This document shows positions 1-64,000 of a DNA stretch of 64,000 nucleotides, piece after piece (position 1 is the first letter of the stretch; each line of letters begins with the position of its first letter). This DNA is from Olivibacter jilunii (lineage in GTDB: Bacteria > Bacteroidota > Bacteroidia > Sphingobacteriales > Sphingobacteriaceae). A program made the position numbers and the translations under genes. A model generated the notes under the pieces. The model searched no databases. It was given only the letters and a program-made list of their open reading frames with translations, and was not told where the DNA came from. Location of the stretch: positions 248,001 to 312,000 of the forward strand of contig NZ_LR027852.1 in the NCBI RefSeq assembly GCF_900607235.1, in the 5' to 3' direction.

Positions 1-2
1 CC

Positions 3-449
3 GCTGTCAGTATAGAGCAGTTAGCGGGACGGATGAAGTACCATAATCAATTTATCGACTCACTGCTAAATAAATACGAAAAAACCTATTTGGTTGATAA
101 GGAAAAAATGTATCTAGAGGGATTCAAAAAGCAGCTTGCACACTATATGTCCTTAGAAAATCATTTATTGGGAGTTTCTGAGATCGGTTTGCAACAACGT
201 GTAACAAAATACCGGGAAGGTGGCGAGGATGCGCTTGATAGAACCATTGCAGGGCTTTCCGCGCTAGAAAGGCTCCAAACTCAGGTAGGTCGCGAATTAA
301 TGGCGGATGCACAGTTTGTCATATCAGGTACCCGTTTCTTTTCCACATTGCAGATTATCTTATCTATCGTAATCGGAATAATGGTAGTGGTACTTGTGTT
401 AGCATCCAAAAGTGTGATAAAGAAAAAACAACCGTTTAATTTAAACTAG
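3..449 (+). CDS. Four-helix-bundle sensor-type membrane protein, C-terminal part only
   Basis: The frame is open leftward from the first ATG (33) to the window edge, so this is the C-terminal end of a longer protein. The visible residues form long charged and hydrophobic helices (for example SIEQLAGRMKYHNQF) followed by one membrane helix around the stretch TLQIILSIVIGIMVVVLVLA, and a short basic tail. This resembles the four-helix-bundle ligand-binding module of chemoreceptor and histidine-kinase sensors (4HB_MCP type), but no kinase, HAMP or signalling domain follows the membrane helix. It may therefore be a stand-alone periplasmic bundle anchored at its C-terminus, or a family I do not recognise. 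It faces the convergent DUF1049 gene with only 3 bases between the stop codons, so no terminator separates them. Confidence 0.55.
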   Translation, partial: AVSIEQLAGRMKYHNQFIDSLLNKYEKTYLVDKEKMYLEGFKKQLAHYMSLENHLLGVSEIGLQQRVTKYREGGEDALDRTIAGLSALERLQTQVGRELMADAQFVISGTRFFSTLQIILSIVIGIMVVVLVLASKSVIKKKQPFNLN

Positions 450-452
450 CTT

Positions 453-758
453 TTAATCAAGATACTTCCGATCATCTTCTGAAAGATTGGAACGGTAAGG
501 GTCAGTTAACTCTTCTGATTTTGTATTCGTGCTTGTTTGAAAGTTTTGTGATGGGGGATTCAATTTTTCAGTTTTTCTCCTGGGTCGTCCTAAAAGGAAG
601 CCAACAATAACGCCAAAAGCAAACATACTACCCAAGATAGCAAGTTTAGGAATGTAACGGTCACCGAAAATCCAAAAGATTACTTCATCCGTGTTTTTCA
701 TTAAAATAATGGTAACCAAAACCGTTAAAATAATAATGAAGATAGTTTTTGCGCTCAT
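453..758 (-). CDS. LapA/DUF1049-type small membrane protein
   Basis: A 101-residue inner-membrane protein with two hydrophobic helices, about residues 4-20 and 38-58, separated by a short loop with the pattern NTDEVIFWIFGD. The second helix ends in GFLLGRPRRK, and a polar cytoplasmic tail of about 40 residues follows. This two-helix plan with a basic stop after the second helix is typical of DUF1049 (lipopolysaccharide assembly protein A domain). In Proteobacteria LapA works with LapB in controlling LPS synthesis; whether this relative has that role in Bacteroidota is not known to me. The tail ends in DDRKYLD. It reads toward the truncated sensor gene and has a free-standing upstream region of about 95 bases before the large gene that follows it on the same strand. 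Confidence 0.6.
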   Translation of the reverse strand: MSAKTIFIIILTVLVTIILMKNTDEVIFWIFGDRYIPKLAILGSMFAFGVIVGFLLGRPRRKTEKLNPPSQNFQTSTNTKSEELTDPYRSNLSEDDRKYLD

Positions 759-852
759 AAGCTTATTTTTTGAACTAAAATAACTCTTTTCATAATAAGA
801 TCAACTAATATGCCAACTTATGGAACATGTAAGTGTTCTATTTGTTTGTTTT

Positions 853-3708
853 TCAATAGGTATAGCTTACCCCGTACGTGAATACAATATTTTTTGGGCT
901 TGCATCATTAACATAAATAGCGCGTACACCGGCATCGAAATTTGGTAAATAGAACCGGAGAATATTTAGGTCGGCACGTAATTCTATACCTAAAGTGCGG
1001 GGAGAGAATTGATTTTGTCGCCCAAAATTTTCGAAATCGGCAAATACTCCTGCTTTAAGTCGCTTAATAAAAGCAAGTGGACTAATGTCCCAATCAGGAT
1101 AAGCAATAGGAAATCGATAGTCCAAAAATAAAGTATTATGTACGTCGGTAGTGAGAAGTTGATCATATCCGCTAACCATCGGAATATCGTTAGATAAACG
1201 GTAATCACCGTTCCTTTCCTGAAAATTAAAACGTGCCTGAAGCGAATGGTTGTTTACTAAACCGGGAAAGTAAAAAGTAGATTTCATGGAAAAAAGGTTT
1301 CCCGATAAACGTCGATCAAAAACCATACTTCTATAGATGAAATTCAGGTTCTGTCCCCATTTTGGCGCAAGATCCAGCAAACTCCTTCTGCTGTTTCTGT
1401 TGAAATAGTACTGCAGAAGAAGCGGAAATCGTACCTGGGAAAAATTCGGTAAAGAAATGTTCTTTAAACTGATGTCATAACGCCAAGTATAACTGGTCCC
1501 AATGGATACACCGGTGTTATAAAGCGTGTTCAGTCGGTTAAAAGTTAAAGGGATGGTGGTTTTAAGCTCGGTATGGTGTTCTCTCCATCGGAGAGGGACG
1601 CGCTCATTGGGGTTGTTCTGAAGCCTAACACTGCTTAACTGCGCTTGATTGCGATACTCAACGGTGAATTTGGGAAACCAGCGTTTCAAGGAAGCACTGA
1701 CGTAGTAGTCGGTACGACTGGTATTCTGGTCATAATTAAATCCAATTCGAGTGGAAAGCGTGTTCAGTAAGTTGTCAGACATCAGTTGCAAGCCTAGATC
1801 AAAATTGTCTATACTGGAGATGTCATCGCCCACCGGAGAAATGCTGTGAAAATTAAAAAGGTGCTGAATGTCTTTATAAGGCCTTGAGGCAAAAGTTTTC
1901 GTCGGAATGAAGGTAGACGTGTCTGTTATATTTTCTTGCTGTATAAGCGGCTTAAAATAGCTTATAAAGGAATCTCCGCTAGGGGTGATAGACTGACGGA
2001 ATGCTTCCTCCAAATTTAGCTTGCTAATCATATAGCCATTTACCTGATAATTATTGAAATAAATGCTTCCTGAAGATTCATCAAAGTAAGGGTTGGTTGC
2101 GCCAAATTTGATATTGGTGATTTGTTGGGGGGCTTCTCCTGAATAAGGTAACAGATAAAGGTTGTCGATACCATTGTAATGAGCTTTGAATAAGATGCCT
2201 TGCGGAATATAGATCGGTCTTTCTAACTGTTGCTTCTGCCACTCCATCAATAGTCGGCTTTCTCCCGTTTGGAGGTTAACTTCAAGCAACGTGGCACCCT
2301 GTTGTTGAACGGCGGTAGTAATGACCTTTGTTCCGCTGCTGTCAAAAGAAGGAGTTTGGACATTGAGGTTTGCAGGCAGAGCAATCCGCCTTTCCTCTGC
2401 ACCGGTCGTGCTGTTTAAGATAAGTAGCGATGCCCTGTTTTCGAGATTGATTTCTATTGTGGCAATATGCATCCCATCGGCGCTCAAAGCAGGAGAGAAC
2501 AGGCGTGTTTTAAAGGTCAGTTGTTTGTATTTTTTACTGGCTAGGTCATATACATTAATGACATGAAAATTTCTTTTCAAATACCGCTTATCATAGCGAA
2601 GCTCGTCCCAGGTAATCTTGTTGCCACCATAAGAAAAATGCGGCTCGGTTTGTATTCCGGTTTTTATGACCTCTTCTATCCGGTTATCTGCTGTGATCGA
2701 AACGATCTTTGGTACACTATGGTTGCTTCTTTGTAAGGCTAGTGTGTTACCATTTGGAAGTGCTTTTGGAAACAAAAAATCAATTATTTCAGACCGACTT
2801 CCCGGAAAAGATGTGTAGGTTAATGGGTTGGTTTTTTTCAACTGATCCCGCCATAAGCTATCAAGCTCTTCCACCGTTTTCTTATGCCAGGATTCCGTGT
2901 TGTAACCCGTTAATGTCTTTAAGCTGCTACTGAAATTGTAAGGTCTAATTGGGTTCTTGGCAATCCGTGTCATCAGGTCTTCTAGAAAATTTTCACCATA
3001 GTCTCTTCGCATCTTCGTCGTCATAAAATACCCAAGTTGATAATAACCCGGAGTGATATATTTTAGCGATCCTAAGAAGTCTTTTTGATAGCTATATTTT
3101 TTACCACTTAGTGTATTTGTTCTAAATGGAAGTTCCCATGAAGGCAAGCGACCTCGACCGGCGGTGCTGAGGGTTGTCTCGATTCCTACAGCGTCGCCCT
3201 CATAGAACCAAGGTGGGAGTGTGATGCCGAAAATAGCTAGGGCTAGTTGTTCAAAAAGTGGCGCTTTTAAATACCCGGAAATCTTATCGAATTGCACCAC
3301 ATGACGAAGCTCATGCACGGCCAAACTATTGAGCCAATCCTGGTAATCCATTTGCTGCGGTGGGGTAGTGCTGAATTCAGAACGGCGCGGCCCGAGTTGT
3401 ACAAAACCATTGGAAACCACGTCTCGATTTTGCAAAATAATCGAAATTTTTCTTGGTTTTTTACCAATTGATTTGCTGACTTTGGCTAGGACTGATTCTA
3501 AGACATAGGTTAGACGCTGGGCCTGATTCTCAAATTCAGCAGGAAAAATAACTTGGAATTCGGGTGTTTGTATTTCTCTCCACTTTACACTTGGAGGGTT
3601 TTGGTAGTCGTCGAAAATCTGTGAAAATGCCAATGATGAATAAAAAAGTGATATTGTTAATGATAATGTATTGATAAGAAGTGTTTTATATTTATTTTTT
3701 TGAGTCAT
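853..3708 (-). CDS. Secreted gluzincin-like protease fused to beta-propeller and C-terminal outer-membrane barrel
   Basis: A 951-residue protein with a signal peptide (hydrophobic residues 10-28, cleavage near AFSQ). Residues of about 40-290 look like a zinc metalloprotease of the MA clan: HELRH near residue 133 is an HExxH motif, and WFYEGDAV about 30 residues later supplies the expected third ligand, Glu. Residues of about 300-590 carry TolB/PD40-like propeller strands with SADG- and DSSG-type turns. The last 350 residues alternate polar and hydrophobic strands and end in FTYGVSYTY, with an aromatic last residue as in outer-membrane barrels (surface-antigen D15 style). Databases often label such proteins simply TolB-like. 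The combination suggests a surface or periplasmic peptidase anchored by its own barrel. Substrate and partners cannot be read from the sequence. It stands alone, with a long AT-rich stretch upstream. Confidence 0.65.
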   Translation of the reverse strand: MTQKNKYKTLLINTLSLTISLFYSSLAFSQIFDDYQNPPSVKWREIQTPEFQVIFPAEFENQAQRLTYVLESVLAKVSKSIGKKPRKISIILQNRDVVSNGFVQLGPRRSEFSTTPPQQMDYQDWLNSLAVHELRHVVQFDKISGYLKAPLFEQLALAIFGITLPPWFYEGDAVGIETTLSTAGRGRLPSWELPFRTNTLSGKKYSYQKDFLGSLKYITPGYYQLGYFMTTKMRRDYGENFLEDLMTRIAKNPIRPYNFSSSLKTLTGYNTESWHKKTVEELDSLWRDQLKKTNPLTYTSFPGSRSEIIDFLFPKALPNGNTLALQRSNHSVPKIVSITADNRIEEVIKTGIQTEPHFSYGGNKITWDELRYDKRYLKRNFHVINVYDLASKKYKQLTFKTRLFSPALSADGMHIATIEINLENRASLLILNSTTGAEERRIALPANLNVQTPSFDSSGTKVITTAVQQQGATLLEVNLQTGESRLLMEWQKQQLERPIYIPQGILFKAHYNGIDNLYLLPYSGEAPQQITNIKFGATNPYFDESSGSIYFNNYQVNGYMISKLNLEEAFRQSITPSGDSFISYFKPLIQQENITDTSTFIPTKTFASRPYKDIQHLFNFHSISPVGDDISSIDNFDLGLQLMSDNLLNTLSTRIGFNYDQNTSRTDYYVSASLKRWFPKFTVEYRNQAQLSSVRLQNNPNERVPLRWREHHTELKTTIPLTFNRLNTLYNTGVSIGTSYTWRYDISLKNISLPNFSQVRFPLLLQYYFNRNSRRSLLDLAPKWGQNLNFIYRSMVFDRRLSGNLFSMKSTFYFPGLVNNHSLQARFNFQERNGDYRLSNDIPMVSGYDQLLTTDVHNTLFLDYRFPIAYPDWDISPLAFIKRLKAGVFADFENFGRQNQFSPRTLGIELRADLNILRFYLPNFDAGVRAIYVNDASPKNIVFTYGVSYTY

Positions 3709-5050
3709 TACAACAGATTGCTAAAAATATTAGTTTTTTATTGGTTGGTTAATTGTTTGATATATTTATTTTTTGTTAATATAAAGTTTAAAACTAATTG
3801 ATTTTTAATTTTTTATTATTTATTAAGATGTTTGAATAAGTGCTTTATGTCTTGTGTTTTTTTACGAATTTTAGCGAACAGTAGCCTCTTTGTGTGTATT
3901 TCGTAAATGTATTTAATTTTTTTTACAACGCTACACTATCTATGGTTTTTTTTTGCGTGTCTTCTCTTCAAATGTTTGATCTCGACTCTTCCAGGTTTTC
4001 GCATCATCGAGTTGTAGGCTTCCATTTGTTGCGTGTAGTTTCTTTCATAATCTTTGAAAAGTACTATTTATTTAAAGGCATGGTAAGCTGGAAAAAAATG
4101 CTCCTATATCGAAACAAAAAAAGATCTTATGGTGTGGGTGGGCCTTCTTTTTGTGGAGTGATCAATAGGGTTAATTGCCTGTTAAGAAGTTCATATCGAG
4201 TGCTGTTTTTTTTTCGAGAAGATCGGTTCCTTTTTTTCTCGCTCTTTTCAGCTTGTTTTAAAGTTACAGAAGTTTGTAATGTAGGTGCAGGAGGGTCGTT
4301 TTTTTAAAGTATAGCTATTGACCCGAGCGTGAATTGTAATCGTTTTTTTCTTTCTTTTTCTAATACTTAGTGTAATTTATGTCTTATTTTTTTGAGTGTT
4401 TTATTCGTATTCACATTGCTTGAATATACTGGCAGCTTCAAGAATCCTCAGCAAGATAATAAGCCAGCTATAACCTTAACTAGTAAATACAAAGTCATCT
4501 CTTTTCAGCGGAGCTTTTGTTGCCTATAAAAATTGCTTGGTCTATATGATTTTTTAATTCGGTTAGCCATTTTAAATAGCTCTGCCTCCCGTAATAGAAA
4601 CCCAAATCAATTTTCTCTTTGGATCCATTTGTCTATGAGCGCTAAGTGGTATTATCTAATTTCTCCATTTTTATTTTCGAGCAATAATAAAGACGTACGC
4701 GGGCTATGTTTAGTGGTCGTTTTAGGATGGCATTGCGAAAATTTTAGCAAGCCAATAAAATACACTAAGCCTTGTCCGGCACAGATGGCACATGGAGTAA
4801 AAATCTGTCGATGCTGATCTTATACCCGTCGCCTTGTTGCCTTAAAATGCATACTTGACTTTCAATAGTTAGCGCGCTTTGCAATAAAGAGACTGCTTTT
4901 TAACGCTTTTAAGGGCCGAATAAGATTTTAACCTTCTTGGTGGCCGCTTTGGGTTTTGTTTCCTTAAAAGGTCTGAAAAGGGCTTAAAATCGAGTCTGTA
5001 TTTTTCGGCTAAGGTCTTTTCCTTTTTTATACTTTCAAAAAGGCATAAAA
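3709..5050. other. 1.3-kb AT-rich intergenic region without a convincing gene
   Basis: This stretch separates two divergently transcribed envelope genes. It is very AT-rich, with many T7-T9 runs on the plus strand (around 3950, 4207, 4230, 4300 and 4342). Two open frames occur (3894-4307 and 4533-4817), but their translations are rich in Phe, Ser, Cys and Arg with no domain-like pattern, so I do not call them. I see no tRNA, no rRNA and no clear tmRNA or RNase P signature. It may hold a decayed gene, a long leader or an unrecognised RNA. Confidence 0.5.
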
Positions 5051-5062
5051 ATGTTACCTTTG
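5033..5062 (+). promoter_or_regulatory. Bacteroidota-type promoter for the PagL-like gene
   Basis: TACCTTTG at 5055-5062 matches the Bacteroidota -7 consensus TAnnTTTG. The -33 region near 5033 (CTTTC) is a poor match. The element overlaps an upstream ATG (5051), so that ATG cannot begin the translated product; the ATG at 5087 is the better start. Confidence 0.5.
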
Positions 5063-5086
5063 CGCTCCCCCATTTTGCAATTAAAT

Positions 5087-6268
5087 ATGTTGAAATTGTC
5101 GAAAATCGTTTTCTCTTTTCTATTACTTTTTACGGTAGCTACCCACAAATCATGGGCCCAATTTCATCCCCGGTATTTGTCTCTATCAGATTCTTCATCA
5201 ATAAATATTAGTGAAAAGAAGCATTTCGTGATTCAACTGGAACACGAAAATGGAGGCGTATTAACGGGTAATGAACGAGCGAAGGAATCCTTAAGGGATG
5301 CCTATTATAATGCTTTTAATTTGAAAATCGGTTGGCAAACCAAGCACGGAGGCGATGTTTACCACCAGCTTTACAATTACCCCGTATATGGTGTAGGGTT
5401 GTATTCCAGTACTTTTGGACTTGATCATGTTGGAGATCCCTATGCTGTTTATGGCTTTGTTTCCATCCCCATTAAACCGCGCGTAAACCGTCGGTGGAAC
5501 TTCAATTATCGCATTTCCCTTGGTCTATCCGTTAGATTTAATCCCTATAGCGAGGACGAGAATCCCTTCAATTTAATTATTGGTACAAAAAACAATGTTT
5601 TTATTGATTTTGGTGGTCAAGTTAACTATACATTGAGTCGGCATTTTCAGATCGGAGCCGGTTTGGCCTTCCATCATTTTTCCAATGGGGCATTAAAACT
5701 ACCTAACACAGGTATTAATCTGCTTCCTTTCACAGCTGCCGTGACTTATGTGCCCAATGCGAAAACCTTCGATTTTCGCAAGCAATATATTGTCCCGAAC
5801 CCGAAAGAAGACGAACTTCAGTTTAGCTATGCATTTGGTTTTAAACAATTGGATGAGGATAATGAGCGAAAATACTTTAAATCGACTATCGGTGTCTTTT
5901 GGAGTCGCTATTTAGGATATAAATGGCGTCTAGGACTCGGCGCTAATATTTTTTATTCTGCCTCTGCCAACGATCCGGAAGTGGCGGGCGATAAAGAAAG
6001 CTCTTTTAATGCCTTGTTTTCGGGAGGGCCGGCATTCTATATCGACCATTTGTTGACATCCAAGTTGTATTTGAATGGGAACGTAGGTTACTATTTGCAT
6101 CGAAATGAATTTAACCGGGAAACAAAGCCGATGTATCTGCGGATAGGTGGCCGATATTATGTTTATAAAGACTTCTTTGCTGGTGTATCTATTAAGGCAC
6201 ACGCAGGTAAGGCAGATTTTATCGAGTGGACCACCGGTTATACCTTGGATCTTCGTAAAAGGAAATAA
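5087..6268 (+). CDS. Acyloxyacyl hydrolase, PagL-like lipid A 3-O-deacylase
   Basis: A secreted outer-membrane protein of 393 residues from the chosen start. The start at 5087 gives a clean signal peptide (MLKLSKIVFSFLLLF, cleavage near SWAQ); an ATG 36 bases upstream lies inside the promoter. The motif HHFSNGALKLPNTG near residues 196-210 matches the PagL active-site signature, a His-x-Ser pair followed by an N-G and P-N-x-G pattern. The surrounding residues alternate like a small barrel. PagL removes the 3-O-linked acyl chain from lipid A in the outer membrane. At nearly 400 residues this is much longer than classical PagL (about 170), as is usual for Bacteroidota members, and the extra C-terminal half also looks like barrel strands. 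It is monocistronic and converges on the LptF/G gene. Family assignment is good; the exact lipid substrate is inferred. Confidence 0.75.
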   Translation: MLKLSKIVFSFLLLFTVATHKSWAQFHPRYLSLSDSSSINISEKKHFVIQLEHENGGVLTGNERAKESLRDAYYNAFNLKIGWQTKHGGDVYHQLYNYPVYGVGLYSSTFGLDHVGDPYAVYGFVSIPIKPRVNRRWNFNYRISLGLSVRFNPYSEDENPFNLIIGTKNNVFIDFGGQVNYTLSRHFQIGAGLAFHHFSNGALKLPNTGINLLPFTAAVTYVPNAKTFDFRKQYIVPNPKEDELQFSYAFGFKQLDEDNERKYFKSTIGVFWSRYLGYKWRLGLGANIFYSASANDPEVAGDKESSFNALFSGGPAFYIDHLLTSKLYLNGNVGYYLHRNEFNRETKPMYLRIGGRYYVYKDFFAGVSIKAHAGKADFIEWTTGYTLDLRKRK

Positions 6269-6321
6269 GCCATAAATTGACGTCTGTTTTAGATCAAAAT
6301 CGCCATCAATGAAAATAGAAC

Positions 6322-7398
6322 CTATTTAGGTGCTTTATAAAGAAGATAGAGGCCCACACCGAGAAAGATCAGACTGGGGATAAAAGCCGCCAAAAGAGGA
6401 GGGAGGCCTCCCTTTAGTGAGAACATATTGGCAAACTGAATAAACAGAATATAGGTAAAACTAAGCGCTATTCCGACGCCGAGACTTAAACCGATTCCAC
6501 CACGTACCTTTTTGGATGATAAGGAGACTCCCATCAAAGTAAGAATGTAAGCAGAGAACGGATAAATAAAACGCTTGTACTTCTCCAGCTTGAGGTCGGT
6601 CATTCTACCGGTACCTCGTATTTTCTCTTTCTCAATATTTTCATTTAACTCCTGGGTGGTCATGGCCATAAATACGTTGTCGCGAATTTCAAAATCTCTC
6701 GGTGACATATCCAAGGTGGTGTCCTTGGATGTACCCTTTATCATTTTTTCGTTTAAGCCATTTACTATACGAATTGTATAGTTCTCAATCTTCCAATTGT
6801 TTTTGACGGAGTCCCAGGTAATCCGGTCGGCAATCAATTTTTCCTGTAATTCTTGCCCTTTAAAGGTTTCCAAAATAAAATTGTAACCTACTTTGCGGTC
6901 GTTGTCAAAATTGTCGATATAAACAAAGCTGTTTTTGTCTATCTGCATATGGGTGGAACTCTTACTGTTATTGTCGATAGGTTTTACATAAATATTCTCA
7001 AAACCTATTTTCAGTTTGTTGGTTCGCGGAATAATATAGATGTTAAAAATCAGTGTGACTAGGCAGATTATCGAGGCTGCTATAAAATAAGGTCTCAAAA
7101 AACGTCGGAAACTCATACCACCATTTAAAATTGGCACGATTTCGGTTTGATCAGCCATTTTAGCGGTAAAGAAAATAACAGCAATAAAATTGATCAACGG
7201 ACTGAGGAAATTGAGATAAAATGGAATGAAGCCGGCATAGTATTCGAAAACAATCTTAGAAAGCGGCGCATGGTTTTTGAGAAAGTCATCCATGCGTTCC
7301 GAGATATCAAAGATAACAGCCACAACAGTGAAAATAGCCATCGTAAACACAAAAGTGCCAAGGTATTTTTTTATTATGTATTTATCGATGATGTTCAC
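6322..7398 (-). CDS. LptF/LptG-family LPS-export permease
   Basis: A 358-residue inner-membrane permease of the YjgP/YjgQ family, part of the LptB2FG ABC transporter that extracts LPS and pushes it along the Lpt bridge. The sequence shows three N-terminal membrane helices (about residues 14-35, 50-75 and 98-122), a periplasmic beta-rich domain of about residues 125-265, and three C-terminal helices ending at YLLYKAPK. The N-terminus IIDKYIIKKYLGTF and the cytoplasmic loop DQTEIVPILNGGMSFRRFLRPYF are typical. The start is GTG, placed directly behind a block of five T-rich heptamers. The gene follows tgt on the same strand across a spacer made mostly of 7-bp repeats. Family certain; whether it plays the LptF or LptG role cannot be decided, since both look alike in Bacteroidota. 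lptD lies elsewhere in the window at 23567-26266. Confidence 0.88.
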   Translation of the reverse strand: MNIIDKYIIKKYLGTFVFTMAIFTVVAVIFDISERMDDFLKNHAPLSKIVFEYYAGFIPFYLNFLSPLINFIAVIFFTAKMADQTEIVPILNGGMSFRRFLRPYFIAASIICLVTLIFNIYIIPRTNKLKIGFENIYVKPIDNNSKSSTHMQIDKNSFVYIDNFDNDRKVGYNFILETFKGQELQEKLIADRITWDSVKNNWKIENYTIRIVNGLNEKMIKGTSKDTTLDMSPRDFEIRDNVFMAMTTQELNENIEKEKIRGTGRMTDLKLEKYKRFIYPFSAYILTLMGVSLSSKKVRGGIGLSLGVGIALSFTYILFIQFANMFSLKGGLPPLLAAFIPSLIFLGVGLYLLYKAPK

Positions 7399-7433
7399 TT
7401 GAAAATTGAAAAATCAAAATTAAAAATTAAAAA
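7399..7433 (-). repeat. T-rich heptamer block before lptF/G
   Basis: Five consecutive 7-mers read on the minus strand as TTTTTAA, TTTTTAA, TTTTGAT, TTTTCAA, TTTTCAA and end exactly at the GTG start codon. Similar blocks precede purC, cinA and the lipoprotein gene ending at 40485. Confidence 0.85.
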
Positions 7434-7493
7434 GCTCATTGGCTAATTAGCTAGATGGGGTTTGCGCTACTCGTAACCAAGCCAATAACGGAC

Positions 7494-7577
7494 AACCAAC
7501 AACCAACAACCAACAACCAACAACCAACAACCAACAACCAATAACCAATAACCAACAACCAATAACTAACAACTACT
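7494..7577. repeat. AACCAAC heptamer tandem array
   Basis: Twelve 7-mers in perfect phase: six AACCAAC, then AACCAAT twice, AACCAAC, AACCAAT, AACTAAC and AACTACT. The array runs into the tgt stop codon (7576-7578). In the tgt transcript it reads as GTTGGTT units directly after the stop. Spacers of this kind recur at 17980, 26267 and 29367. Confidence 0.95.
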
Positions 7578-8706
7578 ATAACCGTTCTCCCAACTGTTTA
7601 ACCATTTTGTTTTTCCATTCGTAAAACGTTCCTTCCAGAATTTTAGTACGGGCCTCCTGTACTAACCAAAGGTAGAAATGCAGGTTATGTAAAGTAGCTA
7701 TCTGAGCGCCTAAAAGTTCCTTCGAGTGAATTAAATGGCGTAAATAGGCCTTACTATAGAACAGGTCGGTATGCAAATCGCTATCCGGATCTATTGGCGA
7801 GAAATCTGCCTCCCATTTCTTGTTTTTGATATTGATAATGCCATTTCTTGTAAATAACATGCCATTTCGGGCGTTGCGTGTAGGCATAACACAATCAAAC
7901 ATGTCAATACCCAAAGCGATATTTTCTAAAATGTTAATAGGTGTACCCACTCCCATTAGATAGCGTGGTTTGTCAAAAGGTAAGATTGCGTTTACCACCT
8001 CTGTCATCGCATACATTTCCTCGGCTGGTTCTCCTACGGATAATCCTCCAATAGCATTTCCGTCACGACCGAATGAAGCGATCGTTTCCGCCGATTTTTC
8101 CCGAAGATCTCTATATACCGATCCTTGCACAATTGGAAAAAGTGTTTGCTCGTAACCATATAAGGGATCAGTGTTATCGAATCGATCGCAGCATCTTTTT
8201 AACCAGCGATGTGTCATATCAAGCGATCTTTTTGCATAGCGATAGTCGCAAGGGTAAGGAGTGCATTCGTCGAAAGCCATGATGATGTCAGCGCCGATAA
8301 TGCGTTGCGTATCCATTACATTTTCAGGTGTAAAGAGGTGCTTCGATCCGTCAATATGAGAACGAAACGTGACGCCTTCTTCTTTGATTTTCCGCACCTC
8401 GGTAAGGGAATATACCTGATAACCTCCACTATCGGTTAATATGGGCTTGTCCCAACCATTAAATTTATGTAATCCACCGGCAGCCTGTATGACATCAAGA
8501 CCTGGCCTTAAATACAAATGATAGGTGTTGCCCAAAATTATTTGCGCTTGTATATCTTGTTTCAGTTCGTGTTGATGGACACCTTTTACTGAACCGGCCG
8601 TGCCGACGGGCATGAAGATAGGTGTTTGAATCGTACCATGTGCGGTGACTAATTCGCCGGCGCGAGCCTTTGAATTTTTATCAGTGGATTGTAGTGTAAA
8701 TTTCAT
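7576..8706 (-). CDS. tgt: Queuine tRNA-ribosyltransferase (tRNA-guanine transglycosylase)
   Basis: A 376-residue cytosolic enzyme that exchanges guanine-34 of GUN anticodons for the queuosine precursor preQ1. The whole length matches TGT: TDSGGYQVYSL (Asp-92 in the substrate pocket), FDECTPYPCDY, GGLSVGEP and the nucleophile region FDCVMPTRNARNG. Oddly, the zinc site that is CxCxxC...H in E. coli-type enzymes is lost: the matching segment reads IDPDSDLHTDLFYSKAYLRHL, with no cysteine. From memory this is shared by other Bacteroidota TGTs, so it is a lineage trait and not damage. It has its own promoter upstream (8743-8773) and is followed by lptF/G on the same strand across a heptamer array. 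Function assignment is secure; the lack of structural zinc is inferred from the missing ligands. Confidence 0.95.
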   Translation of the reverse strand: MKFTLQSTDKNSKARAGELVTAHGTIQTPIFMPVGTAGSVKGVHQHELKQDIQAQIILGNTYHLYLRPGLDVIQAAGGLHKFNGWDKPILTDSGGYQVYSLTEVRKIKEEGVTFRSHIDGSKHLFTPENVMDTQRIIGADIIMAFDECTPYPCDYRYAKRSLDMTHRWLKRCCDRFDNTDPLYGYEQTLFPIVQGSVYRDLREKSAETIASFGRDGNAIGGLSVGEPAEEMYAMTEVVNAILPFDKPRYLMGVGTPINILENIALGIDMFDCVMPTRNARNGMLFTRNGIINIKNKKWEADFSPIDPDSDLHTDLFYSKAYLRHLIHSKELLGAQIATLHNLHFYLWLVQEARTKILEGTFYEWKNKMVKQLGERL

Positions 8707-8742
8707 TTAAGGAATTGCCCTTAGCAAAAAATATTTAGTTTG

Positions 8743-8773
8743 CAAACTTAGACAAAATGCAATGATTATGCAA
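8743..8773 (-). promoter_or_regulatory. Promoter of tgt
   Basis: On the minus strand TTG (8773-8771), a 20-base spacer and TAAGTTTG (8750-8743) form a perfect match to the TTG-N19-20-TAnnTTTG consensus. The start codon follows about 37 bases later. Confidence 0.75.
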
Positions 8774-8812
8774 TCTCTTCGCGCAGGTCATTTTTTGCTT
8801 GAGTTCATTTGA

Positions 8813-8843
8813 TTGCGTATGCTACCAATTTTATCTAAGTTTG
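8813..8843 (+). promoter_or_regulatory. Promoter of the glycosyltransferase gene
   Basis: TTG at 8813-8815, a 20-base spacer, and TAAGTTTG at 8836-8843. It is divergent from the tgt promoter, and the two share the same -7 octamer. Transcription would start near 8850, about 20 bases ahead of the TTG start codon at 8872. Confidence 0.7.
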
Positions 8844-8871
8844 CAGCCACATACTACTATAATCAGATACT

Positions 8872-9996
8872 TTGGAACAATATTTACACCTTGTTTTACC
8901 GGCGTTGTTGAGCGCTTCCTTGATTATTCAACTGTACTACACATTCTTTGTTCAGGGACTTTTAGGGCGTTATCCCGTGGATGATTTAAAAAGAGATACA
9001 ATATATCCCCCTTTGTCCGTTATCATTTGCGCGCGGAATGAGGAAAGTAATCTGCGTCTATATCTTTCGGAAGTATTGGAGCAAGATTATCCGCAATTCG
9101 AAGTAATTGTTGTAAATGATGGATCAAGTGATGATTCTAACTGGGTTTTAAAAGAATTTCAGGCCCGTTACCCATACCTACGTACCGTGGAGATCCGCGA
9201 CCAAGGTCGAAATCGACAAGGAAAGAAATTTGCCGTCACCTTAGGCGTCAAGGGCGCTCAGTATGAACACTTGGTATTGACGGATGCCGATTGTTTTCCG
9301 CAAACTGATCAATGGCTAAAATGTATGGCCCGGCAGTTTAGGCCCGGTGTAGAGATTGTGTTGGGATATTCACCCTATACACGTGCTTCCGGTTTTTTAA
9401 ATAAGTACGTCCGATTTGAAACTTACCAAACGGCATTGAATTATTTGTCGAACGCGTTAAGAAAGAATGCTTATATGGGAGTTGGAAGAAACCTTGCCTA
9501 TACAAAATCCCTGTTTTTTAAAAAGAAAGGCTTCGCTTCTCATATGCATATTCCTTCAGGAGATGATGACCTCTTTGTGAATCAAAATGCTACGAAAAGT
9601 AACGTGGCCATCTGCGTAGCACAGGAGGCGCATGTTTGGAGCACACCTAAGAGCACTTACAAAGACTACCAGCGTCAGAAAAACAGACATTTCGGTGCTG
9701 GAAAAGCTTATAAGGGCAAACATAAATTGATGCTTACTTTCCAAGCTTTCAACGCGGTAGCGTTTTATTTGCTTATAATCCTTATATTGGTTTTACAGCC
9801 TCGCTTTTGGCCTCTTGCCGTAAGCGTCTATTGTTTCCGCTTACTATGCCAATTGCTCGTTAATATCCCAATCATGAAACGTTTGCAGGTAAAAGACCTC
9901 ATATGGTGGTATCCGCTAATGGATCTTTTACATTTTATATACATCTCTGTCATGGGCGTTTTTGCTCTATTCAGGAAAAATGTTCAGTGGAAATAA
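8872..9996 (+). CDS. Family 2 glycosyltransferase, membrane-anchored
   Basis: A 374-residue GT2 enzyme, likely at the inner membrane and acting on an envelope polysaccharide. An N-terminal membrane helix (about residues 5-28) precedes the catalytic GT-A domain: PLSVIICARNEESNL, VIVVNDGSSDDS and the metal-binding TDADCFP near residue 140. A distal motif KDYQRQKNRHF is a Q/RxxRW-like variant of processive synthases, with His replacing Trp. Two or three C-terminal helices end at ALFRKNVQWK. The start is TTG, chosen because the promoter at 8813-8843 leaves a short leader and no in-frame ATG gives a full domain. It is followed 20 bases later by rsmG, likely in one operon. The sugar donor and acceptor cannot be deduced. 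Confidence 0.8.
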   Translation: MEQYLHLVLPALLSASLIIQLYYTFFVQGLLGRYPVDDLKRDTIYPPLSVIICARNEESNLRLYLSEVLEQDYPQFEVIVVNDGSSDDSNWVLKEFQARYPYLRTVEIRDQGRNRQGKKFAVTLGVKGAQYEHLVLTDADCFPQTDQWLKCMARQFRPGVEIVLGYSPYTRASGFLNKYVRFETYQTALNYLSNALRKNAYMGVGRNLAYTKSLFFKKKGFASHMHIPSGDDDLFVNQNATKSNVAICVAQEAHVWSTPKSTYKDYQRQKNRHFGAGKAYKGKHKLMLTFQAFNAVAFYLLIILILVLQPRFWPLAVSVYCFRLLCQLLVNIPIMKRLQVKDLIWWYPLMDLLHFIYISVMGVFALFRKNVQWK

Positions 9997-10016
9997 GGCT
10001 CTAAAAAACGACGAAT

Positions 10017-10652
10017 ATGGAAAATACATCTCCCGCAATCATCTATAAATACTTCAAAGAACTAACAGCTATTCAAAAAGAGCAAATTGATCGTTTACAG
10101 GATTTATATGCCTTTTGGAATGCGCAGATTAATGTAATTTCCAGAAAAGACATCGATAGTTTGTATGAACGACATGTGCTACATTCCCTAGCTATTGCGA
10201 AATTGGTTTCTTTCAAGGCTGGAGCAACCATTCTAGATGTAGGCACGGGAGGAGGCTTTCCGGGTATACCTTTGGCTATACTGTTTCCGCAAACACAGTT
10301 TCTTCTAGTGGATTCGATTGGAAAAAAAATTAAGGTGGTGAAAGAAGTGGCGAATGCTTTGGGGCTCACGAATATACAAACGAGTCATTCACGCGCTGAG
10401 CAAACTCCGGGTAAGTTCGACTTTGTCATTTCGAGGGCAGTTACCCGCTTAGGCGAATTTTATCCATGGGTGCGGAATAAATTTAAAAAAGATTCATTAC
10501 ATGCCTTTCCCAATGGAATTCTGTATCTAAAAGGAGGAGATTTAACAGAAGAAATTGCCGAGTCAAAATTACATACTGAATTGTTCCCAATCGCTGACTT
10601 TTTTGATGAGGAATTTTTTGAAACGAAATATGTGGTTTATATAGAAGGTTGA
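10017..10652 (+). CDS. rsmG: 16S rRNA (guanine-527-N7)-methyltransferase
   Basis: A 211-residue SAM-dependent methyltransferase that modifies G527 of 16S rRNA (also called GidB). Diagnostic features are the N-terminal helical segment with NVISRKDIDSLYERHVLHSL, the SAM-binding loop ILDVGTGGGFPGIPLAI near residues 74-90, LLVDSIGKKIKVV, and VISRAVTRL. The length is normal for the family. It starts 20 bases after the glycosyltransferase stop, so the two are probably co-transcribed. Its 3' flank carries a parS-like palindrome (10659-10674). That is notable because rsmG lies near parA/parB and the origin in many bacteria. No parAB is seen here. Confidence 0.95.
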   Translation: MENTSPAIIYKYFKELTAIQKEQIDRLQDLYAFWNAQINVISRKDIDSLYERHVLHSLAIAKLVSFKAGATILDVGTGGGFPGIPLAILFPQTQFLLVDSIGKKIKVVKEVANALGLTNIQTSHSRAEQTPGKFDFVISRAVTRLGEFYPWVRNKFKKDSLHAFPNGILYLKGGDLTEEIAESKLHTELFPIADFFDEEFFETKYVVYIEG

Positions 10653-10658
10653 TTTTTA

Positions 10659-10674
10659 AGAGTTTCACGTGGAA
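10659..10674. promoter_or_regulatory. parS-like ParB-binding site
   Basis: AGTTTCACGTGGAATG has the CACGTG core and the flanking GTTT and GGAA of the widely conserved parS 16-mer (TGTTTCACGTGGAACA). It differs at three outer positions (1, 15 and 16). It lies between rsmG and dprA, outside coding sequence. Binding by ParB is inference. Confidence 0.45.
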
Positions 10675-10732
10675 TGTTTGATGTTCAAGCCTTTTTTTCT
10701 ATTTTAGGCTTTTACTAAAAACCTATCAATTC

Positions 10733-11827
10733 ATGAAACTCGTTTATCAGTTGGCACTGACCCAAATTAAAGGGGTTGGAAATACCCTAGCTAAGCAATT
10801 AATCGATCATTGTGGAAGTGCAGAGGAAGTGTTCCGATCATCTAAAAAACAGCTGATGCTTATTCCCGGGATTGGAGAGCGAGTCGCTGGGAATATTCTT
10901 CATAAAGAGGTGATGAACGCAATAGAGAAGGAAGTTGCTTTCATTGATAAACATAAAATCAAGGTTTTGTTTTGGTCAGAACCGGAATACCCGGTCAAAC
11001 TAAAGCAATGCATTGATGCACCGGTCTTACTATATTTTAAGGGGAATGCCAATCTTCAAACCAAAAAAGTAATAAGCATTGTAGGTACCCGTAATGCAAG
11101 CGATTATGGCAAAAGCATCTGTGAAGAATTTGTGGCATCTTTTAGACAAGAAGAGGTACTTGTCGTAAGTGGCCTAGCGCACGGCATTGATAGCTTCGCT
11201 CATGAAGCTTGTCTAAAAAACCAGATTGCCACCGTTGGGGTACTTGGGCATGGCTTGGATCGTATCTACCCCGCAATTAATCGGACCTTAGCTACTGACA
11301 TGTTAAAAAATGGAGGATTATTAACAGAATATCCTTCAGGCACCAATCCAGATAGACAAAACTTTCCCTCGCGCAATCGAATTATCGCGGGATTGGCAGA
11401 CGTCACGGTGGTTGTTGAGGCAACCATTAAGGGAGGGGCATTGATTACTGCGGAGATTGCGAATGCCTATAATCGTGACGTATGTGCATTTCCAGGAGAT
11501 ATCAAACGGCAATCTTCCTCGGGTTGTAACCATCTCATCAAAACCCATCGTGCACATCTCATCAGTTCGGCGAAAGATTTAGCTTATTTAATGAATTGGG
11601 ACCTCACTAGCGAAAAAAAAGAAGAGAAGCAGCTAAGTCTTGAAATAATCCTGAACCCGGAAGAAAAACACGTATTCGATATTGTGAAAGAAAGTGGGTC
11701 GATAGGGATCGATGCGCTAGCCTATAAAACAAATCTTACACAGAGTAAGCTGGCGATTCTTCTATTAGAACTGGAAATGAAAGGGGTCTTAATCGCTTTG
11801 CCGGGAAAGATGTATAGAACTCCCTAG
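10733..11827 (+). CDS. dprA: DNA-processing protein DprA/Smf
   Basis: A 364-residue cytosolic protein that loads RecA onto incoming single-stranded DNA during natural transformation. An N-terminal helix-hairpin-helix-like part (residues 1-70; LTQIKGVGNTLAKQLI and MLIPGIGERVAGNIL) precedes the Rossmann-like DprA core. The core shows ISIVGTRNASDYGK, VVSGLAHGIDSFAHEACL, GTNPDRQNFPSRNRIIAGL and VVEATIKGGALITAEIA. A C-terminal winged-helix (DML1-like) region of about residues 300-364 ends in LPGKMYRTP. Length and order are those of a full DprA. The gene starts about 80 bases after rsmG. A weak hairpin with T-runs (near 10690-10720) lies in the gap, so dprA may have its own promoter. With CinA at 26437 this is the second competence-named gene in the window. 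Confidence 0.95.
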   Translation: MKLVYQLALTQIKGVGNTLAKQLIDHCGSAEEVFRSSKKQLMLIPGIGERVAGNILHKEVMNAIEKEVAFIDKHKIKVLFWSEPEYPVKLKQCIDAPVLLYFKGNANLQTKKVISIVGTRNASDYGKSICEEFVASFRQEEVLVVSGLAHGIDSFAHEACLKNQIATVGVLGHGLDRIYPAINRTLATDMLKNGGLLTEYPSGTNPDRQNFPSRNRIIAGLADVTVVVEATIKGGALITAEIANAYNRDVCAFPGDIKRQSSSGCNHLIKTHRAHLISSAKDLAYLMNWDLTSEKKEEKQLSLEIILNPEEKHVFDIVKESGSIGIDALAYKTNLTQSKLAILLLELEMKGVLIALPGKMYRTP

Positions 11828-11842
11828 TCTGATAAGGACGTT

Positions 11843-11992
11843 TTACAATGAATTAATCAGCGTCCAATAACGCCAACCTAAAATGGCCTTTTGAATCTTA
11901 TTCAATTGACCGGGATCTTTATGAACCAAACTCGGTAAGATCAATTTATTGACACCAACCAGTACTTTAAATATTCTTTTTCTGAGTCCCAT
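11843..11992 (-). CDS. Small basic conserved-type protein, 49 residues
   Basis: A short open frame reads MGLRKRIFKVLVGVNKLILP, continues through a polar HKDPGQLNKIQKAILG stretch and ends in WRYWTLINSL. It is basic, probably two short helices, and has the K-x-L-P and G-W-R-Y pattern I associate with a family of about 50-residue Bacteroidota proteins, some of which carry the doubtful database name SsrA-binding protein. It lies 59 bases downstream of the beta-CASP gene on the same strand, and converges on dprA with 15 bases between stop codons. The coding appearance (start, stop, composition, position filling the gap) supports a real gene. Function is unknown. Confidence 0.6.
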   Translation of the reverse strand: MGLRKRIFKVLVGVNKLILPSLVHKDPGQLNKIQKAILGWRYWTLINSL

Positions 11993-12051
11993 ACTGAATA
12001 AACAAGTTGACTGGTACATTGTTTCCAGATCAACACTTTACTTGGATATGC

Positions 12052-13440
12052 TTAAAGTGCAAAGGAATCTCCTTTTGACGGTATCTCAACCTGATAGCCT
12101 TTTCCAACGAGATCCGCCTCCAGTGCTTGCATACTGCTCAAATCGCCGTGTACCAAAAAAATCTTCTTCAAACTCTGATTATCGTGTGCTGAAATCGTAT
12201 TCACCAGATCATGATGATCCGCATGTCCGCTTAAACAATCTGTTTGTTTGATCGATGCAAAAACGGAAAGTTCCCGACTTCTTATCTTTACAATGGAATC
12301 ACCTCGAAGCAAGCGATGTCCTAAGGTCCCTTTGGCGCAGTATCCTATAAAAAGGATAGTACAATAAAAATTTTGAATATTTTCGTATAGGTGATCCTGT
12401 ATTCTTCCTCCTTCCAGCATACCCGCAGATGAAACGATAATACAAGGATCGTAATAATTCGAGATATCCTTGCTTTCATCCAGGTTTTCAACATATTTTA
12501 GATTTTCAAAAGAGAATTGGTCGCCTTCTCTTGCATAAAAACGCTGTGCCTCTTCATTTAAAAGGTGGTAGTATTTTCGATAAACTTCTGTCGCATAATT
12601 GGCAAGCGGACTATCCACAAAGATCTGTACGGGAGGTAAAAGTCCTTCTGAAAAAATGCGATTAAGACTGTATACCAATGCTTGTGTCCGACCTACACTA
12701 AATGCGGGTATAATCAATTTACCGGGTGTTTTAATACAGGTCTCTTTTATTGTATTGATTAAAACTTCTGTGAAATCCTGATCGGTATGGTGGCGTCCGC
12801 CATAGGTAGACTCGCACACTAAATAATCAACTGGCGGAAGGGGTTGGGGATCCGGCAATATGGGATAGTTTTTTCGACCCAAGTCTCCTGAAAAAGCTAT
12901 TTTCTTTGTCTGCCCGTTTTCCTCAATCTCTAGAATTGCCGCCGCCGCGCCTAATAGGTGCCCCACAGGAATCAGGGTTAATGTAATGTTGCCTGTTATT
13001 CGAAACGGTTTATGAAAAGGAATCGTCACAAAACGTTCGACAGCATCCATTACATGCTTTTGTAAATACAACGGCTTATTATACCTTGTAAAGGTTTTCT
13101 TTCCTCGTTTTACTTTTCTCTTTTCTTGTTTAAGAAAGATATTTACGGAATCCAGCATAAGTAATTCGCTTAGTGCTGCGGTAGGAGAGGTGCTTAGAAT
13201 CTGTCCTTGAAATCCCGAACGGATAAGTGTAGGAATATTTCCCGAATGATCAATGTGCGCATGTGTTAATATAAGGACATCAATTTCGGACGGATGGAAA
13301 GGAAAGTGCTCGTTATCTTCCAAACTGACAGAAGGTTCGTAATTCAAACCGCAATCAATCAGTATTTTATAACCTTCTATTTCTAAGAGGTGCATGCTTC
13401 CCGTTACTTGTTGAGCCGCACCCCAAAACGTTAAATTCAT
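12052..13440 (-). CDS. Metallo-beta-lactamase/beta-CASP nuclease-type hydrolase
   Basis: A 462-residue member of the beta-CASP branch of metallo-beta-lactamases, enzymes that process RNA (CPSF73/Ysh1 relatives). Motif 2 reads LILTHAHIDHSGNIP (two-metal site), and motif 3 lies around PVGHLLGAAAAIL. The GDLGRKNYPILPDPQP and CESTYGGR segments, the beta-CASP insert with FVDSPLANYATEVYRKY, IIVSSAGMLEGGRIQDHL, and the final SGHADHHDLV with LVHGD complete the set. All metal ligands seem present, so it should be active; 5'-3' exonuclease or endonuclease activity on RNA is inferred from the family. It precedes the 49-residue gene and follows the ABC exporter (17 bases), all on the minus strand, so these form a likely operon. 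Confidence 0.9.
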   Translation of the reverse strand: MNLTFWGAAQQVTGSMHLLEIEGYKILIDCGLNYEPSVSLEDNEHFPFHPSEIDVLILTHAHIDHSGNIPTLIRSGFQGQILSTSPTAALSELLMLDSVNIFLKQEKRKVKRGKKTFTRYNKPLYLQKHVMDAVERFVTIPFHKPFRITGNITLTLIPVGHLLGAAAAILEIEENGQTKKIAFSGDLGRKNYPILPDPQPLPPVDYLVCESTYGGRHHTDQDFTEVLINTIKETCIKTPGKLIIPAFSVGRTQALVYSLNRIFSEGLLPPVQIFVDSPLANYATEVYRKYYHLLNEEAQRFYAREGDQFSFENLKYVENLDESKDISNYYDPCIIVSSAGMLEGGRIQDHLYENIQNFYCTILFIGYCAKGTLGHRLLRGDSIVKIRSRELSVFASIKQTDCLSGHADHHDLVNTISAHDNQSLKKIFLVHGDLSSMQALEADLVGKGYQVEIPSKGDSFAL

Positions 13441-13457
13441 ATTTTTAGCAGTTCAGA

Positions 13458-15290
13458 CTATCCGTTCACTTTTTCTTGTTGAAGATGGCTAAGATAACGA
13501 TATAATCCTGTTTCACGTTGAATAAGTTCGCTGTGCGTACCGCATTCAATTACCCGGCCCTTTTCGATAACAATAATCTTGTTCGCTTCCCGTATGGTGG
13601 AAAGACGGTGAGCAATAATGATCGAGGTACGGTTTTTCATCAGTTCTTCTAAGGCGTTCTGAACTAAGCGTTCTGATTCGGAATCGAGCGATGAAGTGGC
13701 TTCATCCAATATAAGAATGGCGGGATCTTTCAACAGTGCCCGCGCAATGGCTATACGCTGGCGCTGCCCACCGGATAGCTTCACACCCCTTTCTCCCACC
13801 AAGGTATCATAACCTTCCGGGAAACCCATAATAAAATCGTGTGCATTGGCACGTTTGGCTGCGGCGATTACTTCTTCTGCGTCAGCCTCTAACTTACCAT
13901 AGGCAATATTTTCACGTATAGATCCTCCAAAAAGCAAAACATCTTGTGGTACAATGGCTACTTGATTTCTTATATCGGTTAACCGATAACTTTCTGCTTT
14001 TTTTCCATCAAACAAAATATCGCCTTCCTGTGGTTGGTAAAATCCAAGGATAAGTGATGCCAACGTAGATTTACCGGTACCGCTTGGGCCCACTATGGCT
14101 ATTTTTTCACCGGCATGGGCGCTGAAAGATATATCTTTTAGAACCGTAATTTCGCTTCTTGAGGGGTAGGCGAACTGTACATGGTGAAACGCGAGATCAC
14201 CTTTTATACGTTGTTTTATCTCGTTTTCCTCTGGAATTATAGAAACGTTTTCCCTCTTTTCTTCTAACAATTCGATAACGCGCTCTGTGCTGCCTACGGC
14301 TTTTTGTACATTGGCGTACAATTCAGGAAAGCTGCCCATAGAACCTGCTACAAATAAAGAAGAGATAATATAGGTAGTAAGGTTTCCAACCGAGAGTTCG
14401 CCGGTAGCGATGAGCGAAGAGCCATACCAGATAACACTTACGACTGCACCGAAAATACAAAAAAGAATAAAGGAGGCAAATAAACCGCGATAACTTGCTC
14501 CTCGTAGGGCTAATTGCACAACGGCTTTCAGCGAATTCTGATAACGATTCGCTTCATAAGCCTCATTGACAAAAGCTTTTACATTGCTGATACCCTGGAG
14601 TGTTTCTTGAACGATGGTGTTCGATTCGGCCAGCTTGTCTTGTGCCTTCCGTGATAAATTACGGATAAATTTACCGAAAAAAACTGCGATGATGACGATA
14701 ACAGGTAAAATGGATAGGTTGAGCAAGGTGAGCTTGACCGATACAATAAATAAAAAGCTTACGCCGCCAACCAAGAGAATGCTTTGTCGGATCATCTCTG
14801 CAAAGGTGGTGGTCATGGTATCCTGTATCTGTGACAGATCAGCTGATAATCGACTATTCAATTCGCCTACTCTTCTATTGGCAAAAAAATCCATCGGAAG
14901 CGTAATCAGATTAAAATAAGTATCACGCCTGATATCGGCCAAGGTCTTTTCGGCAACTTCTACAAAGAGCCGGATACGAAAGAAAGATACAAAAGATTGA
15001 AAGAACAAAATGGCGAATGCAATAAGACCGATCACTTTAATACTTGCAGGAATAAAGGCTAAACCCTGTTTTCCCTGAGCCGCATCTACCATACCGCCCA
15101 TGAGCGCCGGGAATGCCAACAAGGAGATACTGGACAAAAATAGAAAAAACAAACCCAGAATAAACTTCAAACGATAAGGTCTAAGGTATCTTAAAAGTTT
15201 CTTTACGTTGCGGAGTGATGTTTTGTTGATTTTTGTTTTAGGTAGTTCATCGGTAATTCCGTTTCCACTATTTAATCGAGCACGTGCCAT
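13458..15290 (-). CDS. ABC exporter, fused permease and ATPase (MsbA/ABCB type)
   Basis: A 610-residue half-transporter working as a homodimer or heterodimer in the inner membrane. The first 330 residues hold six helices of the type-1 exporter fold (starting at YRLKFILGLFFLFLSS). The nucleotide-binding domain follows, with Walker A GPSGTGKST near residue 400, the Q-loop VAIVPQDVLLFGG, signature LSGGQRQRIAIARALL near 505, Walker B ILILDEATSSLD and the H-loop IIAHRLSTI. Substrates of this group include lipids, LPS precursors, peptides and drugs; the sequence does not say which. It lies directly upstream of the beta-CASP nuclease gene on the same strand with 17 bases between. A second parS-like 16-mer with a broken core occurs within the gene at 13509-13524; I take it as chance. 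Confidence 0.93.
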   Translation of the reverse strand: MARARLNSGNGITDELPKTKINKTSLRNVKKLLRYLRPYRLKFILGLFFLFLSSISLLAFPALMGGMVDAAQGKQGLAFIPASIKVIGLIAFAILFFQSFVSFFRIRLFVEVAEKTLADIRRDTYFNLITLPMDFFANRRVGELNSRLSADLSQIQDTMTTTFAEMIRQSILLVGGVSFLFIVSVKLTLLNLSILPVIVIIAVFFGKFIRNLSRKAQDKLAESNTIVQETLQGISNVKAFVNEAYEANRYQNSLKAVVQLALRGASYRGLFASFILFCIFGAVVSVIWYGSSLIATGELSVGNLTTYIISSLFVAGSMGSFPELYANVQKAVGSTERVIELLEEKRENVSIIPEENEIKQRIKGDLAFHHVQFAYPSRSEITVLKDISFSAHAGEKIAIVGPSGTGKSTLASLILGFYQPQEGDILFDGKKAESYRLTDIRNQVAIVPQDVLLFGGSIRENIAYGKLEADAEEVIAAAKRANAHDFIMGFPEGYDTLVGERGVKLSGGQRQRIAIARALLKDPAILILDEATSSLDSESERLVQNALEELMKNRTSIIIAHRLSTIREANKIIVIEKGRVIECGTHSELIQRETGLYRYLSHLQQEKVNG

Positions 15291-15366
15291 TAATCGAATT
15301 ATCGGTTTTAAAATAACTTAACATGCAAAGGTAGTGACATAAAAGGGCATGCCTATCACTGTAAAG

Positions 15367-15879
15367 TCAATTTTTTTTTCGCTTAACTAATAAAAATGAT
15401 ACCGTTGCCAGTGCTAAAAAAGCAATGATGAGCACATTGAGATAGACACTGTTCTGTCTTTTTAAAACATTTACTTCTTCCAGGAGCTGTTCTTGGCTTT
15501 TCCGGAGTTTACTGATGGTATTGATATAGCCGGTAATGCGAGAGCCGGATTCCAATGCTTTATTTTCTACTGTTTGCTTTTCAATATCTTTGAAATCCAG
15601 TAATGCTTTGGTTTCTTTAAATATATTGTTATCCGTCTTTACAATTTCTTTGAGTATATCAATGGATGCTTGCATATCTTTCTTGGTTTTCAATCCAAAA
15701 ATGCCTGATCGGGCCCGTAGGCTAGCATCAAATTCACCAAAGCGTTGGCTTCGTTGATCCAATAATCGATTTACCTTTGCCCTTTGTCTTTCATAGGCTG
15801 TGCTATCTTCTTGAAAGGACGCAAAGCAATCGTTCATGCTGAGCGTAAATACTAAAATTGTGATTAATTTGTATTTCAT
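15367..15879 (-). CDS. Secreted or membrane-anchored coiled-coil protein, unknown function
   Basis: A 170-residue protein with an N-terminal signal sequence (MKYKLITILVFTLSMNDCFA). A mostly helical, charged middle of about residues 25-140 is rich in Lys, Glu and Asp, for example KKDMQASIDILKEIVKTDNNI, and ends in a coiled-coil stretch around KLRKSQEQLLEEVNVLKRQ. One C-terminal membrane helix (YLNVLIIAFLALATVSFLLV) is followed by a KRKKN anchor. The plan suggests a periplasmic coiled coil tethered to the inner membrane. I do not recognise the family. It sits between the ABC exporter and the SAM hydroxide adenosyltransferase gene on the same strand with spacers of about 80 bases. Confidence 0.7.
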   Translation of the reverse strand: MKYKLITILVFTLSMNDCFASFQEDSTAYERQRAKVNRLLDQRSQRFGEFDASLRARSGIFGLKTKKDMQASIDILKEIVKTDNNIFKETKALLDFKDIEKQTVENKALESGSRITGYINTISKLRKSQEQLLEEVNVLKRQNSVYLNVLIIAFLALATVSFLLVKRKKN

Positions 15880-15958
15880 TTTCGTTAAAGTATATCAGGA
15901 AGTCGGAATAAACTCATACCAGATTAATCTATATGTCTTTTAGCTTATCACGTAAAGC

Positions 15959-16747
15959 CTATTGCCTTACCGGCTTAAACTCTATGCGAATAATGTCTCC
16001 CACCTGTAGACCGAGAAGGCCGCTAGCATTTCCTTTATTAATTGCGATTTCAAGATGATTGCTAATTCCAAAAAGACATAATTTTTCACCCTCCGGTACC
16101 TCGTTATAATGCCAGCTTAAGTGTTTTATGGATTCATTGCGACGAAAAAATAGCTCAAAATCCCGATTTTGCTGTATTTGGTTGAAAAGCTCTTTACTGA
16201 TATTGGTAATAACATTTTGAAAAGAATCGACATAAATAACACTTCCTCTAATGGTGTCGCCGTCTATAATGGGTTGAATAATAACTCTTTTGACAAGCGA
16301 ATTCACAGGATCTCCGATGTCTTCCATAGTTCCGCCCTTGGCTAAATGGGTTGCCGCTTTGGCGAAGATATCGGTAAGAGGAAAATGTAGAAACTTTAAA
16401 TCCTGCATGATATTAAGTTCAACGGCCTTCTCCGGATCACCGTCGAGTAGCAAAGAAAATATACCGTTATCAGCCCCCACAAAGTAGTGGCCTTTATACT
16501 TGACGGCTAAATATCGTGTATCTTTATTAAAGACGGAGTCAATACCGATTAAGTGAACGGTGTCTTTTGGGAAATATCGGTATGCATTTTTTAAAACAAA
16601 GGCGGCTTGTTGTATATTGAAGGGAGCGATATCATGGGACACATCTACCAACCTGACAGTGGGGTATAAACTGATAATACTCCCTTTTAGTGCAGCTTGG
16701 TAAAAGTCTTTATGTCCTAAATCTGTGGTTAACGTAATGATGCCCAT
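15959..16747 (-). CDS. SAM hydroxide adenosyltransferase (DUF62 family)
   Basis: A 262-residue enzyme of the fluorinase/chlorinase superfamily. Family members use a water-derived hydroxide to split S-adenosylmethionine into adenosine and methionine. The N-terminal domain opens with IITLTTDLGHKDFYQAALKG, followed by VDVSHDIAPFNIQQAAFVLKN and HLIGIDSVFN. GHYFVGADNGIFSLLL is the conserved substrate loop. The C-terminal beta domain contains IYVDSFQNVITNI and GNASGLLGLQVGD. Length and motif order are normal. Why bacteria degrade SAM in this way is not settled. The gene faces phoH divergently across 260 bases and is otherwise alone, with the coiled-coil gene downstream on the same strand. Confidence 0.9.
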   Translation of the reverse strand: MGIITLTTDLGHKDFYQAALKGSIISLYPTVRLVDVSHDIAPFNIQQAAFVLKNAYRYFPKDTVHLIGIDSVFNKDTRYLAVKYKGHYFVGADNGIFSLLLDGDPEKAVELNIMQDLKFLHFPLTDIFAKAATHLAKGGTMEDIGDPVNSLVKRVIIQPIIDGDTIRGSVIYVDSFQNVITNISKELFNQIQQNRDFELFFRRNESIKHLSWHYNEVPEGEKLCLFGISNHLEIAINKGNASGLLGLQVGDIIRIEFKPVRQ

Positions 16748-17010
16748 ATCTAAATCTCAGTCCGCTGATAAAATCCCATTTTGCTCCGGAAGGGAGTATT
16801 TTAGTACGATTACTATTGATGCAAATACTTTTTTTTATGCACTATAATTAGTAATCTTGCGTAGGGATTTTAAGGTGCAAACCTAGCATGAATTTTTCAT
16901 ATTTAGTTGTGAATATTTCCAAAAATATAAAAAATCCGGTAAGCAGTTATCCGCTAGCATAAAAAGAAAGAGCGCTTAGGAAAAAGCATAAAAAACAAAT
17001 AAGGCAAAAT

Positions 17011-17973
17011 TTGAACGAATTACGAATTACATTGGAACAGGTGGATCCAGCATTGTTATGGGGCCCCCAGAACGAGCATTTTGAATTGATACGCAAGTAC
17101 TTTCCGAAATTGAAATTGATAGCTCGTGGCACTGAACTGAAGGTTCTTGGCGATCCGGAAGAGATTAATATCTTTAAAAATAAGTTTGAAGCGATCATCG
17201 GACATCTGGAAAAATATAACCATATCAATTACAACGATATCGAGACGGTGTTGGGTGCGACGCCGGCTGTGGTAGAGAAGGAGAGTATCGTAGAGAAAGC
17301 AGCTGCTCCTTTTGGAGGAGAACCCATTGTATTCGGTCCCAACGGTATTGTTGTCAAAGCTCGGACCGCCAATCAGCGTAAAATGGTAGATAGTATCCTC
17401 AAAAACGACATCCTTTTTGCCATTGGTCCTGCCGGAACGGGAAAGACCTACACCGCAGTGGCCTTGGCTGTGCGGGCGTTGAGAAATAAAGAGGTGAAGC
17501 GCATTATATTAACACGTCCTGCCGTTGAAGCCGGCGAAAATCTGGGCTTCTTGCCGGGCGATCTAAAAGAAAAGGTGGATCCTTATTTGCGGCCGCTTTA
17601 CGATGCGTTAGATGATATGATCCCGGCCGAAAAACTCAAGATGTACTTGGAAAATCGAACAATAGAAGTTGCGCCATTGGCATTTATGCGTGGAAGAACC
17701 TTGGACAATTGCTTTGTGATTTTGGATGAAGCTCAAAACACAACGGAAATGCAATTGAAAATGTTCTTGACCCGAATGGGCCCGACGGCTAAATTCATCG
17801 TAACGGGCGATGTGACGCAAATCGATTTACCAAAAAAGCAACAGTCGGGTTTGCATAATGCCCTAAAGCTTTTAGATGATATAGAAGGTATTGATATCAT
17901 CCATTTAAGTGGGGGAGACGTGGTTAGGCATAAACTGGTGAAACGTATTCTGGAAGCTTACGGAGATATTTAG
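17011..17973 (+). CDS. PhoH-family ATPase
   Basis: A 320-residue PhoH-like ATPase. Residues 1-110 form the N-terminal RNA-binding-like module typical of PhoH/YbeZ (ITLEQVDPALLWGPQNEHFELI). The RecA-like core follows with Walker A AIGPAGTGKTYTAVALAVRAL near residues 131-150, TRPAVEAGENLGFLPGDL, Walker B CFVILDEAQNTTEMQLKMFL, and sensor motif VTGDVTQIDLP. PhoH proteins couple ATP hydrolysis to RNA work and in Bacteria often act with the YbeY endonuclease. The exact role here is inferred. The start is TTG (17011); no in-frame ATG precedes the domain. It is divergent from the DUF62 gene, and its stop is followed by two heptamer-repeat blocks that lead into purC. Confidence 0.93.
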   Translation: MNELRITLEQVDPALLWGPQNEHFELIRKYFPKLKLIARGTELKVLGDPEEINIFKNKFEAIIGHLEKYNHINYNDIETVLGATPAVVEKESIVEKAAAPFGGEPIVFGPNGIVVKARTANQRKMVDSILKNDILFAIGPAGTGKTYTAVALAVRALRNKEVKRIILTRPAVEAGENLGFLPGDLKEKVDPYLRPLYDALDDMIPAEKLKMYLENRTIEVAPLAFMRGRTLDNCFVILDEAQNTTEMQLKMFLTRMGPTAKFIVTGDVTQIDLPKKQQSGLHNALKLLDDIEGIDIIHLSGGDVVRHKLVKRILEAYGDI

Positions 17974-17979
17974 GGCAGA

Positions 17980-18049
17980 GTTGCCAGTTGTTAGTTGCCA
18001 GTTGCCAGTTGCGGGTTGTGAGCTGTAAGCGGTAAGCTATAGGCTGTAA
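17980..18049 (+). repeat. GTTGCCA/GCTGTAA heptamer array after phoH
   Basis: Ten contiguous 7-mers: GTTGCCA, GTTGTTA, GTTGCCA, GTTGCCA, GTTGCGG, GTTGTGA, GCTGTAA, GCGGTAA, GCTATAG, GCTGTAA. It begins 7 bases after the phoH stop. The unit GCTGTAA also occurs in the array behind lptD. Confidence 0.9.
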
Positions 18050-18062
18050 ATACATAGAACCT

Positions 18063-18125
18063 AAGACACAAGACACAAGACGGGAAGTCTTGATACTTAT
18101 GTCTTGATACTTTTGTCTGCCCGTC
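18063..18125 (+). repeat. AAGACAC/TGATACT heptamer array with inverted ends
   Basis: Nine 7-mers in phase: AAGACAC twice, AAGACGG, GAAGTCT, TGATACT, TATGTCT, TGATACT, TTTGTCT, GCCCGTC. CAAGAC and GTCTTG flank GGGAA, and GACGGG pairs with CCCGTC, so it can fold into a branched hairpin. A related short inverted repeat lies at 33731-33754. Confidence 0.8.
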
Positions 18126-18129
18126 GGGG

Positions 18130-18171
18130 TTTTGATTTTTTACTTTTGAATTTTTACTTTTTAATTGAATA
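18130..18171 (+). repeat. T-rich heptamer block before purC
   Basis: Six 7-mers: TTTTGAT, TTTTTAC, TTTTGAA, TTTTTAC, TTTTTAA, TTGAATA, ending 3 bases before the purC GTG. The block contains TACTTTTG (18141-18148), a perfect TAnnTTTG, so it may double as promoter sequence. Confidence 0.8.
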
Positions 18172-18174
18172 ACA

Positions 18175-19131
18175 GTGAATGCGATAAAGGAAACTCATTT
18201 TACTTTTCCAAAACAAACGGCTTTCTACAAAGGGAAAGTTAGGGACGTTTATACGATAGATAATCAATATTTAGCCATGGTAGTATCCGATCGGATATCT
18301 GCCTTTGACGTTGTATTACCGAGAGCGATTCCGTATAAAGGGCAAGTGCTCAATCAGATTGCCGCTAAATTTCTGAAAGCCACCGAGGATATTTTGCCGA
18401 ACTGGGTAATTGACGTACCGGATCCGAGTGTTACCATTGGAAAAATCGCGGAACCCTTTAAAGTGGAGATGGTTATTCGTGGTTATTTATCCGGGCATGC
18501 TTGGCGTGAGTATGCGGCGGGGAGACGATCTGTTTGCGGGGAATCATTGCCGGAAGGATTGAAAGAGAATGATAAACTTCCGAAGCCAATTATTACGCCA
18601 ACCACCAAGGCGACCGTAGGGCACGATGAAGATATTTCTCGGACCGAAATTTTAAAGCAAGGCATTGTAAGTGAGGGGGATTACGTGAAATTGGAGAAAT
18701 ATACCCGCGCTCTTTTCGAAAGAGGCACAGAAATTGCAGCTGCTCAAGGACTGATTTTAGTAGACACTAAATATGAATTCGGGAAAATCGGAGATCAAAT
18801 CATTTTAATTGATGAAATCCACACACCTGATTCCTCACGGTATTTTTATAAAGAAGGCTATGATGAGCTGCAGAAGGAAGGAAAGCCCCAACGCCAACTT
18901 TCGAAAGAATTTGTAAGGAAGTGGCTTATTGAAAATGGCTTTCAAGGGAAAGAAGGGCAATCTGTTCCCATGATGGATGATGAACTCGTGGCATCGATAT
19001 CCGAACGGTATATCGAATTGTACGAACATATTACCGGTGAAAAATTTATTCGATACGAGATACAGCATATCGAAGAACGTGTAGAAAATAATATTAATAA
19101 AGCCCTCGACAGGTTATTGGAAAGGGGATAA
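18175..19131 (+). CDS. purC: Phosphoribosylaminoimidazole-succinocarboxamide synthase
   Basis: A 318-residue cytosolic enzyme of de novo purine synthesis that joins CAIR and aspartate with ATP to make SAICAR. Motifs seen are [12 protein letters not shown] near residue 18, [57 protein letters not shown] and [10 protein letters not shown], with the distal [10 protein letters not shown] (aspartate and nucleotide handling). It belongs to the long form of SAICAR synthase (about 300 residues) and not the 240-residue E. coli form. The start is GTG, directly behind the T-rich heptamer block. It is followed 11 bases later by the STAS gene and then by rnz, probably one transcript. No other purine gene lies nearby. 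Confidence 0.96.
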
Positions 19132-19142
19132 AACCAATAGGT

Positions 19143-19532
19143 ATGAAGTTTACAATTGATAAACATGAGCGTTATGTAGTAATTACCCCTCATGAGGAAG
19201 TGTTGGATGGTGTTACGGCACCTAAAATTAAGTCGGAATTTGTATTGTTGAATACTGACGGACAACGGAATATTGTGTTGGATTTAACCCATGCGAAAAG
19301 CGCTGATACATCTGGCTTACGTTGTGCGCTGACAGCACATAGGCTGTGTCATGCCGCGGGGGGTGTTTTTGTAATCTGCTGCGCGAATAAGGAAATTATG
19401 CAGCTTATCGAACTGTCTAACTTGAAAGAAGTGCTAAATGTGGTGCCTTCTTCTAATGAAGCAGAAGATCTCATCTTTATGGAAGAATTGGAAAGAGAGT
19501 TTAGGGGACAAGTGGCGACCGATGAAGAATGA
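19143..19532 (+). CDS. STAS-domain anti-anti-sigma-factor-like protein
   Basis: A 129-residue single-domain protein of the STAS fold (SpoIIAA-like). The beta strand YVVITPHEEVLDGV opens it. The helix-capping segment LDLTHAKSADTSGLRCAL holds the Ser in TSGL that is phosphorylated by partner kinases in classical members. NKEIMQLIELSNL and VVPSSNEAEDLIFMEE follow. Such proteins relay partner switching that frees sigma factors or other regulators. No kinase or phosphatase partner is visible in the window, so the target is unknown. It lies 11 bases after purC, and its last 4 bases overlap the rnz start (ATGA). STAS next to RNase Z is an arrangement I recall from other Sphingobacteria. Confidence 0.85.
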   Translation: MKFTIDKHERYVVITPHEEVLDGVTAPKIKSEFVLLNTDGQRNIVLDLTHAKSADTSGLRCALTAHRLCHAAGGVFVICCANKEIMQLIELSNLKEVLNVVPSSNEAEDLIFMEELEREFRGQVATDEE

Positions 19533-20440
19533 GATTTGAGGTAACAATTCTTGGAAGCAATTCAGCTACACCTCTGTTTGGGCGCCATCACACGGCACAG
19601 ATTCTGAACTGCAACGAGATTGTCAGTTTAATCGATTGCGGTGAAGGTACCCAATTGCAGCTCCAGCGATATGGGATCAAAGCCAACCGTATCAAGTATA
19701 TTTTTATTTCGCATCTACACGGGGATCATTATCTGGGGCTTGTAGGTTTGATATCTTCCATGCATTTAAATGGAAGAAAGGAAGATTTGCATGTTTTCGG
19801 CCCGGAGGGGCTTAAAGAGATAATTGATCTCCAACTTCATTATTCTGAGACTTCTCTGCGATACAAGCTCGTTGTTCAGACGACCAGTCCGCATACGGCG
19901 GAAACGATTCTGTCTGATGCGAATTTTGATGTGATGACTTTTCCTCTGAGTCATCGAATTAATTGCACTGGATTTTTATTTCGTGAAAAACAGCGGCTTC
20001 CACGTATAAACAAAGACGCCATTGCCGCATTGAACATCCCTACTCCTTATTATCCCTTATTAAAACGAGGTATTGATTATACCGATAATGAAGGTAAGGT
20101 TCACCGCGCCGCAGACCTTACCACGCCTGCTCCTGTACCGCGTAGTTACGCATTCTGTTCAGATACGGTGAATATAAAAAGCTATTGGCCTTATATCGAA
20201 AAAGTTGATCTTTTATATCATGAAGCTACCTTTTTGCATGATATGTTAGAAAGAGCCGTAGAGACCTTTCATACTACCGCCTTACAGGCCGCAGAAATTG
20301 CAAAAGCCGTAGGTGCACGAAAGCTGGTTATTGGACATTTTTCTGCAAGGTATAAAGATTTACAACCGCTTTTAGATGAAAGCCGTACCGTATTTTCCAA
20401 TACAGAATTGGCTATAGAAGGTGAAACTTTTGAAATTTAG
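19529..20440 (+). CDS. rnz: Ribonuclease Z (tRNA 3' endonuclease)
   Basis: A 303-residue metallo-beta-lactamase-fold endonuclease that trims the 3' trailer of tRNA precursors. The metal site HLHGDH lies at residues 62-67. Other diagnostic pieces are TILGSNSATP at the start, IDCGEGTQLQLQRYGI, FPLSHRINCTGFLFREK, YAFCSDTV, DLLYHEATFL, HTTALQAAEIAKAVGA and VIGHFSARYKDL. That is a complete RNase Z set at the usual length. The enzyme matters here because the tRNA-His gene in this window does not encode its CCA end, so 3' maturation and CCA addition are needed. It overlaps the STAS gene by 4 bases and converges on the MCE gene with only 3 bases between stop codons. Confidence 0.95.
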   Translation: MRFEVTILGSNSATPLFGRHHTAQILNCNEIVSLIDCGEGTQLQLQRYGIKANRIKYIFISHLHGDHYLGLVGLISSMHLNGRKEDLHVFGPEGLKEIIDLQLHYSETSLRYKLVVQTTSPHTAETILSDANFDVMTFPLSHRINCTGFLFREKQRLPRINKDAIAALNIPTPYYPLLKRGIDYTDNEGKVHRAADLTTPAPVPRSYAFCSDTVNIKSYWPYIEKVDLLYHEATFLHDMLERAVETFHTTALQAAEIAKAVGARKLVIGHFSARYKDLQPLLDESRTVFSNTELAIEGETFEI

Positions 20441-20443
20441 CCC

Positions 20444-21415
20444 TTATTTCTTTTTTGATTCTTCCTTACCGTCTTTGTCCTTTTTTCCGAACACAGAAAA
20501 ATGAACATACCTACTGGGATGCTCCCGCAGGTCAATCATCAAACAATCCAGATTTTTGGATGCATTATTTAGATTGTTGTAAAGCTCCTCGTCATTCAAC
20601 AGCAAACCAACGGATCCTTTGCCGTTATTGATATTGTCAACAATATGTTGTAAATCAGCCACTGCTGCATTTGCATTTTGGATAGTTTGTTGAAAATTTG
20701 CTTTAGCCACTTGATCCGTGACACTTTCCATATTCGTTAGAATAGAAGTTATGCGCTCTCCATTATTTTTAAAATTAGCGGAGATGGATTCCACATTGCT
20801 TAAAATATTCGAGAGTTTGGTACGCTGCGTGCCAACGATCGCATCTACTTGTGCAGTTGTATGTTCTAACGTATTCAAGGTGTTAGCAATACTAGCAATG
20901 CTTCTGTTAAAGTTGCGTTGGAAATCCGCATTTATTGTGTTGTTTATCGAACTCAATACCGAATCCAAAACGGCAACCACTGCCTCTGCTTTTTTTTGTA
21001 CCGGTTCCACCTGTTCCAAAATATTACGCTGAATGTTTGCCCGGAGCGTATCCCCGTCTTGGGCGTAATCCTTACTGTCTCCGAGTTCAAACACAATGGC
21101 TTTACCTCCCAAAAGGTCCGTGCTGGCAATCCTAGCTATCGTATTGGCCGGAATGGCGTAATCTTGATTGATCTTAAATTCAGTCAAGATCTCTCCGTTG
21201 GGTTGGAGACTCATCTTTGACACCCGGCCGATTTGATATCCATTTACCATAACCGGTTTGGAAACGCTCAATCCGTCTACTCGGTCATAGGAAGCATAAA
21301 ATTTATTTTCACTGGTAAAAACATCATTGCCTTTTAGAAAACTGTATCCAATAATTAATACAGCAATGGCTACGGTAGCTAAAATGCCTACTTTGGTTTC
21401 GTTAGATATTTTCAT
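20444..21415 (-). CDS. MlaD/MCE-family lipid-transport protein
   Basis: A 323-residue protein anchored by one N-terminal helix (residues 8-25, VGILATVAIAVLIIGYSFLKG) with the rest in the periplasm. Residues of about 38-115 form the MCE domain: FYASYDRVDGLSVSKPVMVNGYQIGRV, TDLLGGKAIVFELGD. A long helical tail of about residues 130-280, in the TLNTLEHTTAQVDAIV style, matches needle-forming MCE proteins. The C-terminus is rich in Lys and Glu (KDKDGKEESKKK). Partner permease and ATPase genes (MlaE, MlaF) are not in the window. It lies downstream of the two amidase genes with a 190-base gap, a layout I recall from other Bacteroidota. Family secure; the cargo (phospholipid) is inferred. Confidence 0.88.
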   Translation of the reverse strand: MKISNETKVGILATVAIAVLIIGYSFLKGNDVFTSENKFYASYDRVDGLSVSKPVMVNGYQIGRVSKMSLQPNGEILTEFKINQDYAIPANTIARIASTDLLGGKAIVFELGDSKDYAQDGDTLRANIQRNILEQVEPVQKKAEAVVAVLDSVLSSINNTINADFQRNFNRSIASIANTLNTLEHTTAQVDAIVGTQRTKLSNILSNVESISANFKNNGERITSILTNMESVTDQVAKANFQQTIQNANAAVADLQHIVDNINNGKGSVGLLLNDEELYNNLNNASKNLDCLMIDLREHPSRYVHFSVFGKKDKDGKEESKKK

Positions 21416-21606
21416 TCAAATAATCTTTTTAAGGCAATGAAGCTGAGATGAGCTTTTGATTTTTTACTGTAGCTCATGCAGTTTTCATTGGGTAATGGTC
21501 TTTTTCGTTTTATATTTCGTGCCGCTCAATCATGTTTAACCGGCCAGGCTTAAAGCGACGAAAATTGTACACACTCTACCATGAACAACAATCCCTACCA
21601 ATTTGT

Positions 21607-22491
21607 TTAGTTTTCTGCCTGCCTCTTATAGCTTTTTATAGCGTTTAGTAAATTCGCTACGATTTCCGATTGACCTTGCGCAGAATTTAAATAGCGCTCT
21701 TCATCCGGATTACTGATAAAACCTACTTCGGTTAAGACCGCCGGCATACCAGCTCTTGCTAAAACGGCCAAGCTTAATTCTTTTACGCCTCTGCTGCCCC
21801 TACCTGATTTCACATATTCTCCTTCGATAAATGAAGCTAATTTAATACTTTGATCCCGATAAGCATTCTTCATAAGTGAAAAAATAATATAGCTCTCCGG
21901 ATCCTTCGGGTCGAAGCCGTCATAATTTTCCTGATAGTTTTCTTCCAACAACATAGATGCATTTTCACGAATTGCGGCGTCTTGCTCAGCCAATCGACCG
22001 GATCCCGATACAAAGGTTTCCGTCCCGCGGGTAGTGGTATTGGGAGTGCTCACGGTTTTGTAGATAGGCACCCTTTTACCGTTCCTTCTACGATAACCCG
22101 TCACGATTCGTTTTTTAATCGAAGGCATGGAATTGCAATGAATGGAAATGAACAAGTCGGCCTTTTTCTCATTGGCTAATCCGATTCGCTCATAGAGAGG
22201 GATAAAAACGTCCGAAGTACGGGTATAGATCACTTTCACATCTTTTAGCTCGCTTTGAATGGAACGTCCTAGTTTTAGCGCAATCTGGAGTGCAATATCC
22301 TTTTCCACCGAGGTTCTGCCTCGTGCGCCTATATCGTGTGCTCCATGACCCGCATCAATGACAATGGTCTTGATCCGAAAATCTTGATTTTCCGTGTTTT
22401 GCTGTAGGTCGCCAAGATAAAATTCAGCAGACCGCACGTTGAAGACGATAAAAAATGTGAAAAGGATAATGGATAATAGCTTTCTATACAT
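21607..22491 (-). CDS. N-acetylmuramoyl-L-alanine amidase, second tandem copy
   Basis: A 294-residue secreted Amidase_3 enzyme that cuts the bond between muramic acid and the stem peptide. A signal peptide (about residues 1-22) precedes the catalytic domain: KTIVIDAGHGAHDIGARG (first zinc His), VEKDIALQIALKLG, VIYTRTSDVFIPLYERIGLAN, FISIHCNSMP (second zinc His), and AVLTEVGFISNPDEERYL with the catalytic Glu. It is close in sequence to the gene just upstream; the segment REN-ASMLLEENYQENYDGFD is identical in both. The upstream stop and this start share one base (TAATG), so translation is coupled. No SPOR or LysM binding domain is present. Tandem duplication with differing N-termini suggests separate targeting or timing. 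Confidence 0.9.
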   Translation of the reverse strand: MYRKLLSIILFTFFIVFNVRSAEFYLGDLQQNTENQDFRIKTIVIDAGHGAHDIGARGRTSVEKDIALQIALKLGRSIQSELKDVKVIYTRTSDVFIPLYERIGLANEKKADLFISIHCNSMPSIKKRIVTGYRRRNGKRVPIYKTVSTPNTTTRGTETFVSGSGRLAEQDAAIRENASMLLEENYQENYDGFDPKDPESYIIFSLMKNAYRDQSIKLASFIEGEYVKSGRGSRGVKELSLAVLARAGMPAVLTEVGFISNPDEERYLNSAQGQSEIVANLLNAIKSYKRQAEN

Positions 22492-23363
22492 TAGTTTTCA
22501 ATCTGTTTTTTATAGTTTTTTATTGCGTTAACTAGGTTTTCGACAATTTCGGCTTGCCCTTCAGCCGAATTCATATAGTGTTCTTCTTCCGGATTACTTA
22601 TAAAGCCCATTTCCGTTAAAACCGCAGGCATTCCTGCACGGGCAAGCACTGCCAAACTTTGCTCCTTAACACCGCGATCCAATCGCCCGGCCTTAATGTA
22701 CTCATTTTGAATGAAAGTTGCCAGTTTTATACTCAAATCTCGGTACTGATTTTTCATTAAGGAAAATATAATATAACTTTCAGGATCTTTTGGGTCAAAT
22801 CCGTCGTAGTTTTCCTGGTAGTTTTCCTCCAATAACATGGAGGCATTCTCCCGCATGGCAACATCCTGTTCGTCCAATCGTCCGTAACCGGAAACAAAGG
22901 TTTCTACACCGCTCACGGAAGTGTTTTGCGAACTAATCGTCTTATATACCGGTACACGTCTGCCCCGCTTATTTCTAACATATCGGGAAACCACTCGTCT
23001 GCTGGTATGTGGCATGGAATTACAATGAAGTGAAATAAAAAGGTCCGCCTTATTACGATTGGCAATACCGATGCGTTCATATAATTCTATAAAACTATCA
23101 TCCGTTCGGGTATAAACGACCTTTACACCCTCAATCTCTTTTTCTATCGCTTTTCCCAATTTCAGGGCAACGGCTAAGGTGATATCCTTTTCCTTTGAAA
23201 AGGAACCATGTGTGTTTCCATCCCTCCCTCCATGACCGGCATCAATGACAATTGTTTTTATTTTATAGGTGTTATCATACTTATTTGTCGAACTTTGCGT
23301 TGGTATGTGTAATGAGAGTATTAAACAAATGGTTGCCGCAAATCTTGTTACAAACGTAATCAT
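22491..23363 (-). CDS. N-acetylmuramoyl-L-alanine amidase, first tandem copy
   Basis: A 290-residue paralogue of the next gene, with its own signal peptide (residues 1-25, ICLILSLHIPTQSS). Catalytic pieces are IVIDAGHGGRDGNTHG, VVYTRTDDSFIELYERIGIAN, FISLHCNSMPH and AVLTEMGFISNPEEEHYM, so zinc ligands and the catalytic Glu are kept. The basic stretch RYVRNKRGRRVPVYKT, between the second His and the ETFVSGYGRLDEQD segment, is also present in the paralogue with different residues. The gene leads a likely operon amidase-amidase-MCE read away from lptD, and so clusters cell-wall cleavage with lipid transport. Divergent lptD is 203 bases away. Confidence 0.9.
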   Translation of the reverse strand: MITFVTRFAATICLILSLHIPTQSSTNKYDNTYKIKTIVIDAGHGGRDGNTHGSFSKEKDITLAVALKLGKAIEKEIEGVKVVYTRTDDSFIELYERIGIANRNKADLFISLHCNSMPHTSRRVVSRYVRNKRGRRVPVYKTISSQNTSVSGVETFVSGYGRLDEQDVAMRENASMLLEENYQENYDGFDPKDPESYIIFSLMKNQYRDLSIKLATFIQNEYIKAGRLDRGVKEQSLAVLARAGMPAVLTEMGFISNPEEEHYMNSAEGQAEIVENLVNAIKNYKKQIEN

Positions 23364-23497
23364 CCAAATCCGTAATCTTGTTTAAAATATATAATGCTAT
23401 AAAGTTAATCTTATTGTATTAAATTGCTAATAAATGCTTTTATTGAAAACAATTGTAGCAATCGTAAATAAAAAACTGTTAAGTGAAGGAATAGCTA

Positions 23498-23528
23498 TTG
23501 CAAGCTGCTATTGCTTTCACTAATTTTG
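23498..23528 (+). promoter_or_regulatory. Promoter of lptD
   Basis: TTG at 23498-23500, a 20-base spacer and TAATTTTG at 23521-23528: a perfect consensus match. It predicts a leader of about 30 bases before the TTG start at 23567. Confidence 0.7.
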
Positions 23529-23566
23529 GGCGCCTTAATTTTTTTATACTGCAAAAATAATATTCG

Positions 23567-26266
23567 TTGTCAAATTTGAAGTCTGTTAGCATCTTTTTTA
23601 AAGTTATTTTATTCCTCGCAGGCACAGCGATGCCATTATGGGCATCCGGACAGCAATTTATTGTGCAGGACAGCTTAGGCAGACCGCTAAATTTAACGCA
23701 AGATTCTGTTCGCCAAGACAGCATAAAACAAGACTCAACGCGGCAAGATACGGTAAAAAAAGATGGTGAAGCAGGCGGACTCACTTCCGTGGTTTTGAGT
23801 AACGCCGAGGATTCCACTCGAACCGATCGAAAAAATAACCAACTTCATTTATATGGCAATGCGAAAATAAAGTATGAAGACATGGAGCTTACAGCTGACT
23901 ACATCCGGATAGACAATAATACGCGTACGATGTTTGCCAGTGGTATGATCGATCATAATGGAAAATATAAAGGACGGCCTATTTTTAAAACGGCTACGGA
24001 TCCACCCGTTACCGTCGATTCGTTAATCTTTAATTTCGATAGTAAAAAAGGTAAAACGTATGGGGTCTTTACCGAAATGGACGGCGCGTCCATTCAGGCA
24101 AAAGAAATAAAGAAGAATGAATATAATGAGCAGTTTATCAGACATGGCTTTTATAGTACCTGTAATTTGCCCTTTCCACACACGCACTTCGGTATTCAAA
24201 TGAGTAAGGTTATCCTCACGGAGAACCAGGTAGTCTCAAAAAGTGCCTATATGGTGGTAGAGCAGGTCCCACTACGTTTTATCATGATCCCTTTCGGCTT
24301 TTTTCCAAAAACCAATAAAAGACAGTCGGGCATTTTGTTCCCAACTTTTGGAGAGGATTTCAGCAGGGGTTTTTTTATGCGCGATGCCGGATATTATATA
24401 GGAATAAATGATTATTGGGATGCTGAGCTACGAGGGAACCTGTACTCAAAGGGATCCTGGGAAGCTAACGCCCGTGTGCGCTATAAGAAAAACTATAAAT
24501 ACGATGGGGGATTTTCACTGCGCTACGCTTACACAAAAAACGGGGAAGAAAATACGCCTGGCTTTTCTCGTGCTAAAGACTTCAATATCACCTGGAACCA
24601 CTCGCAAAGGCAGGAAGCTAATCCGGGTACAACTTTCAGTGCCAGTGTAAATGCCGGAACCGGTAGTTACTTTTCGAATACGGCTGCTGGCGGATCATAT
24701 GATTACAATCAGATCACGCGGAATAACATGTCTTCCAGTATCGCTTACGGAAAGACTTTCGCCGATGGAAAAGTGAATTTCACTTCGTCCTTAAGCCATC
24801 GACAGGATATCAGTACCGGTGCTGTCAATCTCGAACTGCCAACTTTCAACTTAAATGTGGCTACCTTTAATCCTTTTGATTCAAAGGATCGAGTGGGAGA
24901 ACAGAAGTGGTATCAGCGTATTACCATGGGCTATAGTATGCAGGGAAAAAACTCGATTAATGCGGGGGATAGTGTTCTGTTCACAAAAGAAACCTTGAAA
25001 AAAATGCAAAACGGAATACAGCATAATATTCCTATCAGCATGTCGCTCAATGTCGCCAAGTACTTTCAATTTAACACCAGCGTGAACTATACTGAACGTT
25101 GGTATTTCCAATCCATCCGTAAGTTCTATGATAATACGCCACAAGGTTATGAAGAAGTTACCGATACGGTGCAGGGCTTCAACAGAGCTTATGATTATAG
25201 CTTTTCCAGTGGATTTTCTACCAAGGTATACGGCCAAAAGAATTTTAAAGGAAAGCTGGCAGCCATTCGCCATGTAATTACACCTTCGATCAATTTTAAC
25301 TATCGTCCCGACTTTTCTGAATCGAAATATGGCTTCTATCGTGAACAGCGTTATGCTGATGGTACACCCGTCTTGGATAATCAAGGTAGAATTCAAAAAT
25401 ATTCTATTTTCCAGAATGCAATTTACGGAACTCCTAGTGCGGGTCGATCAATGGGTATTGGTTTTTCAGTGGACAATAATATCGAAGCTAAAGTACGTAG
25501 TGAAGATGACACCACCGGGACGGGGTTTAAAAAGATCCGGATTTTACAAGGTTTGACCTTTAGTGGAAATTACAATTTTGTGGCCGATTCATTTAAGTTG
25601 TCTAATATCAGTTTTTCGGGTAGAACTGCACTTTTTGATGATAAACTGGGGCTGAATTTTAACGGTAGTTTTGATCCTTATCGCTATGAAACATACACAA
25701 CGCCTGGGAGCTCAACAGTGAGTTATCGAAGGATAAATGAATATGCCATTAAAGGTGGACAGCTGGCAAGGCTTACTCAGTTTGGTTTATCGATGGACTT
25801 TAGTTTTAATCCGGCAGCTGCGAAAAGCAGAAATAACAACTTGGATGAAATGAATAAAAATAAAACCAATATGACGCCTGAACAACAACAGGAGTTGGCC
25901 CGAATCAGTTCTGATCCAAACGCTTTCGTCGATTTTAACATTCCCTGGAATATTGCGGCTTCTTTTAGTTTCCAATACAGCAAGCCTTTTGCGGAATCGC
26001 GTATAACCAGTACCATCAATCTGCATGGTGATTTTTCCATTACTCCGAAATGGAAGGTGCAATATAATACCGGTTATGATTTTCAAATGAAAAAACTTGC
26101 TTTAACCCAATTTAATATTTACCGGGATTTGCACTGTTGGGATATGTCTTTTGGCTGGGTGCCATTCGGTACTTATCGAAGCTATACTTTTAATATCCGG
26201 GTAAAAGCATCTATTTTACAAGATCTAAAATTGACCAAACGTAACGACTATTATAATAGCTTTTAG
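23567..26266 (+). CDS. lptD: LptD-like LPS-assembly outer-membrane protein
   Basis: An 899-residue outer-membrane barrel that inserts LPS at the cell surface, receiving it from the Lpt bridge. A signal sequence (about residues 5-27) and a linker rich in Asp, Ser and Gln (QDSVRQDSIKQDSTRQD) precede the OstA/LptA-like domain: LHLYGNAKIKYEDMELTADYIRID and MFASGMIDHNGKYKGRPIF. The long barrel region has the typical LptD sequence RFIMIPFGFFPKTNKRQSGILFPTFGED, and it ends in RVKASILQDLKLTKRNDYYNSF. Start: TTG at 23567, or TTG at 23576; no ATG is available, and the promoter position supports a start here. It is divergent from the amidase operon, and a heptamer array begins directly at its stop codon. 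The Lpt system is also represented here by lptF/G. Confidence 0.88.
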   Translation: MSNLKSVSIFFKVILFLAGTAMPLWASGQQFIVQDSLGRPLNLTQDSVRQDSIKQDSTRQDTVKKDGEAGGLTSVVLSNAEDSTRTDRKNNQLHLYGNAKIKYEDMELTADYIRIDNNTRTMFASGMIDHNGKYKGRPIFKTATDPPVTVDSLIFNFDSKKGKTYGVFTEMDGASIQAKEIKKNEYNEQFIRHGFYSTCNLPFPHTHFGIQMSKVILTENQVVSKSAYMVVEQVPLRFIMIPFGFFPKTNKRQSGILFPTFGEDFSRGFFMRDAGYYIGINDYWDAELRGNLYSKGSWEANARVRYKKNYKYDGGFSLRYAYTKNGEENTPGFSRAKDFNITWNHSQRQEANPGTTFSASVNAGTGSYFSNTAAGGSYDYNQITRNNMSSSIAYGKTFADGKVNFTSSLSHRQDISTGAVNLELPTFNLNVATFNPFDSKDRVGEQKWYQRITMGYSMQGKNSINAGDSVLFTKETLKKMQNGIQHNIPISMSLNVAKYFQFNTSVNYTERWYFQSIRKFYDNTPQGYEEVTDTVQGFNRAYDYSFSSGFSTKVYGQKNFKGKLAAIRHVITPSINFNYRPDFSESKYGFYREQRYADGTPVLDNQGRIQKYSIFQNAIYGTPSAGRSMGIGFSVDNNIEAKVRSEDDTTGTGFKKIRILQGLTFSGNYNFVADSFKLSNISFSGRTALFDDKLGLNFNGSFDPYRYETYTTPGSSTVSYRRINEYAIKGGQLARLTQFGLSMDFSFNPAAAKSRNNNLDEMNKNKTNMTPEQQQELARISSDPNAFVDFNIPWNIAASFSFQYSKPFAESRITSTINLHGDFSITPKWKVQYNTGYDFQMKKLALTQFNIYRDLHCWDMSFGWVPFGTYRSYTFNIRVKASILQDLKLTKRNDYYNSF

Positions 26267-26315
26267 GTGTTAGCTGTTAGGATTTAGGCAATAAGCTCTA
26301 GGCTGTAAGCGATAG
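26267..26315 (+). repeat. Heptamer array directly after lptD stop
   Basis: Seven 7-mers in phase begin at the base after the stop codon: GTGTTAG, CTGTTAG, GATTTAG, GCAATAA, GCTCTAG, GCTGTAA, GCGATAG. GCTGTAA is shared with the array after phoH. Weaker 7-periodic sequence continues to about 26380. Confidence 0.85.
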
Positions 26316-26393
26316 GCGGCTAATTAGGTGTTAGTTAGCTGGAAGTAAATATTGGTTAGTAGGGAGTGAAAGTTGTCAGTTGCAAGTCCCCTT

Positions 26394-26428
26394 TTTTTAA
26401 TTTTGACTTTTTAATTTTTAATTTTCGA
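26394..26428 (+). repeat. T-rich heptamer block before cinA
   Basis: Five 7-mers, TTTTTAA, TTTTGAC, TTTTTAA, TTTTTAA, TTTTCGA, end 8 bases before the cinA ATG. TAATTTTG at 26398-26405 inside the block fits the -7 promoter element. Confidence 0.85.
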
Positions 26429-26436
26429 ATTACGTC

Positions 26437-27687
26437 ATGACAGCAGAGATTATAACCATAGGCGATGAAATACTGATTGGTCAAATCGTGGATACCAATT
26501 CCGCCTGGATTGCCCAACAATTAAACCATATCGGAATCGCACTGGTGCAAATCACTTCCATCGCAGATCAAGGGGATGCGATTAGGCAAGCGTTAAGTTC
26601 GGCTACCTCACGTGCCGATATTATACTATGTACAGGCGGTTTAGGCCCCACAAAGGACGATGTTACCAAGCAAACGTTGGCGACTTATTTTAATACTACC
26701 TTGGTTCGCGATGTTGACGTTCTTGCCCATGTCGAATCTATATTTAAGAAGTTCAATAGGCCAATGCTGGAAGTCAATAACAGGCAAGCAGATGTTTTGG
26801 CCAACGCCCGGGTTTTGCATAATGAAACGGGCACGGCTCCGGGTATGTGGATTGAGGAGAACGAAAAAATATACATCATTATGCCTGGGGTGCCTACCGA
26901 AATGAAGTACCTGATGCAAAACGAGGTGCTACCCAAGTTGCAAGGATTACCTAACCAGTATGCTATTTCCCATCGCTCTATATTAACTGCGGGAATCGGC
27001 GAATCTTTCCTTGCGGAGAAATTGCATTCATTTGAAGAAGATTTACCACCACATATCCATTTGGCATACTTACCTAAATTCGGACAGGTGCGTTTACGGC
27101 TAACGGGCAGTAGCTTAATGGAGCAGGCTCTCGAAAAAGAAATGGAGGCTTATAGCAGTACACTAATGGAGCTTGTAAAGCCTTATTTCGTTGGAGAAGG
27201 CGATGTCTTATTGGAACAACAGTTATTAACGCGTTTAAAAAATCATCAATTAAGCTTATCTACCGCGGAAAGTTGCACCGGTGGCTACTTAAGTCACCTG
27301 ATTACTAGCCTGCCCGGGAGTAGTGCGGTTTTTAAAGGAGGCGTGGTATCTTATAGCAATGAGTTAAAGGAACAGGTTCTTGGAGTACGGGCTAGCACCT
27401 TAGCTGCCTATGGCGCTGTAAGTGAGCAAGTAGCTTTGGAAATGGCGTTAGGAGCTCAAAAAAACTTCAAAACCGATTATAGTATGGCTATTACCGGAAT
27501 TGCAGGGCCGGACGGTGGAACGGATGATAAGCCGGTTGGGACTGTTTGGATTGCCGTTGCAGGCAAAGAAGGGGCCAAAGCAAAATTATTTAACTTTGGG
27601 AAAATACGGTTGCCTAATATTGAACGTTCAGCCGCAAATGCCCTGGTTATGCTTTTTTATCTGCTGAAAGAAGAACTTGTTGACTAG
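26437..27687 (+). CDS. cinA: CinA: nicotinamide-nucleotide amidohydrolase / competence-inducible protein
   Basis: A 416-residue two-domain cytosolic protein. The N-terminal MoCF-like domain (residues 1-170) reads AEIITIGDEILIGQIVDTNSAW, CTGGLGPTKDDVTKQTLA and ETGTAPGMWIEEN. A linker domain follows (about 175-250). The C-terminal PncC-type deamidase (about 255-416) shows STAESCTGGYLSHLITSLPGSS, FKGGVVSYSNELK and ITGIAGPDGGTDDKPVGTVWIAV. Family members hydrolyse NMN to recycle pyridine nucleotides and, in the long form, also have ADP-ribose pyrophosphatase activity. The name comes from co-regulation with competence in Streptococcus. It follows lptD on the same strand across 170 bases of 7-bp repeats and is followed by a long spacer before the E2 gene. 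Confidence 0.94.
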   Translation: MTAEIITIGDEILIGQIVDTNSAWIAQQLNHIGIALVQITSIADQGDAIRQALSSATSRADIILCTGGLGPTKDDVTKQTLATYFNTTLVRDVDVLAHVESIFKKFNRPMLEVNNRQADVLANARVLHNETGTAPGMWIEENEKIYIIMPGVPTEMKYLMQNEVLPKLQGLPNQYAISHRSILTAGIGESFLAEKLHSFEEDLPPHIHLAYLPKFGQVRLRLTGSSLMEQALEKEMEAYSSTLMELVKPYFVGEGDVLLEQQLLTRLKNHQLSLSTAESCTGGYLSHLITSLPGSSAVFKGGVVSYSNELKEQVLGVRASTLAAYGAVSEQVALEMALGAQKNFKTDYSMAITGIAGPDGGTDDKPVGTVWIAVAGKEGAKAKLFNFGKIRLPNIERSAANALVMLFYLLKEELVD

Positions 27688-28019
27688 TTATTTGGTTGAG
27701 TAGTTAAATAGGTAAGTTGTTGATACCAGTATGATAACCGAACAAAGTGAGTTCATGAACACTTTGGAAATAAGCAGCTAGTGAATAAGCATTGAGGCCG
27801 GTACTCGCAGCCGGCAGGCAGGTGTCCTGTGCTCGCAATGGCAACTCAGCGCAATGGGAACCGGTGCAACTGATAGTTGATTTCTGAAGCCCAATAGCTT
27901 AAAAACAAATAACGAGTAACTAATGGCTGTTTTTAACGAATTTTATTCTGTTCTGTTTTATTTTTTTAGATATTGTTGTAACTTACGACGCTTAATGCAA
28001 ATTAATTAGATATCACATT
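27688..28019. other. Intergenic spacer between cinA and the E2 gene
   Basis: I see no gene in these 332 bases. The first 40 bases show weak 7-bp periodicity. A GC-rich patch at 27795-27870 contains CCGG palindromes. AATAACG-AGTAACT at 27908-27921 repeats heptamers of the array at 29406. The last 100 bases are AT-rich and likely hold the E2 promoter, although no clean TAnnTTTG is present. Confidence 0.5.
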
Positions 28020-29363
28020 ATGGCTAGATATAATTTACTCCTTCCGGCGATGGGCGAAAGTGTGTCTGAAGCAACTATAATAAATTGGGTAAAACAACCT
28101 GGTGATATAGTAAATGTCGACGATATCATCGTAGAAATTGCAACAGACAAGGTCGACTCTGAAGTGCCATCACCCGTAGCCGGGAAATTGATTGAGCAGC
28201 GCTTTCAACATGACGAAGTGGTTCAAGTTGGAGAAGTCCTTGCCGTTTTGGAGATGGAGGGGGATGATGAAGAATTGGCGATGAGTGCAGCCACATTAAA
28301 TGAGCCTTTGATAGAAGAGAAAATTCCTTCTACTAGCACGGAAATTCCGGGGCTGCAGCAATTGGTAACGGATGATCGGGTGAAGGAAGAGGAACCGGTA
28401 GGGGATGCGGGTCGTTTTTACTCACCCTTAGTTCGCAATATTGCCCAGGAGGAAGGCATATCAACAGACGAACTTGAGCGTATTCAAGGTACGGGATTGG
28501 ATGGTCGTGTCACTAAGCAAGATTTACTGGATTATCTGGCCAGGCGGGCTAGTCAAACTGATCAAGGGGGGCAGGTTTCCGATGAGGGAGTAGGTTCTCC
28601 TAATCCGCCCGAGCCTGTGAAAAATATCGAACCGGCAGCGGTGAGCGTTTCGGGAAAGGATGAGATTATTGAAATGGATAGAATGAGGCGGCTTATTGCT
28701 GAGCATATGGTTCATAGCGTACAAACAGCTCCGCATGTTTGCTCATTTGTAGAAGCAGATGTTACCAATTTGGTGAATTGGCGAAATAAGATCAAAGATA
28801 GTTTTCAACAGAGAGAAAATGAAAAGCTCACTTTTACGCCTATCTTTATCGAAGCTGTCGTAAAAGCAATTAAAGATTTTCCCATGATTAATATTTCGGT
28901 GAAAGGTACTCAGATTATTAAAAAGCATGATATCAATATCGGTATGGCGACAGCCCTGCCAAATGGCAACCTGATTGTACCTGTCATTAAAAATGCGAAG
29001 GATTTAAGTTTGGTGGGAATCACGAAATCGGTTAATGATCTGGCTTTTCGCGCTAGAAATAATAAATTAAAACCTGACGAGACCCAAGGAGGTACTTTCA
29101 CCTTAACTAACATAGGTTCTTTCGGAAATGTAATGGGAACGCCTATTATTAATCAGCCACAAGTGGCTATTTTAGCTGTAGGGACGATCACGAAAAAGCC
29201 GGCAGTTATTGAAACTGAATTTGGGGATGTCATAGGCATTCGGCACATGATGTTTTTATCTTTGTCTTATGATCACCGCGTGGTGGATGGTGCCCTGGGC
29301 GGCATGTTTGTACGGCGTGTAGCGGACTATCTGGAGAAATGGGATATGAGTAGAACGGTTTGA
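28020..29363 (+). CDS. 2-oxo acid dehydrogenase E2 component (dihydrolipoamide acyltransferase)
   Basis: A 447-residue acyltransferase core of a 2-oxo acid dehydrogenase complex. One lipoyl domain (residues 1-80) carries the lipoylated Lys in EIATDKVDSEVPSPV. The peripheral subunit-binding domain lies near residues 138-175 (FYSPLVRNIAQEEGISTDELE, with GTGLDGRVTKQDLLDYL). Flexible linkers rich in Pro, Ser and Glu flank it. The catalytic domain (about 220-447) holds MRRLIAEHMVHSVQTAPHV and the active-site SYDHRVVDGALGGMFV near the end. One lipoyl domain and the overall length suit a branched-chain or general 2-oxo acid complex, but pyruvate cannot be excluded. E1 and E3 genes are absent from the window, which is usual for this phylum. 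A heptamer array follows the stop. Confidence 0.9.
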   Translation: MARYNLLLPAMGESVSEATIINWVKQPGDIVNVDDIIVEIATDKVDSEVPSPVAGKLIEQRFQHDEVVQVGEVLAVLEMEGDDEELAMSAATLNEPLIEEKIPSTSTEIPGLQQLVTDDRVKEEEPVGDAGRFYSPLVRNIAQEEGISTDELERIQGTGLDGRVTKQDLLDYLARRASQTDQGGQVSDEGVGSPNPPEPVKNIEPAAVSVSGKDEIIEMDRMRRLIAEHMVHSVQTAPHVCSFVEADVTNLVNWRNKIKDSFQQRENEKLTFTPIFIEAVVKAIKDFPMINISVKGTQIIKKHDINIGMATALPNGNLIVPVIKNAKDLSLVGITKSVNDLAFRARNNKLKPDETQGGTFTLTNIGSFGNVMGTPIINQPQVAILAVGTITKKPAVIETEFGDVIGIRHMMFLSLSYDHRVVDGALGGMFVRRVADYLEKWDMSRTV

Positions 29364-29366
29364 TTC

Positions 29367-29401
29367 GTTGCTTGTTAATCGTTGTTGGTTGTTCGTTCTA
29401 G
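29367..29401 (+). repeat. GTTGxxx heptamer block after the E2 gene
   Basis: Five 7-mers, GTTGCTT, GTTAATC, GTTGTTG, GTTGTTC, GTTCTAG, begin 3 bases after the stop codon. GGTTGTTC can pair with GAACAACC of the array starting at 29406, forming a hairpin between oppositely oriented blocks. Confidence 0.8.
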
Positions 29402-29405
29402 CAGG

Positions 29406-29517
29406 AACAACCAGTAACCAATAACGAGTAACCGGTAATTAACAACTAGTAACAAATAACTAGTAACGAATAACTAGTAACGAATAACTAGTAACAAATA
29501 ACTAGTAACAAATAACT
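29406..29517 (+). repeat. AACAACC/AATAACT-AGTAACA heptamer array
   Basis: Sixteen 7-mers in exact phase. The first six are degenerate (AACAACC, AGTAACC, AATAACG, AGTAACC, GGTAATT, AACAACT). The last ten alternate AGTAACA or AGTAACG with AATAACT, giving a 14-bp unit repeated five times. It is the longest array of the family in the window. Confidence 0.95.
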
Positions 29518-29569
29518 AAATAAAGCATTAGATTTTTCTAATATTTTATTCATTCCGACAAAATTTTAA

Positions 29570-29577
29570 TAGCTTTG
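29570..29577 (+). promoter_or_regulatory. Candidate -7 element for tatA
   Basis: TAGCTTTG matches TAnnTTTG; the -33 region is weak. A second match, TAGGTTTG, lies at 29612-29619. Either would fit a start at the ATG at 29639. Confidence 0.4.
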
Positions 29578-29638
29578 ATAATTGATTTGTGCAAACGGAC
29601 TTAAATTTTATTAGGTTTGTTTGGCTGAAATAGAGACT

Positions 29639-30091
29639 ATGATGTTAAGTTCAATTTTATTATTTCTCAATATAGGTGGATCTGAAATGATGCTGATTTT
29701 ATTGGTGGCATTGTTTCTGTTTGGAGGTAGAAAACTTCCGGAATTGGCAAGAGGCTTAGGCAGAGGGATTCGAGAGTTTAAAGATGCTTCCGAATCTATC
29801 AAAAAAGATATTAACGATCAGATTAATAATTTCGGAAAAGATCTGGATGTTTCGGATACCGGCAGCCAACAGGAAACTACCCGGACGAAGGCGCCAACCG
29901 AACAAGTGGATGATTATAGTGATGGGGGGCATCGTCAACCCGAATACTATGGCAGTCAAACCAATTATTACGGCGGTACCTCTGCCGATCCAAGTCCATC
30001 GGGAAATTATAGTCCCATAGCTTCCCCTTCAGAGGATACTTCAGCAAAGCCTGAAGAAAATGAAAATAAAAATAAGGATCAACAAGCATAA
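29639..30091 (+). CDS. tatA: Twin-arginine translocase subunit TatA/TatE
   Basis: A small inner-membrane subunit of the Tat system, which exports folded proteins with twin-arginine signals. Residues after the start form one membrane helix (SEMMLILLVALFLFGG). The conserved hinge GGRKLPELARGLGRGIREFKDA and the amphipathic helix follow, then a long polar tail rich in Pro, Ser, Asn and Tyr. I choose the ATG at 29639 over an in-frame TTG at 29621, because the TTG form would add a charged MAEIET before the helix and sits on a possible -7 element. The tail of about 90 residues is longer than in E. coli TatA. TatC is not in the window. Two probable Tat clients are (54653 and 55852). A clear terminator overlaps the stop codon. 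Confidence 0.9.
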   Translation: MMLSSILLFLNIGGSEMMLILLVALFLFGGRKLPELARGLGRGIREFKDASESIKKDINDQINNFGKDLDVSDTGSQQETTRTKAPTEQVDDYSDGGHRQPEYYGSQTNYYGGTSADPSPSGNYSPIASPSEDTSAKPEENENKNKDQQA

Positions 30092-30114
30092 AGCCCTACA
30101 TAAGGGCTTTTTTT
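30090..30114 (+). terminator. Rho-independent terminator of tatA
   Basis: AAAGCCCT (30090-30097), a 5-base loop, AGGGCTTT (30103-30110) and a T-run. The hairpin starts inside the TAA stop codon. Confidence 0.9.
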
Positions 30115-30225
30115 ATATCCTCTTTCTTTCCACCTCCCTTGCTTCTTAAAGTAAAATACCTCAATTTCGCAGCAGTAAAAAACCGAGCCTAATAAAGGTA
30201 AGGTAAAACAAAATATCTATTAATC

Positions 30226-32466
30226 ATGCTAACACACGAACAGCGTATTGCCAGCGATCTGTCTTTAAATGATAGACAGGTGCGGACTACCATTCAACTT
30301 TTGGACGAAGGGGCTACCGTTCCATTTATTTCGCGTTATCGGAAGGAATTGACAGGTAGCTTGGACGAAATACAGGTGGCAGCCATAAGAGATCGAATAG
30401 GGCAGCTACGCGATCTTGATAAGAGACGTGAAGCGATTATCAAATCACTTACCGAATTAGGCAAGCTAAGCCCCGAGCTGCAAAGCAAGCTGGAAGAAGC
30501 AGAAACGATGGCTGTATTGGAAGATATCTATTTGCCGTACAAGCCAAAACGAAAAACCAGAGCTTCTGTAGCTAGAGAGAAAGGCTTAGAACCATTGGCG
30601 GATTGGTTGCTGAAACAGGAACAAAGTAGCGTCGAAGATTTTGCTGCAACTTTTGTTAATGACGAGAAAGGCGTAAGCTCTGTAGAGGAAGCTTTAGCGG
30701 GGGCACGTGATATATTGGCGGAAACAATTGCCGAACATGCGGAAACGCGCGCTCAAATGCGTGATTTTTTCATGGAAAACGGCTCTTTTGCTTCTAGAGT
30801 AGTGCCCGGTAAGGAGGAAGAGGCCATCAAATATAAAGACTATTACGAGTGGACAGAACCTCTAAAAGCGGCCCCTTCTCATCGCATATTGGCTATGCGA
30901 CGTGGAGAGAAGGAACAAATGCTGTATTTGGATGTTGAAGTACCGGATGATGAGGCAATCGCGCTTATCGATAATCGTTTCGTTAAGAATGCAAGTCCTG
31001 CCGCTTTACAAATCCGTTTAGCCGTTCAAGATAGCTTTAAGCGTTTGCTTAAACCATCTATGGAAACAGAAGTTCGTTTAATTACCCGCAAGCGCGCAGA
31101 TGAGGAAGCGATTCGTGTTTTCGCCGAAAACGCCCGCCAATTATTGTTAGCGGCTCCTATGGGAAGTAAACGGACATTAGCTATTGACCCTGGTTTTCGG
31201 ACGGGTTGTAAAGTCGTCTGCCTGGATGAACAAGGGAAATTGCTTACCAATACTACGGTTTATCCGCATAATGGCACTGCAAAAGAAGCTGAAGCTGCTC
31301 ACCAAATCCAGCTGCTCGTAAAACAATATCAAATTGAAGCGATTGCTATTGGAAATGGTACGGCTGGTAGGGAAACGGAAGATTTTGTTCGAAAATTGCA
31401 AATACCGGATGTGATCGTCGTGATGGTCAATGAAAGCGGAGCGTCCATTTACTCAGCCTCCGAAGTAGCGCGAGAAGAGTTTCCGGATTATGATATTACC
31501 GTTAGGGGAGCCGTCTCCATTGGCCGCCGATTGATGGATCCTTTGGCAGAATTAGTGAAAATCGACCCCAAATCAATTGGCGTTGGTCAATACCAACACG
31601 ACGTTGATCAAAATAAATTACAGGAATCGCTTGCAGATACCGTTATAAGCTGTGTAAATGCGGTTGGAGTGGAACTGAATACCGCTTCAAAGCAAATCTT
31701 AGCTTATGTTTCCGGATTAGGTCCGGCACTGGCCCAGAGCATTGTTGAATACCGGAATCAACATGGCGCTTTTAGAAGGCGCGCTGATTTGAAAAAAGTG
31801 CCGCGACTGGGTGAAAAAGCCTTCGAACAAGCAGCTGGGTTTTTACGTATCAGAGGAGCAGAGAATCCCTTGGATGCAAGTGCAGTTCACCCCGAACGTT
31901 ATGCATTGGTAGAAGAGATGGCTAAAGACTTGGGGCATGAGGTGAACAGCTTATTAAAGGACGAGAAGCTAAGAAAAAGTATTCCCCTGAATAAATACGT
32001 GTCAGAAGAAGTCGGTCTACCAACGTTGAATGATATTTTAGCCGAGCTTTCTAAACCGGGCCTCGATCCGCGTGAAAAGTTTGAAACGTTCTCCTTTACA
32101 GAAGGCGTTAATACGGTAAATGACTTAAAAGTAGGGATGAAACTTCCGGGAATCGTTACCAATATTACCAACTTCGGGGCTTTTGTCGATATCGGTGTGC
32201 ATCAAGACGGCTTAGTGCATTTAAGTCAAATGGCTAATCGCTTTATCAAGGATCCAAATGAAGTAGTAAAAGTACATCAGCAGGTAGAAGTGACGGTTAT
32301 CGAAGTGGATGCAAATAGAAATCGGATTTCTTTAAGTATGAAGACCGAAGAAAAAGCACCGCAAGCTAAAAAGCACGACCGCAAGGGCGTCAAGCCGGAA
32401 AAACGTCAGTCGCCTGAAACGGATATGGCTGCTAAGCTAGCTGCACTGAAAAGCAAATTTTCTTAA
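30226..32466 (+). CDS. Tex-family transcription accessory / RNA-binding protein
   Basis: A 746-residue cytosolic protein of the Tex family, which binds nucleic acid through a C-terminal S1 domain and influences transcription. The N-terminal helical region (TVPFISRYRKELTGSLDEIQV, YLPYKPKRKTRASVAREKGLEPLADWLL) precedes the YqgF-like RNase H fold (RTLAIDPGFRTGCKVVCLD, near residue 320). Helix-hairpin-helix motifs follow, with RRLMDPLAELVKIDPKSIGVGQYQHDV and YRNQHGAFRRRADLKKVPRLG. The S1 domain lies at about residues 635-705 (GIVTNITNFGAFVDIGVHQDGLVHLSQMA). The tail is basic. It is complete and of typical length. A strong hairpin with a T-run starts 11 bases after its stop and overlaps the next gene's start. 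Confidence 0.95.
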   Translation: MLTHEQRIASDLSLNDRQVRTTIQLLDEGATVPFISRYRKELTGSLDEIQVAAIRDRIGQLRDLDKRREAIIKSLTELGKLSPELQSKLEEAETMAVLEDIYLPYKPKRKTRASVAREKGLEPLADWLLKQEQSSVEDFAATFVNDEKGVSSVEEALAGARDILAETIAEHAETRAQMRDFFMENGSFASRVVPGKEEEAIKYKDYYEWTEPLKAAPSHRILAMRRGEKEQMLYLDVEVPDDEAIALIDNRFVKNASPAALQIRLAVQDSFKRLLKPSMETEVRLITRKRADEEAIRVFAENARQLLLAAPMGSKRTLAIDPGFRTGCKVVCLDEQGKLLTNTTVYPHNGTAKEAEAAHQIQLLVKQYQIEAIAIGNGTAGRETEDFVRKLQIPDVIVVMVNESGASIYSASEVAREEFPDYDITVRGAVSIGRRLMDPLAELVKIDPKSIGVGQYQHDVDQNKLQESLADTVISCVNAVGVELNTASKQILAYVSGLGPALAQSIVEYRNQHGAFRRRADLKKVPRLGEKAFEQAAGFLRIRGAENPLDASAVHPERYALVEEMAKDLGHEVNSLLKDEKLRKSIPLNKYVSEEVGLPTLNDILAELSKPGLDPREKFETFSFTEGVNTVNDLKVGMKLPGIVTNITNFGAFVDIGVHQDGLVHLSQMANRFIKDPNEVVKVHQQVEVTVIEVDANRNRISLSMKTEEKAPQAKKHDRKGVKPEKRQSPETDMAAKLAALKSKFS

Positions 32467-32476
32467 TAATGTTTGG

Positions 32477-32527
32477 AAAAACCACTACTTTCGTGTTGCA
32501 TGAACATACAAAGTAGTGGTTTTTTTA
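32477..32527 (+). terminator. Terminator hairpin of tex overlapping the next gene's start codon
   Basis: A 15-bp stem (AAAA plus ACCACTACTTT at 32477-32491, pairing with AAAGTAGTGGT plus TTTT at 32510-32524), an 18-base loop and a T-run. The ATG of the symporter gene (32500) lies in the loop and the 3' arm is coding sequence. It may end tex transcription or control the symporter. Confidence 0.75.
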
Positions 32528-33720
32528 AAAACTATAGCAATATCCTTTTATTGCTATTAGGCATCATTATAGGAAGCCTGGTTGGGCTTTTTTCTCCCGA
32601 CTTTGTTGTTCACCTAAAACCTATCGGTGATATTTTTCTTAACCTACTTTTTACAGCAGTCATTCCGCTTATCTTTTTTGCGATTGCATCGGCCGTGGCG
32701 AGTATCGATCAAGGGCAAAAACTCGGACGTATTTTGTCGACCATGATGCTTGTCTTTTTGATGACGATTATCATTGCAGCGGTTTTCACTATCTTTTGTG
32801 TCTGGCTGTTCCCCCTAGGCAACCAACTTGCTGATACAACACATGCCAATGTATCCCTCAACAAGGGAGACCAAGAAAGTTGGGGAGAACGCGCCGTTTC
32901 TTTTGTGACGGTAAACGAATTTAACCAATTACTTTCGCGTGAGCACATGCTCGCGTTTATCATCTTCTCTTTTTTAGTGGGTATAGCTGCATTGCGATCG
33001 GGAGCCCCGGGCGAGCCGTTTCGTCGGTTCCTTTCTTCCGGCAATGAAGTAATGAAAAACCTGTTGGTTTATGTGATGAAATTGGCTCCTGTGGGTTTGG
33101 GTGCCTATTTTGCTTATCAAGTAGGTACTGTTGGGCCGCAACTGTTCGGACTGTATGCGAAGCCTATGGCTGTTTATTATGCCGGCGGACTGGTTTATTT
33201 CTTCGTTTTCTTTAGCATTTATGCATTTATAGGAGGAGGAGGCCGCGGTATTAAACTTTTCTGGCGGAATAATATTTTGCCATCGCTTACTGCAATTAGC
33301 ACCTGCAGCAGTATTGCTGTGATTCCACCGAATTTGGATGCAGCCAAACGGATTGGCATACAAGAGCCTGTGGCAAATGTAGTGATACCGCTCGGGGCGT
33401 CATTGCATAAAAATGGCTCGTCCATGTCCTCCATTATTAAAATTGCGGTAGCTTTTGCGTTGATGGGTAAGCCTTTTATGGAACCGGGAACTTTATTGTT
33501 AGCGATTGGCCTAACGGTTTTGGTCAGCATCGTTGCCGGCGGCATCCCCAATGGCGGATATATTGGAGAGATGCTCATGATTTCAGCCTATCATTTACCG
33601 ATCGAGGCAGTGCCGGCTGTAATGATTATTGGCACATTAGTTGACCCAATGGCTACCTTGCTGAATGCTACGGGGGATACCGTCGCGGCGATGATCGTAG
33701 ATCGATGGGTCAAACAATAG
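32500..33720 (+). CDS. Dicarboxylate/amino acid:cation symporter (DAACS/SDF family)
   Basis: A 406-residue secondary transporter of the GltP/DctA family, which takes up glutamate, aspartate or C4-dicarboxylates with H+ or Na+. About eight membrane helices are visible, starting with NILLLLLGIIIGSLVGLFSP. Family marks are the serine-rich reentrant loop TAISTCSSIAVIPPNLDAAKR (usually a triple Ser; here one position is Cys), LGASLHKNGSSMSSIIKIA, GGIPNGGYIGEM and NATGDTVAAMIVDRW for substrate and cation binding. I prefer the ATG at 32500 over the TTG at 32473. Both lie inside the terminator-like hairpin behind tex, so expression may depend on a promoter within tex or on read-through. Exact substrate undetermined. 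A short inverted repeat (33731-33754) follows the stop. Confidence 0.88.
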   Translation: MNIQSSGFFKNYSNILLLLLGIIIGSLVGLFSPDFVVHLKPIGDIFLNLLFTAVIPLIFFAIASAVASIDQGQKLGRILSTMMLVFLMTIIIAAVFTIFCVWLFPLGNQLADTTHANVSLNKGDQESWGERAVSFVTVNEFNQLLSREHMLAFIIFSFLVGIAALRSGAPGEPFRRFLSSGNEVMKNLLVYVMKLAPVGLGAYFAYQVGTVGPQLFGLYAKPMAVYYAGGLVYFFVFFSIYAFIGGGGRGIKLFWRNNILPSLTAISTCSSIAVIPPNLDAAKRIGIQEPVANVVIPLGASLHKNGSSMSSIIKIAVAFALMGKPFMEPGTLLLAIGLTVLVSIVAGGIPNGGYIGEMLMISAYHLPIEAVPAVMIIGTLVDPMATLLNATGDTVAAMIVDRWVKQ

Positions 33721-33730
33721 GCTGTTGACT

Positions 33731-33754
33731 TAGGACGATGATACTTACGTCCTA
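33731..33754 (+). repeat. Short inverted repeat after the symporter
   Basis: TAGGACG (33731-33737) and CGTCCTA (33748-33754) flank ATGATACTTA. There is no T-run. The loop sequence resembles the TGATACT-TATGTCT units at 18091-18111, so it may be a remnant of a heptamer array. Confidence 0.5.
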
Positions 33755-33861
33755 TACCTTAGCCCTGTATTAAAATCTGTTCACTTTGTTCATTTTCAGT
33801 CTTTTTGTTGTTGCTGGTAGTTTAATCTCTATTTTTAAGTAGACCTAAATGATTTTTGAAG

Positions 33862-35157
33862 ATGGAATTTTCAGAAGATGTGCTTCACTATATCTGGAAG
33901 TATCGTTTGTATAAACACATTAACCTAACAACAAAAAGTGGTAAGCCGTTGATTGTTCTATCTCCCGGAATACTCAATAAAAATGCAGGACCCGATTTCG
34001 AACATAGTCGATTGATTATCGACAAAACCGAATGGGCCGGCACCATAGAGTTGCATCGAAGATCGTCTGATTGGTATGTGCATCAACACCAACAGGACGG
34101 TGCTTATAATAATGTTATTTTGCACGTTGTATACGAACATGATAAAGAAATCAGACTACCGGATGGCACCATTCCCGAGACTTTGGAATTGAAACCCATT
34201 ATAAATAATGAACTATTGGCCAAATACAACGCACTCATGCAGAGTACAGCTTGGATCCCCTGTCAGCAATATATGCCCAACATTGACTCTTTCATAATAG
34301 AACAGTGGCTGGAACGATTGCTGACCGAACGTTTGCAAGAAAAATCCGATGATCTGCGTAAACTTTTGATAGAGAAGAAAGACGATTGGGAAGAAGTAAC
34401 TTATGTTTTATTGGCACGGAACTTTGGTTTCAAAGTGAACGCAATGCCTTTTGAACTTTTAGCAAAAAATACTCCTTATAAGCTTATTAATAAAAACCGG
34501 CACCAGCCAAAAATGATTGAAGCACTTTTATTTGGTCAAGCCGGTTTATTAGAAAAAGACCATTTTAATGATCCTTATCCCAATGCTTTAAAACAAAATT
34601 ATAGCTATTTACAACGTCAGTATTCATTAACTCCTCTTCCTGTTTCTGTATGGAAATTTCTCCGTATGCGGCCTGCTAATTTTCCGACGATTCGCTTAGC
34701 TCAATTTGCCGCATGGTGTGCTCGCGAGAAGCACTTATTTTCAAAAATCCTTACATTGAAAAGTGTTGAGCAGTTTCGGTGTCTTTTTCAGGAGTTGCCT
34801 ATTCACGATTACTGGTGCGAACATTATATCTTCGATAAGATAACCAAGAAGCATAATCCAAGCCTAGGATTGAATTCTGTTGATAATATTATTGTGAACA
34901 CAGTCGTAACAATTTTGGTCGGCTATGGCAAATATGTTGGAAAAGAGACGTATCTTTACCGAGCAATTGGTTTATTGGAGCAGCTTGCAGGTGAAAGAAA
35001 TCGTGTCATGAACCAATTTGAAGAGTTAGGGCTTCAAGTTAAAACCGCAGCGGTTTCGCAAGCTTTGCTGCAATTGAAGCATAAATACTGCGATCGATAT
35101 AGATGTTTGGATTGTGGAATCGGGTTACAAGTATTTAAACAAAACAGGACGTTATGA
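33862..35157 (+). CDS. DUF2851-family protein
   Basis: A 431-residue cytosolic protein of a Bacteroidota family known only as DUF2851. Diagnostic stretches are SEDVLHYIWKYRLY at the start, SPGILNKNAGPDFEHSRL, AGTIELHRRSSDWYVHQHQ, YNNVILHVVYEHDKEI and the end with CDRYRCLDCGIGLQVFK, a possible metal-binding Cys cluster. The N-terminal third with GPDF, E-L-H and NVILHVV looks like a PD-(D/E)XK nuclease-type fold, but this is my inference. The start is the ATG at 33862; a TTG lies 6 bases earlier. Its stop overlaps the start of the PspC-like gene by 4 bases (ATGA), so the two are translationally coupled. Confidence 0.8.
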   Translation: MEFSEDVLHYIWKYRLYKHINLTTKSGKPLIVLSPGILNKNAGPDFEHSRLIIDKTEWAGTIELHRRSSDWYVHQHQQDGAYNNVILHVVYEHDKEIRLPDGTIPETLELKPIINNELLAKYNALMQSTAWIPCQQYMPNIDSFIIEQWLERLLTERLQEKSDDLRKLLIEKKDDWEEVTYVLLARNFGFKVNAMPFELLAKNTPYKLINKNRHQPKMIEALLFGQAGLLEKDHFNDPYPNALKQNYSYLQRQYSLTPLPVSVWKFLRMRPANFPTIRLAQFAAWCAREKHLFSKILTLKSVEQFRCLFQELPIHDYWCEHYIFDKITKKHNPSLGLNSVDNIIVNTVVTILVGYGKYVGKETYLYRAIGLLEQLAGERNRVMNQFEELGLQVKTAAVSQALLQLKHKYCDRYRCLDCGIGLQVFKQNRTL

Positions 35158-35375
35158 TACAGCGCATAATGGTTTTTTTTGAACAACGCTCTTTTGGGGT
35201 ATGTGCATACCTGGGAGAGAAGTTAGGTGTTTCTATCTCGAAAATTCGCCTTTTCTTTATTTACTCTTCATTTTTAGCCGTGGGATTTCCTATCATCTTT
35301 TACTTTCTAGCAGGAGTTGTACTGGATGTGCGCAATTTTGTTAAGCGCATGAGGCATCGGCTGTGGGATTTTTAA
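35154..35375 (+). CDS. PspC-domain small membrane protein
   Basis: A 73-residue protein whose bulk matches the PspC domain: a GVCAYLGEKLGVSISKIRLFFI segment followed by one membrane helix (about residues 35-58, YSSFLAVGFPIIFYFLAG) and a basic tail KRMRHRLWDF. PspC in enterobacteria senses inner-membrane stress with PspB; small PspC proteins in Bacteroidota are common and mostly uncharacterised. The start overlaps the DUF2851 stop by 4 bases. The pair DUF2851-PspC is, as I recall, conserved in this phylum, suggesting a linked job that is not known. Confidence 0.8.
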   Translation: MIQRIMVFFEQRSFGVCAYLGEKLGVSISKIRLFFIYSSFLAVGFPIIFYFLAGVVLDVRNFVKRMRHRLWDF

Positions 35376-35406
35376 AAGACCGTTTTCGTTCCGCTTTTTC
35401 CTCTTC

Positions 35407-36054
35407 TTAGCTTAGTATCTTCGCTATTTCTATATAACCCTTATCAGCGGCTAGGTCAGCTGCCGTTTTTCCAAAGTCGTTTTTGATATCCACCAAAGCA
35501 CCGTTCTCCAGCAGTAAGATGAGCATTTCAATATTTCCGTTCTGAGCGGCAATATGCAATGGTGTAGTTCTGGCTGCCTGTAATACGTTTACCTCTGCGC
35601 CGGCTTCCACCAGCATTTTGGCAATGTCATCAAAATTAGCGCTTATGGCAGCATGAAGCGGATAAACTTGATAACCGTTTTGCGATGCTAGATTTGGGTC
35701 AGCTCCCTTTAAGAGCAAATAACGAACAATTTCTATGTTACCGAAATGCGTAGCCATACCTAAAGCCGTAAAACCGTGTTCGGAAAATGCGTCTAACAAG
35801 CCAGGAGATTCCTCCAATAACTCATTTACCACCTCCGTTAAACCGGCGGCAGCAGCTTCCCAGATCGTGATTTCCTGAATATGCTGCAAGATAATTTTTA
35901 CAATCTGACTTTTATTGTAATAGCAGGCCAATAGGAGGGGCGATATCTCATGGCTGGTTTTTTGCTGACATAGGGCCGGATTGGTATGCAGTAAATTATC
36001 TATAGCTGCAGCGTTTCCTGATTCTATATATTCTTCTAATAGCGTTAGGCTCAT
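35407..36054 (-). CDS. Ankyrin-repeat protein
   Basis: A 215-residue soluble protein made almost entirely of ankyrin repeats. Five to six units of 31-34 residues can be seen, for example EHGFTALGMATHFGNIEIVRYLLLKGADPNLA, with the TPLHIAAQNGNIEMLILLLENGA unit closest to consensus. It has no signal peptide and no extra domain. The first two units are degenerate. Ankyrin proteins bind other proteins; no partner is evident. It converges on the PspC-like gene and is divergent from the metal-uptake locus, with 236 bases of regulatory-looking sequence between. Confidence 0.85.
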   Translation of the reverse strand: MSLTLLEEYIESGNAAAIDNLLHTNPALCQQKTSHEISPLLLACYYNKSQIVKIILQHIQEITIWEAAAAGLTEVVNELLEESPGLLDAFSEHGFTALGMATHFGNIEIVRYLLLKGADPNLASQNGYQVYPLHAAISANFDDIAKMLVEAGAEVNVLQAARTTPLHIAAQNGNIEMLILLLENGALVDIKNDFGKTAADLAADKGYIEIAKILS

Positions 36055-36156
36055 CTTGTTCCCCTTAAATTATTCTATTTTGCAAACCTAATATAAAAAT
36101 CATTATTACAAAACTTCAAAAAGCTAAAATTATTTTCGCTAGAACGTAAGTTTTTG

Positions 36157-36187
36157 TTTGTGATGTAAATATAATGCGTTATTTTTG
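36157..36187 (+). promoter_or_regulatory. Promoter at the left end of the metal-uptake locus
   Basis: TTTG at 36157-36160, a 19-base spacer and TATTTTTG at 36180-36187. An ATAA-N4-TTAT inverted repeat (36171-36182) overlaps the -7 element and could be an operator. Transcription would start near 36194. Confidence 0.65.
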
Positions 36188-36190
36188 TAC

Positions 36191-36256
36191 TGCCTTGCTT
36201 AAGGCATGTTTTTCATAGGTAGATGTAGGGTCGGATACTTGTATCCGGCCCTTTTT
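36191..36256 (+). ncRNA. Candidate attenuator leader or short RNA ending in an intrinsic terminator
   Basis: Two hairpins follow the promoter. TGCCTT-GCTT-AAGGCA lies at 36191-36206. GGGTCGGATA and TATCCGGCCC (36228-36251; 10 bp with one G-U pair and a 4-base loop) are followed by TTTTT, a typical terminator. No coding sequence lies between promoter and terminator, and the small His/CxxC gene starts 35 bases later. The transcript would be about 60 bases long unless read through. Confidence 0.45.
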
Positions 36257-36290
36257 AAGACTTACACGGATTTTTACCTTTCATTCCGAT

Positions 36291-36641
36291 ATGTTTAATC
36301 GAAAAGGAATTCTGCTTTCAGTCATTGCAAAGTTCATGCTTTTGTACTTTGTACTAGCTGTTGTTCCTTTAGATTTCTATCATCACCACGACTTATCGCT
36401 GTCGCCAAAGCCAAAAAGCGCAACTTTTAGGATTAACCATCATACGGAGCACACGGCGAGTCTTTCTTCTTATTGTTTGATATGTAACTTACATATCAAT
36501 CAAAAGTACGATGTGCCTATATTTAGTTTTAGATTCATACTCTTTGCTAAGTCGACTTATCAGTCATTCGGTCTTATACATTTTTCTCATCAACAGTCCA
36601 TTCAGGACATTACCTCAAGAGGGCCTCCTTTGCTTACTTAA
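36291..36641 (+). CDS. Small His-rich CxxC protein (GPP C-terminus) preceding a TonB receptor
   Basis: A 116-residue protein with one N-terminal membrane helix or signal sequence (about residues 8-28, LLSVIAKFMLLYFVLAVVP). Next come DFYHHHD and a second His cluster, INHHTEH. A CLIC (CxxC) pair followed by His sits in SYCLICNLHINQKY, and the end is SRGPPLLT. A protein with the same plan starts the opposite arm of this locus (42981-43319). The plan (helix, His patch, CxxC, GPP end) recalls DUF2946 proteins that accompany metal receptors in Proteobacteria. I infer transition-metal binding or sensing. It precedes the TonB-dependent receptor by 51 bases in the same direction. Confidence 0.7.
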   Translation: MFNRKGILLSVIAKFMLLYFVLAVVPLDFYHHHDLSLSPKPKSATFRINHHTEHTASLSSYCLICNLHINQKYDVPIFSFRFILFAKSTYQSFGLIHFSHQQSIQDITSRGPPLLT

Positions 36642-36692
36642 CAGGTGCAATATAAAAGAGTACTTTCTCTATAGGTTAATTTTTTCATTATC

Positions 36693-39026
36693 ATGACTAT
36701 TGTCATGCATTCCATTTTTATGTATAAGTTCATCACCATGCTGTTTGCATGTTTAATGCTCAGCAGTTATAAAAGTTATTCGACGGAAACAATAGCCGTT
36801 GGTGGAAAAGTAATAGATGCGACAAGCAAACAGCCTTTGTCGGGTGCGACTATTACGATTCCCGATTTACGAATTTCTGTGCTCACTGATCAATCCGGTA
36901 TGTTCAGTTTACGAAATGTTCCGGCGAGGGGTAGTTTTTTAATAGAGCTTAGATTTATTGGCTATGAGACGCTTACGCGTGTTATTGACCTTTCTAAAGA
37001 AAACGATTGGCAATTTGAGTTAAAGCCAACACTTATAGAAACGCAGGAGGTGGTTGTTACCGGTACCCTTTCTTCCGGTAGCAATAAAAGAAATAGTACA
37101 ACAGTGAACATCCTCAATAAAGATAAGTTGCTGCTTCCATCGAGCAACATTATCGATGCAATTGCCAAAAGTCCGGGTGTATCGCAGGTAAGCACCGGCC
37201 CCTCGATTTCAAAACCCGTCATAAGGGGTTTAAGTTATAATCGCGTAGTGACCATTGACAACGGTATCAAACAGGAAGGACAGCAATGGGGCGATGAACA
37301 CGGAATCGAGATTGACCAATTCAAAGCAAATCGGGTGGAAGTATTAAAAGGGGCAGCCTCTTTGATTTACGGTTCAGATGCCTTAGGAGGTGTTATTAAT
37401 CTTTTGGAGCCCATTCCTGTTCCTGAAGGAGAAATAAGTGGAGAATTTCTAACAAACTACTCCACAAACAATGGTCTTGTCGGATCATCAGTTATGTTGA
37501 CGGGTAATCAGAACGGTTTCGTTTGGAGAGGTAGAGGCACTTATAAAAATGCTTATTCATTTAAAACACCTGTGGGCTATTTTCCCAATTCCGGTTTTAA
37601 TGAGACAGATTTCAGTGGTATGCTGGGCCTGAATAAGTCGTGGGGATATACCCACCTCAACTTTTCGAGTTTCCGGAATAATATAGGTTTTTATGAGCCT
37701 GCGTTCGATTCAGAAGGCAATTATGTGGACGAAGAAGGAAACCGCTTCTTTCATGACGACTTTAAGAGCAGGACTTTACAGTATCCTAAACAAGATATTC
37801 GCCATTACAAAATATCATTGAATAATAACTTACTCATCGGAACAGGTAACTTAAAACTGAATCTGGGTTTTCAACGAAACCAACGACGGGAGTTAGAGGA
37901 CGGGCCCGACCCTTCCCTTTATTTTAATTTGGACACCTATACCGGTGATGCGCGCTATTATATTGGGCAGAAAAATGGTTGGGAACCGGTTTTTGGCTTC
38001 AGTACGGAAATTGGACATAGCGAAAACCGAGGGGAGGAATTTTTAATCCCTGCTTATGACACGTATGGCGTAGGAACCTTTGCCTATATTAAAAAGAACT
38101 GGGAAAATAGTACTTTTAATGTAGGCGTTCGTTACGATTTCCGTAAAAATATAGGAAAGCCGTTAGAGCAAAATGGAGAATCGCTGTTTCAACGTTTCAG
38201 TAATCAATTTTCTAATGTGAGCGGAGCCATCGGCTTTACGCATCAATTTACAGAGAGACTCAATTTCAAAGCCAATGCGGGTTCTGCTTTTAGAGCGCCT
38301 AATCCAGCCGAATTGGGATCAAATGGCGAACATGAGGGCACTTTCCGTTACGAAATTGGAAATCCGGATTTGCAACCAGAGAGGAGCTACCAGGTAGACG
38401 CAGAATTATCTTACGACGGGGATTTTGTGAATGCCAGCGCCACGCTATACAATAATTATATACACGACTTTATTTATGCTGCCCACCATGGCGAATTCAT
38501 TGATAATTTGCCTGTTTATCAATATGGACAGGTCAATGCTAATTTGTATGGAGCGGAAGCAAGTCTGATCTTGCATCCCGTTCATTTCATCCATTTTGAG
38601 AATACTTTTGGCTATACACATGCGCAGAATACAAGCATGAACAGGCCCTTGCCATTTATTCCCGCTGGAGTATTGCGAAATGAGTTACGATATGAACCGG
38701 AGATTAAGCATTTGCAGGAACCTTTTCTTTCGGTTGGCATGGCTAACTATTTTGCACAGAATCGCGTAGATGAAGAGTTTGAGACACCTACAGCAGGTTA
38801 TACCTTGGTAAATGCAAGTGTAGGAGCCACCTTTTTTGCCGGAAAGCAGCCAATCAAATTTTATGTATCGGCTAATAATTTGCTGAATAAGAAGTATTAT
38901 GATGCTTTAAGCAGGTATAAACCAGGGCGATTAGATCAAAGTGATTTGAACTTAGGTGTTTATAATCCGGGCAGAAATATTACATTTGGCGTGTATCTGC
39001 CCTTTGTGCTTAAACATAGTAATTAA
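36693..39026 (+). CDS. TonB-dependent outer-membrane receptor, metal type (left arm)
   Basis: A 777-residue receptor. A signal peptide is followed by a CarboxypepD_reg-like domain (about residues 34-115, VGGKVIDATSKQPLSGATITI). The plug (about 120-240) has KSPGVSQVSTGPSISKPVIRGL, EGQQWGDEHGIEIDQF and VEVLKGAASLIYGSDALGGVIN. The 22-strand barrel region ends in NNLLNKKYYDALSRYKPGR and FGVYLPFVLKHSN. The plug pattern and the neighbouring His-rich proteins fit the ZnuD-like group of zinc receptors, but copper or another metal is possible. Later in-frame starts at 36705 and 36720 (MYKFITMLF) are equally good. A 14-bp inverted repeat right after the stop separates it from the convergent lipoprotein gene. 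Confidence 0.85.
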   Translation: MTIVMHSIFMYKFITMLFACLMLSSYKSYSTETIAVGGKVIDATSKQPLSGATITIPDLRISVLTDQSGMFSLRNVPARGSFLIELRFIGYETLTRVIDLSKENDWQFELKPTLIETQEVVVTGTLSSGSNKRNSTTVNILNKDKLLLPSSNIIDAIAKSPGVSQVSTGPSISKPVIRGLSYNRVVTIDNGIKQEGQQWGDEHGIEIDQFKANRVEVLKGAASLIYGSDALGGVINLLEPIPVPEGEISGEFLTNYSTNNGLVGSSVMLTGNQNGFVWRGRGTYKNAYSFKTPVGYFPNSGFNETDFSGMLGLNKSWGYTHLNFSSFRNNIGFYEPAFDSEGNYVDEEGNRFFHDDFKSRTLQYPKQDIRHYKISLNNNLLIGTGNLKLNLGFQRNQRRELEDGPDPSLYFNLDTYTGDARYYIGQKNGWEPVFGFSTEIGHSENRGEEFLIPAYDTYGVGTFAYIKKNWENSTFNVGVRYDFRKNIGKPLEQNGESLFQRFSNQFSNVSGAIGFTHQFTERLNFKANAGSAFRAPNPAELGSNGEHEGTFRYEIGNPDLQPERSYQVDAELSYDGDFVNASATLYNNYIHDFIYAAHHGEFIDNLPVYQYGQVNANLYGAEASLILHPVHFIHFENTFGYTHAQNTSMNRPLPFIPAGVLRNELRYEPEIKHLQEPFLSVGMANYFAQNRVDEEFETPTAGYTLVNASVGATFFAGKQPIKFYVSANNLLNKKYYDALSRYKPGRLDQSDLNLGVYNPGRNITFGVYLPFVLKHSN

Positions 39027-39045
39027 CGATCAAATGGATAGATGG

Positions 39046-39084
39046 ATAGAAGGAGCTCGAGAGCTTTATACGAGCTCCTTCTAT
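39046..39084. terminator. Bidirectional hairpin between convergent halves of the locus
   Basis: ATAGAAGGAGCTCG (39046-39059) and CGAGCTCCTTCTAT (39071-39084) are a perfect 14-bp inverted repeat with an 11-base loop. It lies between the stops of the left receptor and the first lipoprotein. No long T-run follows. Confidence 0.75.
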
Positions 39085-39093
39085 GAAAATCAA

Positions 39094-39789
39094 TTAATGA
39101 TCGTGCCCCACAGCATGAAGCTCAAAGGTCAATTTTAACACATCCTCTCCGGCAAATCTGCTAGCATAATCGTCATGATTCCAGTCAATGCGTTCAATCT
39201 TTCCTTTAGTTGTATTGTCTGAGAGTTTTCGCAGTACATAAGATACATCGGTATCTGCGCCTTCATTCGCTTCGCCCAAAGTAAAATAGGCAAGAATACC
39301 GGTTGTTTCGTATTTACCGTTTACTTTGGTGCCGTCACCGTACGTTTGTTCCCTTGGTTGAAAAAGTGCCCCATTTTCGGCCTCACCCGTTTCCGGATTT
39401 AAGGTGAAATTACCACCGACTATAAAAGCTTTGTAAAAGTCGGCTACTGTTTTGCTTGTAAGAAATTCCTCCTGTACTTCCTTGCCTTCGCGATTATAGG
39501 CATAAAGTTGCAAACGATAGACTTTGTGGGGGTCTAAATGAATATGGCCACTTTTGGCAACACCAAACTGATCAAACTCGATGGCAACACTATCTTTTTC
39601 CCCGGTGATTTCTGCGAGATCATGAAAGTGATCACCATGAGCATGTCCACTAACTTCAATGAAATCCAGACGAGCGGATACAATCGCGTTGGGATCTTCC
39701 GGAATCACGGGGTCATCATCTTTACTACAGGCATTGAAAATAAGTGCAAAGGCGACAAGCAAATACGATAAGTTTCTTAATTTGTTCAT
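39094..39789 (-). CDS. His-rich lipoprotein, likely metal-binding (paralogue 1)
   Basis: A 231-residue lipoprotein: the signal ends in the lipobox-like FNAC, followed by SKDDDP. His clusters are striking: SGHAHGDHFHDLAE early in the mature part, SGHIHLDPHKVYRLQLYAYN in the middle, and FELHAVGHDH at the C-terminus. The paralogue at 39904-40485 has the same three clusters at the same places. I read it as a surface or periplasmic metal-binding component that serves the TonB receptors. No enzyme motif is visible. It faces the left receptor gene tail-to-tail. On its own strand it follows the second lipoprotein, with a hairpin between them. Confidence 0.75.
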   Translation of the reverse strand: MNKLRNLSYLLVAFALIFNACSKDDDPVIPEDPNAIVSARLDFIEVSGHAHGDHFHDLAEITGEKDSVAIEFDQFGVAKSGHIHLDPHKVYRLQLYAYNREGKEVQEEFLTSKTVADFYKAFIVGGNFTLNPETGEAENGALFQPREQTYGDGTKVNGKYETTGILAYFTLGEANEGADTDVSYVLRKLSDNTTKGKIERIDWNHDDYASRFAGEDVLKLTFELHAVGHDH

Positions 39790-39843
39790 AAATTGTTTTT
39801 TTATTTAAAAATATTAGTAAAAAAGAAATATAGAGTGCATAAA

Positions 39844-39869
39844 ATAGCCCTCCCTTTAAAAAGGGCTAT
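39844..39869 (-). terminator. Terminator between the two lipoprotein genes
   Basis: ATAGCCCT (39844-39851) and AGGGCTAT (39862-39869) form an 8-bp stem. On the minus strand the stem is followed by TTTAT, so it would end the transcript of the right arm after the second lipoprotein gene. Confidence 0.6.
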
Positions 39870-39903
39870 CTTGTTTTCAATCTTTTTAGTTCAACCGGTT
39901 TAT

Positions 39904-40485
39904 TTACTCATGGTCGTGTCCTTCATCTACCGGATGCAATTCAAAGCTTTTATTGAAATCGTCCGATCCGCCCGCTTCACGATAGTTGGGACTGTTCCAG
40001 CTTTGTGCGGCAGGCTGCGACTTGTCCAAGCCATGTCGCAACACAAGTTGCAAATCAAAGCCCTCTGATGCCTTGTTAACCGTGAAAACACCTTTAAATC
40101 CTACTCGGTTATCAGTGTAGGTATAGTCGAGCACGTCAGCGGGTGCTCCGAGGAAAAACCACTGATGTTCATTTTCGCCGAATTCGGCCGTTGTATTTTG
40201 CCCATTTTTGAACATGGCAATATCCAATTGGTATTGCTCGCCGGCATGTAGATGCACATGTGACGGGTAAGGCCGGTCGCTACCTCTTATAAAACGTACC
40301 TGCAGGGTGTCGCCTTCGGCATGGAATTCATCATCATGATAATGGCCCTCGGTAAATGTTAAGATCGTGCCATCATATTCTTCCTGGTCTATTTCCGGAA
40401 CAGGATCGTCTTTCGAACAGGAACTGAAAGAAACCGCTGCTAAACTTACAGCAGCAATCATAAAATAGTTACGTAAAATGTACAT
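39904..40485 (-). CDS. His-rich lipoprotein, likely metal-binding (paralogue 2)
   Basis: A 193-residue lipoprotein with lipobox FSSC followed by SKDDPVPE. The three His clusters of its paralogue are conserved: EGHYHDDEFHAEGD, SHVHLHAGEQYQLDIAMFKN and FELHPVDEGHDHE. Identity outside these is low, so the duplication is old or the His positions are under strong selection. It follows the right-arm TonB receptor by only 25 bases on the same strand, and its leader contains three TTTTTAA heptamers. That places it in the operon of the receptor, consistent with a shared substrate. Metal (Zn or Cu) binding is inferred from His content only. Confidence 0.75.
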   Translation of the reverse strand: MYILRNYFMIAAVSLAAVSFSSCSKDDPVPEIDQEEYDGTILTFTEGHYHDDEFHAEGDTLQVRFIRGSDRPYPSHVHLHAGEQYQLDIAMFKNGQNTTAEFGENEHQWFFLGAPADVLDYTYTDNRVGFKGVFTVNKASEGFDLQLVLRHGLDKSQPAAQSWNSPNYREAGGSDDFNKSFELHPVDEGHDHE

Positions 40486-40496
40486 GTTTGTAGAGA

Positions 40497-40517
40497 TTAA
40501 AAATTAAAAATTAAAAA
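40497..40517 (-). repeat. TTTTTAA heptamers before lipoprotein 2
   Basis: Three identical 7-mers, TTTTTAA on the minus strand, overlap the stop codon of the right-arm receptor and lie just upstream of the lipoprotein gene start (40485). Confidence 0.8.
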
Positions 40518-42829
40518 ATGTAGTTTAGCTTCAAGGTGACATTCCGTCCCATATCATGTGCGTAGTACCGAAATCGGTTCATGTATTCTTTGTATTCCTT
40601 ATTGAGCAAATTGTTTATACCTAGTTGAAAATTCAAATCCTGTTGGTTGAAGCGAAAGCCAAGGCCTCCCATTACATTCAATAAACCATAAGCAGGAGGT
40701 GGCGGTGCAAAATCAGTATTTGGTTCGTACCGACTTTGCCGAGTCACAAATTGATGTTGCACTTGTATAAATGTATTATTGAGATGTCGCTTTTGGCGGG
40801 ATTTCGTCCATCGCAGGGCATTTTCTACTCGGTCAGAAGGTATCCAGGGTAAATAGTTCTTCCGACGAGTGTCTTTTGCTCTGACAAGCGAGCCCTTGAT
40901 TGTATAGCGGAAGTTTTCGGTCAACTGATAGCTGCCAGTTAAATCAAGCCCCCAAAAGAGGGCATTCGTTTGTTTGTAGTGAAAAACAGGGAAAGCCCCT
41001 CTTAAGCTCTCCCAAAATTCGCCGGTAGACTGTAAGTAGATGTAATTTTTTATATAATGGGCATAAGCGTCTAATTCAAGATCAAAGTCTGGTAATTGAA
41101 ATTTTACGGCATTCATCCATTTTAAACCCTGTTCACTCTTGAATTGATCGTTGCCAATTTCAACCGCTGCAGTTCCATGATGTAATCCATAGCTAAACAG
41201 TTCACTTACCGATGGTGGCCGCCAGGCTAGGCCGATATTGGATTGTACATCTAAGCTCTTATGAACATGCCAGGTAGCTCCCAGTGAGCCTGAAAAATTA
41301 TGGAAGGTTCGCGTACCGGCGTAGTAGATTGAGTCTAGACGATAACCCGCCGCATCGAAATATTTGTAATCATAGCGTATGCCCGCTTCTATTTCGTACG
41401 TTGGCTTTACCCACCTTTCTATTATAAATAGCCCTGCATTATAACTATCATAATTCGGAATCAAGGGGGTAGCGAAAGTGCCCGGGATGTTGTTATTTAC
41501 TTGCATCGCCAGATTAACACCGATAATACTTCGTAAGCCGTTTTCTTTTAGGTGGTCGTAGGTGATATCCAAATTCTGAGAAGTAAGTTCCAGATCGAGC
41601 GACGGAATGCCCGTGCGTCCGCCTCGCCGAATGTCGTACTCTTTACGCAAGTTCCTTTGCAATCCATATTGGATGTCCATTTGGGCACCGTTTGTGAAAT
41701 CCCGGTGGGCTTTTAGCTTCAGTAGGTCGTGCTTAATCTCTTGCCGCGGAGCCTCTATGGTGTGCGAGAAAGGATAGGTAATGAACGGTTTGCCATTTTC
41801 AATACGCGATTGCAGATCTTCCACGCTTCCTATATGTGAACCGTTGAAAATACCTAATTCTGTCTCGAAATGACTATAATAAGCCTCGAACTGTGTCGAA
41901 CTTGTCTTATATCCTAGAGACGCTGAATAGTTAATTTCTTTAACACCGGTATTATTAAGATAATAATCAGCCGATTTGATGTCACCAAGTCTCTTAAAAC
42001 TACCCTGTGCGCGCCAGCTAAAGCCCGGTATTTTTTTTAGACCACCATTTAACATAGCCGATGTGATGCCACCGCGACCGTTACTTTGTCCTACCACATC
42101 AATTTCTCCATGAATTTCCGGGTTTATCGGTAAGGTCGGAGGCTCAACAATGATAACGCCTCCAATAGCCTCTGCACCATAACGAACTGATTCGGCTCCC
42201 TTGATAACGCGGATATTCTTGGCAACGAAAGGATCTATTTCGGGTGCATGCTCATTTCCCCATTGCTGTCCCTCTTGCCTGATGCCGTTATTAAGCATCA
42301 GGATGCGGTTGCTGTGCATCCCATGGATAACGGGTTTCGCTATCGTAGCTCCGGTTTGCAACATAGTCACACCTGGGATCTCCTTGAGCACTTCCGCAAG
42401 CACACCGCCTTTGCTTTCCCTTAACTGCTGCTGAGTAAGCGAATTTACGACGGATGTAGTTTTCAGATTGTTTTGGTGCCCAACAACCTCGACGTCGTGG
42501 AGTACTATGTCACCATGCTTTAAGGCGATATGAAGGGTTTCATTCTTTGTTATGTTCAGCGTCCTACTTGTCTTTTCAAAGCCTAAGCTTTCGAAGCTAA
42601 GTGTATAGGTGCCTTCACAAAGCGAAGAAAGCCTATAAAAGCCATGGCCATCGGTCTTTACAGTTCTATTGGCCGGCATGATGCGAATCGTAGCGCCAGC
42701 AAGTGGTAATTGTGTGTCCGAATCGATGAGACGTCCGTTAATCATAAAATTGCAATCATTGTTTTGCGCGTAGCCTATATGACTACATAAAAGCAAAAGC
42801 AACCAGGTAAACTGCTTTTTAATAAACAT
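40511..42829 (-). CDS. TonB-dependent outer-membrane receptor, metal type (right arm)
   Basis: A 772-residue receptor with a signal peptide (residues 1-21), a CarboxypepD_reg-like domain (about 27-105, MINGRLIDSDTQLPLAGATIRI) and a plug with KEIPGVTMLQTGATIAKPVIHGM, EGQQWGNEHAPEIDPF and VRYGAEAIGGVIIVEPP. The barrel ends in NNLLNKEYKEYMNRFRYYAHDMGRNV and LNYIF. The plug motif EGQQWG-x-EH-x-x-EID is shared with the left-arm receptor, so the two are paralogues; their barrels differ. Together with the small His/CxxC gene upstream and the lipoprotein downstream it forms the right half of a mirror-image locus. A metal chelate or free metal ion is the likely substrate. Confidence 0.85.
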   Translation of the reverse strand: MFIKKQFTWLLLLLCSHIGYAQNNDCNFMINGRLIDSDTQLPLAGATIRIMPANRTVKTDGHGFYRLSSLCEGTYTLSFESLGFEKTSRTLNITKNETLHIALKHGDIVLHDVEVVGHQNNLKTTSVVNSLTQQQLRESKGGVLAEVLKEIPGVTMLQTGATIAKPVIHGMHSNRILMLNNGIRQEGQQWGNEHAPEIDPFVAKNIRVIKGAESVRYGAEAIGGVIIVEPPTLPINPEIHGEIDVVGQSNGRGGITSAMLNGGLKKIPGFSWRAQGSFKRLGDIKSADYYLNNTGVKEINYSASLGYKTSSTQFEAYYSHFETELGIFNGSHIGSVEDLQSRIENGKPFITYPFSHTIEAPRQEIKHDLLKLKAHRDFTNGAQMDIQYGLQRNLRKEYDIRRGGRTGIPSLDLELTSQNLDITYDHLKENGLRSIIGVNLAMQVNNNIPGTFATPLIPNYDSYNAGLFIIERWVKPTYEIEAGIRYDYKYFDAAGYRLDSIYYAGTRTFHNFSGSLGATWHVHKSLDVQSNIGLAWRPPSVSELFSYGLHHGTAAVEIGNDQFKSEQGLKWMNAVKFQLPDFDLELDAYAHYIKNYIYLQSTGEFWESLRGAFPVFHYKQTNALFWGLDLTGSYQLTENFRYTIKGSLVRAKDTRRKNYLPWIPSDRVENALRWTKSRQKRHLNNTFIQVQHQFVTRQSRYEPNTDFAPPPPAYGLLNVMGGLGFRFNQQDLNFQLGINNLLNKEYKEYMNRFRYYAHDMGRNVTLKLNYIF

Positions 42830-42980
42830 GAATATGAAAGGTTTTAGCTTGTTTTGATGTGATCAAAAGCAAGAGACAAAGAATTGCTCCAATACATTTA
42901 GCTTATACAAACACATTTGCTTCTTTTTACAGGAAAAATCAGCATTATAATGGCTTTGCTTTTGCTAAGAGAAGAGCTGA

Positions 42981-43319
42981 TTAGGCCAATGGTGGCCCTT
43001 TATTGAAATAGCTGGATAGGGGAATCTCAAATGGTATAGCTAGATCCAAACGTTGAATCAGTATAGGTTTGCTCCTATATACTTCACTTAACGTGAAAAG
43101 CTGACCTGGCAACTGTTGGCCTTGTTTGACATGTAGGTAATCACATATCTTACAATTGATTTCCTTTTTAACTTGAAAGGAGGTATGGCTTGTTTGCTTT
43201 GTATTGTCATTATGATGGTAAGCATGTATTAATTGCACGCCTTGTATGTAACCTATTGTTACAAGCAAGCAAAGCGCAATTAGCCTATAGATGCTTTTTA
43301 ATGACAATCCTTCTACCAT
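42981..43319 (-). CDS. Small His-rich CxxC protein (GPP C-terminus), right arm
   Basis: A 112-residue protein with the same plan as the one at 36291: an N-terminal membrane helix (about residues 10-27, YRLIALCLLVTIGYIQG), HAYHHND, a CKIC pair followed by His in NCKICDYLHVKQ, and the end FNKGPPLA. Sequence identity is otherwise low. It precedes the right-arm receptor by 150 bases. The promoter TTG-N20-TACTTTTG ends at 43326, only 7 bases before the ATG, so the message is predicted to be leaderless or nearly so; a downstream TTG (43307) is the alternative start. Metal binding or sensing is inferred. Confidence 0.7.
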   Translation of the reverse strand: MVEGLSLKSIYRLIALCLLVTIGYIQGVQLIHAYHHNDNTKQTSHTSFQVKKEINCKICDYLHVKQGQQLPGQLFTLSEVYRSKPILIQRLDLAIPFEIPLSSYFNKGPPLA

Positions 43320-43325
43320 TTACTG

Positions 43326-43356
43326 CAAAAGTAGCATAAATGCAGCTATATTGCAA
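43326..43356 (-). promoter_or_regulatory. Promoter of the right arm of the metal-uptake locus
   Basis: On the minus strand TTG (43356-43354), a 20-base spacer and TACTTTTG (43333-43326). An imperfect palindrome with TGCAA and TTGCA ends spans the promoter (43324-43355) and could bind a repressor. Confidence 0.7.
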
Positions 43357-43372
43357 GTTCGAATAACATTAT

Positions 43373-44269
43373 CTAGGCACGAGGGTGAAATTCGATCATT
43401 ACCGAGCGAAGGTAGTCCCGATCTAAATGGGTGTAAATTTCCGTAGTACTGATGCTTTCATGTCCAAGCATATCCTGTACAGCACGTAAATCAGCTCCAC
43501 CCTCTATGAGATGTGTTGCGAAAGAATGACGGAAGGTATGTGGGCTGATGGTTTTTTTCAAGCCAACTTTTATCGCCAATTCTTTGATAATAAGGAACAC
43601 CATTACACGGGAAAGGGGAGAGCCTCTTCTGTTCAAAAACACATAATCTTCCATTCCTGGTTTTTGCGGCCCCTTTTTCCTTGTATGTTGCAGATAAATC
43701 TGTAAATGTTTGATAGCTGAATGTCCAATGGGGATGAGCCGTTCTTTGTTGCCTTTTCCGGTTACGCGAATAAACTCAATCTCCAAGAACAGATTAGAAA
43801 TCTTTAAATTGACAAGCTCGCTAACCCGTAATCCGCAGCTGTAGAGCACCTCTAACATCGCCTTATTGCGTAGCCCTTCCGGTGTCGAAAGGTCGATAGC
43901 ACCTATAAGCGCATCAATTTCCACAATACTCAACGTATCGGGCAGTTTCCTGCCCAAGCGTGGTGCTTCTATTAAGGCTGCGGGGTTGTGCTCCATAGCT
44001 CCTTCCAACGTTAAATAATGATAAAAGGTTTTGATGCCGGATAAGACCCGTGCCTGCGAGTGTGCAGACATTCCAAGCGAATAAATCCATTCCAGGAAAT
44101 CACGAATATCTTGCGTGAGGATCGCATTGGGATCCTTTTTATGACTATAAAGTGCGTGCTGGCGTAACTTCTCTACATCATGCAAATAAGCTTCTATCGA
44201 ATTTTTTGCGAGTGAACGCTCTAACCTTAGATATTGCTTAAAATCCTTAATTGCTGATTCCCAATCCAT
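43373..44269 (-). CDS. xerD: XerC/XerD-type tyrosine recombinase
   Basis: A 298-residue tyrosine recombinase of the size and pattern of chromosome-dimer-resolving XerD. The N-terminal SAM-like domain (residues 1-90) contains FKQYLRLERSLAKNSIEAYLHDVEKL. The catalytic domain shows LYSCGLRVSELVNLKISN (first Arg), RVTGKGNKERLIPIG (Lys), HTFRHSFATHLIEGGADLRAVQDMLGHESISTTEIYTHLD (His, Arg, His) and the Tyr in IYTHL. All catalytic residues are present. Its spacing to tRNA-His (about 120 bases, divergent) might hint at an integrase, but length and sequence fit the housekeeping enzyme. No dif site was recognised in the window. Confidence 0.88.
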   Translation of the reverse strand: MDWESAIKDFKQYLRLERSLAKNSIEAYLHDVEKLRQHALYSHKKDPNAILTQDIRDFLEWIYSLGMSAHSQARVLSGIKTFYHYLTLEGAMEHNPAALIEAPRLGRKLPDTLSIVEIDALIGAIDLSTPEGLRNKAMLEVLYSCGLRVSELVNLKISNLFLEIEFIRVTGKGNKERLIPIGHSAIKHLQIYLQHTRKKGPQKPGMEDYVFLNRRGSPLSRVMVFLIIKELAIKVGLKKTISPHTFRHSFATHLIEGGADLRAVQDMLGHESISTTEIYTHLDRDYLRSVMIEFHPRA

Positions 44270-44345
44270 TTTGTTTTTCCTCTATTCAATAGAACGATTT
44301 CGGGCTAAGTTAAGAAAAACAAAAGCACAAAAAATGATAAAAATA

Positions 44346-44377
44346 TTTGCGCTGTGTTGGTTTATTATATATCTTTG
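44346..44377 (+). promoter_or_regulatory. Promoter of tRNA-His
   Basis: TTTG at 44346-44349, a 20-base spacer and TATCTTTG at 44370-44377: a perfect match to the phylum consensus. The mature tRNA begins 15 bases after the -7 element. Confidence 0.8.
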
Positions 44378-44391
44378 CCTCACTAAAAACG

Positions 44392-44465
44392 GTGGTTTTA
44401 GCTCAGTTGGTTAGAGCGCCTGATTGTGGTTCAGGAGGTCGTGGGTTCGAGCCCCATATTCCACC
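44392..44465 (+). tRNA. tRNA-His(GTG)
   Basis: A 74-base cloverleaf. The D arm is GCTC...GAGC. The anticodon stem CCTGA/TCAGG holds the loop TTGTGGT (anticodon GTG). The T arm is GTGGG-TTCGAGC-CCCAT. Discriminator base C73 and a preceding genomic G (44391) allow the extra G-1:C73 pair that marks tRNA-His. CCA is not encoded. The acceptor stem pairs GTGG with CCAC, but positions 5-68 and 6-67 are U-U mismatches. Confidence 0.95.
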
Positions 44466-44472
44466 CTTCACA

Positions 44473-44511
44473 GGGCAAAAGATTTTTTGAAATCTTTTGC
44501 CCATTTTTTTT
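44473..44511 (+). terminator. Strong terminator after tRNA-His
   Basis: GGGCAAAAGATTT (44473-44485), a 4-base loop, AAATCTTTTGCCC (44490-44502) and a run of eight Ts. It is a perfect 13-bp stem. Confidence 0.95.
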
Positions 44512-44798
44512 TGCTTTCCACACACTGATTTTATTTCTTTGAAGTCCCTACCGTCGATATCTCCCATTAGGAGTAATTCTCTCGCTCTCACCAATTTGTT
44601 GCTTTCTTCAGTCAGTTCTTTGGCTAAAACCGTTTTTCGTTCCTTGTTTTCTGCGGTATCAGTGGCGTAAGTATCCAAAATTACCATCCTGAACAATTCG
44701 GTTATCTTGTGATTCGGAACCAGCAGTTTCAGTTCAAATCTCAGCATTTTGGCATCAATGTGGACCTGATGCAACCTTTCACCTTTGCTGTTCGTCAT
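44508..44798 (-). pseudogene. Remnant of the C-terminal part of a serine site-specific recombinase
   Basis: The minus-strand frame reads MTNSKGERLHQVHIDAKMLR, then FELKLLVPNHKITELFRMVI, and later KLVRARELLLMGDIDGRDFK followed by EIK. The pattern L-x-x-A-R-E-L-L-L-x-G-x-I-D-G-x-D-F-K-E-I-K is what I know from the coiled-coil end of large serine recombinases in Bacteroidota. The catalytic and zinc-ribbon parts are missing, and the frame runs on into the tRNA terminator and antisense tRNA, which is clearly not native. I therefore call it a decayed tail. Its position directly behind tRNA-His, at the edge of a GC-richer segment, suggests that an element integrated here and was then lost or rearranged. 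Family call is by pattern only. Confidence 0.5.
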
Positions 44799-44847
44799 AT
44801 ACTCACAAACTATTACTAATAGATTAAAAACATTATAACTTGAACCT

Positions 44848-46044
44848 ATGCTTGTCACTACGTCCCTAAGCCCAACGCCTGAAAGAAGCTATTGGATTGA
44901 CTACCTTCGGTCAACACTTACGTTACTGGTAGTAGCACACCATTCCGCCATAGCCTACGCTACATTCGGGTGGTTTAGTAGGGAAAGGTACATTGAGTCC
45001 ACAAGCCCCATTGTTGATCTGCATAACAATATCGGCTTAGATATTTTCATAAATTTCAATGATATCTTCTTTATGTCACTGATGTTCCTCATTGGTGGTT
45101 TATTCCTGCCCGGGAGTCTGAAAAGAAAAAGCAGGGGTAAATTCATCAGCGATAGAACGCTCCGGCTTTTTTTGCCGTTTATATCCTTCGGCACATTGCT
45201 GATGTTGATTGCCTATTTCCCTTCCTATTATCTAGCCACCGGTGACACAGATCCCGCTAAATATATCAAAGATTTCTTTACCCATCAGGGTTGGCCGGCT
45301 GGTCCGACGTGGTTTATCTGGATGCTCTTTGCGTTTAACATTATTTTCCTATTTGTCTTCCCATGGTTCAAACGATGCAGGTTTCTTGCCGGTGAATATT
45401 TAGAAAGGATGGGCGGCAAACCCTTTTTGGTTTTTCTGATCCTCTTAGGTATTTCCTGGCTACTCTACGTTCCGATAGCATATTCTGTCGGTGCAGGTAC
45501 TTGGAAGGGGTTGGGTCCGTTCGACTTTCAGTACTGCAGACCGTTGCTATACCTAGGATATTTCCTGATGGGAGTCGCACTGGGTTCGGGTAATTTTGAA
45601 AGGACCATATTGGCAAAAGACTCGATATTGGTAAAAAGGTGGCGGCTTTGGACCATAGCCTGCGTAGTTTCATTTGTTGTATTAACGCTCGTATCACCCT
45701 GCCTGACATCATTGGTCCGCAACGGATCTATTCGGGAATTGCCCGCCTGGATGATCTATTTTACGCTGTATCTCTGCTCCTGCACCGCCAGTATTCTGGC
45801 ATTTGTGACCGTATTTCGCCGTTTTGCAACAAAGCATAACAGTGCCATGTCTTTCCTGTCCAAATACGCGTTCCTGGTCTATCTTACCCATTATGTTTTC
45901 GTAAACTGGATCCAGTTCCTACTATTGGAAATTGAGCTGAATGTATGGATCAAGTTTATATTGGTGTTTATGGGCTCGGTGTGTTGCAGTGTGGGAGCAA
46001 GCTATTTACTGAAAAGAGTCCCCCTTATTGCGAGATACTGGTAA
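44848..46044 (+). CDS. Membrane acyltransferase, family 3 type
   Basis: A 398-residue protein with about ten membrane helices, beginning with RSYWIDYLRSTLTLLVVAHHSAIAY. The D-Y-L-R and V-x-H-H pattern is the conserved start of Acyl_transf_3 enzymes, which move acyl groups to sugars or other envelope molecules on the membrane. Further marks are FFMSLMFLIGGLFLPGSL, SDRTLRLFLPFISFG and GPTWFIWMLF. The C-terminus (KRVPLIARYW) is basic. The acceptor is unknown. It starts beside the recombinase remnant and lies at the left edge of a GC-richer block. Its composition differs from the housekeeping genes, consistent with transfer. The next gene is the siderophore receptor, after 266 bases with its own promoter. 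Confidence 0.8.
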   Translation: MLVTTSLSPTPERSYWIDYLRSTLTLLVVAHHSAIAYATFGWFSRERYIESTSPIVDLHNNIGLDIFINFNDIFFMSLMFLIGGLFLPGSLKRKSRGKFISDRTLRLFLPFISFGTLLMLIAYFPSYYLATGDTDPAKYIKDFFTHQGWPAGPTWFIWMLFAFNIIFLFVFPWFKRCRFLAGEYLERMGGKPFLVFLILLGISWLLYVPIAYSVGAGTWKGLGPFDFQYCRPLLYLGYFLMGVALGSGNFERTILAKDSILVKRWRLWTIACVVSFVVLTLVSPCLTSLVRNGSIRELPAWMIYFTLYLCSCTASILAFVTVFRRFATKHNSAMSFLSKYAFLVYLTHYVFVNWIQFLLLEIELNVWIKFILVFMGSVCCSVGASYLLKRVPLIARYW

Positions 46045-46130
46045 AATACATTACGCGTTTCGATTGGGCCTATCCGTGAATCTCTTGATAGTTTTCCGTT
46101 AAGCTCGTTTTTTAAGTGTTGATTAATTTT

Positions 46131-46162
46131 ATTTGTATTAATTCTAAATAGTATTACTTTTG
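46131..46162 (+). promoter_or_regulatory. Promoter with overlapping Fur-like box for the siderophore receptor
   Basis: TTTG (46132-46135), a 19-base spacer and TACTTTTG (46155-46162) form the promoter. ATTTGTATTAATTCTAAAT (46131-46149) covers the -33 element and spacer. Its right half ATTCTAAAT, with an imperfect left half, resembles a 19-bp Fur-type inverted repeat. Iron repression of the receptor-PepSY pair is inferred. Confidence 0.55.
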
Positions 46163-46232
46163 TGCGGATCAATCCGCTTAATACAAAATTATGGGCTTCA
46201 GGAAAACTTAACTTGCTGCATGCTATAAAGAG

Positions 46233-46268
46233 AACCCGGCAGTCTATCGCCAAATTTTCCGCCGGGTT
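46233..46268 (+). promoter_or_regulatory. Hairpin in the leader of the siderophore receptor
   Basis: AACCCGGC (46233-46240) and GCCGGGTT (46261-46268) form an 8-bp GC-rich stem with a 20-base loop, 43 bases before the ATG. No T-run follows, so it is not a terminator. It might affect mRNA stability or bind a regulator. Confidence 0.4.
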
Positions 46269-46310
46269 GAATTAATCAACAATTGTCTTATTAATTAACT
46301 TAACAAATGT

Positions 46311-48704
46311 ATGGAAACGGGATCAACCTGCCTCAAAAATCTACAAAAATTTTGTGCCGCTCTATTTTTACCGTTAACGGCAGCCGTTTTATTTTTAAGT
46401 CCTTTTGGTGTAATACCCGCCCTGGGGCAGACATCCGATAACGACTATCCGTCGAAGCAGCCGATGGGCACCATAAAAGGGACCGTTGTAACCAGAGACG
46501 GACTGCCCGCAATAGCGGTAACCATCAGTGTTAGTGGTGGACACAGCACCAGATCGGATCGTGACGGGAATTTTACCATGGAAGGGGTGAAGGCGGGAAG
46601 ACAAACGGTTATTGCCACTTTTGTGGGCCTTCGACCGAAGCAGCAGGAAGTTCTGGTTCCGATCGACGGCACCGTGGAGCTGCAGATAATTTTATCGGAG
46701 GACGCGCAGACCTTGCAGGAAGTTATCGTTACCGGCGCGGGCGAAGAAAAAATATTGGACAAAAGTACCGATTACGTGGCGCGGATGCCACTAAGCAACC
46801 TGGAAAACCCACAGGTGTACAGCGTGGTATCAAAAGAACTGATGAAAGAACAGGTTGCGGTGGATATCGGAGAGGTTGTGCGCAATGCGCCGGGCAGCGT
46901 GCCGCAGGTGTATGCTTCGGGCGGCTTCGGCATGATGATCCGTGGTTTCAGTACCGGAGTGAATGCCCGAAACGGCATGGAGACCGTGAGTGGGCGTTCG
47001 TCGCTCGATATCGCTAATATAGAGCGTATAGAGGTATTGAAGGGACCCTCGGGAACGTTGTTCGGTTCGGCTGTCTCGTCTTTCGGTGGTGTGGTGAACC
47101 TGGTCACCAAAAAACCTTTTGAAACAGCCCATACGGAGGTTTCCTATACAGGGGGCAGTTACAATCTGAACCGCCTGACAGTGGATCTGAACCGGCCATT
47201 GACGGAAGATAAAACTGCTTTATTCCGTTTGAATGCGGCCGTTAACAGACAGAAAAGCTTCCTGAATTATGGGTTTAACAATACATTTCTGATCGCGCCA
47301 AGCTTATCATTCCGGGTGAATGAACGCCTGACTTTTCTGCTGGACGCAGAATACTTTCATACCAACAATACACGGATGGTATACAATCGTTTTGATCGGG
47401 CTTCGGGTATTACAAGTGCGGAACAGATTCCATTGGCTTATAACCGTGTACTGTTTAAAGATGACGGGGATGCAAAAACGACAGTTACAAAGTTTTTCAC
47501 GGAAGCGAAATATAAAATTTCGAAAAACTGGACTTCTTCTACCCTGTTCTCATTTGTGGGTGAAGAGGTGGATCACAGTTATCAATTTTATCAGACCTGG
47601 ACAGCTCCCGACAGTGTAATACGTTCGGTGTTGGTATATGGTCCCATTTACAATAATTACTTAAATGTGCAGGAAAACGTCAATGGCCAATTTTATACAG
47701 GATTCCTAAAACATAATTTATTGATAGGCGTGAACTACCGCTATACCAAAGGTGGGTTTAATAACGCAAACACAGGTAACATAGACACAGTAGGTGTTTA
47801 CGGTCCGGTTACGGACGTAAGCAAAAGAATGGTGGATGCACGGCTTGTTGAAACCATTTTCCCGCAGGCAAGTCAACAGACCATAAGCGCTTATGCTACC
47901 GATGTAATAAATTTCACAGATCGTTTCTCGGCTATGTTAAGTTTGCGCGTGGACCGTTTCGAGCGAAAAGAGATTGCTACGACACCGGGGTATAAGCAAA
48001 CCGCGCTAGCTCCTAAATTGGGCTTGATTTATCAGGTGTGGAAAGATCGCCTTTCGGCCTTTGCGAATTACATGAGCGGTTTTCAGAATCTGGCTCCATC
48101 CAATCAACCGGACGGAACACTATTAGTTCTTGATCCCGTTAACGCCAATCAGTCGGAAGCAGGGGTGAAGCTGGAAACAGCGGCGAAAAAGGTGAGCTTA
48201 ACTTTGAGCTATTATCGTATTGTGATTGATAATGCGACGAGGATAAATACAGATGGTTTTACCGTTCAGGATGGAAAGCAGGTGAGCAAAGGGGCGGAAT
48301 TTGAGCTTCTCGCGAACCCAGTGCCCGGAATGCACCTGCTGGCGGGTTATGTATATAATGATAACCGTATTGTCCGTGCTTCCGACCCGACGATCGAAGG
48401 GAATAAAGCGATCAATGCACCGGAGAATGTGGCGAATTTATGGGTTTCGTATACCTTTCAGCACGCATTGAAAGGCCTTGGGTTGGGCTTTGGCGGTAAC
48501 TATGTGGATAAGAGCTTCGGCTTTGCCGATAATGTGTTTTCCGTACCCTCTTATACGGTATTGAATGCAACGGCCTTTTATGACCAGCCGAAATGGCGAT
48601 TGGGCTTTAAGTTGAATAACATCGGTAACGAGCGTTACTGGGATGCTTGGACAGCTCCACAGGCCCCCCGGAATTTCGCTGTAAACTTAACGCTTCGTTT
48701 CTGA
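46311..48704 (+). CDS. TonB-dependent siderophore receptor
   Basis: A 797-residue outer-membrane receptor of the FhuA/FecA-like class. A signal region (about residues 15-40) is followed by a CarboxypepD_reg domain (about 52-130, GTIKGTVVTRDGLPAIAVTIS) and a plug with DIGEVVRNAPGSVPQVYASGGFGMMIRGF, RSSLDIANIERIEVLKGPSGTLFGSAVSSFGGVVNLVTKKPF. The barrel contains LTFLLDAEYFHTNNTRMVYN and FENLA-like TonB barrel strands, ending in NAWTAPQAPRNFAVNLTLRF-like residues (aromatic last). Compared with the two metal receptors it is GC-richer and unrelated outside the common fold. Its stop codon overlaps the PepSY gene start (TGATG). With the Fur-like box upstream this is an iron-siderophore uptake pair; the siderophore is unknown. 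Confidence 0.88.
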   Translation: METGSTCLKNLQKFCAALFLPLTAAVLFLSPFGVIPALGQTSDNDYPSKQPMGTIKGTVVTRDGLPAIAVTISVSGGHSTRSDRDGNFTMEGVKAGRQTVIATFVGLRPKQQEVLVPIDGTVELQIILSEDAQTLQEVIVTGAGEEKILDKSTDYVARMPLSNLENPQVYSVVSKELMKEQVAVDIGEVVRNAPGSVPQVYASGGFGMMIRGFSTGVNARNGMETVSGRSSLDIANIERIEVLKGPSGTLFGSAVSSFGGVVNLVTKKPFETAHTEVSYTGGSYNLNRLTVDLNRPLTEDKTALFRLNAAVNRQKSFLNYGFNNTFLIAPSLSFRVNERLTFLLDAEYFHTNNTRMVYNRFDRASGITSAEQIPLAYNRVLFKDDGDAKTTVTKFFTEAKYKISKNWTSSTLFSFVGEEVDHSYQFYQTWTAPDSVIRSVLVYGPIYNNYLNVQENVNGQFYTGFLKHNLLIGVNYRYTKGGFNNANTGNIDTVGVYGPVTDVSKRMVDARLVETIFPQASQQTISAYATDVINFTDRFSAMLSLRVDRFERKEIATTPGYKQTALAPKLGLIYQVWKDRLSAFANYMSGFQNLAPSNQPDGTLLVLDPVNANQSEAGVKLETAAKKVSLTLSYYRIVIDNATRINTDGFTVQDGKQVSKGAEFELLANPVPGMHLLAGYVYNDNRIVRASDPTIEGNKAINAPENVANLWVSYTFQHALKGLGLGFGGNYVDKSFGFADNVFSVPSYTVLNATAFYDQPKWRLGFKLNNIGNERYWDAWTAPQAPRNFAVNLTLRF

Positions 48705-49888
48705 TGGGTCCAAAGAAAGCCAAATCACTTTTCAGGCGAATAAACGAGTGGCTGCATTTATGGTTGGGCTTGGCCTCGGGCCTAGTGGTCTTTATCGTTT
48801 GTCTAACGGCAGCAGTCTGGGTATTCCGTGATGAAATCACCGGTTTCACGGAAACAGAAGGCCGGGTGGCGGTACGTACAGGGGGGGCTTTCCTGGCCCC
48901 TTCTATCTTGCGGGAACAGGCAGACCGCTATCTTCTTTCAAATCGGGATTCCGCACTCAGCCTTTTATCGGTTGTTTATGAGAAGCCGGGAAAAGCCGCG
49001 GTATTGACCTATGGCAATCTGACAGATAAGGTTTATAAAAACATCTTTCTGGATCCTTATAATGCAAAGGTATTGCATGATGATGGAGGCGAGATGAGCG
49101 GAACCCAGAAATTCATGATCTTTCTACGGGCGGGACACCGTTTTCTATGGCTCAATCCGAAGATAGGGAGTCCGATCGTAGGTGCCTCATGCATTATCTT
49201 CGGTATCACATTGATTACCGGACTGATTTGGTGGTACCCGAATAAATGGAATAAATCCACGCGGGCGAAAAGCTTTAAAATCAAGTGGAACGCAAAATGG
49301 AAACGGCTCAATATAGATCTGCACAACGTGCTGGGCTTTTATGCTTTTTTAGTGGCTCTCATTCTTACCATTACGGGGATTTACTACACCTTCGACTGGT
49401 TTGAACGAGGCTATCATTGGCTTTTGACGGGAGGAAAACCCCGATTGGAAAGATTTCAACCTGGACATTCGCTACCGAGAAAGGATTTAAAACCCATGGC
49501 GCACGCAGACGACAGCCTGTGGCAGCGATATGTGAATAAGGGATACGAGCGGGTAACGATCTTGTATCCGAAGAATGCGCAGGATACCTATACTGTCTTT
49601 AAACAGCTGCGAGCCGGGGTGTGGTATAACGGCGGACGATACAGCTATGACCAGTATACCTTGGCCAAGGTCAAACAAACTCCCGACTTTGAGCGGCTTT
49701 CTCCCGGTGAAAAGATTTATCAAATGAATTTTGAACTGCATGTAGGCAATATCGGCGGCCTGATCACCAAAATAATGGCCTCGCTTGCTTCCCTGATCGG
49801 GGCTTCATTACCCGTTACAGGTTTTATCATCTGGTATAACCGCAAGTGGGGAAGGAAGAGCAAACGCGTGATAGGCAAGCCTGTGTAA
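48704..49888 (+). CDS. PepSY-associated membrane protein (iron-reductase-like)
   Basis: A 394-residue inner-membrane protein with four helices (about residues 18-40, 150-175, 210-232 and 350-375) and periplasmic PepSY-type loops. The N-terminus FRRINEWLHLWLGLASGLVVFIV and the motif RAGHRFLWLNPKIGSPIVG are usual for PepSY_TM proteins beside siderophore receptors. Relatives (FoxB/PiuB types) are thought to reduce ferric iron from siderophores in the periplasm; conserved His (HLW, GHR, DLHNVLG, ELHVGNIGG) may bind heme. The start is the ATG at 48704, which shares a base with the receptor stop (TGATG), so translation is coupled; a longer frame from 48647 lies within the receptor. Role in siderophore use is inferred from context. 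Confidence 0.85.
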   Translation: MGPKKAKSLFRRINEWLHLWLGLASGLVVFIVCLTAAVWVFRDEITGFTETEGRVAVRTGGAFLAPSILREQADRYLLSNRDSALSLLSVVYEKPGKAAVLTYGNLTDKVYKNIFLDPYNAKVLHDDGGEMSGTQKFMIFLRAGHRFLWLNPKIGSPIVGASCIIFGITLITGLIWWYPNKWNKSTRAKSFKIKWNAKWKRLNIDLHNVLGFYAFLVALILTITGIYYTFDWFERGYHWLLTGGKPRLERFQPGHSLPRKDLKPMAHADDSLWQRYVNKGYERVTILYPKNAQDTYTVFKQLRAGVWYNGGRYSYDQYTLAKVKQTPDFERLSPGEKIYQMNFELHVGNIGGLITKIMASLASLIGASLPVTGFIIWYNRKWGRKSKRVIGKPV

Positions 49889-49985
49889 TCTTTCCCTCGA
49901 TATGATTGAATTGGTCTGAATGGTGCAACTTTTGTATATTTCTTGCCGGTACTACTTATATTTGGGGATCGGAACGAGTTTAAAA

Positions 49986-50618
49986 ATGACAAAAAAGCAC
50001 GATATAGATACCTATTCCAAGCTTGAACTTGGTGCCACCTTCTTTCTTCAGGAGTCTTTTCGTTATATCCATACGGCCTTATCGTATCAATTGGCTTCGA
50101 TCCTATTTGCAGAAAAACTGGAGAAGATCGAACCATCCAAAGCCGACAGGGAAATAGTGGAGGCGATGGATCTGCCCGATAATGCTGTTGGAATTTTACA
50201 GTCCACTATTCCTGACGCATTGACCGATGAGACTTTACGGTCAATGTCGATTGCCTGGAAACTATCTCAGATCGAAGCCAGTACACATAGCTACAAATTC
50301 GGGCTGAACCATCGGATCGATTCGATAGAAATACTGGGACATTTGAACAATTTCGGATTCTTTATTGAAACGTTGATTAACAGACATCTTCTGTTCTTAA
50401 GGCATACCGACGTGATAGATGAATTCAGTTATTCAAGGATATCCATAGCGAAAGTGATGGAACGCACTATTTATGTTTTCAAAGACGATCTGAATAATGG
50501 AAAAATTCATGTAAATGAAATAGTCAATTTATTTAGTTTAAGAAACAAAACGGTTCATTTTACGCCTAATAACGCAAGGATTCTTAAACCAAAGATTTCG
50601 GAATTAATCCAAATCTGA
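49986..50618 (+). CDS. HEPN-like protein with an in-frame stop; frame continues to 50732
   Basis: A mainly helical 210-residue protein from the ATG at 49986 (an upstream ATG at 49920 gives an unlikely hydrophobic extension). The segment FSLRNKTVHFTPNN carries RN-x3-H, fitting the R-x4-6-H motif of HEPN ribonuclease-like domains, preceded by long helices and ILGHLNNFGFFIETLINRHLLFLR. The frame ends at TGA (50616-50618) in ELIQI-stop-NQSVKLV, yet continues in the same frame for 37 codons (NQSVKLVTRLEDCEKFNEEK to VKERWN) up to a TAA at 50730-50732. That extension looks like real protein, so the TGA may have replaced a TGG Trp codon. The gene may be broken, or the product shortened. It closes the GC-richer segment. 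Function unknown; toxin or defence-related roles are typical for HEPN proteins. Confidence 0.5.
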   Translation: MTKKHDIDTYSKLELGATFFLQESFRYIHTALSYQLASILFAEKLEKIEPSKADREIVEAMDLPDNAVGILQSTIPDALTDETLRSMSIAWKLSQIEASTHSYKFGLNHRIDSIEILGHLNNFGFFIETLINRHLLFLRHTDVIDEFSYSRISIAKVMERTIYVFKDDLNNGKIHVNEIVNLFSLRNKTVHFTPNNARILKPKISELIQI

Positions 50619-50873
50619 AACCAGAGTGTTAAGCTGGTGACCAGATTAGAAGATTGTGAAAAGTTCAACGAAGAGAAATTCTCTCTTAGACTATCTGATC
50701 ATATCAAAAAAGTAAAGGAAAGGTGGAATTAAGGTCAACTAAAAACGATGCCTTTGAAAAGTGAAGCCCTTCAAAGTTACGTTACACCGATATGGGGACC
50801 TTTGCAAGGTCATCAATTTCAATCAATTCTTCAATAACTTGGTTCGAAATCAGTCCATTCATTGACCCGAATT

Positions 50874-50903
50874 AAAAAGCCTTAGATTACTAAGGCTTTT
50901 TTT
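50874..50903. terminator. Terminator between the HEPN-like gene and the AraC gene
   Basis: AAAAAGCCTTAG (50874-50885), a 4-base loop and CTAAGGCTTTTT (50890-50901) form a perfect 12-bp stem with a T-run on plus and an A-run that gives a T-run on minus. It can act in both directions. Confidence 0.9.
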
Positions 50904-50931
50904 GTTGATAGAATTTGCCTCAATCCTAAGC

Positions 50932-51735
50932 TTAAACCAGTCCCTCGTTTTCACTTCGTAAAAGCTTTAAAACATGACTTTCATCCACCAGCCCAAATTC
51001 TGCTGCAATTTCCTTTAGTCGATAACTGCCGCTCTCGATTCGTTTCTTAATCAGCTGATTCCGGTATTGCCGTATATAATCTCGCAAGGTAATTCCTACA
51101 TGACGCTTAAAATACGGGCCAATATAATCGGGTGTCCTGTTAAAATGGTGGGCTATTTCGACTGCCTGGAGTTTAGCGGGACAATATATATGTTTATGGA
51201 TATAACAGAAAAGAGCTTGCATATCCTGACTTCTGTTTGCCGTTACGCGCAACTCGGGCATATTACGTTGTAAAATGACGGCAATGGAAAACAGCTGTAA
51301 CCTAATGACTTCTTCGTATAACATTACTTGATGCTGAATTAAAGAGAAGGTGTTGAAAACGTTTTGGATGAGCAGCTGTTCTTCTTCGCGAAGTAAAAAA
51401 ACAGATAAATGGGTTTCTCTACTTTTAATTAAATACTCCAGTTTTTGCAGATACAAATGATCAGCCTGAACTCCTCGATATAAGTGGAGATCTGTGAACT
51501 TTACGTAAATAAATCGAGTAGCATTACGGATATCGAAATAGTGATCATCCTCCGGACCTAATAGAAATAGACTTCCACGGCAATACAGGGTACTCTTGTT
51601 TTGTATAAAGTGCAAGCCGTCGCCCTGTTTAATATAAATTAATTCATAATGATTGTGCTTGTGCAGAGCATGCTTCCAAGTATTCGCTTCAAATTCTTCG
51701 ATAACAAAGGGTTGATACTGTACATAACGCTTCAT
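50932..51735 (-). CDS. AraC-family transcriptional regulator
   Basis: A 267-residue regulator from the chosen ATG at 51735. A longer frame to 51819 adds a stretch that reads as leader DNA (IHYYWYISTILLYLSD). Residues 1-90 form a cupin-like sensor domain with WKHALHKHNHYELIYIKQGDGLHFI. The C-terminal 100 residues form the two-helix-turn-helix DNA-binding domain: LQAVEIAHHFNRTPDYIGPYFKRHVGITLRDYIRQYR and LKEIAAEFGLVDESHVLKLLR. It is divergent from the SDR reductase gene across 84 bases, so the reductase is its probable target. The inducer cannot be guessed. Terminator 50874-50903 ends its transcript. Confidence 0.88.
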   Translation of the reverse strand: MKRYVQYQPFVIEEFEANTWKHALHKHNHYELIYIKQGDGLHFIQNKSTLYCRGSLFLLGPEDDHYFDIRNATRFIYVKFTDLHLYRGVQADHLYLQKLEYLIKSRETHLSVFLLREEEQLLIQNVFNTFSLIQHQVMLYEEVIRLQLFSIAVILQRNMPELRVTANRSQDMQALFCYIHKHIYCPAKLQAVEIAHHFNRTPDYIGPYFKRHVGITLRDYIRQYRNQLIKKRIESGSYRLKEIAAEFGLVDESHVLKLLRSENEGLV

Positions 51736-51819
51736 ATCGGAAAGGTACAATAAAATCGTAGAAATATACCAATAATAGTGAATCGATCTCTTGAACTTTG
51801 TGGAATCAAAGAATTTCAT

Positions 51820-52890
51820 ATGGAAACAAAATTGAAAGGTACGGCTTTGGTCGTAGGCGCCAGTGGCGTAATAGGAAAAAAGCTTATCGAATTTTTATTG
51901 GATAATGGCGCATGGAACGTGATTGGTCTTTCCCGTAAAGGTGGAGAAGGTGGTGGTCGATTAAAAAACTTGGCGATCGATTTGCTGGATCGTGAAGATA
52001 CGGAAGAAAAACTGCGAAATTGCAATTTGGTTACTCATATTTTTTATGCGGCATATCAAGACAGACCAAGCTGGGAAGCGCTTGTACAACCGAATCTGGA
52101 TATGCTTATTAATCTCATGGATGCGGTTGAGCCAGTGGCGACCAATTTACAGCATGTTAGTTTGATGCAGGGTTATAAGGTATACGGAGCTCATTTGGGG
52201 CCTTTTAAAACGCCTGCCAAAGAGGAAGACGCCGGGTTTATGCCACCTGAATTTAATCTGAGCCAACAGTACTTTCTTGAAGAAAGGCAGCGGGGCAAAA
52301 ATTGGACCTGGTCCGCAATCCGTCCATCAGTGGTTGGAGGTGCAAGTTTAGGTAACCCAATGAACTTAGCCTTGCTCATTGCCATCTATGCATCTATTTC
52401 AAAGGAATTAAAACTGCCTCTTCGATTTCCCGGTAAGCCGGGAGCTTATCATTCCTTGATGGAAATGACCGATGCGGGATTGCTGGCAAAGGCAACTGTT
52501 TGGGCCGCAACGGAGCCCGCTAATGCAAATCAAGCCTTTAACATTGCTAATGGTGATCTTTTCCGATGGAAGGATTTATGGCCTAAAATAGCGCAATACT
52601 TTGAAATGCCGGTAGGAAGTCCGTTACATCTTCCGCTGCAGACGGTTATGCGTGATAAAGGAAGTCTTTGGGAAAAGATGCAAAGTAACTATAATTTGCC
52701 TCGACTCAAGTATGATCAATTGTCAAACTGGGCTTTCGGAGACTTTGTTTTTTCCTGGGATTATGATTTTTTTGCGGATAGTAGCAAATCAAGGAGATCT
52801 GGCTTCCATGAATATGTAGATACTGAAAAGATGTTTCTCAAACTTTTCGATGAATTTAGAGCCCAAGGGATTATACCGACTTATTCGTAG
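51820..52890 (+). CDS. SDR reductase of the PRISE (progesterone 5-beta-reductase/iridoid synthase-like) type
   Basis: A 356-residue extended short-chain dehydrogenase. The start at 51820 (METKLKG) is preferred, since a frame beginning at 51778 is inside the divergent control region. The Rossmann motif ALVVGASGVIGKKLIEFL lies near residues 9-26 (nucleotide binding). MQGYKVYGAHLGPFKTPAKEEDAG is the signature of PRISE enzymes, which reduce activated C=C double bonds with NADPH. The active-site Tyr may be the one in QQYFLEERQ. WSAIRPSVVGGASLGNPMNL and AFNIANGDLFRWKDLWPKIAQYF are typical of the family. Bacterial PRISE proteins reduce enones of unknown physiology. Expression is probably controlled by the divergent AraC protein. 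An alternative label is NAD-dependent epimerase. Confidence 0.82.
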   Translation: METKLKGTALVVGASGVIGKKLIEFLLDNGAWNVIGLSRKGGEGGGRLKNLAIDLLDREDTEEKLRNCNLVTHIFYAAYQDRPSWEALVQPNLDMLINLMDAVEPVATNLQHVSLMQGYKVYGAHLGPFKTPAKEEDAGFMPPEFNLSQQYFLEERQRGKNWTWSAIRPSVVGGASLGNPMNLALLIAIYASISKELKLPLRFPGKPGAYHSLMEMTDAGLLAKATVWAATEPANANQAFNIANGDLFRWKDLWPKIAQYFEMPVGSPLHLPLQTVMRDKGSLWEKMQSNYNLPRLKYDQLSNWAFGDFVFSWDYDFFADSSKSRRSGFHEYVDTEKMFLKLFDEFRAQGIIPTYS

Positions 52891-53028
52891 TGACAACTAA
52901 AAGATACCTGAAAAACGCTATTTGAATTCAATGATCTAATATTGATCTTTCCAAGCTCAAAGAGTTTTTTATTAATAAAGCAGCAATCGATGAAAACGCA
53001 ATTTATCTTGTTTACTTTATCCGGCATT

Positions 53029-54255
53029 ATGCGTTTCCGGAAAATAATCTTTCTTTTTTTTACCGTCACCCCGGGGTTTGTTTATGGACAGCTTGTTTCT
53101 ACTGAACCTTACGCCTTGCAAGATAAAACGGTATCTTTTATGCATCGATTAGAGAAGGAGTTGATAACTTTCGTTGAGCAAGCCGATAGTGTTTCTAATG
53201 CTAGCATGGAGGAAAGAAATACATTATTGCAAAAGAGTGTTTTTTTTCGCGAGATAAGTAAATATTTGGATGAAAATCGGTTTGCTTATGAGAGCGTTCG
53301 TAGACAGAGCTTTGAAAAGTTAACGCCTCCGCCTATAGATTTGGAAAAAGCCTTACGCCTTACTCCAATAGTAGACTCATCACTTACTATTCTTTGGAAG
53401 GAGGCCGATTACGCCCGATTATTAACTTTTCAATCTTTTACTGCTGAGGCAATTATGGGATTAATCGCGAATACGATGCTACCGGTCATTGTAGAAACTT
53501 CGTCTAACATTTATGATGATTTGATGCTCGATTCACAAATTGGGCCTTTAATATACGGGCTACCGGTTTTGCGGGATAAATGGCAGCTTTTTATGATCAC
53601 TCGCCATTATTGCATTGCCGTTGATTTTAATCTCACCACACAAGACGTAGATAATGTGCGATTTGCTACACTTTCAGATAGCAGTCCTGATTTATCCAAT
53701 TTGGCTATATCGGGAAACCCGAAAACAACAGTCGATTCGCTAAGTCAAGGTCTTCAGAAAATAGGTTGGAGTATATTGGCTGATACAGCGTACCTTCGCG
53801 CATCTCATACCGAGATACTGCAGACCTTGGCGGTAAAAAAACAACAGTTCTTTTTGGAACACCTTGATCAGTATACACAAGTGAGAAAAACGCTATTGTC
53901 TAGATTTCCGGCAACAGGCGTGTTACCAACTGAATACAGGCTTAAAATATCGGGAGAAGAGCTTGGTGACACTTTTTTACAAAGTATTTCTTTCCTGAAT
54001 CCAACTGTCTTTTCCGTCGAAACCATTACAACTCAGCTTGCTAATTCAATCGCAGGGCAATTAAGTTGGGGTGGACGCCCTGATTATAAAGCGCTTTCAT
54101 TGAAGGCTATGATGGGGTATTTACACCGGGTAAGGCCCACAGCAAACCATTATATTTGGCAGGTACAGGCCTGCGGTTATCAAACGTTGATTGAATACCA
54201 ATGGGATATAAGTACCGGAAAAATTACTGATCTAAAATACTACGAAAGAATATAA
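53029..54255 (+). CDS. Secreted protein of unknown function
   Basis: From the ATG at 53029 (MRFRKIIFLFF) this is a 408-residue protein with a good signal peptide (cleavage near VYGQ); upstream ATGs at 52942 and 52990 would bury that signal. The mature part is mostly helical with no membrane segment. Features are RLEKELITFVEQADSVSNASM, a repeated hydrophobic helix YARLLTFQSFTAEAIMGLIANT, VKKQQFFLEHLDQYTQV, and a C-terminal beta-rich end HYIWQVQACGYQTLIEYQWDI. I do not recognise the family. It follows the reductase on the same strand by about 140 bases and precedes a gene-poor stretch. The composition is normal for the window. Confidence 0.65.
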   Translation: MRFRKIIFLFFTVTPGFVYGQLVSTEPYALQDKTVSFMHRLEKELITFVEQADSVSNASMEERNTLLQKSVFFREISKYLDENRFAYESVRRQSFEKLTPPPIDLEKALRLTPIVDSSLTILWKEADYARLLTFQSFTAEAIMGLIANTMLPVIVETSSNIYDDLMLDSQIGPLIYGLPVLRDKWQLFMITRHYCIAVDFNLTTQDVDNVRFATLSDSSPDLSNLAISGNPKTTVDSLSQGLQKIGWSILADTAYLRASHTEILQTLAVKKQQFFLEHLDQYTQVRKTLLSRFPATGVLPTEYRLKISGEELGDTFLQSISFLNPTVFSVETITTQLANSIAGQLSWGGRPDYKALSLKAMMGYLHRVRPTANHYIWQVQACGYQTLIEYQWDISTGKITDLKYYERI

Positions 54256-54652
54256 ATCTGTTATGTCGCATCGTATTTAATATTTCATGATCGATATCCT
54301 ATTAGGGGAAAAATGCTCGGCCGAATATGATGAAATCAACATACTAAGTTATGCACCACCACTATATGAAATTCGGCAGGCTAGCGCAGGGATTGGAAAT
54401 TCCATAGACCTAAATCGGTTGGCTAAAACACATGTTCTTGTCGCGTTTTCGCTAATCATTTCGTTATATAGTCAGTTGGATTAAAAATAGCAAGGGCGTC
54501 GTATACTCAAATGCGGGGCCCTTACATCTTTTTAGCGTACTGTTTGTCCGGAATTTATACAATACAGATGATTATACAGTGCGTTAAAGACAACCATTTC
54601 TTAACACTAAGCTAATATTGTCGGTTTTACTTTTGCTGATAAAAAAACAACA
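54256..54652. other. Intergenic stretch with one doubtful short frame
   Basis: These 397 bases hold a 65-codon frame (54287-54484) that begins MIDILLGEKC and has no known pattern; I do not call it. Otherwise I see nothing but AT-rich sequence and no clear promoter before the phosphoesterase. Confidence 0.45.
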
Positions 54653-55606
54653 ATGAACCGTAGATCATTATTAAAGAGTTTGGGAATTGGCACGCTGTCC
54701 AGTTTAGTCTTGGGCAAATCTGTTTTTGCCGAAACACCAAGTACCCATTTGAGTAATGGAAAAATAGCCAAGCGTTCTTTGCGTTTTGCACATTTAACAG
54801 ATGTTCACATGCAACCCGAATTAGATGCGCCTAAAGGTCTGGCTAGCTGTTTACACCACGTGCAGTCGCAAGCAGATAAGCCTACTTTAATCGTTAATAC
54901 GGGCGATTGTATTATGGACGCCCTAAAGCAGCCGAAAGATCGGGTTGTTACACAGTGGAATCTTTGGCACCAGATAATGAAAGATGAAAACAGTTTACCT
55001 ATCGCATACTGTATTGGGAACCACGACTGCTGGGGGGCCGCTGAAAAAAACGATCCACTTTATGGTAAGAATTATGCTTTAGAAATGATGCATCTAGAAA
55101 GGCCCTATCGTAGTTTCGATCAAGCTGGATGGCATTTTGTCGTATTGGATAGTATACAAGTTAGGGCAACGGACGGGCAATGGTATGCTTGCCAGCTAGA
55201 TGATGAGCAGTTTGAATGGCTAGGGCGAGACCTCGAGGCGAATAAAGATAAACATACGGTGATCTTATCGCACGCACCTATCTTATCAGCAGCGCCTTTG
55301 GTTGTTGGTCATTTAGGCAAAGTGGATACCGGTTATCAGTTGGGTGGTGGTGCTATTTTAAATGATGCAGAGCGCGTTGTCACTTTGTTCACCAAGCATC
55401 CACAGGTTAAATTAGCTTTAAGTGGACATATTCACCTTAATGATGAAGTAAAGTACCAAGGTGTTACCTATATTAGTAATGGCGCGGTAAGTGGTAATTG
55501 GTGGAAAGGTGATCGCTACGCTACAAAAAACGGATATGCCATAGTCGATTTATACGAAGATGGTACTTTTGATAATGTGTACGTTCCTTACGGCTGGAAG
55601 GTATAA
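54653..55606 (+). CDS. Tat-exported calcineurin-like metallophosphoesterase
   Basis: A 317-residue exported enzyme. The N-terminus NRRSLLKSLGIGTLSSLVLG has a twin-arginine motif (RRSLLK) and a hydrophobic stretch, ending near VFAE. The catalytic domain keeps the metal ligands of calcineurin-like phosphoesterases: FAHLTDVHMQ, NTGDCIMDA, CIGNHDCWG (GNHD motif near residue 124), VILSHAPI and LALSGHIHLND. It should hydrolyse phosphate esters in the periplasm; the substrate is not evident. TatA, needed for its export, is encoded at 29639. It is followed by a hairpin (55708-55739), and the next gene also has a Tat-like signal. Family and export are well supported. Confidence 0.9.
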   Translation: MNRRSLLKSLGIGTLSSLVLGKSVFAETPSTHLSNGKIAKRSLRFAHLTDVHMQPELDAPKGLASCLHHVQSQADKPTLIVNTGDCIMDALKQPKDRVVTQWNLWHQIMKDENSLPIAYCIGNHDCWGAAEKNDPLYGKNYALEMMHLERPYRSFDQAGWHFVVLDSIQVRATDGQWYACQLDDEQFEWLGRDLEANKDKHTVILSHAPILSAAPLVVGHLGKVDTGYQLGGGAILNDAERVVTLFTKHPQVKLALSGHIHLNDEVKYQGVTYISNGAVSGNWWKGDRYATKNGYAIVDLYEDGTFDNVYVPYGWKV

Positions 55607-55707
55607 ATTGGCGTCCCTAAACGTATTTCGTGTTGATGTTTTTATTTGACAAAACAAAATATTAAGAATGCTGTTAACTAGATAAGGTTTAGGTTGATTA
55701 TAATATG

Positions 55708-55739
55708 CAAAGGCCATTGCTTCCCAGGCAAGGCCTTTG
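55708..55739 (+). terminator. Terminator-like hairpin after the phosphoesterase
   Basis: CAAAGGCC (55708-55715) and GGCCTTTG (55732-55739) pair, with an inner TTGC/GCAA stem. The T-rich tail is short (TCATTTCTTCT). Confidence 0.65.
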
Positions 55740-55851
55740 TCATTTCTTCTAAACATTAGCCAGCCGACGGCTATCGATAGTCATTTAAATTTTACATGAC
55801 TAATCCGTGTATTTGTTCCGTTCATTCTTAATTTTATAAAAATTCATAATT

Positions 55852-56739
55852 ATGAAAAGCCTAAAAAAAGAAGATGTAAAACAGGAAGTTTTTGATCTAT
55901 ATGATGATTATGCGCACAATCGTATCACTCGGCGCGATTTTATGCAAAAGCTTTCGGTTTATGCGGTTGGTGGAGTTACCGTTACGTCGCTAATGAGTTT
56001 TCTAATGCCTGATTATCAGGATGCTATTCAGGTGCGAGCCGATGATCCAAGAATCACTTCAAGCTACATCGATTACCCATCACCCAAGGGTGGCGGTACT
56101 ATAAAAGCGCTTTTAAGCATGCCTAAAAACAATGCAGAAAAATTGGGCGGTATCGTTGTAGTGCATGAGAACAGAGGGCTTAACCCACACATAGAAGATG
56201 TTGCGAGACGTGCTGCATTAGCAGGCTTTGTAAGTTTGGCTCCTGATGCCCTAAGTCCGCTCGGTGGTTATCCAGGTAATGATGATGAAGGCCGCGAATT
56301 GCAGAGTAAACGGGATAGAAATGAAATGCTCGAAGATTTTATCGCAGCCTTTAATTATCTAGAAAAGGACAAGTTCTGCAACGGTAAGGTCGGGGTAGTT
56401 GGTTTTTGTTTTGGGGGCTGGATTGCCAACATGATGGCAGTCCGAATTCCAAACTTGGCTGCGGTGGTTCCTTTTTATGGTGGCCAAGCTCCTTTGGATG
56501 AAGTGCCGCAAATAAAAGCGCCTTTGCTGTTGCATTATGCAGCACTCGATACCCGCGTAAATGAAGGATGGCCAGCTTATGAAAAAGCATTAAAGGAAAA
56601 TCATAAAGATTATAAGGCTTTTATATACGAGAATGCCAATCACGGGTTTCACAATGATACCACGCCCCGGTACGACAAAGAAGCTGCGCAGTTGGCATGG
56701 AAACGTACCATCGACTTCTTTTCTCAAAAGTTAAAGTAA
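55852..56739 (+). CDS. Tat-exported dienelactone hydrolase-family enzyme
   Basis: A 295-residue alpha/beta hydrolase. Residues 26-33 (TRRDFMQK) are a twin-arginine motif after a 25-residue charged lead, followed by a hydrophobic stretch ([15 protein letters not shown]) for Tat export. The hydrolase core starts near residue 70. [10 protein letters not shown] (Cys-186) carries the nucleophile Cys of dienelactone hydrolases, and Asp (LDTRVNEG) and His (NANHGFHND) follow. [33 protein letters not shown] is a family hallmark. Real substrates of this subfamily (often labelled carboxymethylenebutenolidase) are mostly unknown. It is monocistronic and precedes the two-component operon by about 160 bases. 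Confidence 0.88.
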
Positions 56740-56792
56740 GGTAAAAGTTTGTAAAAGGATACCTATAAATAAAAGCGGGTATTCCAACTTCT

Positions 56793-56840
56793 TTCCAGAA
56801 TTTAACCCTATACTTGCCGTAATGAAAAATTACGTATAGG
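56793..56840 (+). promoter_or_regulatory. Promoter region of the two-component operon with shared TTCCAGAATT box and inverted repeat
   Basis: TTCCAGAATT (56793-56802), six bases, then TATACTTG (56809-56816). The same box-N6-octamer order appears before the PepSY-like gene at 59110-59133. CCTATA (56807) and CGTAAT pair with ATTACG and TATAGG (56829-56840) in a hairpin with a 5-base bulge across the probable transcription start. Confidence 0.5.
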
Positions 56841-56897
56841 TGGGTAAGGACAGCTTTTCAGTGGTCCTGAAGTTGATGACGAACAAATGATAACTAG

Positions 56898-57575
56898 ATG
56901 AAAATCTTGATTGTTGAGGACGAGGAAGATCTATTGGACGCTATTACTTCTTCGTTGCTTAAAGAATACTTTTTAATTGAGTCAGCTAGCGACTATCATA
57001 CGGCCATGGACAAGATCCAGATGTATGACTATGATTGTATTCTGCTGGACATTATGCTGCCCGGTGGTAGCGGACTTCAATTGTTGGAACAGCTGAAACA
57101 ATCCGAAAAGTCAGAGAACGTTATCATTATTTCGGCAAAAAATTCGTTGGATGATAAACTAAAAGGACTTGAACTGGGAGCGGACGATTATTTAACTAAA
57201 CCTTTTCATATTGCGGAACTCAATGCACGTATCAAAGCAGTTTTAAGAAGAAAGAAGCTGGACGGCAAACATACGATCGAAACACGAAATGTTGTGTTAG
57301 ACTTAAATGAGCGACAACTTTTAGTGAATGGGGAAGCGGTTGCACTCAATCGAAAGGAGTTTGACATACTCAATTATTTTTTACTAAATACCAATCGTCT
57401 GGTTACCAAATCGGCTTTGGCTGAACATGTTTGGGGTGATAACATTGATCAGGCAGATAACCTCGACTTCATTTACTATCAAATTAAAAACCTTCGAAAA
57501 AAATTACAGCAAGCTAATGCAGCGATTGAAATCGAATCGGTTTATGGGGTCGGTTATAAAATGGTAGAGAAATGA
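56898..57575 (+). CDS. OmpR/PhoB-family response regulator
   Basis: A 225-residue DNA-binding response regulator. The receiver domain (residues 1-115) has the acidic pocket VEDEED, phosphoryl acceptor Asp-51 in LLDIMLPGGSG, Ser in IISAKNSLDD and Lys in YLTKPFHI. The winged-helix domain (about 128-225) shows LDLNERQLLVNGEAVALNRKEFDIL, LVTKSALAEHVWGDN and VYGVGYKMVEK. The stop overlaps the kinase start by 4 bases (ATGA). OmpR-type regulators bind tandem half-sites about 11 bp apart. Exactly such an array lies at 58918-59012 ahead of the PepSY-like operon, the probable target. The promoter box it shares with that operon suggests autoregulation. Confidence 0.95.
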   Translation: MKILIVEDEEDLLDAITSSLLKEYFLIESASDYHTAMDKIQMYDYDCILLDIMLPGGSGLQLLEQLKQSEKSENVIIISAKNSLDDKLKGLELGADDYLTKPFHIAELNARIKAVLRRKKLDGKHTIETRNVVLDLNERQLLVNGEAVALNRKEFDILNYFLLNTNRLVTKSALAEHVWGDNIDQADNLDFIYYQIKNLRKKLQQANAAIEIESVYGVGYKMVEK

Positions 57576-58852
57576 AGCTGCTCAATAAATCACTGAAATA
57601 TCTTTCCGTTTCGATTTTACTCATTGTAACCATCTGGTCAATCATTTTTTACATCAATATGCTCGATGAAATTCATGATAGCATTGACGATGGCTTGGAA
57701 AATTATAAAGTGCTGATTCTTCAAAAAGCAGATACAGACTCTGCCATATTGAAGAAAAACTATTTTGATGAAAGTAACTATGCCATTCGGGAAGTGGGGG
57801 AAAAACTTGCGATTAAAATGAAAGATCGGTATTCGGACACGCTTATGTATATGCTGGATGAAGACGATTTAGAGCCCGTGCGCATGCTTACAACTGCATT
57901 CGAACACCAAGGACATTTTTATGAGCTGAGAGTCATCAATTCAATGGTAGAAGAAGATGATTTAATTGAAGATCTTTTTTGGTCGGTGTTCTGGCTCTAT
58001 GTCATTTTGGTCGTGAGTATTATTCTTATCAACAACATTGTTTTACGAAAATTATGGCAGCCTTTCTATAACTTCTTAAACCAGGTTACTAGATTCAGGT
58101 TAGGACGTAGTAGGGAGCTACCTGATATAAATACCGATGTGAAAGAATTCAGTATGCTGAAGGATGCCGTTAATACGTTGCTGCAGCATAGTATGGAAAC
58201 TTACCAACAGCAAAAACAATTCATTGAAAACGCTTCGCATGAGTTACAAACACCCTTAGCGATAGCTACGAGTAAATTGGAATTACTGCTTGAGAAGGGA
58301 AATATAGAAAATGAGCAAGCGGAAAATATTGCGCAAGTACTGCAAATAATCGAACGCTTAGTTCGTCTGAACAAATCCCTATTACTTTTAACAAAAATCG
58401 AAAACAAGCAATTTTTTGATCAGCAAAATATATCCTTGAATGAAGTGATAAAACAAACCTTACTAGATTTAGAGGAGTTTGCAACATTTAAAAATATAGC
58501 AATAGAAGTATATGAAGAGGCGGATTTAACCGTGGAAATGGACCCCGCATTGGCTAATATTATTGTTTCTAACCTCATTAGGAATGCGATTTTTCATAAC
58601 ATGCCACACGGGCAGGTTCGTGTTGAAATAAAGACTGATGCGCTAACCGTAAGCAATACAGCGAAAAGCGGGCCACTCGAAGCTGATAAAATATTTAATC
58701 GTTTTTATAAATCGACCGACAAAAAATCGGAAGGAACCGGCCTGGGCTTAGCCATTATGAAAGCTATCTGTAATCTGTATGATTTTAATGTTTCGTATTA
58801 TTTTTTTGACAGCAAACATTGCTTCGAGATTCGATTTAATAATGTAAAGTGA
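57572..58852 (+). CDS. Two-component sensor histidine kinase
   Basis: A 426-residue membrane kinase partner of the preceding regulator. Two membrane helices (about residues 10-28 and 138-157) frame a periplasmic sensor of about 110 residues rich in Asp and Glu (DEDDLEPVRML). A HAMP-like linker follows. His-223 in ENASHELQTPLAIATSKLELL is the phosphorylation site. The ATPase part shows NLIRNAIFHN (N box), an F-box-like FNRFYK and GTGLGLAIMKAI (G2 box). The acidic sensor suggests a cation or cationic ligand. It overlaps the regulator by 4 bases. A 7-bp inverted repeat (58867-58888) directly follows the stop, ahead of the half-site array. Confidence 0.95.
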   Translation: MKLLNKSLKYLSVSILLIVTIWSIIFYINMLDEIHDSIDDGLENYKVLILQKADTDSAILKKNYFDESNYAIREVGEKLAIKMKDRYSDTLMYMLDEDDLEPVRMLTTAFEHQGHFYELRVINSMVEEDDLIEDLFWSVFWLYVILVVSIILINNIVLRKLWQPFYNFLNQVTRFRLGRSRELPDINTDVKEFSMLKDAVNTLLQHSMETYQQQKQFIENASHELQTPLAIATSKLELLLEKGNIENEQAENIAQVLQIIERLVRLNKSLLLLTKIENKQFFDQQNISLNEVIKQTLLDLEEFATFKNIAIEVYEEADLTVEMDPALANIIVSNLIRNAIFHNMPHGQVRVEIKTDALTVSNTAKSGPLEADKIFNRFYKSTDKKSEGTGLGLAIMKAICNLYDFNVSYYFFDSKHCFEIRFNNVK

Positions 58853-58917
58853 AAATGCCGTCTATTCTGAGACAAGAACTAGTCTCAGGATCACACCAAA
58901 CAAACGCTTATACTTGC

Positions 58918-59012
58918 AATACCTTTTCCTTACTGTTTCTATACCCTTCGTTTACCTTTTCTTTACCTCTGACTAAACCTTTTGTTTACCCTTTCTTTAC
59001 CCCCTGTTTAGG
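58918..59012 (+). promoter_or_regulatory. Array of nine TTTACC-like half-sites with 11-bp period
   Basis: Half-sites lie at 58918 (AATACC), 58929 (CTTACT), 58940 (TATACC), 58951, 58962 (both TTTACC), 58974 (TAAACC), 58985, 58996 (both TTTACC) and 59007 (TTTAGG). Steps are 11 bp except one of 12. One helical turn per step fits tandem binding by an OmpR-type regulator, most simply the one encoded at 56898. The last site is about 98 bases before the promoter box at 59110. Confidence 0.75.
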
Positions 59013-59109
59013 GAAAGGGTAGAACTTTAGTATGATAAACGGATGAAGAAACTAATGCATAATAGGCGAATATTACATTTATGCCTTTGCGTTTTGTATT
59101 CCAGATTTT

Positions 59110-59133
59110 TTCCAGAATTGACCCATTTCTTTG
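59110..59133 (+). promoter_or_regulatory. Promoter of the PepSY-like operon
   Basis: TTCCAGAATT (59110-59119), six bases, TTTCTTTG (59126-59133), which matches the arrangement before the response regulator gene. The -7 element is imperfect (TTTC instead of TAnn), as expected for an activator-dependent promoter. Confidence 0.5.
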
Positions 59134-59157
59134 TATTAAATCAATAATTAAAAGAAC

Positions 59158-59607
59158 ATGGAAAAGAGTATGTTAACCGGTTTTTTCGCATTGCTGATCA
59201 ATGCCGGTGTTTCGCTTGGACAGGATATCCAACCAAGCCAGGTTCCGTCCGTCGTGGTAAACAGTTTCAATAAAGCATTTCCAAAAGCTTCGGACGTAGA
59301 ATGGGAGATGCAGGGCGATCTATACAAGGTTGAGTTTGAGACAGGTCTCTTGTCTGTAGATCATGATGTATGGTACGATAAAGGAGGGAAGTTGATCGAA
59401 CATAAAGAAGAAATTTCCAAAAAGGATTTGCCTTCAACGGTGTTAGCAACGATCAAAAAAGACTTTAGTAAATATCGTATAGAAGATGTGAAGAAGATTA
59501 CGAAAGCGCAACAAGTTGTCTATACACTTGAACTGAAAAGTGCTGCCGAAGAACTAAAGGTGGCTTTTGATACGAATGGGAAGGTGTTGAGCAGCGCGTT
59601 GGATTAA
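59158..59607 (+). CDS. Secreted PepSY-like protein (DUF2874 type)
   Basis: A 149-residue periplasmic protein. The signal peptide (MLTGFFALLINAGVSLGQ) is followed by two PepSY-like repeats of about 60 residues. The first contains VVNSFNKAFPKASDVEWEMQGDLYKVEFET and the second LATIKKDFSKYRIEDVKKITK plus VVYTLELKS. This is the pattern of the Bacteroidota PepSY-like family often found as targets of local two-component systems. Its acidic surface could bind a cation, and sensing or buffering is inferred. It lies behind the half-site array and the shared promoter box, and ends two bases before the DUF2490 gene. The kinase, regulator and this pair form one regulatory unit. Confidence 0.82.
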   Translation: MEKSMLTGFFALLINAGVSLGQDIQPSQVPSVVVNSFNKAFPKASDVEWEMQGDLYKVEFETGLLSVDHDVWYDKGGKLIEHKEEISKKDLPSTVLATIKKDFSKYRIEDVKKITKAQQVVYTLELKSAAEELKVAFDTNGKVLSSALD

Positions 59608-59608
59608 C

Positions 59609-60412
59609 ATGAAAAAGCTCCTTTTGCTTCTTTGCTTTACCGCTTTTTGTTTATCAAGCGCAACTTATGCTCAGATTAGTCCCCCTGGCTTAGGGGAAGC
59701 AAACACCGCCGGTTGGTTTGCGTTTGGATTAAGGCAAGATTTAGGTGTCTCAAAAAAATGGCAATCGATGTCTTATATCGGTTTAGGGCGTAAAAGTAAT
59801 CCGGACAATTACGCCCTATTTTTTAAGCCTGCTATTCTGGTGATAAATCAGGAATTTTATCATCGGTTTCACCCGCATTGGCAATACTCAATCGCTTTGA
59901 GTTATCGGAAGCAAGAGGAGTATAACGATTTTGCTCCTTATAGACGAACAGTTGCGGGTTTTGAACGGGAGTGGAGATTGTACGGACGAATGGCCTATAC
60001 AATTAAAAATGAAAGGCTAAAATTCACCACTACTTTTCGGCAAGAGCTTCGAACTTTTGCTCAACCTTTTGAAGAAGCATCTTCGGAAGATCTTCAACTT
60101 CGGTCACGTTTAAAATTACAACTTGCAATCAATTTAGATAAACACAAAATTCATAAGCTTATTGGTGGATACGAATCCTTATTTTCAACAAGCAGAAGTG
60201 CCTTGTCTGAAAGGTGGTCGAGCTTCAAATATCGGGAAAGCAGATTCACTTTTTATTATTCGATATCACCACAGGAGTTACCGTTCACCATTGATCTTGG
60301 CTATATGAACAATTTGGTGGGATCCCAGTCGCCTTTTTCTGCACACTACTTAGCACTGGATGTAATCTATAATAATCCCTTTGGTTTGCTAAGACATAAG
60401 CAGGGGAACTAA
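59609..60412 (+). CDS. DUF2490-family outer-membrane beta-barrel protein
   Basis: A 267-residue protein with a signal peptide (MKKLLLLLCFTAFCLSSATYAQ). The mature part is made of alternating strands with aromatic ends (LGRKSNPDNYALFFKPAILV, YRRTVAGFEREWRLYGRMAY, KFTTTFRQELRTFAQPF). This is the DUF2490 pattern, thought to be a small outer-membrane barrel. Conserved marks are HRFHPHWQYSIALSYRKQEEY and LRSRLKLQL. The ATG begins 1 base after the PepSY-like stop, so the two are translated from one message and should share the control by the two-component system. Function unknown; a porin or envelope-stress component is possible. Confidence 0.8.
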   Translation: MKKLLLLLCFTAFCLSSATYAQISPPGLGEANTAGWFAFGLRQDLGVSKKWQSMSYIGLGRKSNPDNYALFFKPAILVINQEFYHRFHPHWQYSIALSYRKQEEYNDFAPYRRTVAGFEREWRLYGRMAYTIKNERLKFTTTFRQELRTFAQPFEEASSEDLQLRSRLKLQLAINLDKHKIHKLIGGYESLFSTSRSALSERWSSFKYRESRFTFYYSISPQELPFTIDLGYMNNLVGSQSPFSAHYLALDVIYNNPFGLLRHKQGN

Positions 60413-60517
60413 ATGAGTCAATACCTTTTCGTTTTTTGTAACTTTTCGCTGATATTGTCTGTTATAGTATCTAATGAAAGTCTATAATGTTTATTTTTGA
60501 ATAAAAAGTAATAGTTT

Positions 60518-60868
60518 GTGTCTTCCCTCTTACGCGACAACATAATAATCAGAAAGCGTTTTTCTCTACTACTACTGTGGTTGAGCATACTCTTTCCTTT
60601 TTTTCTGCTTTATCAAAACTTGCTTTTAAATACAGGAAAGGAAGTGCAGAGCGTACTCGTCCAAGAGACGCTGTTGGACGATTTGGAAATTGGGCCGGGA
60701 AAATACATCCATGCTGAAAAAGAAAAGAAGGGACTCGAAAAGTACAAGCGAATTGATGCAGAGTCGGTAGTATCGGTTAATCAAAGCATTACGACCTTTT
60801 TCCTTATCCATGGGTGCTGGCTAAAGCCTTCCTATTATACTTTTTTACACATCTATACCTTGTTCTGA
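60518..60868 (+). CDS. Small membrane-anchored hypothetical protein
   Basis: A 116-residue protein with a GTG start; no ATG is available before the membrane helix. A basic N-terminus (LLRDNIIIRKR) precedes one membrane helix (about residues 15-37, FSLLLLWLSILFPFFLLYQNL). A polar region with many Lys and Glu residues follows (HAEKEKKGLEKYKRIDAE), then a hydrophobic and aromatic end SYYTFLHIYTLF. I do not recognise a family, although a similar ending occurs in small Sphingobacteria membrane proteins as I recall. It is alone, 105 bases after DUF2490. The region behind it contains a CCCCG/CGGGG hairpin (60901-60921). Moderate support that it is translated. Confidence 0.45.
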   Translation: MSSLLRDNIIIRKRFSLLLLWLSILFPFFLLYQNLLLNTGKEVQSVLVQETLLDDLEIGPGKYIHAEKEKKGLEKYKRIDAESVVSVNQSITTFFLIHGCWLKPSYYTFLHIYTLF

Positions 60869-61020
60869 CGGACCATATTTCATATAACTTCTAATTGTAG
60901 GTTCCCCGACAAGCGGGGGACGAATGAACATGGAAAAGCGAGTGTAGGTTTGCTATGTCGTTAAACCTGTTCAATTTTAATTAATAGATACTGAGTTGAA
61001 TCCTAAAAAAAAGTAGTAAA

Positions 61021-61302
61021 ATGAAATGTCCGAATTGTAATGAAACTTTACTGATGTCCGAAAGATACCAGGTGGAAATAGATTATTGTCCAAAATGTCG
61101 GGGGATTTGGCTCGACAAAGGAGAGCTTGACAAAATTATCAATTACGTTGATAATGGGCAAAACGATGAGCCTTCTGAATCATATAACAGCTCAAATCAG
61201 TGGAACGACTATAAAGACAAATCCGACTATCGTGATAAGCGTTATCAACAACGACCACATAAAAAGAAATCGTTTTTAGGTGATTTATTTGACTTCGATT
61301 AA
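61021..61302 (+). CDS. zf-TFIIB-type zinc-ribbon small protein
   Basis: A 93-residue soluble protein whose first 45 residues carry two CxxC pairs (CPNCNETL and CPKCRGIWLDKGEL), a zinc ribbon of the zf-TFIIB domain family. The middle is acidic and polar. The end is rich in Arg, Lys, Gln and His (YRDKRYQQRPHKKKSF), finishing with LGDLFDFD, which resembles other small ribbons in this phylum. The family name comes from similarity to TFIIB; a transcription role is not shown for bacterial members. It lies 13 bases before terC, so the two likely share a transcript. A zinc-binding role beside a TerC membrane protein may link to metal handling, but this is only context. Confidence 0.85.
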   Translation: MKCPNCNETLLMSERYQVEIDYCPKCRGIWLDKGELDKIINYVDNGQNDEPSESYNSSNQWNDYKDKSDYRDKRYQQRPHKKKSFLGDLFDFD

Positions 61303-61315
61303 TCCCTGACGCCCT

Positions 61316-62077
61316 ATGGAATTTGAAATCCCTAATTTTGCCGATCCCGGAGTTTGGATCAGCCTGATTACTTTATGCTTTCTTGAGATTGTATTAGGTA
61401 TCGATAATATCATTTTCATCTCCATTGTTGCAGGAAAGTTGCCGGAGAAATTACAGCGCAAAGCACGTAATCTTGGCTTGACCTTGGCGATGGTTTTCCG
61501 AATTGCCTTATTGCTTTGCATAAACTGGATTATCGGACTGAAGGACCCGGTTATGACCTTAAGTTTATTTGGTAAGGAGGATATCCCGCTTAGCTACAAG
61601 GATCTCATTCTGATAGCTGGTGGACTCTTTCTGATTGTGAAAAGCACCTTAGAAATCCATCATAAATTGCAAGAACAGGATGAAGACCTACACCAGAAAA
61701 AAAGTCCGGTTGGCTTCGGTGCGGTCTTAGTACAAATAGTTTTGGTTGATGCTGTTTTTTCCTTCGATTCAATTTTAACCGCAGTAGGCTTAGTTGATTA
61801 CGTACTGATCATGATTATAGCGGTTATTATATCCATCGGTGTAATGATGGCTTTTGCCGGCCCTGTATTACGGATTATTAACAAACAGCCTACCTTGCAG
61901 ATGCTTGCTTTAACGTTTCTGGTTGTCATAGGCGTAGTGTTAATTGCCGGAGGTTTCCATCAGGAGGTAAGTAAAAGCATTATTTATTCTTGTTTGGGTT
62001 TTTCGTTGATTGTCGAATTATTGAATATCCGACTTCGAAAAAAACGAACCATTAAACTAAACGATACGCAGTTATAA
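61316..62077 (+). CDS. TerC-family integral membrane protein
   Basis: A 253-residue protein with about seven membrane helices. The signature ISLITLCFLEIVLGIDNIIFI near residues 12-32, with Glu and Asp inside the membrane, and the second acidic helix VLVDAVFSFDSILTAVGLVD near residues 143-162 are the family hallmark. Other parts are GKLPEKLQRKARNLGLTLAM and VFRIALLLCINWIIGL. TerC proteins (Alx/MntP-like relatives) were named for tellurium resistance; recent work links them to manganese export and metal loading of exported proteins, though the role of this one is not determined. It follows the zinc-ribbon gene by 13 bases. A 10-bp inverted repeat (62093-62128) follows the stop. Confidence 0.92.
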   Translation: MEFEIPNFADPGVWISLITLCFLEIVLGIDNIIFISIVAGKLPEKLQRKARNLGLTLAMVFRIALLLCINWIIGLKDPVMTLSLFGKEDIPLSYKDLILIAGGLFLIVKSTLEIHHKLQEQDEDLHQKKSPVGFGAVLVQIVLVDAVFSFDSILTAVGLVDYVLIMIIAVIISIGVMMAFAGPVLRIINKQPTLQMLALTFLVVIGVVLIAGGFHQEVSKSIIYSCLGFSLIVELLNIRLRKKRTIKLNDTQL

Positions 62078-62092
62078 AACGGGAAAATTGAT

Positions 62093-62128
62093 CAAAATCC
62101 CGTGAGCCTGAAATGCCGCGGGATTTTG
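62093..62128. terminator. Bidirectional hairpin between terC and egtD
   Basis: CAAAATCCCG (62093-62102) and CGGGATTTTG (62119-62128) pair perfectly with a 16-base loop. It separates convergent genes. The flanking tails are T-rich on plus (GCTTTCCTATTTTT). Confidence 0.7.
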
Positions 62129-62164
62129 CTTTCCTATTTTTATGACGGGAGAAAATACCAAATA

Positions 62165-63160
62165 TCATTCAGCTGACCAAATAACGTCAGTGAACCATTT
62201 TTTACTGTCAAACAGTTGATCAATAAATTTAAACCCGGATTTATCGGCTAAGTCTTGAATCTGCTCGAAGCTGAATTTTTGTGAGATCTCCATAAAAATC
62301 GGCTCATTCTCAGCGAAGTGAAAAACCTCTTCACCTATTTGTACGGTCTGATTGTCAAGGCTGATAAGATAACTTTTGCAAGCCCCGCTTTCCGGATCAT
62401 AGGTAGCGTAATGGTCAAAACGGCTTATAATAAAATTGCTATTGAGCTCGCGATTAATTCGCTCAAGTAGGTTCAGGTTAAAACGTTTTGTGATACCGCT
62501 TTTATCATTATAAGCCGCCAAGATCGTCTTGGGATTTTTCTTTATATCCATCCCCATAAGTAGGCGGTCGCCCTTTGATAAATGCTTGCGGAGTTTTTTG
62601 CAAAATTCGGTCACCCTGTCTACAGGCATATTGCCGATATTTGATCCTAAGAATAAAACAACTTTAGGCCTATTTGATAACGAGGTCGCTTTTTCCAGCA
62701 TCTCAAAATACTCACCGTTCAGACCCGTCAGTTTAAGTCGAGGTAGTACTTTAGGTAAACTTTCGTTAAGATTCTCAATTACATTTGCCGATATATCAAT
62801 GGGGATGTAGCGAAAATCCATCTGCTGCCCTAACAATTCTTTTAGAAGGTAGGTCGATTTTGTTGCATCACCGGCACCTAATTCAATCAGATCAAAACTA
62901 TCCCGGTCACGGCTAAGTGCCGCTGCAAGCTCGACAGTCTTCTCCGAAAAAATTTCGAGTTCGGCCCGGGTAAGATAATATTCAGGGCAGTTCATGATTT
63001 CGCGGAATAGCTTGTCGCCCGCCGCATCGTAGAAATATTTAGAATCCAAGTGCTTCGGGTTCTCCCGAAGGCCTTTTATAACATCGTTATAAAAAAGTGC
63101 TGTTTTTGTATTAGCGGCTTCGAATAGGTCATCCATTAAATCTGAAATATTTTTGTTCAT
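62165..63160 (-). CDS. egtD: L-histidine N-alpha-methyltransferase (EgtD type)
   Basis: A 331-residue SAM-dependent methyltransferase that trimethylates the alpha-amine of histidine to hercynine, the first step of ergothioneine synthesis. The start is the ATG at 63160; an in-frame TTG at 63172 would leave no gap after egtB. Family marks are DSKYFYDAAGDKLFREIMNCPEYYLTRAELEIF, the SAM loop LIELGAGDATKS near residues 93-104, YIPIDISANVIENL, FLGSNIGNM and DRLLMGMDIKKN. Substrate-pocket Tyr and Asn residues are in place as far as I can tell by eye. It follows egtB on the same strand by 12 bases, which supports hercynine as product. Genes for EgtA, EgtC and EgtE are not in the window. Confidence 0.9.
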   Translation of the reverse strand: MNKNISDLMDDLFEAANTKTALFYNDVIKGLRENPKHLDSKYFYDAAGDKLFREIMNCPEYYLTRAELEIFSEKTVELAAALSRDRDSFDLIELGAGDATKSTYLLKELLGQQMDFRYIPIDISANVIENLNESLPKVLPRLKLTGLNGEYFEMLEKATSLSNRPKVVLFLGSNIGNMPVDRVTEFCKKLRKHLSKGDRLLMGMDIKKNPKTILAAYNDKSGITKRFNLNLLERINRELNSNFIISRFDHYATYDPESGACKSYLISLDNQTVQIGEEVFHFAENEPIFMEISQKFSFEQIQDLADKSGFKFIDQLFDSKKWFTDVIWSAE

Positions 63161-63172
63161 GCTCTTTGTCAA

Positions 63173-64000
63173 TTATTTTGCTAACCGAATGCCCGTAAAC
63201 TGCCAGCGTAGATTGGTCTGGAAAAAATTTCGATACGTGAGACGACTGTGCCCGGGCGAGGTAACCACAGAAGCTCCACGTAATACCTTTTGGTTAACCA
63301 TAAATTTACCATTGTATTCACCGATCGCGCCAGGGGCCTTTTTAAATCCAGGGTAAGGTAAGTAGGCACTTTCTGTCCATTCCCAGTTTTCTCCCCAGGT
63401 AAAACTTGGCGCAGCCACCTCCCATTCAAATTCAGTAGGCAATCTTAAACCCTTCCAAGCCGCATAAGCATAAGCCTCGAAGTAACTTACATGTCGTACA
63501 GAAGCTTCTAAATCAATAGGTTCCAGACCCCGAAACGTATAATGATACCAACTATTGTCAATGAAATGCCAATAGAGGGGTGCCGTTATTTTTTCGTTTC
63601 TGACCCAGTCCCAGCCCTCGGCATGCCAATGGCGAAAATCGCTGTAACCACCATCATTTATAAATTCAAGATATTCGGCATTACTTACTAAACGGTTACT
63701 TATTTCAAATTCGTTAAGATAAGCCTTATGTCTACCAAGTTCGTTATCAAAGCAAAAGCCATCCCCTTTAAACCCAATTTCGTAAAGTCCTTCCTTAATG
63801 CGAATAAAATCATTAGTTGATGTTGATTTCAAAGTAGGTGGTTGATACGTGACATCATAGGCTGGAAATAAGGGATTGTGGCCCAATATATACTTAATGT
63901 CCGTATATAAAAGTTCCTGATGTTGTTCCTCGTGATGAATGCCCAATACAATTAGATTGCTTACTTCCGGCTCAAGAGGAGCCGAAAGTATTTTTAATAT
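63173..64000 (-). CDS. egtB: Ergothioneine-type sulfoxide synthase EgtB, 5' end outside the window
   Basis: The C-terminal 275 codons of an iron enzyme that joins hercynine to a thiol (cysteine or gamma-glutamylcysteine) with oxygen. The frame is open to the window edge (reading ILKILSAPLEPEVSNLIVLG). HHEEQHQELLYTDIKYILGHNPLF is the DinB-like iron site (His-x3-His-x-Glu). The FGE-sulfatase domain follows: GLYEIGFKGDGFCFDNELGRHKAYLNEFEISNRLVSNAEYLEFINDGGY, ending with ENWEWTESAYLPYPGF, VTSPGHSRLTYRNFF and QFTGIRLAK. A TTG at 63946 is not the true start. It precedes egtD by 12 bases, forming the two-gene unit. OvoA-like activity is possible, but the pairing with EgtD points to ergothioneine. 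Confidence 0.9.
   Translation of the reverse strand: MLKILSAPLEPEVSNLIVLGIHHEEQHQELLYTDIKYILGHNPLFPAYDVTYQPPTLKSTSTNDFIRIKEGLYEIGFKGDGFCFDNELGRHKAYLNEFEISNRLVSNAEYLEFINDGGYSDFRHWHAEGWDWVRNEKITAPLYWHFIDNSWYHYTFRGLEPIDLEASVRHVSYFEAYAYAAWKGLRLPTEFEWEVAAPSFTWGENWEWTESAYLPYPGFKKAPGAIGEYNGKFMVNQKVLRGASVVTSPGHSRLTYRNFFQTNLRWQFTGIRLAK

Follow-up and report, generated by a model that had tools for sequence, protein, structure and literature searches.

What do two small proteins do when each is encoded ahead of a gene for a TonB-dependent receptor? The window – the whole stretch of DNA that was analysed – comprises 64,000 nt of Olivibacter jilunii (GCF_900607235.1, NZ_LR027852.1 positions 248,001-312,000, forward strand), and all coordinates refer to it (Table 1). 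An ORF check found the six ORFs of a preliminary description at the places it reported: small1-TBDR1 form the plus-strand half and small2-TBDR2-lipoB-lipoA the minus-strand half. The features said to unite the small proteins – an N-terminal hydrophobic segment, a His cluster, a CxxC and a GPP end – are present in both, and the receptors do have in common the plug motif EGQQWG-x-EH-x-x-EID (30% identity, E 5e-97).

Table 1. Features of the locus in window coordinates.
Feature	Position	Strand	Basis or remark
small1, 116 aa, predicted CruR/CutF-like leader (uORF) of TBDR1	36291..36641	+	ORF and family alignment
small1 CxxC (CLIC)	36474-36485	+	letters checked
small1 arrest-type RGPP	36618-36629	+	3 residues before stop; spacing to CxxC 44
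TBDR1, TonB-dependent receptor, TB1 clade, 777 aa	36693..39026	+	Pfam plug and barrel
TBDR1 sites: plug motif EGQQWGDEH from residue 195 (His203); GEHEGT at residue 545 (His547)			
Inverted repeat, perfect 14 bp, 11-nt loop	39046..39084		between converging genes
lipoA, lipoprotein paralogue, 231 aa	39094..39789	-	ORF; related to lipoB
Terminator-like hairpin, then T-run	39845..39868	-	between lipoB and lipoA; from sequence
lipoB, lipoprotein, 193 aa, predicted mostly beta (pLDDT 87)	39904..40485	-	ORF and model
TBDR2, TonB-dependent receptor, TB2 clade, 772 aa	40511..42829	-	Pfam; tree
TBDR2 sites: plug motif from residue 186; GLHHGT at residue 548			
small2, 112 aa, predicted leader (uORF) of TBDR2	42981..43319	-	ORF and family alignment
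small2 Lys-type NKGPP	42990-43004	-	2 residues before stop; spacing to CxxC 47
small2 CxxC (CKIC)	43143-43154	-	letters checked
TACTTTTG, candidate Bacteroidota-type -7 box	43326..43333	-	just before small2 start; consensus TAnnTTTG

The locus had been pictured as a mirror image, with two convergent copies of one set, and this picture has to be given up. Both lipoprotein genes lie on the minus strand behind TBDR2, and the receptors fall into two separate clades of the receptor tree (supports 1.0, 9 sequences, and 0.987, 17 sequences). At the matching locus of a sister genome (G052) the order is ankyrin gene-small RNA-lipoB-TBDR2-small2-xerD, and small1, TBDR1 and lipoA are absent; since only small2-TBDR2-lipoB is found there, the remainder was probably added later. 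The tree and the G052 layout together rule out a recent inverted duplication. The perfect 14-bp hairpin exists, and was dropped as a functional centre given its position between converging genes: it looks like an ordinary bidirectional terminator. A further, terminator-like hairpin precedes lipoA, which perhaps therefore has its own transcript; in the tree lipoA groups with L069:11964-12656. The -7 box ahead of small2 was assigned by the consensus TAnnTTTG, which we take to be that of Bacteroidota.

Profile searches, the check proposed for co-occurrence, revealed the three families as recurring operons across Bacteroidota. Among 30 phylum-wide small-protein loci – one being the window itself and four more coming from its family – 28 have a receptor of this type as the next gene downstream; the receptor is directly upstream of the lipoprotein in 24 of 30 lipoprotein loci; and all three families occur in order at 26 loci outside the window. 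These operons, with ZnuD as the closest solved receptor, make the earlier reading of one uptake system a reasonable one. Starting from the receptor, a small protein is found upstream in 39 of 80 named loci, in at least one of which (L191) it is not adjacent. Further adjacency counts (27/30 and 31/31) were set aside as evidence, since the regions behind them had been fetched via the small protein or the lipoprotein. Of the 30 lipoprotein regions fetched from the family, 10 have no recognised uORF, those of the Parapedobacter group included, and there it is thus either dispensable or unrecognised. What follows the receptor differs between clades: behind TB2 receptors a lipoprotein is present in 31/31 regions, all fetched through the lipoprotein, whereas behind TB1 receptors no co-oriented ORF cluster recurs in at least three of 30 loci. 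A PepSY_TM gene after the receptor, a trait of the crtA operon, is not a conserved feature of these loci.

Direct similarity between small1 and small2 is marginal (E 0.004); a model extended from either recovers 50 proteins across the fetched regions, both window proteins included. The suggestion that they are of the DUF2946 sort proved a good lead in that PF11162 is matched at E<=1 by 7 of 40 family members (best E 1.3e-5), although neither window protein matches it at that threshold and small1 has no Pfam match at all. Pfam's own cut-off for DUF2946 is passed in 3 of 121 genomes (G016, G064, G116), in each case by the orthologous uORF heading a TBDR2-type operon. CxxC is present in 39 of 40 aligned small proteins; L064 lacks the spacing. 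Structure prediction had been proposed as a way to metal sites, for which AlphaFold models the small protein too poorly (pLDDT 68.7, pTM 0.33, mostly low confidence beyond the N-terminal helix); such a model is in line with CruR, reported as poorly structured.

The telling features lie at the C-terminus. All 115 distinct family members carry [RKQ]xPP within their last 25 residues (R 95, K 19, Q 1), a universality that is partly by construction, the search model containing the C-terminal end; in 103 of them a CxxC lies 43-48 residues before the motif, the remaining 12 having none in range. With RGPP 44 residues after CxxC, small1 conforms to the CruR pattern of about 45; small2, with no Arg at the first motif position (NKGPP, spacing 47), was filed as a variant. 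This division follows the receptor. In the fetched regions uORFs linked to TBDR1 end in R[GA]PP at a spacing of 43-44 in 28 of 28 cases, while those linked to TBDR2 have a spacing of 46-48, with NK[GAD]PP in 12 of 18; for lipoprotein-linked uORFs NKxPP is seen in 14 of 26. As classes defined on sequence, these receptor-linked uORFs (R[GA]PP/43-44 versus NK[GAD]PP/46-48) are what is new here. Identity within the small2 clade is 76% for the C-terminal part versus 51% for the N-terminal; the C-terminus is not the better conserved part in the small1 clade (42% versus 53%) and hardly so in seven other TB1 uORFs (45% versus 41%). Among 3612 other distinct ORFs of 80-220 aa a C-terminal [RK][GADS]PP occurs in 18, 7 of them with CxxC at the right distance; the Fisher tests on this background and on the part-conservation ignore shared ancestry and are descriptive only. 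In 834 long proteins K[GAD]PP was observed once (5.3 expected) and the R form not at all (4.1 expected), which shows little because the N form (2 versus 5.2) and the E form (2 versus 5.0) are nearly as depleted.

The gene order, conservation, motif positions, spacing, compositional bias and two receptor clades observed here lead to our main conclusion: each receptor gene is likely, though short of certain, to be headed by a regulatory uORF of the CruR/CutF kind, predicted to sense metal. The arrest, its metal dependence, the involvement of Rho and the direction of the response that we infer would combine as follows. The nascent small protein would carry a metal site at CxxC, together with His; with this site out of the ribosome, the peptidyl-transferase centre would read the C-terminal [R/K]-[G/A/D]-P-P arrest motif. 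Were metal scarce, the ribosome would stall at the motif and cover the C-rich RNA at the end of the uORF and between the genes, keeping Rho off it or an inhibitory fold from forming and so allowing the downstream ZnuD-like receptor – plus the lipoprotein behind TBDR2 – to be made. Metal on the CxxC would release the stall and turn the operon off. The receptor itself would import the metal or its chelate.

The RNA in question is indeed C-rich: mean C-G is +0.049 across uORF and intergenic RNA (45 loci) versus -0.028 in receptor segments of the same operons (135; p 5e-20), a purely compositional test that takes loci without ancestry correction. In this it resembles the rut site of CruR, and Rho is encoded in the genome. 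The gaps between uORF and receptor are 51 nt (small1-TBDR1) and 151 nt (small2-TBDR2) in the window; across the loci they span 13-315 nt and are mostly short (medians 77 nt for 27 TB1 loci and 55 nt for 18 TB2 loci). The RNA from the uORF end through the intergenic stretch folds with modest stability, at a mean z of -2.13 for the 27 TB1 loci and -1.03 for the 18 TB2 loci (40 shuffles each); z falls below -2 in 12 and 3 of these, respectively.

A separate observation concerns an element of about 80 nt, small-RNA-like and with no Rfam match, that lies 5' of small1 and recurs in 113 of 121 family genomes. Its exact 17-base core is found at 7 of 273 loci, all of them this locus in three genomes. 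Since the element is so widespread and its core so rare among those loci, we rejected a conserved leader acting as attenuator of small1 and read it as a putative small RNA gene in its own right.

The preliminary description had offered a chaperone or a sensor. The sensor was right in spirit; the chaperone is unsupported, the conserved elements being of the CruR/CutF uORF type and the model of low confidence. That small1 and small2 act as stable periplasmic or membrane-anchored chaperones or sensors, handing the receptor's metal inward, strikes us as improbable: the N-terminal hydrophobic helix, His cluster and CxxC are conserved and the receptor adjoins, as the idea would have it, but what is most constant after CxxC is the C-terminal PP and the 43-48 spacing, needless for a chaperone, the poorly modelled region is the one beyond the helix, and homologous CruR failed to complement in trans (PMC9426467). 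Little credence is likewise due to the reverse logic of CutF, in which metal would promote stalling, open an RNA stem-loop at the receptor start and switch the operon on. Short intergenic stretches and the fold stability of some TB1 loci fit such a mode, and the window proteins pass the CutF-like filters for length (<150 aa), PP in the last 15 residues and a co-oriented gene within 1000 nt (PMC9973294); against it, what lies downstream encodes an import receptor, as with CruR, the uORF and intergenic stretch are C-rich and TB2 loci show little extra stability.

The proteins ending in NKxPP pose the harder problem. Tentatively, we propose that NK[GAD]PP is a working arrest motif, a Lys counterpart of RAPP/RGPP in metal-sensing uORFs of Bacteroidota; in Sphingobacteriaceae the metal site would lie 3-4 residues further from it, in step with receptor type, and the missing Arg would be offset by the ribosomes of the phylum or by the Asn before Lys. 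A real if doubtful possibility is that those before TBDR2 are decaying remnants incapable of arrest, regulation being left to the RGPP class. Tests in E. coli and B. subtilis found no substitute for Arg (PMC12992588), a structural reason has been given (PMC10951233), and the Parapedobacter group manages with no recognised uORF. Decay sits poorly, though, with the finding that Asn precedes Lys in all 19 Lys forms, that only G, D or A follows and that CxxC keeps its usual distance in 18 of them, or with the C-terminal conservation of the small2 clade. If NK[GAD]PP does work, the two import systems could be tuned to different set points, each receptor in this convergent locus having an arrest signal of its own; the form also offers a direct, cheap test of the claimed indispensability of Arg in this arrest motif.

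Which metal is involved is a further issue. TBDR1 is related to ZnuD (E 1.1e-22 against the PDB entry); His203 and His547 of TBDR1 fall opposite H100 and H499 of ZnuD in the alignment, the E340 position being unaligned, and the residue preceding H100, Asp in ZnuD, is Glu in TBDR1. All 26 of the aligned receptors have His in the corresponding columns. On these two grounds we lean slightly to Zn, at a little under an even chance; Cu is a possibility we rate lower. Scores fall well below the 950-bit cut-off of the ZnuD model NF038289 (TBDR1 145.9, TBDR2 96.1) and below the 472.45 bits of the OprC copper receptor model TIGR01778 (only 85.7 and 70.8). Columns with Cys in at least 50% of aligned receptors occur only before the plug. 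ZnuD is not known to have a uORF or a lipoprotein partner.

The lipoproteins are paralogues, as had been thought (29% identity, E 7e-12), and the lipobox Cys of lipoB is followed by SKDD, which is export-signal-like. The notion of a His-rich surface metal trap is weakened. His residues average 10.6 in 32 Sphingobacteriaceae rows (one of which, L101, is doubtful, most conserved columns being missing) versus 3.6 in 46 relatives from elsewhere (G136 counted twice, as L123 and L301), 29 of which have 2; the His clusters are thus mostly lineage-specific, yet in most such loci (24 of 30) the same receptor type stands in front. None of lipoA, lipoB and the 32 aligned members matches HmuY (Pfam) at E<=1, although one alignment member matches Lipocalin_4. 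A Foldseek search against the PDB gave nothing at E<=0.001, and the best VIA-align scores (Z 7.8, a nuclear pore protein; 7.4, RhoGDI) are of a common size, so we make no claim as to fold. The lipoprotein probably partners TBDR2 in a surface-exposed position and is in that sense a candidate for the surface component of a metal receptor system.

The uORF kind is itself already published, and uORF plus TonB receptor is in print, so that the set is less novel than first supposed; the lipoprotein as third member was not found in the literature among the matches listed, nor did the literature searched yield an expression or arrest experiment on a Bacteroidota member of this uORF kind. The closest relative is CruR (bp2923, DUF2946), upstream of crtA/bfrG in Bordetella pertussis (PMC9426467, PMC12914433). 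According to PMC9426467, its CxxC and RAPP are 45 residues apart, a distance that varies by no more than a residue or two in >2000 proteins; mutagenesis shows that both motifs are important, and CruR responds to copper, zinc having only a moderate effect on mRNA. The parallels are close: CxxC, an RxPP close to the stop some 45 residues further on, first place in the operon, a TonB receptor next and a C-rich uORF end. The differences are that the receptor is followed in Bordetella by PepSY_TM but here by a lipoprotein (TB2) or by nothing conserved in the same orientation (TB1), and that NKxPP is frequent here in lipoprotein-linked uORFs and the TB2 class has its wider spacing.

CutF of Rhodobacter capsulatus acts through a stem-loop to increase the output of a multicopper oxidase, whereas the targets here are import receptors; after normalising, Bacteroidota supply 40% of the CutF-like proteins listed (PMC9973294). 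Among RAPP-like motifs RGPP gives the most robust arrest and Arg is irreplaceable in ApcA, ApdA, ApdP and SecM, according to PMC12992588; that paper and PMC10951233 report TonB-related uORFs across Gram-negatives. The R[GA]PP ends of small1 and other TB1-linked uORFs agree with these arrest peptides, whereas NK[GAD]PP lies outside the motifs counted there and contradicts the irreplaceable Arg. ZnuD of Neisseria (PMC4557270, PDB 4RDR) has two listed high-affinity Zn ligands, H100 and H499, that are the residues aligned with TBDR1 His, even though both receptors are remote from it by score. BtuB-BtuG of Bacteroides is likewise described as a surface lipoprotein working with a TonB receptor (PMC10404256). 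Control of a TonB receptor by nascent peptide and metal has been shown for copper in Bordetella, and the CruR authors note that no zinc riboswitch had been described (PMC9426467); were it common ahead of ZnuD-like receptors, such control would reach Bacteroidota and perhaps zinc.

We read small1 and small2, the small proteins ahead of the two receptors, as regulatory uORFs. The reading draws on their motifs and spacing, on parallels with CruR (a copper-responsive uORF of Bordetella, of the DUF2946 family) and CutF (a regulatory uORF of Rhodobacter), on a link to DUF2946, and on C-rich RNA and Rho. Forty aligned small proteins, mostly only 10–28% identical to small1 (two reach about 50%), have in common H31, both cysteines of the CxxC and the C-terminal PP (small1 numbering), and [RK]xPP lies 43–48 residues beyond the second Cys column in 40 of 40 (mean 45.1), the L064 protein, which is without a true CxxC, being counted among them. 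In CruR, downstream expression is abolished when RAPP is mutated, a mutated CxxC leaves the copper response strongly impaired, and supplying the gene in trans does not make good its deletion (PMC9426467, available part). Bacteroidota contribute many of the CutF-like proteins, a set defined by their length, a signal peptide and a PP at the end (PMC9973294, available part). RAPP/RGPP uORFs belonging to TonB-related genes have been reported from all over the Gram-negatives; in the available part of that same account, Bacteroidota yielded no copper-related ones (PMC12992588). Three family uORFs, all heading TBDR2-type operons, pass the Pfam cut-off for DUF2946, and the link to CruR is thus one of homology via intermediates, beyond mere resemblance. 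The RNA of the uORFs and intergenic stretches is C-rich relative to receptor segments, and the genome encodes Rho.

Two uORFs with an RxPP end, in Capnocytophaga (L194:4284-9664) and Hymenobacter (L198:4357-4737), have the CxxC replaced by Cys/His-rich stretches (DCIFHQ, HCHVDQ). At one locus of genome G006 (L069:11022-12656) a uORF-family member is followed by 525 nt and then a lipoA-type lipoprotein, no receptor being recognised between.

Features of the locus, in positions of the window (C5:248001-312000 of the 6.7-Mb genome); start codons of ORFs are uncertain
Feature	Position	Strand	Remark
small-RNA-like element	36178-36262	+	sequence, fold, copies in family
small1	36291-36641	+	
TBDR1	36693-39026	+	
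perfect 14-bp hairpin			between converging ends of + and - halves
lipoA	39094-39789	-	
second terminator-like hairpin	39845-39868		between lipoB and lipoA
lipoB	39904-40485	-	
TBDR2	40511-42829	-	
small2	42981-43319	-	

The preliminary description saw in this locus a mirror image. The motifs that it named are present; the symmetry is absent, the + half being without a lipoprotein. Duplication as the origin of the arrangement was rejected on the separate placing of the receptors, together with a reduced layout in a congeneric genome. A tree of 26 receptors places TBDR1 in a clade of nine (support 1.0) and TBDR2 in one of 17 (support 0.987), both of which include members from other genera; in the congeneric genome (G052) the same ankyrin and xerD neighbours enclose only the small RNA, lipoB, TBDR2 and small2. 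Two genomes (G015 and G063) have the complete arrangement. The simplest reading is that of an older, xerD-linked small2-TBDR2-lipoB operon, beside which small1-TBDR1 and lipoA were added later. A third ORF that resembles a TonB receptor, to judge its translation by eye, lies near the locus at 46311-48704 (+).

The small-RNA-like element comprises, in order, a -7-box-like TATTTTTG, a hairpin, the linker ATGTTTTTCATAGGTAGATGTA and a terminator hairpin. The linker is invariant in 25 copies, pairing is kept by double-sided changes at three of the 22 predicted pairs, and the fold has a z of -3.76. The element occurs in 113 of 121 family genomes, with multiple copies in many; under strict filters its model matches 8 of 198 phylum genomes, six of these in the family. 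No Rfam match overlaps it at E<=5, and its 17-letter core was not found in the literature searched.

That small protein, receptor and lipoprotein belong together, as first proposed, holds in good part: their order recurs at 26 loci that lie outside the window, of which 20 belong to the family and six come from elsewhere (Kaistella, two Hymenobacter, Capnocytophaga, UKL13-3 and a Flavobacteriaceae MAG), and L301-L304 are four further loci with it. However, no small protein was recognised in 10 of the 30 lipoprotein regions fetched from the family, which counts against full linkage. Relatives of lipoB are present in 37 (E<=0.001) and of small1 in 50 (E<=0.01) of the 121 genomes of the family, taken here as Sphingobacteriaceae; across a phylum sample of 345 genomes the lipoprotein is found in 41 and the small protein in 54. 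An A3-type receptor (the type of TBDR1 and TBDR2) stands directly downstream of the small protein at 28 of 30 phylum loci, and directly upstream of the lipoprotein at 24 of 30 (best 30 matches in each case, window included). At named receptor loci (best 80 of 255 relatives) the small protein lies upstream in 39, non-adjacent in at least one (L191); the lipoprotein is found in 15 of the same 80, and both partners in eight. All searches were seeded from the window locus, and the counts here and below ignore phylogeny. At four loci of the Parapedobacter group (L070, L071, L072, L077/L184) receptor and lipoprotein are kept and xerD precedes the receptor; here the uORF seems to have been lost.

The lipoprotein is predicted to be mostly beta (pLDDT 87). 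Pfam holds no family for lipoA, lipoB or four relatives, and a 32-row alignment finds only scattered weak matches there. Directly after the lipobox Cys, 24 of the 32 rows have [SKT]KDD, which resembles the surface export signal of Bacteroidota. His clusters are common in the Sphingobacteriaceae rows (32 of them, with a mean of 10.6 His) and not among 46 lipoproteins from elsewhere (mean 3.6, with four or fewer in 38), the exceptions with at least 10 being those of L130, L142, L149 and L194. Given this distribution, the clusters seem to have been elaborated later and to lie outside the core function. The Capnocytophaga (L194) lipoprotein ORF is 495 aa long.

The closest solved structure to either receptor is ZnuD (E 1.1e-22 for TBDR1, 3.3e-14 for TBDR2), and the two are the genome's ZnuD-family matches at E<=1e-10, both far under the family cut-off. 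His203 and His547 of TBDR1 align with ZnuD chain positions 114 and 513, that is, H100 and H499 after an offset of 14 that fits both, and these columns hold His in 26 of 26 receptors; the zinc site of ZnuD is described as D90 (as printed), H100, E340 and H499 (PMC4557270, available part). Copper may instead be the metal, in view of the CxxC, the CruR precedent and CrtA, the TonB receptor of the Bordetella CruR system, which, like the window receptors, is without conserved Cys or Met (PMC12914433, available part). Contig C3 of the same genome carries two more uORF-family loci (L119:7498-15308 and L299:5348-13245), whose neighbourhoods offer hints only as to the metal. Behind one uORF come an ORF that by its sequence is ABC-ATPase-like, a receptor, a pair of DUF3526 permeases and one more receptor-like ORF; ATPase, receptor and permeases are gene kinds that match the Zur-regulated znuK/znuGHI of Caulobacter (PMC4176598, available part). 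Behind the other come a receptor, an ExbB-like gene, an ORF of 114 aa and CobN. In G015 (L120:7426-15230) a uORF-family member with an RSPP tail precedes a receptor, HmuY and CobN.

The uORFs themselves differ between the two receptor types. Within family regions TBDR1-linked uORFs end in R[GA]PP in 28 of 28, with a spacing (CxxC to [RK]xPP) of 43-44 residues; among TBDR2-linked uORFs the spacing is 46-48 in all 17 that have CxxC, and Lys takes the first motif position in 12 of 18. Over all loci (115 distinct uORFs) this residue is R in 95, K in 19 and Q in one. Every Lys-type uORF reads NK[G/D/A]PP (G 14, D 3, A 2); Asn precedes Arg in just two of the 95 Arg-type uORFs. Three NKGPP forms from outside the family (L193, L212, L179) have a spacing of 43, so Lys and longer spacing are separable. 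By operon (50 uORFs with a receptor in view), Lys occurs in 14 of 26 that bear a lipoprotein versus one of 24 that do not.

NKxPP may be either another arrest core or a motif from which arrest has been lost; in a literature search on KGPP in arrest peptides and stalled ribosomes, no paper among the matches listed contained KGPP. According to the available part of a systematic mutagenesis study (PMC12992588), no residue can stand in for Arg in ApcA, ApdA or ApdP, which agrees with an earlier result for SecM. In ApdA and ApdP, Gly does equally well or better at the second position, with Ser, Asp and Pro partly tolerated; ApcA tolerates no change there. Set against these rules for RAPP-type motifs, the natural Lys uORFs keep that for the second position but break that for the first.
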